From Zygnema cylindricum (taxonomy: Eukaryota > Streptophyta > Zygnematophyceae > Zygnematales > Zygnemataceae): 64,000 nucleotides of DNA. Shown here piece after piece: positions 1 through 64,000 of the stretch. Numbering within the stretch: position 1 is the stretch's first letter; each line of letters starts with the position of its first letter. Below the pieces are notes generated by a model, which was not told where the DNA came from, searched no databases, and worked only from the letters and a program-made list of their open reading frames with translations. The stretch lies in contig JBBHKE010000248.1 of assembly GCA_037447655.1 (NCBI GenBank), positions 226,501-290,500 of the forward strand. The letters run 5' to 3'. The position numbers and the translations under genes were made by a program.

Positions 1-1025
1 CCCAGATGATAACCCTTTTACAAGCACATCTTCATAAGCGACATTACACTAAGTAGTGATGTCAAATCCACCCGCCCCCAAATTTTACAAAAACCACTAG
101 TCCCTATTAAAGTTTTCATAACTCCTACATCTTCTCCACTTAAATGATTATCTATGATAACTACCTCTTTTTCTGCTTTTCCCCCATTTCCCCCTTTCAG
201 ATCCATATAAGTCTTTCTAGTATCATTGTTATTTTTTTTTCCCAAAAAATATTTCTTCTCTCCTAAACCTCGCATTAAAAGTTCCTCTTCTCCCCTATCC
301 TTTGGAGCCCCCTCTAGATTTACTTCTCCCCTTTCCATGGAATCCGTTGAAGTCTCCTCTTTCGACCAGTTTCTGTTGCCAAAATATATATGAAAGTATC
401 CTCAATATTATGATTTTTTCCTTTTTCATATTTTAATTCTAGATCTGACTTTCTCAATTTTAAGTCATTTACCCTACACTCCTTGATCTCCTCATCATAC
501 TTAACTCCTTAAAGTATCTCCTTTCTCTTTACTTCCCTTGTACCTCTAAAAGCACAATGTTTTATTCGTGGAATTTCTGTGCAATTTTCTCATTTCCCCA
601 TACTACAAATGCGAATAGGCTTTGAAATATCTTCATCTTGATTCTCCTCTTCCCTTTCTTCCTCCTCATCCACATTCCAACTTCTAATTTCTTCCAAATA
701 AGAACATTCCTCCATATAGTGACCCGGTTCCCTACAGAAGAAGCAAATCCCTCTTTTCAAAGCTCCCCTCTCTTTTCCTCCCCCTCTCTTTCCACCGAAG
801 TTCTGATAAGGTTTATCTTTGTCTTTCTTCCTCTCATCACGCTTCCGTGATTCACCATCATTCCTCTCTTCACGCTTTTGTCAGTCACCACCAGCTGTTA
901 GTGCATTCACCTTGTCACTTCCCCTACGAAGCTCTAAAGTGTTTTCCCTAACAAGAATCATCCTATCCCCCTCCGGGGCGAAACCTTCCAGACTTCCTAT
1001 CTCCTCAGGCGGAATGCCTAAGGTT
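1..1025 (-). pseudogene. Fragment of non-autonomous copia element, family C, reversed
   Basis: Reading the minus strand from about 1025 to 1 gives a broken Gag with a CCHC zinc knuckle (CFFCREPGHYMEEC), an acidic stretch, and then an open stretch (minus strand, 338 to 18) starting MERGEVNLEGAPKDRGEEEL. The same order and similar sequence occur in the plus-strand family C element at 18608-20505, so this is a second, older copy. Its tail carries a shrunken remnant of the pol C-terminus (LGEKKYFLG corresponds to MGEAKYILG of the intact pol of family A), then frameshifted RNase H-like sequence near position 60. No LTR is attached. The fragment runs off the left edge and ends before B1 begins. It cannot encode a working protein. 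Confidence 0.7.
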
Positions 1026-1119
1026 CCCTTTTTTTAAGCCTCCCCTCCCCCCATAGGTCGATGGGACACTAGAAAATTGTAATAAAAGAGCTATAAAATG
1101 GAAACACTAACTCTCTGCC
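1026..1119. other. Short unassigned junction between C fragment and B1
   Basis: About 95 bases, AT-rich, between the reversed C fragment and the first base of the B1 5' LTR. I see no gene or repeat in it. The five bases before the LTR are CTGCC; they cannot be checked as a target-site duplication because the right end of B1 is lost. Confidence 0.4.
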
Positions 1120-2127
1120 TGTTGAAATTATTAGACTTATATGCTATTTCCTAGGTCTAAATATGTCTGTATAAAAAGGAAAAGAAAAGGGCGGACAACT
1201 AGCCTCCACCTCCTCTCTCTAGCCACCATACTTATTGTAGTCACTGAAGGATAGAGAGGGTGGTTGAGCCATGGCTGCCTTACTTCCATAGGCAGGACTA
1301 AAGAGTTACTTATGTCACTCTCAACAAAAGGTTGAGTCCAGGAAGACTTGAACCTCCGACTGGTAGAGTACGGCTTAGCCGTTAGCTCTAACCATTCTGT
1401 CGTAGAAGTCCGTTAAGATATATAGGGTTTGATACATAATTAAACTTGTTCATTGTCTTGTAACCGATTAACTAAAATGTGAACGAAGGAACATATAACT
1501 AGTTAAAGTTTCAGTGCGGACGTCATTTCAAACAAAACAAATGAATCAGACATTTGTTTCGACGACCGACATTTAATGTCAGATTTAATCCGATGGCATA
1601 CATCACTGCCAAGATCGCAGAATGGTCACTTTGGCGTTTATGGACGTGGCATGACTTGGCGCCACGTGGAGGGATAACATTTGGTTGCAAGATTTCCAAG
1701 GAACATAAGGACGAGTGGAAGGGTGACACGCGTCCACTCAGTGGCCTTGTCCTACTCAGGCCATACAAAAACGAGATTGGCCGTAGTACCTTTCTGTACT
1801 TTACAGTCATGTGGTTGGTTCGTACTTCAGTAGATAGGGGTTGTGAGAGGGGTTTACGACTTAGGAAAATCTGGTAGGTAGTCACGTCTCTCTTAGAGAG
1901 CTTTGTATAAAATTGGCATTTTTGCCGGCTCATACTTTATCAGTTTGTTTGACGTTTTCACTGATTGTTTTTGCTACGAACTCAGGGGAGTCCAGGCTAC
2001 ACAAGAAGGCAGTGAGACTCTCAGTTTGTCCTCTTAGGCAGCAGTAATTGTGGCTTGAAGTGGGTTAGTTAAAAGCTATCGAGAGGCTTCTTGAATTTTG
2101 TAGTCCAATGGAGGACACAAAATTGAA
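1120..2127 (+). repeat. 5' LTR of element B1
   Basis: Begins TGTTGAAATTATT, like both B2 LTRs, and is 1008 bp against 1004 and 1002 bp in B2. It contains the shared stem-loop with a diverged loop near 1226-1270, a decayed tRNA-like segment near 1335-1415, and a degenerate form of the start-site motif near 1855. The last bases are AATTGAA rather than AATTGCA, so the usual terminal CA is mutated. It directly abuts a primer-binding site. Confidence 0.85.
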
Positions 2128-3164
2128 GGTTATGGGTCCACCCTCTAGGGTGCCCACCTTCAATGGATCAGGGTTCATCTATTGGGAAGCCATGATGATG
2201 GGGGCTTTGTGCGAAAAACGATACTGGGGTATTGTTAATGGACAACTAAAACGTCCACCTCAAGAAACTCCACCAGGGTTTGGTGGAATAAGGTTTGTTG
2301 CAGCAACCTCTGCTGCAACAGAGGAGGCAAATGATGGGGACCGCAGTGTGTCGGAAAAGGGGAAGGAGAAGGAGAAAGAGACGCTTATTACTCCGATTGC
2401 TCCTATTACCACGGCACCCGGAGTGGCGAGGGTGAAGACTGTGGAGAACAACACCCAAACGTGGGAAGACATCAACATGGATGCCAAAAACTTCATTCTA
2501 AGACACCTCACTGAAGCTTTGGCAACCCCCCATCTTCACATTTGCAAGGCCAAGTAGTTGTGGGTGAGTTTGGTGGAAATCTATATAGCTAGTACTATTC
2601 AGGAGCTCCAGTTGGTCGAACAAAAGTTGGGAAATTATACCTACAAAGGGAGAAAGATGTTAGACTATTGTAATGATCTCTCTTGTTTGTATATGGAGAT
2701 GGAGAGTGCCAGGTGGACAGGTACAATGAAGATGAAAGTTAACACTCTCATCATGAAGTTACTTGACGAGTATGACACATAGTGTACCGAGTATAAGAAA
2801 TGACTTACAGTTCATGAAAGTGGAACAGAGTGGTCCGGATGATACTTGTGCAGGAGAACACAATTGAGATTAAGCGGTGGGGGAAGAGCATCTAAGCTTT
2901 AGCCGTAGGAGGAAATCTATGGGGGAAGGATCCAAAGAAACCATTGAAAGAAGAGAGAGATCAGCGAAGAGGACCAAGGCCCCCAAAGGGCCTTTGTCAT
3001 TTTTGCAAAAAGCTGGGACACTTTATCGTGGATTGTTTCAAACTGTCGGAGCTGAGGCTCCAAGAGAACCGTGGAGGGGGTTTTTTCGGAGGGAAGAAAA
3101 TTGCACTTGTGTTCACAAAAGTGACAGGAGAAACCGAGGACGAGTCTTATGAGGAGGATGTGGA
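2108..3164 (+). pseudogene. B1 gag, 5' piece (broken)
   Basis: Starts with an ATG inside the LTR (MEDTKLKV) and runs through the primer-binding site into MGPPSRVPTFNGSGFIYWEA, the conserved N-terminus of all families here except F. It follows B2 and A1 Gag through the zinc knuckle near 2996-3040 (CHFCKKLGHFIVDC). An in-frame TAG at about 2555, further stops near 2780 and frameshifts near 2880-2940 disable it. It ends at the GTGGA target site where A1 is inserted and resumes at 16070. Confidence 0.8.
2128..2142 (+). promoter_or_regulatory. B1 primer-binding site
   Basis: GGTTATGGGTCCACC immediately follows the LTR. It matches the complement of the plant initiator tRNA-Met anticodon arm at 14 of 15 positions (one C-to-T change compared with A1, A2, C and E2). 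Confidence 0.7.
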
Positions 3165-4213
3165 TGTAGAAACTAATGGTTTTATTAGTATTTTCTAGGT
3201 CTGAAAAGAAATATAGAAGTCGAGGCAGTCTATCTCTAACTTCTCTCTCCAACTCTCAAACTTGTCGCAGTCACTGAGAAATTGGAGAGGAAGCTAGAGC
3301 CATGGCTACCTTGGCTATCCTGAGGTTTACGGGAATTTTATATTAGGGTTTATATATTTAATTAAAATGTATGTGCCGGCGGCAGGATTTGATCCTTGTA
3401 CCTGCCGGCCGGCAGACACAATGTAGCCGGTAGCCCTAGCCGTTTCATCTAGCGGTGGTGTTACCTAGCATATAGTTTGATAATTATTTATATATGTATA
3501 CAAGCGATAAACCATTTAACTAGAATTAATTACGGGATACATAGATCCAGTAATATGTAATGTACGACTTACGGTACGGACATAAATCAGTACCGCGCAT
3601 TTGTTTCGTAAATGAAACAAATACCGCGCATGTATTTATTACGGCTACGATTAAAGCCGAATTTAATCGGACGGCCGGGATTAGCGCCGAGATCGCGGAG
3701 GAAGATTTCCGCGGTTTGTGGCCATCGCCACATCGGATGACGCGTGGCGAAATTCCGTTGGATTGTGGAATCTCCGGAGATTATGGCACCGAATCCGGAT
3801 TTGACATGTGTCGACTTTTTGGCCTTGTCGTACAATATCCGTACATAAAGTACACCGGCAGCTGTACTTTTGCGTACGGAACTCAATTCTGATTGGTTCC
3901 GTACATCAGTAGATAGAGTCTGTGAGAGAGATAGGACTTAGAAAAATTAGAAGATAGGACCCTCTCTCCCAGAGAGCTTCTGTACAAAAGGTCAACTTTG
4001 ACCCTCCATAACTTACTGCTCAGGGGAGCAAATTCAGAGATTCTTTTTGCTATCGACTCAGGGGAGTCTTGTCTTCACAGGGGTGAAGTTGGTCAGAGTT
4101 TTTGTCTGCCAGGGTGGCAGTTATTTTTGCTTAAACACAAAGGGGTCAGGATTATCCTAGAGGCTTCTTGGAAGCTGTCCACTCTGAGGACTTATGGAGG
4201 TCTCAGAGTTTCA
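3165..4213 (+). repeat. 5' LTR of element A1
   Basis: 1049 bp, TGTAGAAACTAATGG to GAGTTTCA. Features in order: GTATTTTCTAGGTCT; stem-loop with arms CTCTCCAA (3245-3252) and TTGGAGAG (3282-3289) around ACTTGTCGCAGTCACTGA; palindrome AGCCATGGCT near 3298; antisense B-box (GATTTGATC on the plus strand, 3386-3394); CCAAT-type TGATTGG near 3890; ATAGGACTTAGA at 3931-3942; hairpin CTCTC/GAGAG at 3962-3976; gag ATG at 4194. A 110-codon open frame at 3560-3892 lies in U3 and has no relatives I recognise; I do not treat it as a gene. Confidence 0.92.
3931..3976 (+). promoter_or_regulatory. Probable transcription start region of A1 LTR
   Basis: ATAGGACTTAGA (3931-3942), then after about 20 bases the hairpin CTCTCTCCCAGAGAG (3962-3976). 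The same motif followed by a hairpin recurs in the LTRs of B2, C, E and H; in H it directly follows a TATATATA box. I infer that it marks the start of the RNA (R region). No ATG occurs between it and the gag start at 4194. Confidence 0.5.
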
Positions 4214-7200
4214 GGTTATGGGCCCACCCTCTAGGGTACCAATATTTAATGGAACTGGCTTCATATACTGGGAAAGTATGATGATAGGAGCTCTATGCGA
4301 AAAAAGGTTTTGGGGGATAGTGAGTGGACGATTGGGGCGTCCATCAAGTCTTGGAATTCCTCCAGGGTTTAAAGGAAGCAGATTCACCAGGAAAGAGGAT
4401 TCACCTTCAACGGAGGAAACAAAGGAAGGAGAGGTGGTGGACAAAAGAAAGGAGAAGGAGGCGACCACACCAATAGCAACTGGTTTAGCATTCATATCAC
4501 CTATTCCGAGGAACGAGGAGAATGATACTGAAACCTGGGACTTCAACAATATGGCGGCAAAGCACTTCATCCTACGCCATCTCACTCAAGGACTTGCATG
4601 TCCTCATTTGCAGGTAGAGAGGGCATCCGATCTTTGGATGGCTCTCATAGAGATGTACCGAAGTGGTACGATTCAGCAACAACAGTTGGCTGATCAGAAA
4701 GTTAAGGAGTATGTATACAAAGGGGGAAATATGTTGGATTTTTGCAATGAGCTTGCTACACTCTTCATGGAGCTAGAGAGTGCGGGTAAAGTTTTTAGTG
4801 AAAAAGAAAAAGTTAACTGTTTACTAATGAAGTTACCTGATGAGTTCGAGAACATAGTCAACCGTGTGCAGGACTTGCCGGACTCAAGGTGGATATGGAA
4901 CTCAGTGGTAGGGATGATTCTCGTTCGAGAGAATACGATTGAGATCCGAAGGGGAGGAAAGAGTGGCCAAGCCTTGGCAACAGCGACCGATTGGAGGAAC
5001 AAGGATTCCCGGAAACCAGTCAGAAACTATGGGGGTAGGGAGCGGGAAAAACAGGTTGGCGAGTTCGAACCAAGGGCTCCCAAAGGTTTATGTCATTTTT
5101 GTAAGAAACCTGGGCACTATATGGCAGAGTGCACCAAGCTAACCGAGCTTCGGTTAAAGGAGGGGCAGACCGGTGGTACCCCGAGAGGAAAGAAAAAGGC
5201 CCTTGTCACACAGGTACTTGAGGCGGAATCCGAGGACGAGGACGATGAGCTCCTTTTGGATGAGGAGTTGGAGGCGAAAACTGAGGTTGAAATTCCACGA
5301 AGGCAGAAATGTGCTTACGGTGGATTGAAAGGTGAAGCAGGCTGGATTATAGATTCAGGTGCCTCAATGCACATGTGTAAGGATAGACACCTGTTCACTA
5401 AGATAAGAAAGATTCCCACCGTAGAGATAGAGTACGGGGATGGGAGGATAGTCACCACTACTCTTGTAGGATCGGTAGATCTGAAAGTGTTAGTTGAAGG
5501 AAAGACATCCATATTAACATTCTCCGATGTATTGTTTATTCCGGAGCTGAACAAAAATCTTATCTCTACATCAGTATTAGATGATAAGGGTTTTTTCACT
5601 AGCACTAGGGAAGGAGTCTTTACTGCTAGTTTTGAGGAGGATGTCTATTTCATTGCTGAGAAAGGTAGCCATGGGATGTTTAGGCTGATCTTAAGTAATG
5701 AAACGAAGAAACTTTATTATGCTGGTGTTCATGATATTATGATGTGGCATAAGAGGCTTGGGCATGTGAATCTAGATAAGTTAAGAGAGATGAAAAAGAT
5801 GGGAGTGGTGGAAGGGATTCAGTTCAGTGAGAGTGATGATATAAGTGATTGTAGTGGGTGTGCTCAAGGTAAAGCACACAGATTACCCTTTCCAAAAACA
5901 GCCACCTACAAGGGAGAAAAACTTCTAGATCTAGTACACACAGATATTTGGGGACCGGCTAGAGTGCCCTCACCGGGGGGGAAGAGATTTATGATGACTA
6001 TAACTGATGATTGGTCTCGGTATTCCCGAGTATATTTTTTGAAAAACAAGTCAGAAGCTGAGGATTGTTTTAGACAATATAAAGCATGGAGCGAAAAACT
6101 CCATGAAACTCCAATCAAGAGAGTAAGGAGTGACAATGGTGGAGAGTATACTTCTAACCAGTTTGAGGATTTTTTGAGGGAAGATGGGGTTCAACACCAA
6201 AAGACAGTGCCAGAAAATCCTGAACAGAATGGGGTAGCTGAAAGGTTAAATAGAACACTAAGTGATAGTGCTAGAAGTATGTTGTCGGATAAGAAGATAG
6301 GAAAAAGGTTTTGGGCAGAAGCAATGAACTGTGCTAATTACCTCAAAAATAGAGTTCTTACTTCAGCTATAAAAGATCAAACACCTTATGAGAGATGGAC
6401 AGGCCAGAAACCAGACTTATCTCATTTAAAGGTTTTCGGCAGTCAAGTATTCAGTCTAGATACTGATCGGTCCAATTGGAAGCTAGATCCTAAAGGAAAA
6501 CCGGGATACTTATTAGGATATGATGAGGATGTTAAAGGATATAGAGTTTATGATCTAAAAAGAGAAGATATAATCTTAGTAAAGCATCTAGTAGTTATGG
6601 ATGAAGGAAAGTCTGTGGATCCCTTCAAATATACAAAGTCAGTAAAAATCAGATTTGAGTCAGAAAATTCTGATGACTTTGAGCTTCCTAACTATCCAGG
6701 TTTTAGAGACGATGACATTCTTGCAGGAACAAATCAGACCGAAAAGGACTCGGCTGTGGAAACTCCAGTGACAACTCTACTCGAAGCGGAAGACGTGGTG
6801 GAAATTGATTCGGAATCAAGGGATAGGGGAGAAGCCGAGTTTGTTCGAAAGAATCCACGAGAACCATCTATTCCGGCCTCAGATTTTGAGGGAGGGAGGA
6901 GAAGTAGCAAAAGACTGCAAGAAAAACAGGTTAATAACAAGGTAACTAAACTATCTCATCAAGATGAACCTCAAACTTATCGAGAGGCGATGACTTGTCC
7001 AGAAAGAAACCGGTGGAAGACAGCCATCAATGAGGAGATGGCTTCAATCATGGCAGCCGATACTTGGGAGCTGGTGGACTGTCCACCTAACCGAAAACCA
7101 ATCGGTTGTAAGTGGGTTTTCAAACTGAAACTGAACCCAGATAACACAATCGAGCGCTACAAGGCCAGATTAGTGGCAAAGGGATTTACACAAAAGGAAG

Positions 7201-8552
7201 GAATTGACTACGAGGAAACCTTTGCCCCGGTGGTCAGATTTCCCTCCGTCCGCATACTTCTCAGTTTAGCAGCGGCGGAAGACATGGAAGTGCACCAGAT
7301 GGACATCAAAACAGCCTTTTTGCATGGAGAATTAGAAGAGGAGATCTTCATGCGACAACCCGAAGGGTTTGTGGAAGAAGGAGAGGAGAGTAAGGTATGC
7401 CGGCTGATTAAATCTCTTTATGGTTTGAAACAGGCGCCCCGACAGTGGAATAAGAAGCTTGATGAGTTACTTACCGGTCTAGGATATATTCGGATCAGCT
7501 CAGATCACTCAATCTATGTTTTCGAAGATGAGGAAGGTTTTATATTTATTGCAATTTATGTTGATGATTTGCTTGTTTTAAGTAAATCAATGGAAAAAAT
7601 TAATAAACTGAAAACCGATCTTAAGGGGAGATTTGAAATGAAGGATATGGGGGAAGCAAAATATATTTTGGGAATTCAAGTAGAGAGAGACCGAAAAAGA
7701 AAAATTATAAGATTGACTCAAAAGGAAGCAATAGGAAACATGCTTGAAAAATTTCAAATGGATAAAGCTAATAGTTGCACAACTCCAATGGAATTGAAGA
7801 AGGGAAGTGAGGGGAGTGAGGAAGAAGGAGTCATAGTCTTAGACGAGGAATTATCTCCTGAAGAACAGAAGTTCATGCAGACTATTCCTTACAGGCAAGT
7901 AGTGGGAAGTCTAATCTATTTTATGAATTGTACCCGACCGGATTTAGCTGCAGCTGTAGGAGTGCTGAGTAGAAGTCTAAATGCTCCCACTAAGAAGGAT
8001 TGGGAGGCAGCTAAGAGAGTCCTTAGATACTTGGTAGGAACTAGAGATCTATGGTTGCATTTGGGTGGGGAGAATACTGACATCACTACTTGGAGTGATG
8101 CCAGTTATGGTGATGCTCCGATGAGGAGATGTACTTCTGGATATGTATTATATGTGGGTGATGGGGCTTGCTGTTGGAGTAGCAAACAGCAAAAGATTAT
8201 TGCTCAGTCCACCATGGAGGCTGAGTATATGGCCTCTTGCTCTGCTGTAAAAGAATTGATGTGGGTCAAGTCTTTGCTTGGTGAGCTTGGTCACCTTAAG
8301 AGTGGTGTGCAGAAAATATTTTGTGATAATCAGGCAGCAATCGCTATTTCTGCCAATCCTAAACACCATTTTAAAGCCAAACACATGGACATCAGACTCA
8401 GCTTTGTTAGAGAGAAAGTAGAAAACAAAATAATCAGTTTAGAGTACAGACCAGATAGTGAGATGGTAGCAGATATGATGACCAAACCTGTGCCTTCCCC
8501 TAAGCTAATTTTTTGCAGGGAGAAGTGTGGTCTGAAATTAAAGATTGACTAG
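4194..8552 (+). CDS. Intact copia Gag-Pol polyprotein of A1
   Basis: Single 1452-residue frame with everything needed for copia transposition. Gag with its conserved start (MEVSEFQVMGPPSRVP) fills roughly 1-290. A CCHC knuckle (CHFCKKPGHYMAEC) is at 300-313. The aspartic protease active site DSGA is at 387-390. The integrase zinc-binding HHCC residues are H519, H524, C553 and C556, and its catalytic triad is D584, D647 and E683 (35 residues between the last two). Reverse transcriptase has its YVDD box at about 1122-1125. RNase H follows, with WSDASYGDAP and STMEAEYMA. The domain order protease-integrase-RT-RNase H defines Ty1/copia. The first ATG lies 20 bases inside the LTR and a second in-frame ATG lies in the primer-binding site; I chose the first because no ATG precedes it in the leader. 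Gag and Pol are not separated by a stop or frameshift, so the Gag:Pol ratio must be set another way. Confidence 0.95.
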   Translation: MEVSEFQVMGPPSRVPIFNGTGFIYWESMMIGALCEKRFWGIVSGRLGRPSSLGIPPGFKGSRFTRKEDSPSTEETKEGEVVDKRKEKEATTPIATGLAFISPIPRNEENDTETWDFNNMAAKHFILRHLTQGLACPHLQVERASDLWMALIEMYRSGTIQQQQLADQKVKEYVYKGGNMLDFCNELATLFMELESAGKVFSEKEKVNCLLMKLPDEFENIVNRVQDLPDSRWIWNSVVGMILVRENTIEIRRGGKSGQALATATDWRNKDSRKPVRNYGGREREKQVGEFEPRAPKGLCHFCKKPGHYMAECTKLTELRLKEGQTGGTPRGKKKALVTQVLEAESEDEDDELLLDEELEAKTEVEIPRRQKCAYGGLKGEAGWIIDSGASMHMCKDRHLFTKIRKIPTVEIEYGDGRIVTTTLVGSVDLKVLVEGKTSILTFSDVLFIPELNKNLISTSVLDDKGFFTSTREGVFTASFEEDVYFIAEKGSHGMFRLILSNETKKLYYAGVHDIMMWHKRLGHVNLDKLREMKKMGVVEGIQFSESDDISDCSGCAQGKAHRLPFPKTATYKGEKLLDLVHTDIWGPARVPSPGGKRFMMTITDDWSRYSRVYFLKNKSEAEDCFRQYKAWSEKLHETPIKRVRSDNGGEYTSNQFEDFLREDGVQHQKTVPENPEQNGVAERLNRTLSDSARSMLSDKKIGKRFWAEAMNCANYLKNRVLTSAIKDQTPYERWTGQKPDLSHLKVFGSQVFSLDTDRSNWKLDPKGKPGYLLGYDEDVKGYRVYDLKREDIILVKHLVVMDEGKSVDPFKYTKSVKIRFESENSDDFELPNYPGFRDDDILAGTNQTEKDSAVETPVTTLLEAEDVVEIDSESRDRGEAEFVRKNPREPSIPASDFEGGRRSSKRLQEKQVNNKVTKLSHQDEPQTYREAMTCPERNRWKTAINEEMASIMAADTWELVDCPPNRKPIGCKWVFKLKLNPDNTIERYKARLVAKGFTQKEGIDYEETFAPVVRFPSVRILLSLAAAEDMEVHQMDIKTAFLHGELEEEIFMRQPEGFVEEGEESKVCRLIKSLYGLKQAPRQWNKKLDELLTGLGYIRISSDHSIYVFEDEEGFIFIAIYVDDLLVLSKSMEKINKLKTDLKGRFEMKDMGEAKYILGIQVERDRKRKIIRLTQKEAIGNMLEKFQMDKANSCTTPMELKKGSEGSEEEGVIVLDEELSPEEQKFMQTIPYRQVVGSLIYFMNCTRPDLAAAVGVLSRSLNAPTKKDWEAAKRVLRYLVGTRDLWLHLGGENTDITTWSDASYGDAPMRRCTSGYVLYVGDGACCWSSKQQKIIAQSTMEAEYMASCSAVKELMWVKSLLGELGHLKSGVQKIFCDNQAAIAISANPKHHFKAKHMDIRLSFVREKVENKIISLEYRPDSEMVADMMTKPVPSPKLIFCREKCGLKLKID
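4214..4228 (+). promoter_or_regulatory. A1 primer-binding site, anticodon-arm type
   Basis: GGTTATGGGCCCACC starts at the first base after the LTR. It is the exact complement of GGTGGGCCCATAACC, the anticodon arm of plant initiator tRNA-Met as I remember it. This is internal (half-tRNA) priming, as known for Drosophila copia and yeast Ty5, rather than priming from the tRNA 3' CCA end. The site lies inside the gag frame and encodes V-M-G-P-P. Confidence 0.8.
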
Positions 8553-8565
8553 AAAATAAGGGGAG
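8553..8565 (+). promoter_or_regulatory. A1 polypurine tract
   Basis: AAAATAAGGGGAG lies between the pol stop and the TG of the 3' LTR. This is the expected place and composition for the plus-strand DNA primer. The same tract occurs in A2 and B2, and AAAATAACGGGAG in C. Confidence 0.8.
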
Positions 8566-9102
8566 TGTAGAAACTAATGGTTTTATTAGTATTTTCTAGG
8601 TCTGAAAAGAAATATAGAAGTCGGGGCAGTCTATCTCTAACTTCTCTCTCCAACTCTCAAACTTGTCGCAGTCACTGAGAAATTGGAGAGGAAGCTAGAG
8701 CCATGGCTACCTTGGCTATCCTGAGGTTTACGGGAATTTTATATTAGGGTTTATATATTTAATTAAAATGTATGTGCCGGCGGCAGGATTTGATCCTTGT
8801 ACCTGCCGGCCGGCAGACACAATGTAGCCGGTAGCCCTAGCCGTTTCATCTAGCGGTGGTGTTACCTAGCATATAGTTTGATAATTATTTATATATGTAT
8901 ACAAGCGATAAACCATTTAACTAGAATTAATTACGGGATACATAGATCCAGTAATATGTAATGTACGACTTACGGTACGGACATAAATCAGTACCGCGCA
9001 TTTGTTTCGTAAATGAAACAAATACCGCGCATGTATTTATTACGGCTACGATTAAAGCCGAATTTAATCGGACGGCCGGGATTAGCGCCGAGATCGTGGA
9101 GG
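8566..9102 (+). repeat. A1 3' LTR, left part
   Basis: First 537 bp of the A1 3' LTR. It stops at GGAGG (9098-9102), which is repeated at 15553-15557 after A2. The remaining 512 bp follow at 15558-16069. Confidence 0.92.
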
Positions 9103-10151
9103 TGTAGAAACTAATGGTTTTATTAGTATTTTCTAGGTCTGAAAAGAAATATAGAAGTCGAGGCAGTCTATCTCTAACTTCTCTCTCCAACTCTCAAACT
9201 TGTCGCAGTCACTGAGAAATTGGAGAGGAAGCTAGAGCCATGGCTACCTTGGCTATCCTGAGGTTTACGGGAAATTTATATTAGTTCGGGTTTATTTATT
9301 TAAAAGGTATGTGCCGGCGGCAGGAATTGATCCTTGAACCTGCCGGCCGGCAGACACAATGTAGCCGGTAGCCTTAGCCGTTTCATCTAGCGGTAGTGTT
9401 ACGTAGTATATAGTTTGATAATTATTTAAATATGTATATGTGCGATAAACCATTTAACTGAAATTAATTACGGGATACATAGATCCAGTAATATATAAAG
9501 TACGACTTACGGTACGGACAAAAATCAGTACCGCGCATTTGTTTCGTAAATGAAACAAATACCGCGCATGTATTTATTACGGCCACGATTAAAGCCGAAT
9601 TTAATCGGACGGCCGAGATTAGCGCCGAGATCGCGGAGGAAGATTTCGGCGGTTTGTGGCCATCGCCACATCGGATGACGCGTGGCGAAATTCCGTTGGA
9701 TTGTGGAATCTCCGGAGATTATGGCACCGAATCCGGATTTGACATGTGTCGACATTTTGGCCATGTCGTACAATGTCCGTACATAAAGTACACCGGCAGC
9801 TGTACTTTTACGTACGGAACTCAATTCTGATTGGTTCCGTACATCAGTAGATAGAGTCTGTGAGAGAGATAGGACTTAGAAAAATTAGAAGATAGGACCC
9901 CCTCTCCCAGAGAGCTTCTGTACAAAAGGTCAACTTTGACCCTCCATAACTTACTGCTCAGGGGAGCAAATTCAGAGATTCTTTTTGCTATCGACTCAGG
10001 GGAGTCTTGTCTTCACAGGGGTGAAGTTGGTCAGAGTTTTTGTCTGCCAGGGTGGCAGTTATTTTTGCTTAAACACAAAGGGGTCAGGATTATCCTAGAG
10101 GCTTCTTGGAAGCTGTCCACTCTGAGGACTTATGGAGGTCTCAGAGTTTCA
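9103..10151 (+). repeat. 5' LTR of element A2
   Basis: 1049 bp, same layout as the A1 LTR: stem-loop with arms CTCTCCAA/TTGGAGAG, AGCCATGGCT, an antisense B-box-like element slightly changed (GGAATTGATCC), ATAGGACTTAGA at 9869-9880, and gag ATG at 10132. Confidence 0.92.
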
Positions 10152-13100
10152 GGTTATGGGCCCACCCTCTAGGGTGCCAATATTTAATGGAACTGGCTTC
10201 ATATACTGGGAAAGTATGATGATAGGAGCTCTATGCGAAAAAAGGTTTTGGGGGATAGTGAGTGGACGATTGGGGCGTCCATCAAGTCTTGGAATTCCTC
10301 CAGGGTTTAAAGGAAGCAGATTCACCAGGAAAGAGGATTCACCTTCAACGGAGGAAACAAAGGAAGGAGAGGTGGTGGACAAAAGGAAGGAGAAGGAGGC
10401 GACCACACCAATAGCAACTGGTTTAGCATTCATGTCACCTATTCCGAGGAACGAGGAGAATGATACTGAAACCTGGGACTTCAACAATATGGCGGCAAAG
10501 CACTTCATCCTACGCCATCTCACTCAAGGACTTGCATGTCCTCATTTGCAGGTAGAGAGGGCATCCGATCTTTGGATGGCTCTCATAGAGATGTACCGAA
10601 GTGGTACGATTCAGCAACAACAGTTGGCTGATCAGAAAGTTAAGGAGTATGTATACAAAGGGGGAAATATGTTGGATTTTTGCAATGAGCTTGCTACACT
10701 CTTCATGGAGCTAGAGAGTGCGGGTAAAGTTTTTAGTGAAAAAGAAAAAGTTAACTGTTTACTAATGAAGTTACCTGATGAGTTCGAGAACATAGTCAAC
10801 CGTGTGCAGGACTTGCCGGACTCAAGGTGGATATGGAACTCAGTGGTAGGGATGATTCTCGTTCGAGAGAATACGATTGAGATCCGAAGGGGAGGAAAGA
10901 GTGGCCAAGCCTTGGCAACAGCGACCGATTGGAGGAACAAGGATTCCCGGAAACCAGTCAGAAACTATGGGGGTAGGGAGCGGGAAAAACAGGTTGGCGA
11001 GTTCGAACCAAGGGCTCCCAAAGGTTTATGTCATTTTTGTAAGAAACCTGGGCACTATATGGCAGAGTGCACCAAGCTAACCGAGCTTCGGTTAAAGGAG
11101 GGGCAGACCGGTGGTACCCCGAGAGGAAAGAAAAAGGCCCTTGTCACACAGGTACTTGAGGCGGAATCCGAGGACGAGGACGATGAGCTCCTTTTGGATG
11201 AGGAGTTGGAGGCGAAAACTGAGGTTGAAATTCCACGAAGGCAGAAATGTGCTTACGGTGGATTGAAAGGTGAAGCAGGCTGGATTATAGATTCAGGTGC
11301 CTCAATGCACATGTGTAAGGATAGACACCTGTTCACTAAGATAAGAAAGATTCCCACCGTAGAGATAGAGTACGGGGATGGGAGGATAGTCACCACTACT
11401 CTTGTAGGATCGGTAGATCTGAAAGTGTTAGTTGAAGGAAAGACATCCATATTAACATTCTCCGATGTATTGTTTATTCCGGAGCTGAACAAAAACCTTA
11501 TCTCTACATCAGTATTAGATGATAAGGGTTTTTTCACTAGCACTAGGGAAGGAGTCTTTACTGCTAGTTTTGAGGAGGATGTCTATTTCATTGCTGAGAA
11601 AGGTAGCCATGGGATGTTTAGGCTGATCTTAAGTAATGAAACGAAGAAACTTTATTATGCTGGTGTTCATGATATTATGATGTGGCATAAGAGGCTTGGG
11701 CATGTGAATCTAGATAAGTTAAGAGAGATGAAAAAGATGGGAGTGGTGGAAGGGATTCAGTTCAGTGAGAGTGATGATATAAGTGATTGTAGTGGGTGTG
11801 CTCAAGGTAAAGCACACAGATTACCCTTTCCAAAAACAGCCACCTACAAGGGAGAAAAACTTCTAGATCTAGTACACACAGATATTTGGGGACCGGCTAG
11901 AGTGCCCTCACCGGGGGGGAAGAGATTTATGATGACTATAACTGATGATTGGTCTCGGTATTCCCGAGTATATTTTTTGAAAAACAAGTCAGAAGCTGAG
12001 GATTGTTTTAGACAATATAAAGCATGGAGCGAAAAACTCCATGAAACTCCAATCAAGAGAGTAAGGAGTGACAATGGTGGAGAGTATACTTCTAACCAGT
12101 TTGAGGATTTTTTGAGGGAAGATGGGGTTCAACACCAAAAGACAGTGCCAGAAAATCCTGAACAGAATGGGGTAGCTGAAAGGTTAAATAGAACACTAAG
12201 TGATAGTGCTAGAAGTATGTTGTCGGATAAGAAGATAGGAAAAAGGTTTTGGGCAGAAGCAATGAACTGTGCTAATTACCTCAAAAATAGAGTTCTTACT
12301 TCAGCTATAAAAGATCAAACACCTTATGAGAGATGGACAGGCCGGAAACCAGACTTATCTCATTTAAAGGTTTTCGGCAGTCAAGTATTCAGTCTAGATA
12401 CTGATCGGTCCAATTGGAAGCTAGATCCTAAAGGAAAACCGGGATACTTATTAGGATATGATGAGGATGTTAAAGGATATAGAGTTTATGATCTAAAAAG
12501 AGAAGATATAATCTTAGTAAAGCATCTAGTAGTTATGGATGAAGGAAAGTCAGTGGATCCCTTCAAATATACAAAGTCAGTAAAAATCAGATTTGAGTCA
12601 GAAAATTCTGATGACTTTGAGCTTCCTAACTATCCAGGTTTTAGAGACGATGACATTCTTGCAGGAACAAATCAGACCGAAAAGGACTCGGCTGTGGAAA
12701 CTCCAGTGACAACTCTACTCGAAGCGGAAGACGTGGTGGAAATTGATTCGGAATCAAGGGATAGGGGAGAAGCCGAGTTTGTTCGAAAGAATCCACGAGA
12801 ACCATCTATTCCGGCCTCAGATTTTGAGGGAGGGAGGAGAAGTAGCAAAAGACTGCAAGAAAAACAGGTTAATAACAAGGTAACTAAACTATCTCATCAA
12901 GATGAACCTCAAACTTATCGAGAGGCGATGACTTGTCCAGAAAGAAACCGGTGGAAGACAGCCATCAATGAGGAGATGGCTTCAATCATGGCAGCCGATA
13001 CTTGGGAGCTGGTGGACTGTCCACCTAACCGAAAACCAATCGGTTGTAAGTGGGTTTTCAAACTGAAACTCAACCCAGATAACACAATCGAGCGCTACAA

Positions 13101-14490
13101 GGCCAGATTAGTGGCAAAGGGATTTACACAAAAGGAAGGAATTGACTACGAGGAAACCTTTGCCCCGGTGGTCAGATTTCCCTCCGTCCGCATACTTCTC
13201 AGTTTAGCAGCGGCGGAAGACATGGAAGTGCACCAGATAGACATCAAAACAGCCTTTTTGCATGGAGAATTAGAAGAGGAGATCTTCATGCGACAACCCG
13301 AAGGGTTTGTGGAAGAAGGAGAGGAGAGTAAGGTATGCCGGCTGATTAAATCTCTTTATGGTTTGAAACAGGCGCCCCGACAGTGGAATAAGAAGCTTGA
13401 TGAGTTTCTTACCGGTCTAGGATATATTCGGATCAGCTCAGATCACTCAATCTATGTTTTCGAAGATGAGGAAGGTTTTATATTTATTGCAATTTATGTT
13501 GATGATTTGCTTGTTTTAAGTAAATCAATGAAAAAAATTAATAAACTGAAAACCGATCTTAAGGGGAGATTTGAAATGAAGGATATGGGGGAAGCAAAAT
13601 ATATTTTGGGAATTCAAGTAGAGAGAGACCGAAAAAGAAAAATTATAAGATTGACTCAAAAGGAAGCAATAGGAAACATGCTTGAAAAATTTCAAATGGA
13701 TAAAGCTAATAGTTGCACAACTCCAATGGAATTGAAGAAGGGAAGTGAGGGGAGTGAGGAAGAAGGAGTCATAGTCTTAGACGAGGAATTATCTCTTGAA
13801 GAACAGAAGTTCATGCAGACTATTCCTTACAGGCAAGTAGTGGGAAGTCTAATCTATTTTATGAATTGTACCCGGCCGGATTTAGCTGCAGCTGTAGGAG
13901 TGCTGAGTAGAAGTCTAAATGCTCCCACTAAGAAGGATTGGGAGGCAGCTAAGAGAGTCCTTAGATACTTGGTAGGAACTAGAGATCTATGGTTGCATTT
14001 GGGTGGGGAGAATACTGACATCACTACTTGGAGTGATGCCAGTTATGGTGATGCTCCGATGAGGAGATGTACTTCTGGATATGTATTATATGTGGGTGAT
14101 GGGGCTTGCTGTTGGAGTAGCAAACAGCAAAAGGTTATTGCTCAGTCCACCATGGAGGCTGAGTATATGGCCTCTTGCTCTGCTGTAAAAGAATTGATGT
14201 GGGTCAAGTCTTTGCTTGGTGAGCTTGGTCACCTTAAGAGTGGTGTGCAGAAAATATTTTGTGATAATCAGGCAGCAATCGCTATTTCTGCCAATCCTAA
14301 ACACCATTTTAAAGCCAAACACATGGACATCAGACTCAGCTTTGTTAGAGAGAAAGTAGAAAACAAAATAATCAGTTTAGAGTACAGACCAGATAGTGAG
14401 ATGGTAGCAGATATGATGACCAAACCTGTGCCTTCCCCTAAGCTAATTTTTTGCAGGGAGAAGTGTGGTCTGAAATTAAAGATTGACTAG
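10132..14490 (+). CDS. Intact copia Gag-Pol polyprotein of A2
   Basis: 1452 residues, nearly identical to the A1 polyprotein. Substitutions I can see are few, for example I101M in Gag, Q741R after integrase, and M-to-I in the RT segment HQxDIKTAFLHGE. The zinc knuckle, DSGA protease site, HHCC and DDE integrase residues, YVDD box and RNase H motifs are all kept. Two copies of such a long frame without a stop, beside several decayed relatives, mean that family A was active recently and may still be. The LTR-internal ATG at 10132 is followed by the in-frame ATG in the primer-binding site. Confidence 0.95.
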   Translation: MEVSEFQVMGPPSRVPIFNGTGFIYWESMMIGALCEKRFWGIVSGRLGRPSSLGIPPGFKGSRFTRKEDSPSTEETKEGEVVDKRKEKEATTPIATGLAFMSPIPRNEENDTETWDFNNMAAKHFILRHLTQGLACPHLQVERASDLWMALIEMYRSGTIQQQQLADQKVKEYVYKGGNMLDFCNELATLFMELESAGKVFSEKEKVNCLLMKLPDEFENIVNRVQDLPDSRWIWNSVVGMILVRENTIEIRRGGKSGQALATATDWRNKDSRKPVRNYGGREREKQVGEFEPRAPKGLCHFCKKPGHYMAECTKLTELRLKEGQTGGTPRGKKKALVTQVLEAESEDEDDELLLDEELEAKTEVEIPRRQKCAYGGLKGEAGWIIDSGASMHMCKDRHLFTKIRKIPTVEIEYGDGRIVTTTLVGSVDLKVLVEGKTSILTFSDVLFIPELNKNLISTSVLDDKGFFTSTREGVFTASFEEDVYFIAEKGSHGMFRLILSNETKKLYYAGVHDIMMWHKRLGHVNLDKLREMKKMGVVEGIQFSESDDISDCSGCAQGKAHRLPFPKTATYKGEKLLDLVHTDIWGPARVPSPGGKRFMMTITDDWSRYSRVYFLKNKSEAEDCFRQYKAWSEKLHETPIKRVRSDNGGEYTSNQFEDFLREDGVQHQKTVPENPEQNGVAERLNRTLSDSARSMLSDKKIGKRFWAEAMNCANYLKNRVLTSAIKDQTPYERWTGRKPDLSHLKVFGSQVFSLDTDRSNWKLDPKGKPGYLLGYDEDVKGYRVYDLKREDIILVKHLVVMDEGKSVDPFKYTKSVKIRFESENSDDFELPNYPGFRDDDILAGTNQTEKDSAVETPVTTLLEAEDVVEIDSESRDRGEAEFVRKNPREPSIPASDFEGGRRSSKRLQEKQVNNKVTKLSHQDEPQTYREAMTCPERNRWKTAINEEMASIMAADTWELVDCPPNRKPIGCKWVFKLKLNPDNTIERYKARLVAKGFTQKEGIDYEETFAPVVRFPSVRILLSLAAAEDMEVHQIDIKTAFLHGELEEEIFMRQPEGFVEEGEESKVCRLIKSLYGLKQAPRQWNKKLDEFLTGLGYIRISSDHSIYVFEDEEGFIFIAIYVDDLLVLSKSMKKINKLKTDLKGRFEMKDMGEAKYILGIQVERDRKRKIIRLTQKEAIGNMLEKFQMDKANSCTTPMELKKGSEGSEEEGVIVLDEELSLEEQKFMQTIPYRQVVGSLIYFMNCTRPDLAAAVGVLSRSLNAPTKKDWEAAKRVLRYLVGTRDLWLHLGGENTDITTWSDASYGDAPMRRCTSGYVLYVGDGACCWSSKQQKVIAQSTMEAEYMASCSAVKELMWVKSLLGELGHLKSGVQKIFCDNQAAIAISANPKHHFKAKHMDIRLSFVREKVENKIISLEYRPDSEMVADMMTKPVPSPKLIFCREKCGLKLKID
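10152..10166 (+). promoter_or_regulatory. A2 primer-binding site, anticodon-arm type
   Basis: GGTTATGGGCCCACC, identical to the A1 site and again directly after the LTR end TTTCA. Confidence 0.8.
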
Positions 14491-14503
14491 AAAATAAGGG
14501 GAG

Positions 14504-15552
14504 TGTAGAAACTAATGGTTTTATTAGTATTTTCTAGGTCTGAAAAGAAATATAGAAGTCGAGGCAGTCTATCTCTAACTTCTCTCTCCAACTCTCAAAC
14601 TTGTCGCAGTCACTGAGAAATTGGAGAGGAAGCTAGAGCCATGGCTACCTTGGCTATCCTGAGGTTTACGGGAAATTTATATTAGTTCGGGTTTATTTAT
14701 TTAAAAGGTATGTGCCGGCGGCAGGAATTGATCCTTGAACCTGCCGGCCGGCAGACACAATGTAGCCGGTAGCCTTAGCCGTTTCATCTAGCGGTAGTGT
14801 TACGTAGTATATAGTTTGATAATTATTTAAATATGTATACGTGCGATAAACCATTTAACTGAAATGAATTACGGGATACATAGATCCAGTAATATATAAT
14901 GTACGACTTACGGTACGGACAAAAATCAGTACCGCGCATTTGTTTCGTAAATGAAACAAATACCGCGCATGTATTTATTACGGCTACGATTAAAGCCGAA
15001 TTTAATCGGACGGCCGGGATTAGCGCCGAGATCGCGGAGGAAGATTTCGGCGGTTTGTGGCCATCGCCACATCGGATGACGCGTGGCGAAATTCCGTTGG
15101 ATTGTGGAATCTCCGGAGATTATGGCACCGAATCCGGATTTGACATGTGTCGACATTTTGGCCATGTCGTACAATGTCCGTACATAAAGTACACCGGCAG
15201 CTGTACTTTTACGTACGGAACTCAATTCTGATTGGTTCCGTACATCAGTAGATAGAGTCTGTGAGAGAGATAGGACTTAGAAAAATTAGAAGATAGGACC
15301 CCCTCTCCCAGAGAGCTTCTGTACAAAAGGTCAACTTTGACCCTCCATAACTTACTGCTCAGGGGAGCAAATTCAGAGATTCTTTTTGCTATCGACTCAG
15401 GGGAGTCTTGTCTTCACAGGGGTGAAGTTGGTCAGAGTTTTTGTCTGCCAGGGTGGCAGTTATTTTTGCTTAAACACAAAGGGGTCAGGATTATCCTAGA
15501 GGCTTCTTGGAAGCTGTCCACTCTGAGGACTTATGGAGGTCTCAGAGTTTCA
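14504..15552 (+). repeat. 3' LTR of element A2
   Basis: 1049 bp, the partner of 9103-10151. It ends GAGTTTCA and is followed by the target duplication GGAGG. Its final bases include the same ATGGAGGTC that starts Gag in the 5' copy. Confidence 0.92.
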
Positions 15553-15557
15553 GGAGG

Positions 15558-16069
15558 AAGATTTCGGCGGTTTGTGGCCATCGCCACATCGGATGACGCG
15601 TGGCGAAATTCCGTTGGATTGTGGAATCTCCGGAGATTATGGCACCGAATCCGGATTTGACATGTGTCGACTTTTTGGCCTTGTCGTACAATATCCGTAC
15701 ATAAAGTACACCGGCAGCTGTACTTTTGCGTACGGAACTCAATTCTGATTGGTTCCGTACATCAGTAGATAGAGTCTGTGAGAGAGATAGGACTTAGAAA
15801 AATTAGAAGATAGGACCCTCTCTCCCAGAGAGCTTCTGTACAAAAGGTCAACTTTGACCCTCCATAACTTACTGCTCAGGGGAGCAAATTCAGAGATTCT
15901 TTTTGCTATCGACTCAGGGGAGTCTTGTCTTCACAGGGGTGAAGTTGGTCAGAGTTTTTGTCTGCCAGGGTGGCAGTTATTTTTGCTTAAACACAAAGGG
16001 GTCAGGATTATCCTAGAGGCTTCTTGGAAGCTGTCCACTCTGAGGACTTATGGAGGTCTCAGAGTTTCA
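15558..16069 (+). repeat. A1 3' LTR, right part
   Basis: Last 512 bp of the A1 3' LTR, displaced by A2. It ends GAGTTTCA and is followed by GTGGA, the A1 target duplication. Read without the split history it looks like a partial LTR tandem repeat, but lengths and duplications show that it completes 8566-9102. Confidence 0.92.
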
Positions 16070-16838
16070 GTGGAGCTTCTTCTTGACAAGAGTCTGGAGG
16101 AGAACAAGATCTCTCGGAGACAAAAGTGTGCCCTTGAAGCAATTTGGGAAGCTCCACGGGAAGAATGGATCATCGACTCAGGTGCATCCATGGATATGTG
16201 TCGTGATAAGGAACTTTTCACTGAGCTTGGAATGATCCCTACTGTAGAGATAGACTATGGGGATAGGAGAGTGGTTACTACAAATCTAGTGGGGTCACTA
16301 GATTTGAAGGTCTTAGTGGAGGGTAAGACTTCTATACTCACATTCTCAGATGTACTCTACATTCCTCAGCTGAGCAAAAATCTTGTCTCTACATTTGTAT
16401 TAGTGACAAAGAGTTTGATACCTTCACTAGAAAGGGAGTATTTACAGCTAAATATAGGGATGAAGTCTACTTCACAGCGGATAAGGGTAGCCAAGGCACC
16501 TTTAAGCTTAACCTTAGTAATGAAAAGAATAATGTTTATTATGTTGGTGTTCCAAAATTGATGATTTGGCATAAGCGGTTGGGGCATGTGTATTTTGATA
16601 GGTTGAGGTAAATGAAAAAGCTTGGTGTAGTAGAAGGCATTTAGTTTGGTGATAATGAAATGCTAGATGATTGTAGTGGATGTGCCCAAAGAAAAGCTCG
16701 GAGACTTATTTTTCCCAAAATCGCAACATAGAGAGGGGAAAAGGTACCAAATTTGGTCCACACAGATATCACGAGACATACAAAAGTACTTTCAGTTGGA
16801 GGGAAGAGGTTTATGTTAACACTAACCGATAACTAGTC
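16070..16838 (+). pseudogene. B1 gag end, protease, integrase start (broken)
   Basis: Continues B1 after A1. It is colinear with B2 (GGAGCTTCTTCTTGAC occurs in both). Protease-like WIIDSGASMDMC near 16166-16200 keeps DSGA. A frameshift near 16400 moves the frame, and later stops (for example near 16610 and 16640) destroy the integrase zinc-binding part, although HKRLGHV and CSGCAQ-like remnants are still readable. It ends at TAGTC, target site of the family E array. Confidence 0.8.
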
Positions 16839-17440
16839 TAAGACTCTTAGACCTCCATTGGCCCTCAAAGTAGGCAGCTCACTCGAAGCCCCTAGAATGA
16901 CCCTGACCACTTTTTGTTTCCACAAGAATAACAACCACTCTGACACATAAAAACCCGACCAACTTCACCTCTGTGAAGAGAAGACTCCCTTGAGTTTTTA
17001 GCAAAAAGAATCTTTGAATTTTCTCCCCTAAGTAGTAAGTTATGAAGGGTCAAAGTTGACCTTTTGTACAGGAGCTCTCTGAAGAGATAGGTCTACCTAC
17101 CAAATTTTCTAAGTCCTAAATCCCTCTCTAAACCCTTTACTACTAGAGTACGAACCAATTAAATTACTGTATCATAAAGAAAAGTACAGGTGCCGATGTA
17201 CTTTATGTGTGGCCATTGTACGGCATTGCCAAAATGTCGACGTCTGCCACATCCGAATTTGTTTCCATATTCTCCAGAGATGACGCAAGCCAATGTGATT
17301 TTGCCACGTGTCATTTGACGTGGCGATGACTAAAAACCGCCAAAGCGTCCATTCCGTGATCCCGGCATCTATCACGACCGTTCGATCTAGATCGGCATTT
17401 AATTATATCCGTCGAAATTAATTGCGTGGTCTTTGTTTCG
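16839..17440 (-). repeat. Leftmost E LTR, distal part
   Basis: 602 bp of a family E LTR read on the minus strand; it starts TAAGACTCTTAGACC here against TGAAACTCTGAGACC in intact copies. It stops at TTTCG (17436-17440), duplicated at 21695-21699 around element C. With 21700-22149 it totals 1052 bp against 1054 bp in the other two E LTRs. Confidence 0.85.
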
Positions 17441-18607
17441 TGTTGAAATATAAGTATTTTCAAGGTCTACAGATTGTAAAATAAAAGGCAAAGAGGAGAC
17501 ACTGACAGGGTGCCTCTAACTCTTCACTCAACTCCCCACACTTGTCGCAGTCACTGAAGACTTAAAGAGGAGTTAGATCCTCGGCTGCCTATGCTGTCCA
17601 AAGAGAACAGCAAGGCAAATCTTAAAAGAGTTATCTCAAAGGTTTGACGGACCCCGCATTTGATCCGGGTACCTGTCGTTCGTCAAATTAACCGTTTGCT
17701 TTATCCTACAAGTCTATGATTAGTGGTAGGATATCATAAGTTTGACAAATATTTAATTTGTTACATGTAGACTAGTTCATTTAACGCGAAATAGATACGT
17801 AATGCATAGATACAGTTTTGAATAGTACAATGTACGATTTAATATATTCTACAAAGCGAATACCGAACATTTGTTTCAACGCAAAACAAATACCGTGTGT
17901 ATATTTTCAACGGCTATAATTGTATCCGGTTTAGATCGGACGGCCACGATAGGCGTCGCGATCACAGAATATGTACTTTTGGCGTTATACTGTCATCGCC
18001 ACGTCATGTGACATGTGGCGCGACAACATTCGATTGTGGCAACTCGAGAGATTACGAGAACAAATCCGGATATGACATGTGTTAACATTTTGGCCATGTC
18101 GTAAGATGGCCGTAAAGAAAGTACACCGGCACATCTACTTTTCTTTACGACACAGTAATTTGATTGGTGTCGTACGTCAAAAGATAGAGGTTTAGAGAGA
18201 TATAGGACTTAGAAAATTTAGTAGGTAGTAGCCTCTCTCCAAGAGAGCTCCTATACAAAAGATAATTTTTGACCATTCATAACTATCAATTTACTAAACC
18301 ATTTTCAGTGATTCATTTTGCTGCGGACTCAGGAGAGTCTCGGTCAGAGTTTTTGCCTGCCAGGCTGGCTGCATTTCTAAAGGAAAGTCAAAGTAGGTGA
18401 ATGTGTCCAAAACTCATATTTTAACTTTGCATTCTGTAGTAGAACTGAGCACACAGAAAGTCTTATTTCACAGCGGTGAAGCTATAATGGGTTTCTGATT
18501 TTCAAGGGGTTAGTCATTTGGGTTTATAACAACTTGGAGTCAGCACTATCTAGATTAACTTTTTTTGGATCTGTGAATTATGTGGGCAATGAGCACACAG
18601 AGTTTCA
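17441..18607 (+). repeat. 5' LTR of element C
   Basis: 1167 bp, TGTTGAAATATAAG to GAGTTTCA. It has the shared GTATTTTCAAGGTCT variant, the stem-loop (arms TCTAACTC and GAGTTAGA around ACTTGTCGCAGTCACTGA, about 17515-17576), a B-box-like element with a mutated last base near 17660, ATAGGACTTAGA at 18202-18213, and a CTCTC..GAGAG hairpin near 18234. Unlike A, B and H it has no in-frame ATG near its 3' end; the first in-frame ATG of gag is in the primer-binding site. Confidence 0.87.
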
Positions 18608-18622
18608 GGTTATGGGCCCACC
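18608..18622 (+). promoter_or_regulatory. Element C primer-binding site and only in-frame gag ATG
   Basis: GGTTATGGGCCCACC, exact match to the complement of the initiator tRNA-Met anticodon arm. The upstream frame (NEHTEFQV) is open but has no nearby ATG, so the ATG inside this site is the likely Gag start. Confidence 0.75.
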
Positions 18623-19769
18623 ATCTAGTGTGCCTATGTTCGATGGAACAGTCACTTATTGGGAGTCTACAATGGAGGGATTGCTTTTCGAAAAGCACTT
18701 ATGGGGAATTGTTTCAGGACAAGTGAGGTGTCCACCACCGGGCTCTGGAGGAACTCACTACGGAGATTCATGTGGGGCTACCTCGAAAAACCAAACGTAT
18801 TTCAAATGCAACGGAAGGTGAAGGAAAAAGTATTGCCATGGAAGGGGAAAAAGGGGAAATGGATAAAGGGACACCTATAGTGAGGGGAGCTAGGCTCTCC
18901 GCCACAGCTCCACTTAGAGGGGTTATATGTAAAACTGAAGAAAAAGATAGTAAAATTTGGGAGTATAAAAACACTATAGCAAAAATTCTCATACTTAGAA
19001 ATGTGTCTAAGTCTATAGCTATAACTCTTTTGAATCTAACCAAGTCTTTCGAAATTTGGGAAACACTAAGTCAGATTTATAAGAGTGAGACTATTCAGAG
19101 GCAGCAGTTAGTAAACCAGGAAATAGAGGCCTATGTTTATATAGGCGGTAACATGATAGAGTTTTGCAATGATATTGATGCGTTATATGTTGAGCTTGCT
19201 AGTGCGGGATATGTAGAATCTGAGAAGAGAAAGATTAATACACTACACATGAAACCCTAGATGACTACGAAAACATCATTCGTCGTATGCAGGCAATAGA
19301 TGGCTCCTCATGGACTTGGAGATTTACCATGGGGATAATTCTTGTGAGGGAAAGCACTTTAGAGCTTCGTAAGGGAAGTGAGAGGGTGAATGCATTTACA
19401 GTTGGTGGCGATTGGAGGAAGCGTGATCAGAGGAACGGTGGTGACGAGCAGAAGCGTGATGAGAGGAAGAAAGACAAAGGTAAACCTTATCGGAACTTCG
19501 GTGGAAAGAGAGGGAGAGGAAAAGAAAGGAGAGCTTTGAAAAAGGGGGTTTGCTTCTTTTGTAGGGAACCGGGTCATTATATAGAGGAATGCCTTCGTTA
19601 CGAAGAACTTAGAAGTTGGAATGTGGATGAGGAGGAAGAAGGGGAAGAGGAGAAAGAGGATGAAGATATGTTGGAGCTTCGCCGCATTGGTAGTATGGAG
19701 AAGAGAGAAAAGCACACAGCAATTCCACATCACCAACAGTGTGCTTTTGGAGGTATAAGGGAAGTAAAG
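18612..19769 (+). pseudogene. Element C gag (frameshifted)
   Basis: Gag of the same family as A and B: MGPPSSVPMFDGTVTYWES at the start, a helical core (WETLSQIYKSETIQRQQLVN near 19058), and a CCHC knuckle CFFCREPGHYIEEC near 19552-19593. A shift near 18790 and a stop at 19258 break it into three frames. After the knuckle comes a long Glu/Asp-rich run, and it ends at a TGA at 19770-19772, just after CAFGGIREVK, where A1 continues into the protease. Confidence 0.8.
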
Positions 19770-19823
19770 TGAGAGGAGATACTTGAGGGAATTCAAAATA
19801 TTGAGGATAGTTTCATAGATATT

Positions 19824-20447
19824 TTGGAAAGAGAAAACTCGTTGGAAAGGGAGACTTTAACGAATTCCGAAGAAAAGGGAGAATTAATTATAAAGGGGGT
19901 TCTAAAAGATAGGGGAGAAGAGGAATACTTAATGAAAGGTTTAGGGGAGGAGAAATATTTATTGGGAATAAAATTAGAAAGTGATAGTGGAAAGAATCCC
20001 ATGGGAAAGAGTGAGGAAAGTTTAGAAAATGGGGTGAGAATCATGGATAAAAATATGAGTTCGAAAGATGTAGATTATACGAGGAACTTAGTGGGGACTC
20101 TTGATTTAAGGATAAATTTGGGGGGTAATGGTTTTGACATCGCTATTGGGAGTGATGTCATCTATGAAGGTGTGCCTGTAAAAGAGTTAGCATCTGAGTA
20201 TGTGTTGTAAATTGGGGATAGGGCTGACTGTTGGAAATGCGAAAGGGAAAGTGGATTTTGGTTGGATGAAAAGGGGAGGAGGTGGATAAAATCTTTGCTC
20301 GGATTTAAAAAAAGTGGCATGCAAAATAAAATGTATGATCCACAAGATGAAATTATTTTTGGTCATCTAATACACTTTCTTAAAAATAAAGGTATTCGCT
20401 TGAAAATTCATAAAAAAAAAAAAAAAAACAAAGGAAAATATATATAA
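19824..20447 (+). pseudogene. Element C remnant of RT-RNase H
   Basis: An open frame of 128 codons (19824-20210) and, after a TAA, one of 61 codons (20262-20447). Three segments match the pol C-terminus of A1 in order: LGEEKYLLGIKLE (MGEAKYILGIQVE), NLVGTLDLRINLGGN (YLVGTRDLWLHLGGE) and RWIKSLLG..KSGM (MWVKSLLG..KSGV). The hundreds of residues between these in A1 are gone and all catalytic residues are lost. Whether the 128-codon frame is translated is unknown. Confidence 0.65.
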
Positions 20448-20505
20448 ATGTATTTGTTGATTTTGAAGAGTGTTGAAAGTAAACTAGACTAGAAAATAAC
20501 GGGAG

Positions 20506-21694
20506 TGTTGAAATTTAAGTATTTTCTAGGTCTAGAGATTGTAAAATAAAAGGCAAACAGAAGACATTGATAGCTTGCCTCTAACTTTTCACTCAAGTCC
20601 CCACACTTGTCGCAATCACTGGAGACTTGAGGAGGAGTTAGATCCATGACTGCCTAGGCTGTCCAAAGAGAACAGGAAGGCAAAACTTGATAAAGTTACC
20701 TAAAAGGTTTGACGGGCCCAAGATTTGATCCATATACCTACCGTGCGTCAAATTAACCTGTGCTTTATCCTATAAGTCTAGGATTAGTGGTAGGATATCA
20801 TAAGTTTGACAAATATTTAATTTGTTACACGTAGACTAGTTCATTTAACGCGAAATAGATACGTAATGCATAGATACAGTTTTCAATAGTACAATGTACG
20901 GTTTAATGTATTGTATGAAACGGATACCACACATTTATTTCGAACGCGAAACAAATACCGTGTGTATATTTTCAACGACTATATTTGTATCCGGTTCTGA
21001 TCAGACGGCCACGATAGGCGTCGTGATCACAGAATATGTACTTTTGGCATTTTACTGTCATTGCCACGTCATGTGACACTTGGCGCGACAACGTTGGATT
21101 GCGGCAACTCTGGAGATTATGGGAACAAATCCGGATGTGACATGTGTTGACATTTTGGCCATGTCGTACGACAGCGTTACAAAAAGTACACTGGCATATG
21201 TACTTTTCTGTACGACACAGTAATTTGATTGGTGTCGTACGTCAATAGATAGAGTTTTAGAGAGAGATAGGACTTAGAAAATTTAGTAGGTAGTAGCCTC
21301 TCTCCAAGAGAGCTCCTTTACAAAAGGTAATTTTTGACCATTCATAACTATCAATTTACTAAACCATTTTCAGTGATTCATTTTGATGCGGACTCAGGGG
21401 AGTCCAAGCTTCACAAGGGTGTAGTTGGTCAGAGTTTTTGCCTGCCAGGGTGGCTGCATTTCTAAAGGAAAGTCAAAGTGGGTGAATGTGTCCTAAAACT
21501 CATATTCTAACTTTGCATTATATGGTAGAACTGAGCACACAGAAAGTCTTATTTCACAAGGGTGAAGCTATAATGGGTTTCTGATTGTTAAGGGGTTAGT
21601 CATTTAAGTTTATGTAAACTTGCAGTCGCCACTATCTAGATTAGCTTATTTTGGATCTCCAATTTCTGTGGGCAATGGAGCACACAAAGTTTCA
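20506..21694 (+). repeat. 3' LTR of element C
   Basis: 1189 bp. The inner stem CTCAAGTC/GACTTGAG around ACTTGTCGCAATCACTGG is perfect here (about 20594-20633). The antisense B-box GATTTGATC is at 20722-20730. It ends AAGTTTCA before TTTCG. Confidence 0.87.
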
Positions 21695-21699
21695 TTTCG

Positions 21700-22149
21700 T
21701 GGTCGAAACAAATGCTCAATATTTATTTCGTGAAGTAACGTACGCCGTAATATACAAAACTATGTCTATGTCTGAAAAACATTTCGCGCTATAAAACAAA
21801 CTTGTGTACCTATAGTAATTTAAATAAATGTCAAACCCAGTATGTATCATCACCGATCTTAGACTAATAAGATAAAGCTATCGGCCAAGGCGGGACTTGA
21901 CGAACGATAGGTACCAAGATCAAATCCTGGGTCAATCAAGTAAGTTTTGGTAAATCTACCAAAATCTACTACTTGTCTCTTTACCTCTAAGCGGCATAAG
22001 TTGCCATGGCTCTAGCTTCCTGTTCAACCTCCAGTGACTAGAACAAGTGTGGGGGCTGAAGAGAGGAGTTAGAGGCAGACTACCTCGCTTTCTTCTCTGC
22101 ATTTTATTTTAGACCTAGAAAATACTAAAAATAACCATTAATTTCTACA
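21700..22149 (-). repeat. Leftmost E LTR, proximal part
   Basis: 450 bp on the minus strand, starting TGTAGAAATTAATGG at 22149. It carries the stem-loop TTCAGCC/GGTTGAA and a B-box-like GATCAAATC on the plus strand near 21918. It is joined to a polypurine tract (CTCCCCATATTTT on the plus strand) at 22150. Confidence 0.85.
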
Positions 22150-23969
22150 CTCCCCATATTTTCTAGTCACTCTTTAATTTCAGACCACACTTCTCCCTGC
22201 ATAAAATAAGCTTAGGGGAAGGCACAAGTTTGGTCATCAAATCGGCTACCATCTCGCTATATGGTCTGTACTCTTAACTAATTATTTTGTTTTCTACCTT
22301 CCTCTAACAAAGTTGAGTCTAATGTCCATGTGTTTGGCTTTAATATGGTGTTTAGGATTGGCAGCAATAGCGATTCCTGCTTGATTATCACAAAAAAATT
22401 ATGCACACCACTCTTAAGGTGACCAAGGTCACCAAGCAAAAACTTGACCCACATCAATTCTTTTACAGTAGAGCAAGAGGCCATATACTCAGCCTTATGG
22501 TGGACTAAGCAATAACCTTTTGTTGTTTGCTACTCCAGCAACAAGCTCCATCACCCACATACAATACATATCTAGAAGTTCATCTCCTCATTGGAGCATC
22601 ACCATAACTTGCATCACTCCAAGTAGTGATGTCAGTATTCCCTCCACCCAAATGCAACCATAGATCCCTAGTTCCTATAAAATATCTAAGGACTCTCTTA
22701 GCTGCCTCCCAATCTCTCTTAGTGAGAGCATTTAGACTTCTACTCAGCACTCCTACTGCTGCAGCCAAATCCGGACGGGTACAATTCATAAAATAAATTA
22801 GGCTTCCCACTACTTGCCTATAACGAAAAGTCTACATGAACTTCTATTCTTCCGAACCTAATTCCTCGTCTAAGATTATAACTTCTTCCACACTCCCCTC
22901 ACTTCCTTTCTTCAACTCCATTGGAGTTGTACAACTATTAGCCTTATCCATTTGAAACTTTTTTTAAATGTTCCCTATTGCTCCCTTTTGAGTTAGCCTT
23001 ATAATCTTTATTTCTCGGTCTCTTTCTACTTGAATTCCCAAAATATATCTTGCCTCTCCCATATCCTTCATCTCAAATCTCCCCTTAAGATCCGTTTTCA
23101 ATTTATTAATTTTCTTCATTGATTTACTTAGAACAAGCAAATCATCAACATAAATTGCAATAAAAATAACGCCTTCCTCATCTTCAAAAACATAGATTGA
23201 GTGATCTGAGATGATCCCGGTGTATCCCAGACCGCTAAGAAACTCATCAAGCTTCTTATTCCACTGTCGGGGTGCCTGTTTCAACCAATAATCAGCCAAT
23301 ATACCTTACTCTTCTCTCCTTGCTCCACAAATCCTTCGGGTTGTCGCATAAAGATCTTCTCTTCCTATTCTCCATGCAAAAAGGTTGTTTTGATGTCCAT
23401 CTGGTGCACTTTCATGTCTTTTCAGTGCTGCCAGGCTGGGAAGTATGCGTACGAAAGGAAATCTGACGGCCGGGGCAAAGGTATCCTCGTAGTCAATTCC
23501 CTCTTTCTGTTTAAATCCTTTGGTCACTAACCGCGCCTTGTAGCCCTCAATGGTGTTATCTGGGTTTAGCTTTAATTTGAACACCCACTTACACCTGATT
23601 GGTTTTCACTTAAGTGGACAATGCACCAGCTCCCAAGTATCGGCTACCATGATTGAGGCTATCTCCTCATTAACGGCTGTCGTCCACCTATTTTTTTCTG
23701 GACAATTCATCGCCTCTCCATAAGTTTGAGGTTCATCTGGATAAGAGAGTTTGTTACCTTGTTATTAGCTTGTTTTTTTTGCAACCTTTCGCTACTTCTC
23801 CTTCTCGCTTCAAAATCTGCGGCCGGTATAGATGGTGGCCGTGGTTTCTTTTGGACAATCTCGGCTTCTCTCCTGTCCCTTGATTCCGAATCATTTTCCA
23901 TCACGTCTTCCGCTTTCGGTAGAGTTGTCACTAGAGTTTCCGCAGCCCTGTCTTTCTCGGTCTGATTTG
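22150..23969 (-). pseudogene. E1 pol remnant: RT and RNase H
   Basis: On the minus strand this covers the linker before RT (PSIPAADFEARRRSSERL), RT (FKLKLNPDNTIEGYKARLV, YVDDLLVLSKS near 23140) and RNase H (GSLIYFMNCTRPDLAAAVG, WSDASYGDAP, SCSTVKELMWVKFLL). Several frameshifts and stops break it. Gag, protease and integrase are absent; pol sequence joins the middle LTR directly at 23969/23970, so a deletion removed the 5' half of this unit. Confidence 0.8.
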
Positions 23970-25023
23970 TAAAAGTCTGAGACCTCCATTGGCCCTCAAA
24001 GTAGGCAGCTCACTCGAAGCACCTAAGATAACCCTAACCCTTTTCTGTTTCCACGAGAATAACTGCCGCCCTAACAGATAAAAACTCTAACTAACTTCAC
24101 CCATGTGAAGAGAAGACTCCTTTGAGTTTATAGCAATAAAAATCCTTGAATTTGCTCCCCTGGGCAATAAGTTATGAAGGGTCAAAATTGACCTTTTGTA
24201 TAGGAGCTCTCTGGGAGAGAGGGGTCTACCTACCAAATTTTCTAAGTCCTAAATCCCTCTCTAAACGCTATACTACTAGAGTACAGACCAATCAGATTAT
24301 TGTATCGTACAGAAAAGTACAGGTGCCGAAGTACTTTATGTATGGCCATTGTACGGCATGGCCAAAATATCGACATCTGCCACATACGGATTTGTTCTCG
24401 TATTTTCTGGAGATGACGCAGGCCAATGTGATTTTGCCAAGTGTCATTTGACGTGGCCATGACCGAAAACCGCCAAAGCATTCATTCCGCGATCTTGGCA
24501 TATTTCACGGTCGTTCGATCTAGATCGCCATTTAATTATAGCCGTCGAAATTAATTGCTTGGTATTTGTTTCGCGTTCGAAACAAATGCGCGATATTCAT
24601 TTCGTGAAGTAACGTACGCCGTACTATACAAAACTGTGTCTATGTCTGAAAACTTGTTCGCGCCGTAAAACAAACTTGTGTACGTATAGTAATTTAAATA
24701 AATGTCAAACCCAATATGTATCAGCACTGATCCTAGACTTATAGGATAAAGCTACCGGCTACGGCTCAACTTGACGGACGGTAGGTACTATGATCAAATC
24801 CAGGGTCCGTCAAGTAAGTTTTGGTAAATCTACCAAAATCTACCACCTGTCTCTCTACCTCTAAGCGGCATAGGCACTCATGGCTCTAGCTTCCTGTTCA
24901 ACCTTCAGTGACTGCGACAACTGTGTGGGCTGAAAAGAGGAGTTAGAGGCAGACTATCTCGCCTTCTTTTATGCATTTTATTTTAGACCTATAAAATACT
25001 AAAAATAACCATTAATTTCTACA
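23970..25023 (-). repeat. Middle E LTR
   Basis: 1054 bp, the same length as 35303-36356. It serves as the 3' LTR of E2 and the 5' LTR of truncated E1. On the minus strand it has the stem-loop TTCAGCC/GGTTGAA, the antisense B-box, TTAGGACTTAGA (plus-strand TCTAAGTCCTAAA near 24240), a CTCTCTCCCAGAGAG hairpin, and the ATGGAGGTC gag start. Confidence 0.87.
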
Positions 25024-28000
25024 CTCCCTTTATTTTCTAGTCACTCATTAATTTCAGACCACACTTCTCCCTACAGAAAATAAGCTTAGGGGAAGGCACA
25101 AGTTTGGTCATCATATCTGCTACCATCTCACTATCTGGTCTGTACTCTAAACTGATTATTTTGTTTTATACCTTCTCTCTAACAAAGTTGAGTCTAATGT
25201 CCATGTGTTTGGCTTTCAAATGGTGTTTAGGATTGGCAGCAATAGCAATTCCTGCTTGATTATCACAAAAAAATTCTGCACACCACTCTTAAGGTGACCA
25301 AGGTCACCAAGCAAAGACTTTACCCACATCAATTCTTTTACAGCAAAGCAAGAGGCCATATACTCAACCTCCATGGTGGACTGAGCAATAACCTTTTGTT
25401 GTTTGCTACTCGAATATCAAGCTCCATCACCCACATAGAATACATATCCTGAAGTACATCATCTCATCAGAGCATCACCATAACTGGCATCACTCCAAGT
25501 AGTGATGTCAGTATTCCCTCCACCCAAATGGTTTTCTTCATTGGTTTAATTAGAACAAGCAAATCATCAACATAAATTGCAATAAAAATAACGCCTTCCT
25601 CATCTTCAAAAACATAGATTGAGTGATCTGAGCTGATCCGGGTGTATCCTAGACCAGTAAGAAACTCATCAAGCTTCTTATTCCACTTTCGGGGTGCGTG
25701 TTTCAATACATAAAGAGATTTAATGAGCCAGCATATCTTACTCTCCTCCTTGCTCAACAAATCCTTCGGGTTCTTGCATGAAGATCTCCTCTTCCAATTC
25801 TTCATGCAAAAAGGTTGTTTTTATATCCAGCTGGTGCACTTTCATGTCTTTCGCTGCTGCCAGGCTGAGAAGTATGCGAGTGCATGTATTTCGCTCCTGC
25901 CAGGCGGAGAAGTATGCGGGCTGTAGGAAATTTGACGACCTGGGCAAAGGTTTCCTCGTAGTCAATTCCCTCTTTCTGTGTTAATCCTTTGGCCACTAAC
26001 CGGGCCTTGTAGCGCTCAATGGTGTTATTTGGGTTCAGTTTTAATTTGAACACCCACTTACACCCGATAGGTTTTTGGTTAGGTAGACAATCCACCAGCT
26101 CCCAAGTATCGGCTGCCATGATTGAGGACATCTCATCATTAACGACTGTCTTCCACCTAATCCTTTCTAAAAAATTCATCGCCTCTCCATAAGTCTGAGG
26201 TTCATACGGAGGAGAGAGTTATGTTACCTTGTTCTTAGCCTATTTTTCTTGCAACCTTTTGCTACTTCTCTTTCCCCCATCAAAATTTGCGGTCGGTATA
26301 GATGGTTGCCGTGGGTTCTTTCGAACAATCTCGGCTTCTCCGCTCTCCTTCATGTCTTCCACTTCCGGTAGAGTTGTCACTAGAGTTTCCACAGCCGAGT
26401 CTTTCTCGGTCTGATTTATACCTGCAAGAATGTCATCTTCTCTAAACCTGGATAGTTAGAAAGCTCAAAGTAATCTGAATTTTCTGACTCAAATCTGCTT
26501 TTTACTGACTTTGTATACTTGAAAGGATCCACAGACTTTCCTTCGTCTCTAACTTCTAGGTGTTTTACTAAGATTATATCTTCTCTTTTTATATCATAAA
26601 CTCTGTATCCTTTGACATCCTCATCATATCTTTACAACTACCCTGGTTTTCGTTTAAGATCTAGCTTATAGTTAGAACGATATGTATCTAGACTGAACAC
26701 TTGACTGCCGAAAACCTTTAAGTGAGATATGTCTAGTATCCGACCGGTCCATCTCTCATAAGGTGTTTTGCCTTTTACCGCTGAAGTAAAAACTCTATTT
26801 TTGAGGTAATTAGCACAGTTCATTGCTTCGACCCAAAACCGTTTTCCTATCTTCTTATGCGACAACATACTTCTAACACTTTCACTTAGTGTATTATTTA
26901 ATCTTTCAGCAACCCCATTCTGTTCCGGGTTTTCTGGAATTGTCTTTTGGTGTTGGACTCCATCTTCCCTTAGAAAATCCTCAAACTGGTTAGAGGTATA
27001 CTCTCCACCATCGTCACTCCTTACTCTCTTGATTGGGGTTTCATGGAGTTTTTCACTCCATGCTTTATATTGTCTAAAACATTCCTGAGCTAGTGACTAA
27101 TATTTTAAAAAATACACCTTGGAATACCAAGACCAATTTTTAGTGATAGTCATTATAAATCTCTTCCCTCTATGTGAAGGCACTTTGGCCGGTCCCCAAA
27201 TATCTGAGTTTACTAAAACTAGATTTTTTTCCCCATGATAGGTGGTTGTTTTTGGGAAGGGTAACTTGTGTGCTTTACCTTGAGCACATCCACTACAATC
27301 ACTTAGATTCTCACTCTCACCGAACTGAATCCCTTCCACTACTCCCATCTTTTTCATCTGTCTTAACTTATCTAGATTCACATGCCCAAGCCTCTTATGC
27401 CACAACATCATATCATAAACACAAGCATAATTAAATTTCTTCTTTTCGTTGTTTAAATTCAGTCTAAACATCCCTTGGCTGCTTTTTTCAGCAGTGAAAT
27501 AAACTTTCTCCTCAAAACTAGCAGTAAAGACTCCTTTCCTACTGCTAGTATCAAAACCCTTGTCATCTAACATAGATGTAGAGATGAGGTTTTTGTTCAG
27601 CTCCGGAATAAATAATACATCGCAGAATGTAACTATGGATGTCTTTCCTTCTACTAACACTTTCAGTTCTACCGACCCTACAAGAGTAGTATTGACTATC
27701 CTCCCATCCCCGTGCTCTATCTATACCGTGGGAATCTTCCTTATCTTAGTGAACACGTGTTTATCCTTACTCATGTGCATGGAGGAACTTGAATCTACAA
27801 TCCAGGTTGCTTCACCTTTCAATCCACCGAAAGCACATTTCTGCTTTCGTGGAATTTCGACCTCGTTTTGCGTCTCCATCTCCTCATCCAATAGAAGCTC
27901 ATCGTCCTCGTCCTCGGATTCCGCTTCATGTACCTGTGATACAAGGGCGTTTTTCTTTCCTCTCGGGCGCCCACCGGTCTGCCCCTCCTTTAATCCAAGC

Positions 28001-28322
28001 TCAGTTAGCTTAGTACACTCTGCCATATAGTGTCTTCGTTTCTTGCAAAAGTGACACACCCCTTTGGAGAACCTCGGTCCGGATTCATCAGCTTGAGTTT
28101 TCTGTCCTCCTCCTTCGTAGAATCCTGCTGATTTTCTAGGATCCTTGCCCCTCCAATTAGTTCCTGTTGCCAAAGCATGTCCACTCTTCCCTCCACTTTG
28201 GATCTTAATTGTATTCCTTCGGACGAGAATCATCCCTACCACAGAATTCCAGATCCACCAGAATCCGGCAAATCTTGCACACGGTTGACTATGTTTTCAT
28301 AGTCATCAGGTAACTTCATAAG
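25024..28322 (-). pseudogene. E2 gag 3' part and pol (broken)
   Basis: On the minus strand: late Gag with knuckle CHFCKKRRHYMAEC (a Gly changed to Arg), protease with DSSSS in place of DSGAS, integrase (MLWHKRLGHVNLDKLRQM, HCC residues, SDIWGPA), RT and RNase H. An internal deletion at about 25531 fuses YVDDLLVLIKPMKK to late RNase H sequence. A short direct duplication near 25850-25920 repeats CGCTGCTGCCAGGCTGAGAA-like sequence. Many stops. It ends at CAAAC, the B2 target site. Confidence 0.8.
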
Positions 28323-28327
28323 CAAAC

Positions 28328-29331
28328 TGTTGAAATTATTATTTTTATATGGTATTTTCTAGGTCGGAACTTAGTACAAATAGAAAAGGTGGACAGTCTG
28401 CCTCAGCCTCCTCTCTCTTCCCACCATACTTGTCGTAGTCACTGAGGGATAGAGAGGGTGGATGAGCCATGGCTGTCCTAACTTAAGCAGGCAGGGCTAA
28501 AGAGTGAATTATGTCACTCTCAACAAAAGGTTAAGTCCGGCAGGACTCGAACCTCCGACCGGTAGAGCGCGGCTTAGCCGTTAGCTCTAACCAGTCTGTC
28601 GTAGAAGTCCGTTAGCATACATTAGGTTTGATATTTACTTAAACAATGTCACGTCTATGAATTTGATTAACGGAATTACGAAACGAAAGAACATGGAACC
28701 AAGTATTATATAGTGCGAACATTATCTCGCACGCAAACAAATGAATCAGACATTTGTTGTCGACGGCGGACATTTAATATCGAATCTGATTCGACGGCGT
28801 ACATCAATGCCGAGATCACGAAATGGTCACTTTTGGAGTTTATGGACGTGGCGTGACGTGGCGCCACGTGGAGGAATGACATTTGGTCGCAGGAATTCCC
28901 GCGAATATAAGGACAAGTGAAAGTGGACACGCGTCCACTTAATGGCATTGTCGTACATGGGCCGTACAGAAAGTACATCGTCCATAGTACTTTTATGTAC
29001 TCTACAGTGATCCGATTGGTTCTTACTTCAATAGATAGGGTTTGTGAGAGGGATTTAGGACTTAGAGAATTTTGGTAGATAGGAACCTCTCTCTCTTAAA
29101 GAGTTTGTATAAACTTGGCATCTTTGCCGACTCATAACTAATAGGCTGGTTGGCCGTTTTCAATGATTCTTTTTGCTACGAACTCAAAATAGAGTCCAAG
29201 CTACATAGGGGTGCAGTCAAATTGTCAGTTTGCCTTCTTGGGCAGCAGTGGTCGTGGCTTAAAGTGGGTTAGTTAAATACTATCTAGAGGCTTCTTGTAT
29301 TCTGTAGTCCAATGGAGGACACCGAATTGCA
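28328..29331 (+). repeat. 5' LTR of element B2
   Basis: 1004 bp, TGTTGAAATTATT to GAATTGCA. Stem-loop with arms CCACC (28421-28425) and GGTGG (28457-28461) around ACTTGTCGTAGTCACTGA. The tRNA-like segment is best preserved here: the minus strand of about 28530-28610 reads TGGTTAGAGC, then GGAGGTTCGAGTCCTGCC, and the B-box is plus-strand GACTCGAAC at 28544-28552. TTAGGACTTAGA is at 29055-29066; the gag ATG is at 29312. Confidence 0.88.
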
Positions 29332-32300
29332 TGTTATGGGCCCACCCTCTAGGGTGCCCACCTTCAATGGATCTGGGTTCATCTATTGGGAAGCCATGAT
29401 GATGGGAGCTTTGTGTGAGAAACAATACTGGAGTATCGTTAGTGGACAAGTGAAACGTCCACCTTCAGGAACTCCACCAGGATTTGGGGGAGTAAGGTTG
29501 TCTACAACAACGGGTGCCTCAACGGAGGAGGCAGATGATGGGGACAGCAGTGTGTCCGAAAAGGAGAAAGGGAAGGAGACACCCCTCACTCCTATTGTCA
29601 CAGTATCGGGAGCGGCAACCGTGAAGACCGTAGAGAACGATACTCAAATGTGGGAGGATGTAAACACTGCTGCCAAGAACTTCATTCTGAGGCACCTCAC
29701 TCAAGGTTTGGTCACTCCTCATCTTCACATTTACAAGGCCGAGGAGTTGTGGGAGAGTTTGGCGGAGATTTATAGAGCTGGAACTATTCAGGAGCTCCAG
29801 TTGGCAAAGCAAAAGCTATTGAGTTACACACTACAAAGGAGGAAAGATGTTAGATTAGTGTAATGATTTTTCTTGTTTGATTATGGAAATTGAAAGTGCC
29901 AGATAGACAAGTACAATGAAAATGAAAGTTAACACCCTTATTATGAAATTACCAGATGAGTTCGAAAACATAGTGTACCGAGTACAGGGAATGCCTGATA
30001 GTTCATGGAAATGGAACACAGTAGTCAAGATGATACTTGTGCAGGAAAACACAATGGAGATTAGGAGAGGAGGAAAGAGCATTCAAGCTCTAGTACCAGG
30101 AGGGGATCGATGAGGGAAGGACCCGAAGAAACCTTATAGAGGGGAGAGAGATCATTCTAGGGGACAGAGGCCCCCAAAGGGTCTTTGTCATTATTGCAAA
30201 AAGCCGAGAAACTTTATTGCAGATTGTGTCAAGCTATCAGAGCTGAGGCTCCAAGAGAACCGTGGAGGGGGTTCTTCCGGAGGGAAGAAAAAGGCACTTG
30301 TGGTTAAAAAAGTGTCAGGAGAAACCGAGGATGAGTCCTCTGAAGAGGATGGGGAGCTTCTTCTTGACGAGAGTCTGGAGGAGAAGGAGATCCCTCGGAG
30401 GCAGAAGTGTGCTCTTGGAGCAATTCGGGAAGCTCCACAGGAAGGATGGATCATTGACTCAGGTGCATCCATGCATATGTGTCGTGATAAAGAACTCTTC
30501 ACTAAGCTAAGAAAGATTCCTACTGTAGAGATAGAGTATGGGGATGGGAGAGTGGTTACCACAGATCTAGTGGGATCAGTAGATCTGAAAGTCTTAGTGG
30601 AGGGTAAGACTTCTATACTTACATTCTCAGATGTACTTTACATTCCACAGCTGAGTAAAAATTTTATCTCTGCGTCTGTGTTAGATGACAAAGAGTTTGA
30701 TACCTTCACTAGAAAGGGAGTCTTTACAGCTAAATATGGGAATGAAGTTTACTTCACAGCAGACAAGGGTAGCCAAGGAATGTTTAGGCTTAACCTGAGT
30801 AATGAAAAGAAGAATGCTTACTATGTTGGTGTTCCTAAGGTGATGATTTGGCATAAGCGGTTGGGGCATGTGCATTTTGATAGGTTGAGGGAAATGAAAA
30901 AGCTTGGGGTAGTAGATGGCATTCAGTTTGGGGATAATGAAATGATGGATGATTGTAGTAGTTGTGCTCAAGGTAAGGTTCACAGACTTCCTTTTCCCAA
31001 AGCCGCCACATATAGAGGTGAGAAAGTGTTAGATTTGGTCCACACAGATATTTGGGGACCTTCAAAAGTACCTTCGGTTGGAGGATAGAGGTTCATGATG
31101 ACCATAACTAATGATTGGTCTAGATACTCTAGAGTCTACTTTGTGAAAATAAAGTCTGAAGCATCAACTTACTTCAAAGAATATAAAGCTTGGAGTGAGA
31201 AGTTGCATGAAACTCCCATTAAGAGGATAAGGAGTGATAATGGGGGGGAATATACCTCTAACGAGTTTGAGGAATATCTGAGAGATGAGGGAGTGCAGCA
31301 CCAAAATACTGTGACATATAACTCGGAAAAAAATGGGGTAGCTGAGAGGTTGAATCGAACACTAGGAGATAGTGTACGCAGTATGTTGGCCGACAAGAAA
31401 ATAGGAAAGAGATTTTGGGCAGAAGCAATGAACTGTGCCAACTACATTAAAAATAGAGTCCTTACCTCAGCTATAAAGGGAGTGACACCTTATGAGAGAT
31501 GGGTTGGAAGGAAACCAAATATCTCACACCTTAAAGTATTTCGTAGCCAAGTTTACAGTCTTGACACGGATAGGAAAAACTGGAAACTAGATTCTAAGGG
31601 AAATCCTAGATACTTTGTGGGATATGATGAGGATGTTAAGGGATATAGAGTCTATGACTTAGCAAAGAAAGATATCTTTCTGTTCAAACACTTAGTTGTC
31701 ATGGATGAAGGGAAGTCATTTGACCCCTTCAAATATACAAAGAAGATAAGGATCAGATTTGAGTCTGAAAGTGATGAGAATTCGGTCGTTCCCGAAAGGG
31801 ACATGAATGAAACCGTGATTACAGATTCAGGGGAGATCCAGATAAAGGAGACTCACCGGAAACCTCACATACTCCTATGGACTTTGAGGAGATAGAAGAA
31901 GCGGGACAAGAATAGGTTTCCATGGACAAAGGAGCCGATGAGACAGTGAGAAGAAATCCAAGACTTCCATCCATTCCAGCTTCGGAGTTTGAGGGAGGAA
32001 GGAGGAGCAACAAAAAGATACAGGAAAAACGAGATGCTCATAAGGTAACTAAGCTATCTCACCCAGATGAGCCTCAGTCTTACTTAGAGGCAGTGAATAG
32101 TCCAGAGAAAGAAAGATGGATTAGAGCCATAAATGATGAGGTGGCTTCTATCATGGAAGCAGATACTTGGGAACTAGCGGATTGCCCTCCTGACAGAAAA
32201 CCTATTGGATGTAAATGGGTATTTAAACTAAAACTGAACCCAGATAATACAATTGAGAGGTATAAGGCTCGATTGGTAGCAAAGGGGTTCACCCAAAAGG

Positions 32301-33659
32301 AGGGGATTGACTATGAGGAGACCTTTGCTCCAGTTGTTCGGTTCCCCTCAATAAGGATTCTCCTCAGCCTGGCAGCAACGGAAGACATGGAAATCCACCA
32401 GATGGACATTAAGACTGCATTTCTTAATGGTGAGTTAGAGGAAGAAATTTTCATGAGGCAACCGGAGGGGTTCGTGGAAGAAGGAGAAGAGAGCAAAGTC
32501 TGCAGGCTCATAAAGTCCTTATATGGACTAAAGTAGGCTCCCCGACAGTGGAATAAGAAACTTGATGAGTTTCTTACCAGTCTAGGATATATCCGTATCT
32601 GCTCTGACCATTCTATCTATATGTTTGAAGATGAGAATGGTGTCATTTTTATTGCAATCTATGTGGATGATCTGCTTGTGTTGAGTAAAGCCTTGGAAAA
32701 GATCAATAAGTTTAAAACAGATCTTAGAAGCAGATTTGATATGAAGGATTTAGGGGAGGCAAGATATATTTTGGGGATTCAAATGGAGAGAGATAGGGGG
32801 AAGAAGATTATCAGACTTACTCAGAAAGAAGCAATAGGTAATATGCTTGACAAATTCCAGATGGAAAATGCTAACAGTTTTACCACTCCCATGGACTTGA
32901 AAAAAGTAAGTGATGGGAGTGTACAAGGAGAAGTGATGATCTTAGATAATCAAATGAGTACACAAGAGAGAGAGTTTATGAAGAATATTCCTTATAGACA
33001 GGTCCTAGGAAGTCTACTCTATTTTATGAATTGTACCCGGCCGGACATAGCGGTAGCAGTTGGAATACTCAGTAGGAGTCTTAATGATCCTAGGAAGAGG
33101 GATTGGGAGGCAGCCAAGAGATTCATGAGATATCTGGTAGGAACCAAAGAGTTATGGTTACATTTGGGAGGGGAGCACACTGACATCACTACTTGGAGTG
33201 ATGCAGTTATGGGGACGCACCTATGAGAAGATGCACTTTTGGTTATGAGTTGTATGTTGGAGAAGGGGCTTCCTGTTGGAGCAGTAAGCAACAAAAGGTG
33301 GTTGCTCAGTCTACTATGGAGGCTGAGTACATGGCCTCTTGTTCTGCTGTGAAAGAGTTGATGTGGGTCAATCCTTGATGCAAGAACTAGGGTATATGAA
33401 GGAGGGAGTGCATGAAGTGTTTTGTGATAATCAAGCTGCCATTTCAATTGCAGCCAATCCAAAACATCATTTTAAGGCTAAACATATGGACATAAGATTA
33501 AGTTTTGTAAGAGAAAAGGTTGAGAATAAAATCGTGAACCTTGTATATAGATCTGATGAGGAAATGGTAGCTGATATGATGACAAAACCAGTGCCTTCTC
33601 CCAAGTTAAAATATTGCAGGGAAAAGTGTGGATTAAAAATGAAATTTAAATTAGATTAG
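29312..33659 (+). pseudogene. B2 gag-pol, recently disabled
   Basis: Follows A1 Gag-Pol throughout: MEDTELHVMGPPSRVP start, knuckle region near 30186-30230 (CHYCKKPRNFIADC, losing the His), DSGA protease near 30455, integrase with HKRLGHV, HTDIWGP and SDNGGEY, then RT (YVDDLLVLSK near 32660) and RNase H up to LKMKFKLD at 33659. Damage: a shift near 29845, a TGA near 30110, an in-frame TAG at about 31087 (GG*RF), frameshift near 31890, TAG at about 32535 (LK*AP), and shifts near 33205 and 33370. The pattern is that of a single ancestral frame of A1 length. Confidence 0.85.
29332..29346 (+). promoter_or_regulatory. B2 primer-binding site
   Basis: TGTTATGGGCCCACC directly after the LTR, 14 of 15 positions matching the complement of the initiator tRNA-Met anticodon arm (first base differs). 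It encodes V-M-G-P-P within gag. Confidence 0.72.
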
Positions 33660-33672
33660 AAAATAAGGGGAG

Positions 33673-34674
33673 TGTTGAAATTATTATTTTTATATGGTAT
33701 TTTCTAGGTCTGAACTTAGTACAAATAGAAAAGGTAGACAGCCTACCTCCGCCTCCTCTCTCTTCCCACCATACTTGTCGTAGTCACTGAGGGATAGAGA
33801 GGGTGGCTGAGCCATGGCTGTCCTAAATTAAGCAGGCAGGGCTAAAGAGTGACTTATGTCACTCTCAACAAAAGGTTGAGTCCGGCAGGACTCGAACCTC
33901 CGACCGGTAGAGCGCGGCTTAGCCGTTAGCTCTAACCAGTCTGTCGTAGAAGTCCGTTAGCATACATTAGGTTTGATATTTACTTAAACAATGTCACGTC
34001 TATGAATTTGATTAACGGAATTACGAAACGAAAGAACATGGAACCAAGTATTATATAGTGCTAACAATATCTCGCACGCAAACAAATGAATCAGACATTT
34101 GTTGTCGACGGCGGACATTTAATATCGAATCTGATCCGACGGCGTACATCAATGCCGAGATCACGAAATGGTCACTTTTGGAGTTTATGGACGTGGCGTG
34201 ACGTGGCGCCACGTGGAGGGATGACATTTGGTCGCAGGAATTCCGGCGAACATAAGGACAAGTGAAAGTGGACACTCGTCCACTTAATGGCGTTGCCGTA
34301 CATGGGCCGTACAGAAGGTACATCGGCCATAGTACTTTTCTGTACTCTACAGTGATCCGATTGGTTCGTACTTCAATAGATAGGGTTTGTGAGAGGGATT
34401 TAGGACTTAGAGAATTTTGGTAGATAGGAACCTCTCTCTCTTTGAGAGTTTGTATAAACTTGGCATCTTTGCCGACTCATAACTAATTGGCTGGTTGGCC
34501 GTTTGCAGTGATTCTTTTTGCTACGGACTCAAGGGAGTCCAAGCTGCATAGGGGTGCAGTCAAATTGTCAGTTTGCCTTCTAGGGCAGCAGTGGTAGTGG
34601 CTTAAAGTGGGTTAGTTAAATACTATCTAGAGGCTTCATGTATTCTGTAGTCCAATGGAGGACACAGAATTGCA
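33673..34674 (+). repeat. 3' LTR of element B2
   Basis: 1002 bp, partner of 28328-29331, ending GAATTGCA before CAAAC. It contains the same stem-loop (near 33763-33805), tRNA-like segment (about 33880-33955) and start-site motif (near 34400). Confidence 0.88.
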
Positions 34675-34679
34675 CAAAC

Positions 34680-35302
34680 AGTTCACCATTGTATTTTCTA
34701 TTTTTTCTTGACCGGTACTCTCTAGTTCTATGAAAAGGGTGGCAAGTTCATTACAAAAGTCTAGCATTTTTCCCCCTTTGTATACATATGCATTTATCTT
34801 TTAACCAGCCAATTGCTGCTGCTGAATAGCACCACTCTGGTACATCTCTATGAGGGCAATCCACAGATCGGGTGCCTTTTCCACCTGCAAATGAGAAGAT
34901 GCAAGTCCTTCAGTAAGATGACGAAGAATGAAGTGTTTTGTCGCCATATTGTTGTAGTCCCAAGTCTCAACATCATTCTCCTCATTCTTTGGAAAAGGTG
35001 ACATGAACGCTAAACCGGTTGCGATAGGTGTTGCAATCGGTGTAACTGTTTCCTTGTCTTTCCCTTTTTCCATTACAATTCTCTCCACGTTTTTCGAATC
35101 CTCCAGTGGAGCTGGATCTGCTTTTTTGGTAAATCTGCTTCCCCCAAACCCTAGAGGAATGGCTGAACTGGATGGACGCCTCACTCGTCCGCTTACTATC
35201 CCTCAAAAACTCTTTTCGCATAGAGCCCCTATCATCATACTTTCCCAATATATAAAGCATGCTCCATTAAATATGGGTACCCTAGAGGGTGGGCCCATAA
35301 CC
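34680..35302 (-). pseudogene. E2 gag N-terminal part
   Basis: Beginning of E2 Gag, separated from the rest by B2. The minus strand from about 35296 reads MGPPSRVP, then a frameshifted stretch, then an open run (35184-34801) with FGGSRFTKKADPAPLE and HFILRHLTEGLASSHLQVEK, matching A1 Gag residues about 58-170. It joins 28322 in sense and sequence once B2 and one copy of CAAAC are removed. Confidence 0.8.
35288..35302 (-). promoter_or_regulatory. E2 primer-binding site
   Basis: Minus strand reads GGTTATGGGCCCACC, an exact anticodon-arm match, directly after the LTR end at 35303. The LTR-internal start codon is mutated in this copy (TTAGAGGTC instead of ATGGAGGTC), leaving the ATG of this site. 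Confidence 0.78.
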
Positions 35303-36356
35303 TGAAACTCTGAGACCTCTAATGGCCCTCAGAGTAGGCAGCTCACTCGAAGCCCCTAAGATAACCCTAACCCCTTTCTATTTCCACAAGAATAAATACC
35401 ACTATGATAGATAAAAACTCTCACCAACTTCACCCCTTTGAAGACAAGACTCCCTTGAGTCTATAGCAAAAAGAATCTCTGAATTTTCTCCCCTGAGCAG
35501 TAAGTTAGAAAGGGTCAAAGTTGACATTTTGTATAGGAGCTCTTTGGGAAAAGGGGTCTACCTACCAAATTTTCTAAGTCCTTAATCCCTCTCTAAACCC
35601 TATACTACTAGAGTATGGACCAATCAGATTACTGTATCGTAGAGAATAGTACAGGTGTCGATGTATTTTATATACGGCCATTGTACGGCATAACCAAAAT
35701 GTCGACTTCTGCCACATCCCGATTTGTTTCCGTATTCTCCGAAGATGACGCATGCCAATATGATTTTGCCACGTGTTATTTGACGTGGCGATAACCGAAA
35801 ACCCCCAAAGCGTCCATTTCCCGATCCTAGCATATATCACGGCCGTTCGATCTAGATTGGCATCTAATTATAGCTGTCAAAATTAATTGCGTGGTATTTT
35901 TTTCGCGGTCGAAACAAATGCGCGATATTCATTTCGTGAAGTAACGTACGCCGTACTATACAAAACTGTGTCTATATTTGAAAAATTGTTCGCGCAATAA
36001 AACGAACTTGTGTACGTATAATAATTTAAATAAATGTCAAACCTATTATGTATCAGCACTGATCCTAAACTAATAGGATAAAGCTACCGGCTACGGCTGA
36101 ACTTGATGGACGGTAGGTACCAAGATCAAATCTTGGGTACGTCAAGTAAGTTATGGTAAATCTACCAAAATCTACCACTTGTCTCTCTACCTCTAAGCGG
36201 CATAGGCAGCCATGGCTCTAGGTTCTTATTCAGCCTTCAGTGACAGCGACAAGTGTGGTGGCTAAAGAGAGAAGTTAGAGGCAGAATCCCTCGCCTTATT
36301 TTTCTGTATTTTATTTTAGACCTAGAAAATTCTAAAAATAACAATTAATTTCTACA
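35303..36356 (-). repeat. 5' LTR of element E2
   Basis: 1054 bp on the minus strand. Stem-loop arms TTTAGCC/GGCTGAA around ACTTGTCGCTGTCACTGA (plus 36218-36268), B-box GATCAAATC on the plus strand at 36124-36132, and a slightly altered start motif (plus TCTAAGTCCTTAA at 35573-35585). Confidence 0.87.
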
Positions 36357-38897
36357 TGGTCGAGGTACTCCAGAGTCTAGTTCCTAAAAATAAAGTCTGA
36401 AACACCAACTTACTTCAAAGAATATAATGCCTGGAGTGAGAAGTTGCATGGAACCCCCATTAAGAGAATAAAGAGTGATAATTGGGGAGAATATACCTCT
36501 TACCAGTTTGAGGATTACCTGAGAGATGAGGGAGTTCAGCACCAAAAAACTGTACCATATAACCTGGATCAAAATGGAGTAGTTAAAAGATCGAATCGAA
36601 CACTAAGAGATAGTATATGTAGTATGTTGGCAGACAAGAAAATAGGAAAGAGATTTTGGGCAAAAGCCATGAACTGTGCCAACTACATGAAGAATAGAGT
36701 CCTTACCTCAGCCGTAAAGGGAATGACACCTTATGAGAGATGGGTTGGAAGGAAACCAGATATCTCACACCTTAAAGTATTCGGTAGCCAAGTTTACAAT
36801 CTTGATACGGATAAGAAAAACTAGAAACTAGATGCTAACGGCAAACTTGGATACTTTGTAGGATATGATGAGGATGTCAAAGGATATAAAGTCTATGACT
36901 TAGCAAAGCAAGATATTATTCTGGTCAAACACCTAGTTGTCATGGATGAAGGAAAGTCATTTGACCCCTTCAAATATACCAAAAAGATAGAAATCCGCTT
37001 TGAGTCTAAAAGTGAGGAGAGTCCTGTCTTTCCCGAAAATGACATGAGTCAAACACTGATACCAAATTCAGGGGAGATCCAAATACAAGAGATCTATCGG
37101 ACACCTCACATATTCCTATAGACTTCGAGGAGACATAAGAGATGGAACTGGAACCGACTTCCATGAATAAGGGAGCCAATGAGACACTAAGGAGAAACCC
37201 GAGACTTCTTTCTATTCCAACTTCAGAGTTTGAAGGAGGGAGAAAAGCAGCAAAAAGATACAAGAAAAACAGGCTGCTCATAAGGTAATTAAGCTATCTC
37301 ATCCTGATAAGCCTCCCTCATACTTAGAGGCAGTGAACATTCCGGAAAAAGACAGATGGATTAGAGCCATAAATGATGAGATGGCTTCCATCATGGAAGC
37401 AAATACTTGGGAACTAGCGGATTCTCTTCCAGATAGAAAACCTATTGGCTGTAAACAGGTATTTAAACTAAAACTGAATCCATATAATACCATTGAGAGA
37501 TATAAGGCTCGATTGGTAGCGAAGTGGTTCACCCAAAAGAAGGGGATTAACTATGAGAAGACCTTTGCTTTAGTTGTTCAGTTCCCATCAGTAAGGATTC
37601 TCCTCAGTCTGGCAGCAGCGCAAGACATGGAAATACTCAAAATGGACATTAAGACTGTTTTTCTTAATGGTGAGTTAGAAGAAGAAATTTTCATGAGGCA
37701 ACCTGAGGGGTCCGTGGAGAAAGGAGAAGATAGCAAAGTTTGCAGGCTCATAATGTCCTTGTATGGACTGAAGCAGGCTCCCCGAAAGTGGAATAATAAT
37801 CTAGATGAGTTTCTCACCGATCTGGGATATATCCAAATCAGCTCTGGGCATTCTATCTATATGTTTGAAGATGAGAATGGAGTCATTTTTATTGCAATCT
37901 ATCTGGATGATATGCTTGTGCTTAGTAAATCCTTGGAAAAGATGAATGCGCTAAAAGAAATATCTTAGAACCAGATTTGATATGAAAGATATAGGTGAGG
38001 CAAGATACATTTTGGGGATCTACATGGAGAGAGATAGGGGTAAAAGGATTATAAGACTTACTCATAAAGAAAGAATAGGTAATATGCTTGAGAAATTTCA
38101 GATGGAAAAGGCTAACAGTTGTACCACTCTTATGGACTTGAAAAAAGTAAGTGATGGGAGTGTAGAAGGAGTGATAATCTTAGAGGATCAGATGAGTTTA
38201 GATAAGAGAGAGTTTATGATGTATATCCCTTATAGACAGGTCGTAGGAACTTGATCTATTTTATGAACTGTACAAGGTCGGACATAGCGGCGGCAGTAGG
38301 AGTCCTCAGTAGGGGTCTTAACGATCATAAGAAAAAAGATTGGGAGGCAGCTAAGAGAGTCATGAGATATCTGGTAGGAACTATAGAGTTATGGTTGCAT
38401 TTGGGAGGGGAGCACACTGATATCACTACTTGGAGTGATGCAAGTTATGGGGATGCACCTATGAAAAGATGCACTTCTGAGTATGTGTTCTATGAGGGGG
38501 AAGGTGCTTGCTGTTGGAGCAGTAAGCAACAAAAAGTGGTTGCTCAGTCTACTATGGAGGCTAAGTATATGGCCTCTTGTTGTGTTGTTAAAGAGTTGAT
38601 GTGGGTCAAGTCCTTGTTGCAAAACCTGGGGTATATGAAGAAGGGAGTGCATGAAGTGTTATCTGATAATCAAGCTGCCATTGCAATTGGAACTAATCCA
38701 AAACATCATTTCAAAGCTAAGCATATAGACATAAGATGAGTTTTGTGAGAGAAAATATTGAGAATAAGATTGTGAATCTTGTATATAGATCAGATGAGGA
38801 AATGGTGGCTGACATGATGACAAAACCAGTGCCTTCTCCCAAGTTAAAATGTTACAAAGAAAATTGTGGACTAAAGTTGAAGTTAAAGTTAGACTAG
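36357..38897 (+). pseudogene. B1 integrase end, RT and RNase H (broken)
   Basis: Third coding piece of B1. It begins with target repeat TGGTC and continues integrase at the Tyr/Ser-rich segment after the first catalytic Asp. SDNWGEY near 36475 replaces SDNGGEY, and the E of the triad is replaced in VVKRSNRTL. RT has YLDDMLVLSKS near 37905 instead of YVDD. RNase H keeps WSDASYGDAP near 38430 and ends at a TAG at 38895-38897. Stops and shifts occur near 36822, 37120, 37967, 38250 and 38738. Confidence 0.8.
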
Positions 38898-38910
38898 GAA
38901 ATAAGGGGAG

Positions 38911-39182
38911 TGTTGAAATTATTAAATTTATATGGTATTTCGTATGTCTAAATATGTCAATGTAAAAAGGAAAAGAAAAGGGCGGACAACTTGCCTCCAG
39001 CTCTTCTTTCTAGCCACCATACTTGGTATAGACACTGAAGGATAGAGATGGTGGTTGAGCCATGGCTGCCTTAGTTCCACAAGCAGGACTTAAGAGTGAC
39101 TTATGTCACTTTTAACAAAAGGTTGAGTATGGCAGGACTCGAACCTCCGGCCGGTAGAGTACGGCGTAGCCGTTAGCTGTAA
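38911..39182 (+). repeat. B1 3' LTR, truncated
   Basis: Starts TGTTGAAATTATTAAATTT after AATAAGGGGAG. It resembles the B1 5' LTR through the stem-loop (near 39011-39056) and into the tRNA-like segment. The match ends near 39182 in GCCGTTAGCTGTAA, where element F sequence begins. Confidence 0.75.
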
Positions 39183-39214
39183 ATAATCTATTTTACGACT
39201 TTATATAGTTTAGG

Positions 39215-42200
39215 ATGAAGAGTAATGAGTCGATTGATGATGCTCTAAAAAGATTTAATATCTTGATAGAGCAGTTCAATAACCTAAGAAACTTTCCTCC
39301 AGAGGACAAAAAGGTATTTATATTTCTAAATGGATTACCATCTAAGTTTGATGTCATAGTAGAAGTCATAATATCTACAAAGAAACCAATTTTTGATTTT
39401 GCTATTAATCTTCTAAAAGGTGCAGAGAAGATTAAAGGGAAAGATAGTAGATGATTTGGAAATAGTCATGTAAACCTCACTGACAATTCTGAGGTAAATT
39501 CTCTACGTGGTCCTGGAGGTAGATGAACGTTTAGATCAAGAGGGGGTAAAAACAATTTTCAGTATTCAAGTTTTGGAAGAGGTTATAGAGATGGTGATCT
39601 AAGTCTTGTTACTGGTTAGTGTAATAAGGAAAGACATATGGCTACTTACTGTCCACATAGGGAAAAGAAGTGCAATATTTTTCGAAAATGGGGACATGTT
39701 AGTGCTTAGTGTTTTCAACGAAATGGAGGATAATCATCTTACTACTGGGAAAGAGGAAGAGGTCGAAGTGGACAACAAGGACGAGGTGATGGCACATTTG
39801 GACAATCACGTGGAGGAGGACATCAAACCCACTATTCAGATTTTAATTACAATAAAGGCGATAAGTCTCTAAAGTTTTCTATGTTGATGAAAGAGGATGG
39901 AAATGTTGTTGTCAAATTCTGCAAATTGCGCATGTGGGAGTCAAAGTTTTAAAGATTAGATAGTTGATCCAGGTGCAACTCATCATGTTTTAAGTGATAT
40001 AAGTTTGTTTACCGAATTGAGAAAGCTTACAGTTCCTAAAATTATTGCAGTTGCTAGTGGACATGTTGTCCTGATAGATACAGTGGGAATTGTCAGATTA
40101 GATTTACTTGTTAAGAATGTGAATGGTCACGTTGTCGTAAGAATAGTGAATTTGAACAATACTTTGTATTTTCCTGATGGAGTTATAAACCTTGTTAGAG
40201 TTTCTCAGATAGAAAGGAATAATGGTAAAGTAACCTCGTTTGAAAATGGAAGGATAATTTTCCAAGATAGAGAAGGAAATTAATTTAGAGAAGGTTATAT
40301 AACCGATTGTTTGCAAAGTAAGTTAAAATAGATTAGACCACATAAATATCAGAGTTCAGTAATTTCAGTCAATGCGGTAAGTTCTAAAAGAGGAGATCTA
40401 AGTTTATGGCATCATACACTTTGTCATACTTCTGAGTCTAATATAAAGAAAATAATGAAAAGTGCAGCAGTGAGAGGATTAGAGTGTGTTTCGGGAGAGT
40501 AAGTTCAAGGTTGTAATGGTTGCAGCAAAGGAAAACAAATTAGAAAATCTCATCCTGTAAAAGATGTGAAGTTTAGAGCTAGTGCTCAACTTGAGCTTGT
40601 TCATGTTGACTTATGTGGAGACGTCAAACCAGTAAATCTAGGAGGACATAAGTGTATTTTTGTTATTGTGGATGATTATAGTCGAAAGAGTTGGGTATAT
40701 TTGTTGAAACATAAGTCAGAAGCGATATACAAGTTTTGAGAATTTGTTGTAATGGCTGAGAGAGAAACAGATAGAAAGTTAAAAGAAGTTAGATCAGATA
40801 ATAAAGGAGAATTTGTTGCTTTTAAAAGCTTTTGTCAAAAAAAAGAGATTAAGTAACAATTTACGGTTGCATACTCACTTGAGTCTAATGGAATTGCTCA
40901 AAGGAATAATATAACACTTCAAGAGATGGTTAAAGTAATGTTACACAGCACAAACATAGTAGGAGGTTTTGGGGAGAAGTTGTTCTTACAACAAATTACG
41001 TTTGTGACACATGACTTCGATTTCTAGAGATAAGACGTTTGAAAAATTATGGAGTGGCAAGATTCCATCTATTCGTTATTTAAAGATTTGGGGATTGTCT
41101 ACATCAAGAAGAGATATCGAACTGGAAAATTCAGTCCTAAATATTGGATATGCATCTTGGTTGGATATAGTCCAAATTCAAGTCAATATAGGATTTTCAA
41201 TCTTGCTACTCGAACAGTTGCCGAATCAAGAAATGTGGAGTTTCACGAAGATTTAGCAAAAGCAATGGAGTTCACAAAAGATAAAGAAGAAAGTTTGGAT
41301 TTTGAGGAAGATAGCAATTTGGAGGAGCTCAAAGTTAATGACGAGAGTGATGAAGAGAAGGAAGAAGAAATTCCATTGAAGAAGAAGAAATCTATGAAGG
41401 TTGGTAAGAGAATTGAATCCTCCCAATCAGATTCTGAAAGCTTGAAAAGTAAGAATGGAAGTTAAAGTTCTAAGTCTAGTGAAAGATCTTTTAACAGACA
41501 AAGAAGTGAATGTAGTTTGCCATCAGTAAGTGAGAAGGGTGAGAGAGATGATGTTCTTGAAGAAGAAGTTGTTGTTAGGAGAAGTAATCGAGTGAATAAA
41601 AGAAAGGCTCCTAAGAGATTAACTCTTGATATGAATGCTAAAGATAAATCGGTTAATTTTATTTCAGATGCTAGGTTAAATAGTTTGCCATCAGTAAGTG
41701 AGAAGGGTGAGAGAGATGATGTTGTTGAAGAAGAAGTTTTTGTTAGGAGAAGTAATCGAGTGAATAAAAGAAAGGCTCATGCGATATTAACTCTTCATAT
41801 AAATGCTTTCGATTAATTTTATTTCAGATGCTAGGTTAAATGAGTTTCTTTTATAGCAATAAAAGAGTGAGTCTCTGAATGGGGATCCTAAGTCCTATTC
41901 AAAAGCTCTAGCATCAAGTGATTCCAATGAAAAATGAAAACTAGCTTTTGAGAAAATACTTAAGTCTATTATTAATAATGGAACATTTGAAGAAGTAGTT
42001 TTACCAGAAAGAAAGAATGTTATTGATTGTAAGTGGGTATTTAAGATTAAGACGGGTGCATCAGGTGAAATTATTAAATAAAAAGCAAGATTAGTGGGTA
42101 AAGGTTTTCACCAGAAAGAAGGTATAGACTATAAAGAAACATATGCACCTATAGTTAAGTTTAATAGTTTAAAGATGATTATTACGATTGCTGCTGCTAA

Positions 42201-43398
42201 GAGAAAGCATATCCACCAAATGGATGTGGTAACTGCTTTTTTAAATGGAGAATTGGAAGAAGAAGTTTATATGAAGATTCCAGAAGGAGTTTCGGGCAAA
42301 CTTCGTAATATGTGGAAATTGAAGAAGTCGCTTTATGAACTTAATGAAGCACCAAGGACTTAATATACTCGTCTTCATGATATAATTTTGAATTTTGGTT
42401 TTATTCGAACATTTTCAGATTTAGGTGTTTATGTAAAAGGAGGAGTTCATCAGATTAAAAATAGTGTGTATATTGATGATTTTATTATGATTTCAGATAG
42501 TCTTGAAAGGATTCAAAAATTGAAATGTTTTCTCAGTAAATTCTTCAAAGTTATAGATTTAGGAGAAGCTAAGTAAATTCTTTGTACTGAGGTGATAAGA
42601 GATGAGTTTAGTTCCTTGAAACTTAATCAAGAACAATATTGTAAAAAAGTCTTAGCTAGGTTCTTTATGTTGAATGCTAAGCCTTTGAGTACACCTTTGG
42701 ATCATAGAGTTCAGTTGAGTAAAGCATAAAGTAAACCAACAATTGACTTACCTTATAGAGAAGCTATTGGTTGTTTGATGTATCTTAGTGTTGGAACTAG
42801 ACCATATATTTCAGCAGTTGTTAGTATTATAAGTAAGTATTATCAAGCACCTAAGAATTGTCATTAGAAGAGTGTTAAAAGGATTTTTAGATATTTGGTT
42901 GGAACCTTAAGTTGTGGTTTAGTTTATAAGGCGGATTCAAAGCTAGATTGTTTTGGATATAATGATTCCGTTTGGGGTGAAGCCTTCGACATAGGGAAGT
43001 CACCATCGGGTTACGCTTTCGTCTTATGTGGAGGTGCAATTTCAAAGAGTTCGAGACTTCAACCTACGGTGGCTTTGAGTTCGACGAAGGCCGAATATAT
43101 CGAGGTTTGCCATGCTGCCAAAGCTTCAATTTGGTTAAGAGAAATGTTAAGTGAGTAGGGAATTATTATTAAGTGTATGAAATTATTTTCAGATAGTATG
43201 TCAAGCATTCCATTGGCTAAGAATCCAGTGTTTCATAAGAGGACTAAGCACATTAGGATTCAGTGGCATTTTGTGAGGGACTTAGATAATGTTGGTGGGA
43301 TTGAGTTTTTTTTTGTGCCCACGGGTGAACAAGCAACTGACATGTTAACAAAAGCTCCTATGTATGATGTCTTTCTGAAATGCAGACCTAAGTTATGA
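39215..43398 (+). pseudogene. Element F gag-pol (heavily mutated)
   Basis: Gag helical core (DDALKRFNILIEQFNNLRNFP, near 39239), a paired-Cys knuckle region near 39610-39720, protease-like VDPGATHHVLSD near 39963, integrase remnants (LWHHTLCHTSESN near 40404; LVHVDLCGDVKP near 40595), RT (CKWVFKIK near 42030; HQMDVVTAFLNGELEEEVYM near 42220; YIDDFIMISDS near 42470) and RNase H (LSSTKAEYIEVCHAAK near 43075; KHIRIQWHFVRD). It has YIDD where A1 has YVDD and clearly belongs to another copia branch. Dozens of stops. A segment near 41512-41590 is repeated at about 41686-41770 (SLPSVSEKGERDDV). Confidence 0.75.
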
Positions 43399-43451
43399 TA
43401 ACTTTGATTTTGGTTAAGATTTAGTATAGATTCAACATTGAGAGGGGGGAT

Positions 43452-44797
43452 TGGTAGGATTTACTGGTGTTTTGTATCGGTAAACAATTTGCCGCGATAA
43501 CACCGATACCGATAGTTATCGGTTATCAAACGGTCAGAGGTCCCAATAAATCTGTACTTTATGTACTTTCTGTCCAGAGTACTTTCTGTCCAGTAAACTG
43601 AACGGGTTATTTACGAGAAATGTACGGTTTTTTACGGGAAATATACAAACTTTGACGAAAAAAATACATTGCACTTTGTAGTACTTTCAAGCCGGTTAAC
43701 TGAACAAAAATTTTACAAGAATGTACGGCATAGTACTGACAAACTGATGATCATAGAACGGGAAAAAGACGGCGGACACAAAGTACAACGGACGCAAAAG
43801 AACATTATGTGCGCCGCCGGAATGGAACAGGCGAATTTCAATGAGAAAATACGATCGGACACCCAACGTGAGCGTCGGCATCCCAGAATGGCTCTTTTGG
43901 CGGCTTATGCCGAAAAAGCCGATGGATCAACACATGGTAGGTTTCCTGTGGATCCCAAAGAAAAAAGGGACAAAGCCATGGCGTTGGATGTGAAAGGTAC
44001 ATCATTTTAACTAGAGTCGTACTAAAGTCGTACATATCTTATGCTGGCTACTATACTTTCGGCTTGTACAAATGATCTGATTGGTAGGCAGATCAGTAGA
44101 TAAGGGTTGTGAGTAGGGCGCGTCTGGGGAATAACACGTACAGTTGAGTGAACTGGCCGTACATTTACCTGTATAATCCGTACATATATCGCTGATAGTT
44201 ATCCATATCGGTGTTATCACCGATAATAACCCATAAATATCAGTTATTTATCGGCGATAACACCGATAACGTTATATCGTACTAATATATCAATTATCGG
44301 CTACCCGAAAAAAAGCCCATATCGGTTATCGGCAAATCCTTACCGATACACAACACTAGGATTTACAATGTGTGAATCTTTGTTTACGTAATGATAGTTC
44401 ATATTTAGTGTGGATTTAGATTTTGTCGTGAGTTAGTTCGCGGATTCAGTTTTGGTTCATTTAGTTTGATTTAGTATTTCGTGTGTGTTTGTTTCACGTG
44501 TACACAATTAGATTAGATTTGATTTGTTTTGTTTCGTTTGAGTTATAGATTTGTACTTCGCGAAGTTTCGTTTCGTGCAATGTACGTCTTCTATTTTCGT
44601 TTCGTGAAAGTTAATTTTGCCTTATAAGACTTTGCCAATTCTGTTTTTAGTAGTTTCACTTTGCGTTGTACCATATTTGTGTCTAAGTATATTTTGACGC
44701 TTCTAGAGTTAGTGTTCTATATTGTTTCCGTGGTTAAGTTAAAAAGCCATCGTGTGAGTTAAATTTAATTAATTAGGAATGAAATCAAGGGTCGATT
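43452..44797 (+). repeat. Element F 3' LTR, left part, with hAT inside
   Basis: LTR start TGGTAGGATTTAC after the polypurine run, then the hAT element, then AATGTGTGAATC onward to the CGATT target site of H. Outside the hAT it is AT-rich with repeated GTTTCGT-like words near 44530-44620. Without a second LTR its limits cannot be proven. Confidence 0.5.
43465..44358. mobile_element. hAT-type non-autonomous element, 894 bp
   Basis: Flanked by the 8-bp duplication GGATTTAC (43457-43464 and 44359-44366). Inverted ends: TGGTGTTTTGTATCGGTAA on the left; the right end read in reverse is TAGTGTTGTGTATCGGTAA. Beyond these, GATAACACCGATA-type words occur near both ends. An 8-bp duplication with such ends fits hAT transposons. 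There is no transposase; a 113-codon frame at 43669-44010 has no family I recognise. The part 43848-44120 resembles a copia LTR promoter region. Confidence 0.8.
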
Positions 44798-45787
44798 TGT
44801 TGTTTTGGAAACCTTGAGTTCTCTCTATATCTTGCTGCCATGCTGACCTAAGTCTGACATCGCAGCTAGAAACCTTGATCACTCTACACTTGTTGCTGTG
44901 ATGCTATGCTGCTCTGATCTGACATCGCAGCTGCGGTGCTCAAATATCACAGCTACGCTGACAGATCATAGCAGTCATAGCAGTCGTAGCAGTCGTAGCA
45001 AAGTCATAGCAGCTATAGCAGTCTGAGCAAGAAAGGTGTTTTGAATATGAGTCACTTTGTGTGAAGATAAATTGACGAGGACATGATTTAGTGAGTATGT
45101 AAACTCGAAAGGGAGTACACAGGTTTGGTGCACTCCAGGCACACGTGTCGGTCCGTGAGAAAGTCAATTTTGGTTGTTCTAGAAGAAAAGGTATAGTTAC
45201 ATTTGAGGACCAAAGTTACACGTAGAGGTTCATCTTCGGTGATGAAAGAATACGTGGAAAGCGGATGGAGTCCGCCGTCATTTTTGGATGTACCGTCATT
45301 TCAGCGGACGAACTTTAACCGCGTACTATTTGATTTCTAGTTGCTGTCTGATTGGTGGAAATAATTATGTGCATTCGACGGTGGGATTTTGTTAATGAAG
45401 AGTAGTGTACCAATTGACCACGCTAGTTGTAGTACGGTGTGATCAACCGTAGGCTCACTTGTATATATAGGACTTAGATTACTTTAGGAAAAGTAGGATT
45501 GTTGTGTAGGAAAAACTGCGAAGCAGTTTTTGGGTGTGTTTGAATTATAAGATCATTGTGACCTTTTGGCAAAACTTTGTGAAATTCTGCATGTGGTTTT
45601 TTTGGAGTATATTTTATTTTGTGGCTAATTTGCAGACCTAGGGTGTGTCTGGTTTGCTTGGGGCTTCATTGTAAAGTTGGTTGTTTGTGGGATTTCGTGA
45701 GAGTTTCATCTTTGCACAATTGATTATCATGGCAACTGCCGGTGCTTCTTCATCTTCTTCAGTGGCACCAGCTGCCTCAAATCAACA
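44798..45787 (+). repeat. 5' LTR of element H
   Basis: TGTTGTTTTGGAAACC to AAATCAACA. CCAAT-type TGATTGG near 45350, TATATATA at 45462-45469, ATAGGACTTAGA at 45467-45478, a perfect hairpin at 45511-45531, and the gag ATG at 45729, so the last 59 bases of the LTR encode the first Gag residues (MATAGASSSSSVAPAA). Confidence 0.88.
45462..45531 (+). promoter_or_regulatory. Element H core promoter and leader hairpin
   Basis: TATATATA (45462-45469) runs into ATAGGACTTAGA (45467-45478), followed by AAAAACTGC-GAA-GCAGTTTTT (45511-45531), a perfect 9-bp stem with a 3-base loop. The 3' LTR has the same set: TATATA at 51751-51756 and the hairpin at 51798-51818. The spacing suggests that the hairpin lies at the 5' end of the RNA. 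Confidence 0.55.
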
Positions 45788-46849
45788 GGTCACGGTGAAA
45801 CTCTGAGACCTCCATAAGTCCTCAGAGTGGACAGCTTCCAAGAAGCCTCTAGGATAACCCTGACCCCTTTGTGTTTCAGCAAAAATAACTACCATCCTGA
45901 CAGACAAAAACTCTGACCAACTTCACCCCTGTGAAGAGAAGACTCCCCTGAGTCGATAGCAAAAAGAATCTCTGAATTTGCTCCCCTGAGCAGTAAGTTA
46001 TGGAGGGTCAAAGTTGACCTTTTGTACAGAAGCTCTCTGGGAGAGAGGGTCCTATCTTCTAATTTTTCTAAGTCCTATCTCTCTCACAGACTCTATCTAC
46101 TGATGAACGGAACCAATCAGATTACAGTTCCGTACGCAAAAGTACAGCCGCCGGTGTACTTTATGTACGGAAACTGTACGACATGCCTTAAATGTCGACA
46201 CGTGGTATGTCCGGATTTGCTCCTTTAATCCTCGGAGATGCCGCGCTCCAATGTAACTTCGCCACGTGTCATCCGATGTGGCGATGCCCACAAACCGCCG
46301 AATTCTCTTTCCGCGATCTCGGCGCTAATTCCGGCCGTCCGATTAAACTCGCATTTGATCGTAGCCGTAATAAATACATGCGCGGTATTTGTTATGCTTA
46401 CGAAATCAATGCGCAGTATTGATTTCTTATCTGTACCGCAATTCGTACTTTTACACTACCATATCTATGTATCCCGTTTAATAGTTATAGTTAAATGACT
46501 TATCCTACGTGTACATGTTTAAAATATTATCGTACCATATACTATGTATCACTACCTCTAGACTTAACGGCTAAGGCTACCGGCTATCTACCCTTTGACT
46601 GCCGGCAGGTGCAAGGATCAAATCCTGTCGCCGGCACATACCTTTTAGTAATTAATCCCTATATAAATTTCCCGTAAATCTGAGGATAGCCTAGGTAGCC
46701 ATGGCTCTAGCTTCCTCTCCAATTTCTCAGTGACTGCGACAAGTTTGAGAGTTGGAGAGAGAAGTTAGAGGTAGACTGCCTCGGCTTCTTTCTTTCCATT
46801 CAGACCTAAAAAATACTTAAAACCATTAATTTCTACACACGGGCCCTCC
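45788..46849 (+). promoter_or_regulatory. Element H primer-binding site, split by the solo LTR
   Basis: GGTCACGG (45788-45795) and GCCCTCC (46843-46849) were contiguous before the solo LTR came in. The joined site matches the A1 site at 12 of 15 positions (GGTYAYGGGCCCWCC in common). The middle ATG is ACG in H, so H relies on the LTR start codon. Confidence 0.6.
45796..46837 (-). mobile_element. Solo LTR, family A type, minus strand
   Basis: 1042 bp, read in reverse TGTAGAAATTAATGG to GAGTTTCA, flanked by CACGG (45791-45795 and 46838-46842). No internal sequence remains, so recombination between the two LTRs of a former element removed it. It carries the stem-loop CTCTCCAA/TTGGAGAG, the antisense B-box (plus AGGATCAAATCCTG near 46613) and the gag ATG of family A. 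Confidence 0.92.
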
Positions 46850-49274
46850 CTCACGGATCCCGGTGTTTAATGGGCAAAGTATCTTTATTGGGCGGATTTG
46901 ACTAAGTCTTTTTTGAAACAAGTGAAATTATATGATGTGATTTCTAGTATTCTTCCGGATACGGATCCGGAGTTTGGAAAGAAAAATGAAGATGCATTCC
47001 ATGTGTTGAAGTTACTTTTGTCAGAAGATCTTAACATGACATATATCAATATCTCTACGGCATCTGAAATATGGAAGGCCTTGAGTGAATCTTATGTCTT
47101 AGCTAGTGAGCAGAATGAGGTTGTTACTGCTGGAAAAATTTGTGACTATAAATATACTGGGGGTGACATGAACTCATATTGTAATGGCTTGAAACTTCTA
47201 TTATCGGAGAATGCATGTTCCCGGGGGAGTTTTCCTCCTTATCATCAAGCTATGATTCTAATGAGAGGGCTTCCTACTGAATATAGAGGAGCAGCGGAGC
47301 AGCTAAGACGGTTAGAGAAGAGTAAATGGAATATAGCAGTAGCTCAGGCTTATATCCTAGACGAAGAGGCAACTTAGATAGCATTAAATGGTGGTCAATC
47401 ATTCGTTGCTTACAATGCACAGACATATAAGCCGGCTGGTTTTTCTGGAAACCGAAACTTTACCCCCAATCCGAATTATAGGCAATATGATAGGTGTGTC
47501 TATTGCTTTGGTCAAGGTCATGTTTTCCGGCTATGTCCGGCATTTACAAAAGCATGTGAAACAGGAATTTATCGTGCGGAATGGAGGGTACGATCGGAGG
47601 ATTCACCACCAAAATTTCCAACATCAAAACTGCCGATTAAAAATGCGGCGTTCCTTGCATTTGATGAGACGACACAAGATGAACGACCGGAAGGAAAGGA
47701 AGATGTGGTCAGATTTCCGCAATCGGATGATGACGAGTTCTTTGCTCTTGCAAAAGATCTCATGGAGGGACCTCAAGAGAACGGATGGATTATGGACTCC
47801 GGATGTTGCTCCCACATGTGCGGCAACCGGGGTTACTTCAAAACGCTTACTCCAATTCCCACTCGTCGGATTTATTACGCGGATGACAGCGGTGTGGAGG
47901 CTACGGCAAAGGGAAGCGTGGAGTTAGCATGTGACATCAATGGTCAGATTGTAAAGAGAACCTTGCATGATGTTCTCTATATCCAAAAGTTTACAAAAAA
48001 ATTGTTTTCACTTCGGTAGCAGAAATGAAAGGTTTTGAAATTTTACAAAAGAATGGGGAAAAGGTAGTAAGCAAAGATGGGAAGGTAGCTTTCGTAGGAA
48101 CTAGAGGCCCAAACTTGTTGTACCGGATGGACTTGGCTAATGAAATTGACTTTGCATACTTTAGTGTCCTTCCGAAAAATGTTTTGTGGCATAAGAGGCT
48201 CGGTCATGTTCATCATGAAAGGCTTGATAAAATGGTAAAGCAAAATATGATAGATGGGGTTAACTTAGGACAAACTGATTCCCATGTATATGATGGATGT
48301 GCTTTGGGAAAACTTCATAAGCTGCCACTACCTCAGACAGCGGATAACCGGGCAACGGATTTGCTGCAAAATATTCATTCCGATGTGTGGGGGGCATCAA
48401 TAGTTCCTTCACTCAGTGGCAACCGGTTTTTGGTCACTTTTACGGATGACTTCTCAAGATATCGCAAGGTTTACTTTATGAAAGAAAAAAGTGAAGTGCT
48501 CACTCACTTCGAGCATTTTCGGGTATGGGCCGAAAAACTTCATGGGAAACCGATCCTTTCCCTTCGGTCCGACAACGGAGGGGAATATATTTGTCATACA
48601 TTCTCTGAATATTTAAAAGACAATGGCATTTCTCTGCAATTTACAGTACCTTATACTCCGGAACAGAATGGAGTATCCGAAAGACTCAACCAAACTCTAA
48701 CAGAAAGTGCAAAATCTATGTTACTAGATAAGGGAATAGATTTCAAATTTTGGGGTGAAGCTTTCTCGTGTGCGGCGTATATTAGAAATAGAATAGAGAC
48801 TAGAGCAGTAAAAGGGAAAACACCATATGAAGTGTGGACCGGAAGAAAACCGAATGTTAGTCACTTCTAAGTTTCTGGGAGTAAATGTTTTTTTTTTATA
48901 ATCTCCCTATTTCTAAGCTTAGTCTGAAATCGATTCCAGGAATTTTTATGGGATATGATGATGAATCCGTGGACTATAAAGTATTTAACAGGGATAGGAA
49001 TACTCTTCAGACTGCTAGAAATATTCAGGTTAAAGAAGAGAGCAGATCGATAGATGTTTTAAGTATGACAGATTTTGAAAAAGATTCCAAAATCAAAGAA
49101 TATGTTATTTTTGAAAGTGTTCCTCTCGCTTCTTCGAGTCCCACTTTGGACCCTCCGGCTGGTCCCCTTGTGGAGAATCCTCCTCCTCCTCCACCACCTC
49201 CTCCTCGGCGGCAACCTACGGATCCAACAATTCCAGCCTCAGATTTTCTGGGGGGGGAAAGGCAAAGCAGCAGG

Positions 49275-49425
49275 CTGCGACACTGCGAAGCTGCGCTATT
49301 TTCTGTCGGTTCATTGGATCTGACTGAAAACTGCGACGCTGTGAAACTGCGAAGCTGCGAAGCTGCAAAGCTGCAACACTGCGAAATTGCGAAGCAGCAA
49401 AACTGCTCTATTATCTGCCAGCATA
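49275..49425 (+). repeat. Tandem repeat of about 10 bp inside H pol
   Basis: Repeats of GCTGCGAAGCTGC-like units (ACTGCGAAGC, AGCTGCGAAG, AGCTGCAAAG) occupy the linker between integrase and RT, around a unique stretch near 49295-49325. The word AACTGCGAAGC also occurs in the leader hairpin of H. The repeat moves the reading frame between the two halves of pol. Confidence 0.7.
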
Positions 49426-51028
49426 ATGGAACCGGTCACAATACAGAAATCCTTTGCAGCTCCGGAAAAAGATCAATGGATCGCTACGGCTAATGATGAA
49501 ATGCAATCGATAATGGTGGCTCAAACTTGGGAGCTTGTGGAGCTTCCACCAGACCGAAAAGCCATCGGCTGTAAGTGGGTCTTCAAAGTAAAGTTGAATC
49601 CAGATAACTCTATTGAAAGATATAAGGCTAGGCTTGTTGCTGAAGGCTATAGTCAGAAGGAGGGAATTAACTATGAAGAGACTTTCTCTCCGGTTGTCCG
49701 ATTTCCAACTGTTGGAATTTTGTTATCCTTAGCGGCCTTTGAGAATATGGAACTACATCAAATGGATGTTAAGACAGCTTTCTTGCATGGAGATTTAGAG
49801 GAAGTAATTTATATGAAGCAGCCTGAAAGGTATGAAGAGACTGGAAAAGAAAATCTGGTCTGTAAACTATTGAAATCCTTGTATGGTTTGAAGCAGGCTC
49901 CACGTCAGTGGAACCTAAAACTAGATGAGTTTCTTACCAGTCTAGGATTCGTCAGGATTAGCTCAGATCACTCGGTCTATGTTATGGAAGGGAAAGATGG
50001 GATTATGTACATTGCGGTATATGTAGATGATTTGCTGTTGTTAAGCAAGTCATTAAATAAAATTAACTAAATAAAGGCAGCCTTGAATTGAAGATTTGAG
50101 ATGAAGGACTTAGGTGAGGCAAAGTATATTTTTGGAATTCAAGTACAAAGGGATAGAGATAGGAGAACAATCCATCTAACGCAGCGTGAAGCGATAAGAA
50201 ATGTGCTTGAAAAGTTTGGCATGGCTGAGGCAAACGGAAGTGCCACTCCCATGGAATTTAAGCAGAAAGTGGAAGGCATGGAGACCGATGGAGGAATCAT
50301 TTTTGACGATACCTTGGAGTCAGGGGAGGCAGATTTTTTAGCCACCATTCTATACCGACAGATTGTTGGTAGCCTAATTTACTTCATGAACTGCACAAGG
50401 CCGGATATTGCGGCAGCAGTTGGCGCTTTGAGTCGAAGTTTGCAGAATCCAAGAAAAACAGATTGGGAGGCCGCAAAGAGGGTTCTTCGGTACCTTGCAG
50501 GAACACGGAATCTTAGACTTGCTCTCGGTGGAGATGAAGTCAAAATTCAGACATGGAGCGATGCTAGCTATGGAGACATGCCAAGCTGCCGTTCCACCAC
50601 TGGATTCATTTTGAAGATTGGAACTGGAACATGCTGCTGGAGTAGCAAGCTTCAAAAGGTAACAGCTTAGTCTGCAATGGAGGCTGAATATATGGCAGCA
50701 AGCTCAGTTGTCAAGGAGTTACTATGGGTGAAGTCGATCCTCCAAGAACTTCATTTTATGCAATCCGGACCTCAATAGTGTGGTGTGACAACCAAGCAGC
50801 TATTGCGATTGCATCCAACCGGAGTCATCACTTCAAAAGCAAGCACATTGACATCAAGCTGCATTTTGTAAGAGAGAAGGTGATGAACAGAATTTTAAAG
50901 CTAAGTTATCTTCCGGATGAGAAGAGGGTAGCAGATATGATGACTAAGTCTTTACCTGCGCCTAAGTTGAAATTTTGTAGAGAGGAATGTGAACTCAATG
51001 GCTGAGAGAGTCTAAAGTTTTAGGGGAG

Positions 51029-52074
51029 TGTTGTTTTGGAAACCTTGAGTTCTCTCTATATCTTGTTGCCATGCTGCGCTAAGTCTGACATCGCAACTAG
51101 AAACCTTGAGCACTCTACACTTTTTGTTGTGCTGCTATGCTGCTCTGATCTGACATCGCAGCTGCGCTGCTCTAATATCACAGCTGCGCTGACAGATCAT
51201 AGCAGTCATAGCAGTCATAGAAGTCGTAGGAATCGTAGCGAGTCATAGCAGCTACAGCAGTCTGCGCAAGAAAGGTGTTCAGAATATGAGTCAGTTTGTG
51301 TGAAGATAAATTGACGAGGACATGATTGAGGAGTATGTAAACTCGAAAGGGAGTACACAGATTTGGTGCACTCCAGGCACACGTGTCGGTCCGTGAGAAA
51401 GTCAAGTTTGGTTGTTCTAGAAGAAAAGGTACAGTTACATTTGAGGACCAAAGTTACACGTGGAGGTTCATCTTCGGTGATGAAAGAATACGTGGAAAGC
51501 GGACGGAGTCCGCCGTCATTTTTGGAAGAGAAGTATTGACTGTACCGTCATTTCAGCGGACGAACTTTAACCGCGTACTATTCATTTCAGCGGACGAACT
51601 TTAACTGCGTACTATTTCATTTCTAGCGGCTGTCTGATTGGTGTAAATAATTATGTGCATTCGACGGTGGGATTTTGTTAATGAAGAAGTAGTGTACCAA
51701 TTGACCATGCTAGTTGTAGTACGGTGTGATCAACTGTAGGCTCACTTACATATATAGGACTTAGATTACTTTAGGAAAAGTAGGATTGTTGTGTAGAAAA
51801 AACTGCGAAGCAGTTTTTGGGTGTGTTTGAATTATAAGATCATAATGATCTTTTGGCAGAACTTTGTGAAATTCTGCATGTGGTTTGTTTGGTGTATATT
51901 TTATATTGTGGCAAATTTGCAGACCTAGGGTGTGTCTGGTTTGCTTGGGGCTTCATTGTGAAGTTGGTTGTTTGTGGGATTTCGTGAGAGTTTCCTCTTT
52001 GCACAATTGATCATCATGGCAACTGCCGGTGCTTCTTCATCTTCTTCAGTGGCACCAGCTGCCTCAAATCAACA
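51029..52074 (+). repeat. 3' LTR of element H
   Basis: 1046 bp after polypurine GTTTTAGGGGAG. Same order as the 5' LTR, plus a local duplication of TTTCAGCGGACGAACTTTAA near 51550-51605. Ends AAATCAACA before CGATT. Confidence 0.88.
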
Positions 52075-52079
52075 CGATT

Positions 52080-52620
52080 AAGGAAGAATGAATTAAGATA
52101 ATTGTGATGTTTAAGGATTGAGTTAATATGAGTTTGTTTTATTGAGTATTCAGTTTGCCTTTATCTTGGATTATGAGCTTTCAATGTGTTGGAATGTTTG
52201 ATTTCATTTTAATTTCACTTTCGCGTTGAGACATTTAAGTATTTGTGAGCGCATTCTGATTGACTCTTATTCCTATCATTGTCCATGATTAAGAAACGAC
52301 AGACGATCTGTGGATTTTTTTTCGGACTAAGGAGGCAGTTTCTTGACCAAACCTCGGGGCACCTAGGAGAAAATAAATGATAATTAGACAATACAAAAAA
52401 AATGAATTAAAATAAATAATAGAGACTCTAGAAAAGAAAGAGGGAGATAAATAAGATATAAACTCCGAAAATAACCTCCGAGAGCGGAAGCGCGACAAAT
52501 TAAAACGTACTTTGAGATTCCGATGAAAACGGGATTCTCCTCTTTTTTTCTACGAAGGATATCCTCCTCCAACGACTTCCATTTGCTCTCTTTGACCAGA
52601 AACAGAAAAACCGACAAGAC
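52080..52620. other. Right flank of H, no gene seen
   Basis: AT-rich sequence continuing the region that received H. The first part up to about 52340 is probably the remainder of the F 3' LTR. The rest holds no convincing reading frame or repeat. Confidence 0.4.
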
Positions 52621-53345
52621 GGGAATATTAAAAAGGGGGCCAGAAATGGAAAAAGAGAGGGAGAGGGAGAGGGAAAAGAAAAAGGATGGGAGAGGGTGAG
52701 AGAAAGTGAGAGGGGCAAGGAGAGTGAGAGGAATACTAAGAAGGAAAAGTGGAGGGAGAGGGAAAGGATAGCCGCCATTATCATTTATTCTCCCTTTGCG
52801 TTTCTAATGAGAGGAAGAGAAGAGGAAAAGGGACAAGAGAGGGAGAGTAAGAAGGAAAGGTGGAGGGAGAGAGAGAGTAATAAGGAAAAGTAGAGGGAGA
52901 GGGAAAAGATAGCCGCCACTATCCTTATTTCTCCATTTCCGTTTCCAGGGAGAGGACGAAGGAGATGGAAAGGAAGAGGGAGGGGAAAAGGGATGGGAGA
53001 GGGAAAAGGAAAGGTAAAGGGAGAGGGAGAATAAGAAGGAAAGGTAAAGGGAGAGGGAAAGGATAGCCACCACTATCCTCCTTTCTCCCTAGCCGTTAGC
53101 CATGGCTAATATAGAATCCATGACTATCTTTCGAAGGGAGACAGTAGGAGAGGGAGAGGGAGAGGGAGAGGGAGATGGAGACGGAGAGGGAGCGAAAAGA
53201 AGGAGAAGGAGATTGACATGGCAGAGAGGGGTTGGGAGAGAGGGAGGAGAGAATAGAACAGTGAGTCGGCAGCGAGTTCGAGAGTGAGGACAGAAGTAAG
53301 TGAGGGGGAAGGAAAGCGAGGGAGAATGGAGGGAGAGGGAGAATG
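52620..53345. repeat. Purine-rich tandem repeats with a 140-155 bp period
   Basis: GAGAGG/GGAAAG runs with an embedded unit seen three times: GGATAGCCGCCATTATC near 52766, AGATAGCCGCCACTATCC near 52907 and GGATAGCCACCACTATCC near 53061, each followed by a pyrimidine stretch TTTCTCC. The spacing is about 141 and 154 bases. Open frames here (for example minus-strand Leu/Ser/Pro-rich ones) are by-products of the composition. Confidence 0.75.
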
Positions 53346-54126
53346 AGGGTAAGTCCCCGTGTACTTGTAACTTAGCGAACTTACTTCGTATTTTAGCGCG
53401 GATCCGCCGAACCCGGTTTTCAAGTGTCCCTATGTCTGTAAGGACGAAATCGTAACTTACGCTTGTGACGATTGTACACGTCGAAAATACCTGTGACGGC
53501 TGTCAACATCTACAATCTGTGGTTGCACGTTATTTTTTGGAACTACTTGTGACGTCGCATGTCTTACTATGACATTGTAGACGTACCGCCTTTCAGCATG
53601 TGCCGTTTCACGGTTGAAGACGAGGCGCTTTGCCTTTGCGTCTCCTAACCGGTCGACGTGAAATGGCATCAGAATTTGAAGACCCCTGCAAAAAAGAAAT
53701 CCGTACTGGACGAAAACGGACAAAACCAAACAAACCGTGCACTTTTCTTCGTCGTATTCGAACGTAAACGAACAAAACATAGCGAATTCTGTACTTTTTT
53801 TTGTCCTTGGAAATCGTATGAAATTTTTCGAAAATTACGGCACGTGCGAATAAATGTTCCTATTTGTTTATCGAAATAACCTAGTTTTAAAACACATCGC
53901 GCATGTGTTTTAAACGTAAGGTTGAAGATGACGTTTTTTGTCGTGGAAGTGGGTCGAAAAACATAAGACGAAATTTTTTCATACATACTAAATTCGAGGA
54001 TGACGCAAATCGTACTCTACAAATTTGCGATTCCTTCGTACGGTTGCAACTTAGGCAGTACGGCGCTAAGTTTTACAGGAAAACGACAGAAAAAAACCCT
54101 TACTTATGCACATGGGGACATACCCT
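53346..54126. mobile_element. 781-bp inverted-repeat element
   Basis: The left end AGGGTAAGTCCCCGTGT and the right end read in reverse AGGGTATGTCCCCATGT form inverted ends. Inside the right part are a palindrome TTTTAAAACACATCGCGCAT near 53884 and TAAGTTTTACAGGAAAACGACAG near 54067. The sequence from about 53875 to 54120 recurs in reverse at about 63723-63940, so this is a repeat family. No coding capacity. I could not settle the target duplication because the flanks are simple repeats. Confidence 0.6.
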
Positions 54127-54256
54127 GAGAGGGAGAGTGAAAGAAAAAGGGAAAGTAGACGCGAAACGTTGGGTAACGGTAACAGTTTTAATAACCGGTG
54201 CAGTAGTACTGAACTGCACAGTACAATACCTCCTTCATCGTTGTCACAATGATGAC

Positions 54257-54307
54257 AGTTCAGTTCACGGTGTAGTTCAGTTCACGGTGTAGTTCAGTTC
54301 ACGGTGT
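54257..54307. repeat. Three perfect 17-bp tandem repeats
   Basis: AGTTCAGTTCACGGTGT three times in a row (54257-54273, 54274-54290, 54291-54307). Confidence 0.9.
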
Positions 54308-54394
54308 CAACTGTATCTGCTATTTATTTTTAAACTGACCAAAGTTTAGGGATTTGTAGAAGTGAAATCCATTAGAACTGCTTTACATGTGATT

Positions 54395-54659
54395 CAGAGG
54401 TCACAATCGGTTACCCGAATTCATACTCGATCCGTACCCGAATTCGTACCTCATCCGTACCCGAATCCGTATCCGATTCCATACCCGATCCGTACCCTAA
54501 TCCGTACCATACCTGTACCCGAATCCGTACCCCGGATCCATACCCAGCCGGCCGCGTGGTCTCTGGAACGGATTCGGTTGGCAAATTTTGGGGGCCGGCC
54601 GGATTCGGCCGGGTGATTCAAACAAAAAAAAAAAATCGTGTACCCGATTGTGACCTCCG
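54395..54659. mobile_element. Small hAT-type MITE, 265 bp
   Basis: Flanked by ATGTGATT (54387-54394 and 54660-54667). Ends CAGAGGTCACAATCGG and, in reverse, CGGAGGTCACAATCGG. The interior is made of repeated TACCCGAATCCG-type words. The 8-bp duplication and end sequence fit hAT. A relative lies at 63096-63560. Confidence 0.82.
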
Positions 54660-54859
54660 ATGTGATTTCCTGACTTCAACTCGATCGAGGCAGGACAACA
54701 TGCTGAAAATGTGGAAGGCTCCATATCCCCAAATAAAATGGACTTTTTTTATTTTTCCATAACATAAATGGATATGATGGGGAATCCTGTTCCTGCTTCC
54801 AACATCTAATCTGTTTGCGTTGTTTATCCTTTTTGTTTGCTTCCCTCCACGTGTAGTTT

Positions 54860-56560
54860 TTCAGTTTTAGCATTGCTGTTTTTTTTTTGTTCCCATGGGA
54901 CTCAGATGGTTTACCATCGCGCTTTTTAACAAAGTCGTTATATTTTATTTTCATCCTTTTTCCTGTTATCTCTTTTTTTAGTTTGTTTGAATTCCGTGTA
55001 TATTTTTGTATCTTCCTTTTGGCTTCGACTTTTTCTCTTGGTTCCATGTGCTTAAATTTTCTATGATCGCGCTTTTCCTAATGAAGTTTATGGTTATAAT
55101 TATTTTTGGCACAACAAATTCTCTTCCTCTTGTCCCTTTGGCCTCGATGCCCTTTTTTTCTTCACTTGCTTCAAAGCGAGCTCTGTAGGTTTTGGAATCC
55201 ATTTTTAGTTCCGTTATTGCTACCATTTCAGTCGAAGCTTTCTCGAGGCAAAATCTTCTTACTTCGTTCAAACACTTTTTCCTCCCTTGTGTGATAGACC
55301 TACTCTTTCCACCCTTAGTTTTATTCCATCCCTAATTCCACTTTTTCTCCTCCACCCACTTTGGCCTCCCTCTTCCGCCCTAGACCTTCTAGTCTATTAG
55401 TCCAACCATTCGTTCGTAGCATTGCTGTTTTTATTTTTCTTTTTGTTCCCATGGACTCATGTGGTTTACCATCGCGCTCTTTAAGAAAGTTGGTATATAT
55501 TTTTTCGTTTGAACCCAACGTTGGTATATTCATTTACTTCATTGTTTCAGTATGGACGAGTTGATTCAAACTTACTTTGTTGCCCCAAACACGGTGAATC
55601 GATTCTTGCACACGAGACAGTTGAGAATGGAGGCAGATATGTGATTTGTCATATCAATTATTATATCAATCATATATCATCATAAGTGATTTATTCAGAT
55701 CTCCTATTATTCTTTTACGCTGGATTAGCCGAGTTCTGATTGGCCGTGGCACATCATACTCGGTGGTAATTTCGATTCTGCAAATCCTCCCTTCGGCAGC
55801 TCGTAGGACTTCATGAGCTAAATGACATAGGTTTAATTTTTTATAACTTCAAACTAAGTTTTGGGTGAAAATTTACAACCACAGCCAGACAAAGATGGCA
55901 ATGAGAAGATTACAAGATGTGCTCAAGGAAGCATGTATACCATGCACACAAAACACCAATGTTTTTTTTTTTTTTTTTTTTGCATGATTATTTTGTGCTG
56001 ATACTGGAGACCACCAATTGCCATCATCATCGACTTTTGATTATTGTCCTCCGACACCAAAACATGCTTGTAAAAAAATCAGAATAAGAGATCAAAAAAA
56101 GACTCTTAACTGTGGAAAACACCAAAACACACATGTCAATGCATTCCAGGTTTCCAACCGCTTCAAATGATTTCTCCCTACAATCACATCTCATTAAGTA
56201 TGACCTCTCGCTTAAAAACACACAAAATTAAAACCTCCTAAACAAAATACTGTGACATTGTGTCGCATATTGTATCTTGCAAACCTTCCACATCGCACTG
56301 AAAAACTCATTTTTTTAACTTACAGCCGATGTCCATATTGACCTGACTGTTACCAAAAAAGAGTTAATAATAGTTGTGTGCCAAACTAACTGTTTTGCCT
56401 AAGATCTAAACTGGACGGCAGTTCCCATGGGGTGGTGAAGGGGCACCAGGTATCTTTTGTTTTTATGTGAGATTTTCCGGTTCTGTTTTGTCTTTTCTTT
56501 CCTTTTGCTTCCGTGTACTCGGATGGTTTGCCATCACACGGTTTTAATTAAGCTTATTGA
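54860..56560. repeat. Degenerate motif in four copies
   Basis: On the minus strand, variants of GCGATGGTAAACCATCTGAG followed by a CATGGGAACAAA-like tail occur near 54880-54935, 55430-55490 and 56495-56545, with a weaker copy near 55030-55080. The core GATGGTAAACCATC is an inverted repeat. Short Lys-rich minus-strand frames containing RDGKPSES-like peptides come from these copies. I do not recognise the repeat and see no gene in this stretch; poly-T runs lie at about 55962-55981. Confidence 0.5.
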
Positions 56561-56598
56561 AAACCAAGTCTATACTAATCCATAGAAGCTCTGACTCC

Positions 56599-58652
56599 CT
56601 ATGAAGAAACAGGATCCACTAAGCCGGCCAATAAGAAAGTTGCTTCTTCGTCCCGTATTATAGCAAGCCCACTTGTACCGTGTTTTAAGAGACCCAGGGT
56701 GGCCATATCTGCAAGAAGAAAACAAAAAACAAAAACACCAACACTCACACCATCAACATTTTGGTTTTAAATTTTCGATAAAAAATTTCGTTTGGAGTGC
56801 GGACAACTTATGCACTAACAAATTTCTGTAGCTTTATTAACGAGAAAGGATTGGTCTCCTACCACCATTGATGTGTTGCAAAATATCTATGAGAAGCGCC
56901 GGGTTGAAACCGATATTGATGGACGCTCCCTCGTACTCCACTTCCATCGAAGCCTGGAGACAAGGAGCTCAATACTATCATCACAAGCGCCCTGTAAATT
57001 TGTAACTTTTAAAAAACCATTCTCCTTTCAAGTGTATGGTGACGGCCAGAGTAAGGTTAAGTATATTCGAGTGCCGCTAATGGAGCATAATAGTGATAAA
57101 CACATACATTGGGATGAACATATCATTATACTTTTTCGTTAGATTAAATAAGTTATGTTATGTGTTTTATAGGAAAGTAGCTTTTTAAAGAAAATATAAT
57201 CATATTTAATCCAATGGACTAAAATTTAATAAGTAAGAAAAACAAGGATGAAAAGAAAGTATGAATATAGGACCCCAAAACATTTGAAATGAACTTCACA
57301 ATTTACCGAAAAAGCTCAAAGACACACAGGTACACACACAAAAATAAAAGCCAGCGAAGCCAGAAAGGAAATGCTTTGTCAATTTCTGCCGTAAATAGTA
57401 TGACCTACAACAGTATTGAATCGTTTAGAGCCTTGAAGACTTTAATATTTTACACCAGTCTGTATCCTTTTTTTTGTGAAAAAATAGCAAAAGTACACCG
57501 TGTATCGTTACAAGTGTTAATGTTCTTTTCGCCACTTAAAACATTTTTTCTCCGTCCACACATGTCTAATATCAATTGGAGAGCCAATCCCAAGGTGAGA
57601 ATTTTTCCTTTCAATCCCAACCATCGGACTAACAAACCGACAAGTGTGCATGGGGGAAAAGATGTTTTTAAGTGGTGAAAAAAACATTAACACTAATAGC
57701 AATACATTGTGTATCTTCCGCGCATAACAAAAACAAGGCTAGGCTGCCAAAAACGACAAAGCAAAAATCTTACAAAGATGTGTCGCCTTACCTCATATTC
57801 TCCTACAGTAGCGCTGGTGGCTCGAAGAGTCAACAGACCGGTGCTTAACGATATTTGAACCGCCTTTGAGTTTTTGTCATTTGCCTTGCCGCTAAAAATG
57901 GAGATTTTCCGAAGATGAGATATCAATTCTTGGCGGTCCGCAGTTACCCTTACCTGCATCAATATATCCTCAAGTTGAACTGTTATCCTGAAAGTGGGAT
58001 TTACAACAATCGTAACTCGGCAAAAAAAAAAAACCAGCAGCTTCTCAGCAAAAAATTAGACGAGTCCTACAATTGGTGTTACTGGCGCAGAGATCGAAAT
58101 TTCCGTACAGAAAACTGTACAATTTTGTGGAAAAAGCAACATATTTCTGTACGGTTACGGTGATTAGCAAGTATTCCCAGTATGTATGACTACCATAATA
58201 TATATGACGACCATTAGACACAAGTTCCAAATCAATGACAAAGGAATTTTTCTGGAGTATTGATGTTTATGCAGAGAATGTAGGAAAGTAACGTAGGGTA
58301 GGGTACACAACAGTCTTGACACTGCAAATACTTACAAAACACAAGCAGCTCATTGAAAAGGAGAATAGAAAAGCATAATCGAACAACTCTCTTCAAGTTT
58401 TATTATTGTTGCAATACTATGTGTCATGTGAGGCATCCTTGAAGTGGAGCTCCTAAGTCCAACAAGCACTCTGTCCAGCTTGAATTGTTGGAAAGTGGAA
58501 ACCATGTGAATCGAAACAACGGGATTTTTCAGCCCAAATTGCCATGCCATATTGTTTATTAATTTTTATTTTTATTTTAACAAATGTTTTGTTTGGCTAA
58601 GAATTTTGTATAGACATTCTCTCATGCATTTGACAAAAAAACTGTATGTTTT

Positions 58653-58686
<34 letters not shown>

Positions 58687-61600
58687 TAGTTCGAAACATG
58701 AAAAACTCAGCCAGGCCGAACCAACTCCAAAAAAGACGCACAAAAATTGCATGCACTAATGTTCCCAAACAAATACAGATGCCAATTTTCAAACCATTCA
58801 TATTCCTATATGAACTCACTTGAGGCTCCCTTTTCAGTAATGGGGCGATATCAGGATACTCGCCAACCAGCAATTGACTACCCACTGCAGTGCTGTAGGA
58901 AAACTCCCCCTCCCCCAAACCGAAAAAGCAAACAAAACGCCAAGATTTCAACTGATTAGAGGTCAGTCAGTAACCAATGTTTATCGAGATCACATCAAAT
59001 GTGAATGCATTTTTGCTAATGTTTGGTGCCCGTTTTTCTTGGCCCCTGAACATAAAATAGCGTTATTAGTATTGACTATTTTTTTCTTAACGCTAATTTG
59101 GTTAGCGGTTGAAAAGCGTCCACATTTCTTGGACCTGAATTAGAATTAATATTTCACTAAAATAAACTTCATGCCATATACTGCTTAACGCTATAAGCAA
59201 TTCCCGGTGTAATACAAGACAGGTTACGGATCCAGAGTATACTCTTCAGATTGTCATAATGAGCTACATGCTAATAAACAAAGGGAACGCATTAGTGTAG
59301 AGTCATCAGCCCCAACGCAAAAAGAGACTCTCCAAAGTTTATTATATAATAGTTTATTAAACAGATTCAGCCATAGAGGTTAGACGCTACCTTACAACGA
59401 TACGCACTTATGTATGTTTCCATTCTCATCCCAGCCCCGGTTCCAATAAGCACATTATTACAGTAAGTAAGTTCACCCCTGAATGCTTATAGAACTTCAG
59501 TAGTGATGGTTTCGATCTGTTTTGAGCGACCAAGCCTTAGTTAGTCTATGTAGAAAAGTTTCTCACAGGTTTTATTCCTTTTTTTTTAAATTGGGGTATT
59601 GTCACATTTTCTAAATCCTTCTTAGAAAAGAAACTCATGTGCGCCGATACCCTCTGAACAGTCCTTATTCTTACCCATCCTGGAGATGTACTGCGATTCT
59701 CTCACGTTGCAGTTCAAGGACAACCTTCTCTCGATCTTTCTCCTTGGCAGCCATCTGTGCTTTTCTTGAGGTTGCCTTTGACAATCCCCCTAAAAGGCGA
59801 CAAATTTCATCCACTGATCTCAATGGTAAAATAAAGCTGCCACTGAAATTTGGATCTACCTGTTCCTCAACCCATAAAGTAAGAATTTTATCAAGACTGT
59901 CCTCGACTGCCGAGCACATGGAAAGGTGGAAATGAAAGTTCATGCCAACATCCCAGTGGGATTCATCTCCCTGAAAACCAGCACAAAGAACACCGAGGCA
60001 TGAACCTAAGGCGTATGAAGACAGGACTATTCTCCATGCGTTGAAGGCAAAAAAAAAAAGTTTTTTGAGTGCCTTGCCTTTGGAGTAAAGTTGAGTCGGC
60101 CACACAGCCTCCCATCTGTGGAAATCAGGAGAGCTTGGCCACCAGACATGCTAAGGTAAACACTATTTATATTTTGTCTATCCTCGTCATCACGTGCCGC
60201 GGCAATTTTTGCACGAAGCAAAGCATCGCGAAGGACTCCACGTGAGACCTCAACCTGTATTGTATTGAAAAGTATTGAATTGTAAAGTAAGGCAAGTCAT
60301 GGATGATGGATCAACAATCCAAGTTCCCATTCACCCTCTCTGGAATTTCACTTTTTAACAGAAACATCCACAATAACAGTGTCTCGACATTCCCTACTTC
60401 GCTCCAGCTGTCGGCCTTAACAAGGTAACCAGTCCACCGTCTGTGGTTTAGAAAGAAAGAATGCGTTTTTATTCCTTAGAAAGAATGACCTTATCCAAAA
60501 TACATGGTCCTTGTTGTCTGATCCCTCTGACATCATGATTGTGCAAAGCATTAACATCAATCCTCGTGCTTTTCCAACGTGCCTCTGACAAATATGACAT
60601 AACTTTTGCATGATAAGCCGTGTTAAGGCTTGTGAGTTCGCATCTCTTAAAAATGTAAGTGAACTGCCTAAAATCATTTATTTAATCACTGTTTAGTCCA
60701 CAGTATCGCTATGTCGCCAAAGGATTCCTTGTGTAACTCAGCTGCATCTAACAACTTGGAACGTCGAACCATAAGCTGAATCTTTTATAGCTTATTTTAC
60801 CCAATAAGACTCGATTCTAACACCGAATGACTTCCTTTCCTAAGCTAAGGTGCCAGAATAGACATTTGAAATGGGTTGACATGCGAGACAGATTCAATGC
60901 CTCCAGATTAGCCATCGACCCAAGCTCCCTTTCTCACCTTCACAGCAGGTTCCACTTTTGGCATAGCTGGAAAATCTCCAGCATATTCCCCGCGTAAAAC
61001 AGCCATGGCTGACTTGCCACTCTTGAGGGTTATACCTGCTCCATCCTTCCCAGCGCTGATCTAGCACTCATACATCATGTCCCAATAGCAAAAGCCCCCG
61101 TAAGCCTCTGAAGCCTGTTTTATGAACATTTACGTCTCCTTGAACCATGGATTACCGACCATTTGCCCTCCAAATGACAATGCAGTTACCTGGTTGTGCA
61201 GAAAAATCATGCCATCCACCATAATTCAACACCTGGTTGTTAACGTCCCTGCGTTCTTACAGCATACAATCACAATTCATTTACACAAGGCACGTGTTTC
61301 TTTGGCACCCTGCGAGTTTGGCCAGAAACTGCTTCAGGACCATAGCATGGCAAGTTATAGAGATACTATTGTGAAATAGCAATACTATTGTGATATAGCA
61401 AGAAGATCATATTATAACAATAATATTGTGCTGTAGCAATACTAATGTGCTATAGCAATGGGAAGAGGCGAGCACCTCCACAACTGACGTTGGACCCTCG
61501 TGGCCTAGCAGATCATATAATGGTCTGGCAGGAACTGCTGCAATCCCTCCGCTTGCTACTGATTCTAACACCACAGGACTACGCATGGCAATAAACCCGT

Positions 61601-62896
61601 CTGTTGCCATAACTGTCGCGTAACCTTTGGAATTGTCATCCACTACAACTTCCAACAAAACTGCAATCCAAAAAATCCAGCCAACACCGTTCCGAGAAAA
61701 TGACGAAACAGCAAAGATCTACCTTCAAAAACATAGAGAGCTAGTACCCTGTACTAAGCAAATCAGGGAAGAGAACATTCCAATTGCCCTGTGTAACCTT
61801 TACAAGGGAGGAGGGAAAAAGGGAGAGGGAGAGGGAGGGGGAGGGGAAGAGGGAGAGAGAGAGGGAGAGGAGAGGGAAAGGCGAGGGACAGGGAGAGGAG
61901 GGGACAGACAGGGACAGGAAGAGGACAGGACAGGGACAGGGAGAACAGGAAGAGGGAGGGAGGCGGAGCAGAGGGGAGGGAGGAGAGGGGGAGCAGGGAG
62001 AGGAGAGGAGGAGGAAGGCAGAGGGAGAGGGAGAGAGAGGGAGAGGGAGAGGGAGAGGGAGAGAGAGAGCGAGAGGAATAGAGAGAGGCAGAGGGAGGAG
62101 GAGAAGAAGGAGAGGGAGGAAAACGAATGGGTAAAGAGAGAGGGAGAGAGAGAGGGAGAGTTCCGAGAATGCGTACTGTGTTCAAGGAGAGAGTTTAGCC
62201 CAGACTTCTTGTTTATAGCCGGCAATACTCGCCCTACTGCTGCCTTGAGGTCTTCAGCCCTCACTGTTATTTTTAGCGCAAATGCATTGACAGAGTCAGC
62301 CACTTCATGGTCCTTTGAGATAGCCATCACCATAGTACCTGTCGAACATTTAAAGAGGTATTTTTAATAGTAGCAACATATACGATATATACATTGACAT
62401 GACGTCAAACAAAGTTACTCCTTGCAAGCTGATATAATACATTCAAAATGGAACATTGCTTTATAGATAATATGGTTTGTTTGCGGACTAGCCATCATCA
62501 GGAGAAATAAATATATAGTCGCTTCATGAAAAGCAAGCAGCGAAAATGCATATCATAGTCCAGAAAATTTAGTCACTCACTGAAAATTCGCAAACCATAG
62601 CCATCATCGTGGTTAATATCAGAAAAAGAAAGAGAGGTTCTTCTTCCGGTATTGCGTTGTACATTTTTGTAACACAACAAAGTGTTGCAAAAAACCGCCT
62701 TCTTCTTTCTTTGTATTCTTGCCATTGTCTCCCTCCTAACATAAAATGATGATTTTACACCGGAATCGCATTGCTGATAATTTGTAAGTCGAAAAATATT
62801 ATTTTCCAAAAACTGAAGATGGGAGAAGCTGTACAAAGCAAAAGAGGAAGGAATGGAATTCAAAGTGGATGAAAAAGAACAGCAACTGACAGCCAT
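56599..62896 (-). CDS. dnaN: Bacterial-type DNA polymerase III beta sliding clamp, ten exons, probably plastid-targeted
   Basis: Exons (minus): 62896-62581, 62338-62177, 61660-61476, 61060-60938, 60254-60078, 59970-59675, 58892-58820, 57953-57792, 56953-56866, 56708-56599. They sum to 1692 nt: 563 residues and a TAG. All introns are GT-AG except intron 5 (GC-AG). The beta clamp is a ring that tethers replicative polymerase to DNA; bacterial chains of about 366 residues have three similar domains, and all three are visible. Domain 1 (about 125-255) has FALKITVRAEDLKAAVGRVL, LLEVVV, ATDGFIAM, AAVPARPLYDLL and GEYAGDFP. Domain 2 (about 263-440) has VEVSRGVLRDALLRAKIAAA, ISTDGRLCG, FILPLRSVDEICRLL and LLVGEYPD. 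Domain 3 (about 445-563) has VRVTADRQELISHLRKISIF and MEVEYEGASINIGFNPALLI. The first 120 or so residues are Ser/Arg-rich with an MAVS start, like a transit peptide. Frame stays open upstream to an ATG at 63013. It is no eukaryotic PCNA, which has two domains. Confidence 0.9.
59971..60077 (-). other. GC-AG intron in the clamp gene
   Basis: The exon ends CCAAAG and the intron starts GCAAGG, the usual form of a rare GC donor; the acceptor is GTGCTGGTTTTCAG. Splicing here keeps phase 0 and joins NFTPK to GDESHWD. The intron is 107 bp, the shortest in the gene. No GT donor nearby keeps the frame and the alignment. Confidence 0.75.
61370..61465. repeat. Short AT-rich repeats beside exon 3
   Basis: About four degenerate copies of AATACTATTGTGATATAGC in intron 3, starting 11 bases past the exon 3 donor. 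Confidence 0.6.
61803..62165. repeat. (GAGAGG)-type repeat in intron 2 of the clamp gene
   Basis: About 360 bases of nearly pure purine on the plus strand, made of GAGAGG, GACAGG and GGAGAG units. In the gene's transcript it is a long pyrimidine tract ending about 12 bases from the exon 2 donor and lying some 140 bases before the exon 3 acceptor. Both strands show long open frames here (Arg/Glu/Gly-rich or Ser/Leu/Pro-rich) that reflect composition only. Confidence 0.85.
62581..62896 (-). other. Exon 1 of the clamp gene: N-terminal targeting extension
   Basis: Encodes residues 1-105 plus one base, ending ATTTTCA before donor GTGAGT. It starts MAVSCCSFSSTLNSIPSSF, is rich in Ser, Thr, Arg and hydroxylated residues and poor in acidic residues for its first 80 positions, and has no counterpart in bacterial clamps. 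I infer a plastid (or dual organelle) transit peptide. Confidence 0.65.
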
Positions 62897-63087
62897 GGTG
62901 TGGGATTTCAAACCTTTTACGATCGTTAATCTGAAGAATGGAGTCAAATATGCATAATCAACTGCAACTTCTTTCTTTCTCCAATTTTGAAAATTTGAAC
63001 TCGATTCATGCAACTTTGGCAGCTTTGCGTGGAATGTGCCGTAGCTGAAAGCTTTGGAACTGACGAGGTGTTACCCTCGTGACTGTG
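62897..63087 (-). other. Presumed 5' region of the clamp gene
   Basis: About 190 bases between the chosen start codon and the hAT MITE. The frame is open back to an ATG at 63013, so the protein could carry 39 extra residues. I see no clear TATA box; any promoter must be here or inside the MITE. Confidence 0.4.
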
Positions 63088-63095
63088 CCGTATAT

Positions 63096-63560
63096 TAGAG
63101 GTCGCAAAAGTCAAAATTTTAGATAACCGAAACCGACCGTTTTTTTTTTTCAAAATCTGAGTACCCGACGCCCGACTGGGTTATGTCACGCTCCAAAATT
63201 GTTAACCGTTACCCGAAACGCGTTTACAACAAAAATAGTTAACCGAAACTCGATTTCCCTCGACTACCCGTTCCCGCCCGTACCCGAATAAGTACAAAAT
63301 TAGTGGTACATCTCCCTTTTACCTTCCACGATACCAGGGGTACAAAGTACAATAATGTTGGATAGTATTGACAATACAAAACCTTCAATTTTTTTCGTTT
63401 TTTGCTTACCCGACCGTAACCAAATTTTTATTTTTTTTCGTGAATCACCTGCCCGAATCCGCCCGGCCCCCCAAATTTGGCAACCGAATCCGTTTCGGAT
63501 CCGATGCGGGCGGTCGATTAACGGCCGGTTACGGTTCCGATTGACCGTTTGCGACCTCTG
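63096..63560. mobile_element. hAT-type MITE, 465 bp, upstream of the clamp gene
   Basis: Ends TAGAGGTCGCAAAAG and, in reverse, CAGAGGTCGCAAACGG; flanked by CCGTATAT (63088-63095) and TCGTATAT (63561-63568), an 8-bp duplication with one change. The interior has many TACCCGAAC/CCGAATCCG words like the smaller MITE at 54395. No transposase. Confidence 0.8.
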
Positions 63561-63685
63561 TCGTATATCGAAAAACAAAACGCCGATACGATACTGTACA
63601 GTTGCCATAGATTGAAGCGTTACAAACTAGAAAAATTATTATCGTTATAAAAAAATAGAACTGCAAAAATGTTATACAAAAGGAA

Positions 63686-64000
63686 AGGGTGCCGCCCCAT
63701 GTAATTGTAACTTAGCGAAATTAGGATACGCCCTCATGTGGCAAAGTAAGAGTTTTTTCCTGTCGTTTTCCTCAAAAACTTAGCGTCGTATGATAAAGTT
63801 ACAACCATACGAAGAAATTGCAAAAAGGTAGTGTGTTATTTCCGTCATCTTTAAACTTGTAATGTACCACAAGTTGTCGCCTTGTGTTTTTTGACCCACG
63901 GCCAAGTCATTTTCAAAATTAATTTTAAAACACATCGGCGATGTGTTTTTAAATAAAATAACACCTCTCCACAAATAAAAAAACAGATTTGCACCTGTCA
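63686..64000 (-). mobile_element. Partial inverted copy of the 781-bp element
   Basis: 63686-63720 resembles the left end of the 53346 element (GTAACTTAGCGAA). From 63723 on, the sequence matches its right end in reverse (AACTTAGCGTCGTATGATAAAG near 63778; palindrome TTAAAACACATCGGCGATGT near 63927). It runs off the right edge of the window. Confidence 0.6.

Follow-up and report, generated by a model that had tools for sequence, protein, structure and literature searches.

The window, a stretch of 64,000 nucleotides from the alga Zygnema cylindricum, lies on a 555-kb contig of an assembly of 352.8 Mb in 2,689 contigs. On its minus strand, from 62896 to 56599, ten exons chain in phase into a gene for a protein with the three domains of a bacterial-type beta sliding clamp. 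The corrected coding sequence comprises 1,584 bases, giving 527 codons and a stop, and is interrupted by nine introns, eight of them GT-AG and one (intron 5) GC-AG. The parts of the gene, with two introns of particular note, are as follows:

62581..62896, minus strand: exon 1, with the ATG at 62896; the first 105 codons, covering most of the transit-peptide-like extension
62177..62338, minus strand: exon 2, where the extension ends and clamp domain I begins (Pfam domain I from residue 127)
61661..62176, minus strand: intron 2, which includes a long simple repeat rich in G and A around 61810-62160
61476..61660, minus strand: exon 3, clamp domain I
60938..61060, minus strand: exon 4, end of clamp domain I
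60078..60254, minus strand: exon 5, start of clamp domain II, with STDGRLC (E. coli ATDGHRL) and a GC donor at its end
59860..60077, minus strand: intron 5, GC-AG, 218 nt; 59860-59970 is coding in a 564-codon model
59675..59859, minus strand: exon 6 with corrected start, clamp domain II
58820..58892, minus strand: exon 7, end of domain II and start of domain III
57792..57953, minus strand: exon 8, clamp domain III
56863..56953, minus strand: exon 9, clamp domain III, with IGFNPALL
56599..56708, minus strand: exon 10, C-terminus and stop; AGLVD then PVSS in place of the bacterial MPMRL tail

Ty1/copia sequences make up much of the window. Two plus-strand open reading frames of 1452 aa (4194-8552 and 10132-14490) start 5.9 kb apart, and gag, integrase and reverse-transcriptase domains of Ty1/copia type occur in the former. 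The stretch 15854-50670 is strewn with fragments of Ty1/copia elements, chiefly on the plus strand, and a copia-type domain scored over the Pfam cut-off in 12 of 17 scanned reading frames. Within the repeat of intron 2, at 61810-62160, the listed reading frames of 140-246 aa look like repeat artefacts.

The first full chain to be rebuilt had 564 codons, the length given in an earlier note on this DNA. The ten in-phase exons of that note stood, while its codon count fell with a single wrong acceptor: intron 5 has a GC donor after 60078 (AAG/GCAAGG) and its acceptor (AACAG) at 59860/59859, not at 59971/59970. The shift drops 37 residues and keeps the frame. The longer model was discarded, as these 37 residues at the exon 5/6 junction are missing from a relative, P0001, and two Pfam domains score higher once they are removed.

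P0001, the one close relative found in a protein search with the window clamp, is 521 aa long and present on six contigs, the longest of 2,050 bp. Its alignment with the 527-aa window protein contains a gap-free core of 408 residues, 362 of them identical (89%), which covers junctions 2 to 9 (eight of the nine). The N-terminal extensions are more variable, with 61 of 112 positions identical and 8 gap positions. The exon 1/2 junction, at codon 106, falls in this variable part, where a gap of two residues lies two positions away, and its placement is less certain. The window gene spans 6.3 kb, whereas no P0001 contig is longer than 2,050 bp and its 521-aa frame is uninterrupted; the best reading of P0001 is a spliced transcript, and a less likely one is a genomic copy that lacks introns. 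The window gene is nuclear and intron-rich and looks expressed. The earlier description, in which a nuclear gene with introns encodes a bacterial-type clamp of three domains behind a transit-peptide-like extension, is borne out, and the gene is conserved in a second species.

Membership in the clamp family was assessed with domain models and with a predicted structure. In the 527-aa protein all three Pfam clamp domains pass their cut-offs: N-terminal at 28.8 bits (cut-off 24.4), middle at 30.1 (27) and C-terminal at 54.0 (27), over residues 127-254, 266-397 and 404-500. The three DNA_pol3_beta domains that had been claimed in order are therefore confirmed with this model; the 564-codon version passed only the C-terminal domain (54.8), its middle and N-terminal domains scoring 23.8 of 27 and 23.5 of 24.4. 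The score against the dnaN model TIGR00663 likewise rose from 114.9 to 124.9 bits, and the resulting E-value of 3.5e-36 excludes chance similarity to clamps. Both the window protein and P0001 (123.3 bits) miss the TIGR00663 cut-off of 137.65; P0002, the best bacterial match to the window clamp, reaches 274.5. No PCNA family match occurs among Pfam matches up to E 0.1 for the 527-aa protein. The structure prediction that the earlier note had proposed, run on the ortholog P0001, returned a confident full clamp fold. AlphaFold, given P0001 with 27 further sequences, yielded a mean pLDDT of 74.4 and a pTM of 0.71 with an ordered core, residues 1-117 being predicted disordered (pLDDT under 50). Among the matches of this model listed against the PDB (50 rows in each of two comparisons), all are bacterial clamps or their complexes. 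By sequence and by a fold predicted for P0001, the window protein is a member of the beta sliding clamp domain family.

The search for further relatives and copies depended strongly on the query. An exon-blind search of the whole assembly (352.8 Mb, E 0.001) with PF02768 returned no match, the window gene itself included; such a search is blind to clamps split in this way, and its null result means that the assembly holds no unsplit bacterial dnaN above that threshold. With the window clamp as protein query, P0002 scored 117 bits and the next bacterial match 84. A two-sequence profile of the window protein and P0001 retrieved P0001 and three weak clamp matches in a second protein search, and one gammaproteobacterial MAG among bacterial and archaeal genomes. 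The absence of other eukaryotic matches says little, because the same protein search missed chlamydial clamps that score far higher.

These clamps were reached through P0002, which as a query retrieved 3,237 proteins at E 1e-20. The best 120 of these, P0002 included, were used, and the other 119 share 57-65% identity with P0002. The set is called chlamydial because of the phylum or family names on five of the 119: Chlamydiae or Rhabdochlamydiaceae on four and, on the fifth, ‘Verrucomicrobia bacterium’. Against the profile of the green-lineage pair, these 119 of the best 120 score 104.5-148.3 bits (median 128.8). The maximum is 81.9 bits among 29 other protein-search matches, listed as matches to the query itself, and 82.0 bits (Azospirillum) among clamps from 12 further loci (L001-L012). 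Three cyanobacterial clamps score 43.2, 36.1 and 24.6 bits.

Phylogenetic analysis gave the same picture. The first tree (IQ-TREE, LG+C20) held 65 rows: the green-lineage pair, 22 of the 120 chlamydial-type clamps (seven of the highest scorers among them), the 29 other matches and the 12 locus rows. In this tree, drawn like the others with a midpoint root, the branch uniting the pair with the chlamydial rows received 100/99, and the chlamydial rows without the pair 92/80. A second mixture-model tree, minus 10 long rows and plus 10 chlamydial rows, gave 100/99 and 89/76, and a six-state recoded tree recovered the same grouping with an SH-aLRT of 94.3 and a bootstrap of 89. The stem of the pair is long, at 2.84 changes per site in the first tree and 3.59 in the second, where the program warned that this long branch meets other long branches. 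In AU tests on groups picked after the first tree had been seen, forcing the pair together with the three cyanobacterial rows, all plasmid-borne copies, was rejected (p-AU 0.0005), as was forcing it with four alphaproteobacterial rows, two named and two placed by the tree (p-AU 0.0004).

Among the sampled clamps, the window clamp falls with Chlamydiae and apart from cyanobacteria and alphaproteobacteria. Group-specific residues add weak support: the pair shares 10 of 60 chlamydial signature columns, as against 3/32, 2/41, 1/16 and 1/13 for four other groups (7/102). A source in the Chlamydiae or the wider PVC assemblage, rather than in the cyanobacterial ancestor of plastids, is probable from these sequences. 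A ‘PVC-like’ instead of a strictly chlamydial origin is compatible with these trees, in which the PVC bacteria are represented by the chlamydial-type rows. The endosymbiont origin suggested before, if taken as cyanobacterial or mitochondrial, is not supported, given this grouping and the rejection of both forced alternatives.

The surface on which bacterial clamps bind their partners was compared residue by residue, in the numbering of the E. coli clamp. Two lists of partner-binding residues appear in the text of PMC11139829, one comprising R152, L155, T172, G174, H175, R176, L177, P242, R246, V247, V360 and M362, the other H175, N320, Y323, V344, M362, P363, M364 and R365. The window protein keeps R152, T172, G174, P242 and N320 and shows conservative changes at three positions (L155 to I, V247 to L, V360 to L). 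The remainder are replaced: H175 by R, R176 by L, L177 by C, R246 by P, Y323 by L, V344 by G, M362 by A, P363 by G, M364 by L and R365 by V. P0001 carries the same letters at all listed positions. The 22 chlamydial rows present K at 175 (22), R (21) or K (1) at 176, L at 177 (22), R at 246 (22), Y or F at 323 (22), and M, P, M and R at 362 to 365 (22 each). Among the 41 other bacterial rows, 175 is H in 32, 176 R or K in 41, 177 L in 40, 323 Y or F in 41, 362 M in 38 and 363 P in 40, while 246, 364 and 365 vary. The six best-kept positions (175, 176, 177, 323, 362 and 363) are the telling ones, because they are nearly fixed in these 41 rows. Neither green-lineage protein has an MPMRL-like tail, although the C-terminal alignment could be shifted by one or two residues. 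Both proteins have a rewritten version of the canonical partner pocket (subsites I and II) on a conserved fold. By this tree, the pocket would have changed in the common lineage of the two green-lineage species, once it had separated from the sampled Chlamydiae, with the core staying 89% identical. With the canonical pocket rewritten and the TIGR00663 score below its cut-off, the window protein would not be filed as a functional DnaN.

Other functional positions are retained in part. The dimer contacts I272/L273 are I or L and F in the green-lineage clamps, and L and F in the chlamydial rows. R24, R73 and K198 are kept or conservatively changed; R80, F106 and E298, which the chlamydial rows mostly retain, are changed. 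The window protein has G212 at the position of R80, an arginine common to all 22 chlamydial rows. R103 and E304 are changed too and already differ in the chlamydial rows. R73, R80 and K198 are taken here to be DNA-facing positions.

The N-terminal extension is Ser-rich. The first 35 residues of the window protein include 12 S, T or A, one acidic residue and no K or R; the corresponding part of P0001 has one K or R. Mitochondrial presequences typically contain basic residues, and a Ser-rich, base-poor extension fits a plastid transit peptide better. The composition of the extension suggests that it probably sends the clamp to the plastid.

The reading preferred here is that the window gene encodes a divergent bacterial-type beta clamp whose source was Chlamydiae or a near relative within the PVC group, carried as a spliced nuclear gene in a green-lineage host (probability roughly 0.6). 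Its precursor would be imported into plastids via the extension, and the mature protein would probably close as a head-to-tail dimer ring around organelle DNA. Because the pocket used by bacterial polymerases and by the delta subunit of the clamp loader is rewritten, the re-tailored surface might hold a different plant partner, an organelle polymerase or a repair factor, rather than a surviving Pol III; the odds of this are put at slightly under even. The plant organelle polymerase POP is highly processive without accessory proteins known to the authors of PMC4166229, according to the text of that paper, so the clamp would be an addition to it, perhaps for repair or long tracts. A T7-phage-like replisome has been proposed for Arabidopsis organelles in PMC6554949. 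The full chain of proposals, in which a plastid clamp of chlamydial descent holds a plant partner such as POP, and the resulting machinery for replication or repair differs from both cyanobacterial Pol III and the T7-phage-like replisome, is speculative and less likely than not.

Several other explanations bear on the same observations. A cyanobacterial clamp moved from the plastid ancestor to the nucleus, and still at work in a bacterial-type plastid replisome, would account for a spliced nuclear gene with a transit-like extension in a green-lineage host. It is improbable given profile scores of 24.6-43.2 bits for cyanobacterial clamps against 104.5-148.3 for the chlamydial set (119 of the best 120), the AU rejection at p 0.0005, and a rewritten pocket for Pol III, the clamp-loader delta subunit and repair partners. 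That the gene comes from contaminating bacteria, or is non-coding DNA read by chance as a gene, finds no argument in its favour apart from the bacterial family, and is refuted by nine introns (eight GT-AG, one GC-AG) consistent with the ortholog and by the neighbouring Ty1/copia elements on a contig of 555 kb.

Two further alternatives accept the gene and differ on its product, and both are unlikely, though much less so than a cyanobacterial descent. The protein could be a decayed or moonlighting clamp that keeps the fold and serves as a structural or regulatory organelle protein that does not encircle DNA. The replaced pocket and MPMRL tail, the missed TIGR00663 cut-off and the changes at R80, F106 and E298 all speak for it, as do those at R103 and E304, the latter pair less specifically given their differences in chlamydial rows. 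It is opposed by the gap-free core 89% identical across two species, by the confident clamp fold predicted for P0001 and by dimer contacts that are still I or L and F. Marginally less probable still, the product could go to mitochondria or to both organelles: plant POP serves both, according to PMC6523293. The extension speaks against this reading, its first 35 residues having none, or in P0001 one, of the basic residues usual in mitochondrial presequences.

The window protein differs from known systems in several respects. PCNA, the eukaryotic nuclear clamp, would be analogous in role if the window protein acts as a clamp, whereas the three domains of the latter match DnaN models. From bacterial DnaN of the chlamydial branch it differs in its nuclear gene with nine introns, its N-terminal extension of ~119 residues, its rewritten partner pocket and C-terminal tail, and its score under the NCBIfam DnaN cut-off. 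POPs, family A polymerases, are described in the text of PMC4166229 as processive as single subunits, and are thought to have replaced polymerase III (texts of PMC6523293 and PMC8227023). The clamp would share their compartment, and a term search for ‘clamp’ found the word in neither the main text of PMC4166229 nor the texts of PMC6523293 and PMC8227023, all on plastid or organelle replication. The text of PMC2412073 describes a plastid system with a bacterial Pol III subunit that came from firmicutes; that case is likewise a non-cyanobacterial Pol III subunit but concerns a clamp-loader gene, plastid-encoded and in another lineage.

The chlamydial affinity is shared with the Chlamydia-derived genes of Plantae described in PMC2376095, PMC2490706 and PMC2394758, and a putative plastid-targeting sequence is reported for 37 of 55 such proteins in the text of PMC2376095. 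By term search, the words polymerase, clamp and dnaN are absent from the main texts of all three papers, as are ‘replication’ from that of PMC2376095 and ‘DNA replication’ from those of the other two. Among the titles and abstract openings returned from an open-licence library, none reports a beta clamp encoded in a plant or algal nucleus; a genome annotation may already carry the window gene under a generic name. The beta clamp and chlamydial plant genes are known kinds; their combination and the rewritten pocket appear to be new. If green-lineage nuclei conserve a beta clamp, the parts list of organelle replication would have to be changed. The chlamydial source, if true, would mean that the debated set of chlamydial genes in plants includes a core replication protein, and the rewritten pocket would offer a direct handle on whatever partner now binds there.

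Elsewhere in the assembly, the RuBisCO large-subunit family had no match in the 352.8 Mb; plastid contigs, and plastid insertions with the RuBisCO large-subunit gene, therefore seem absent from it. Light-harvesting family matches number 88, many of them gene pieces, and they cluster in both orientations on contigs C519, C2590, C1116, C610 and C1077. Compared with solved structures, the light-harvesting protein of locus L016 has as its top match the LHCI-2 long chain (620 residues, 503.6 bits), followed by 5xnl_3 (421.8) and 7oui_2 (420.8, chlorophyll a-b binding protein 3) and then by matches of 416 bits and below. This suggests a streptophyte host, 5xnl and 7oui being presumably from pea and Arabidopsis, respectively, and the L016 protein presumably of the Lhcb3 type.
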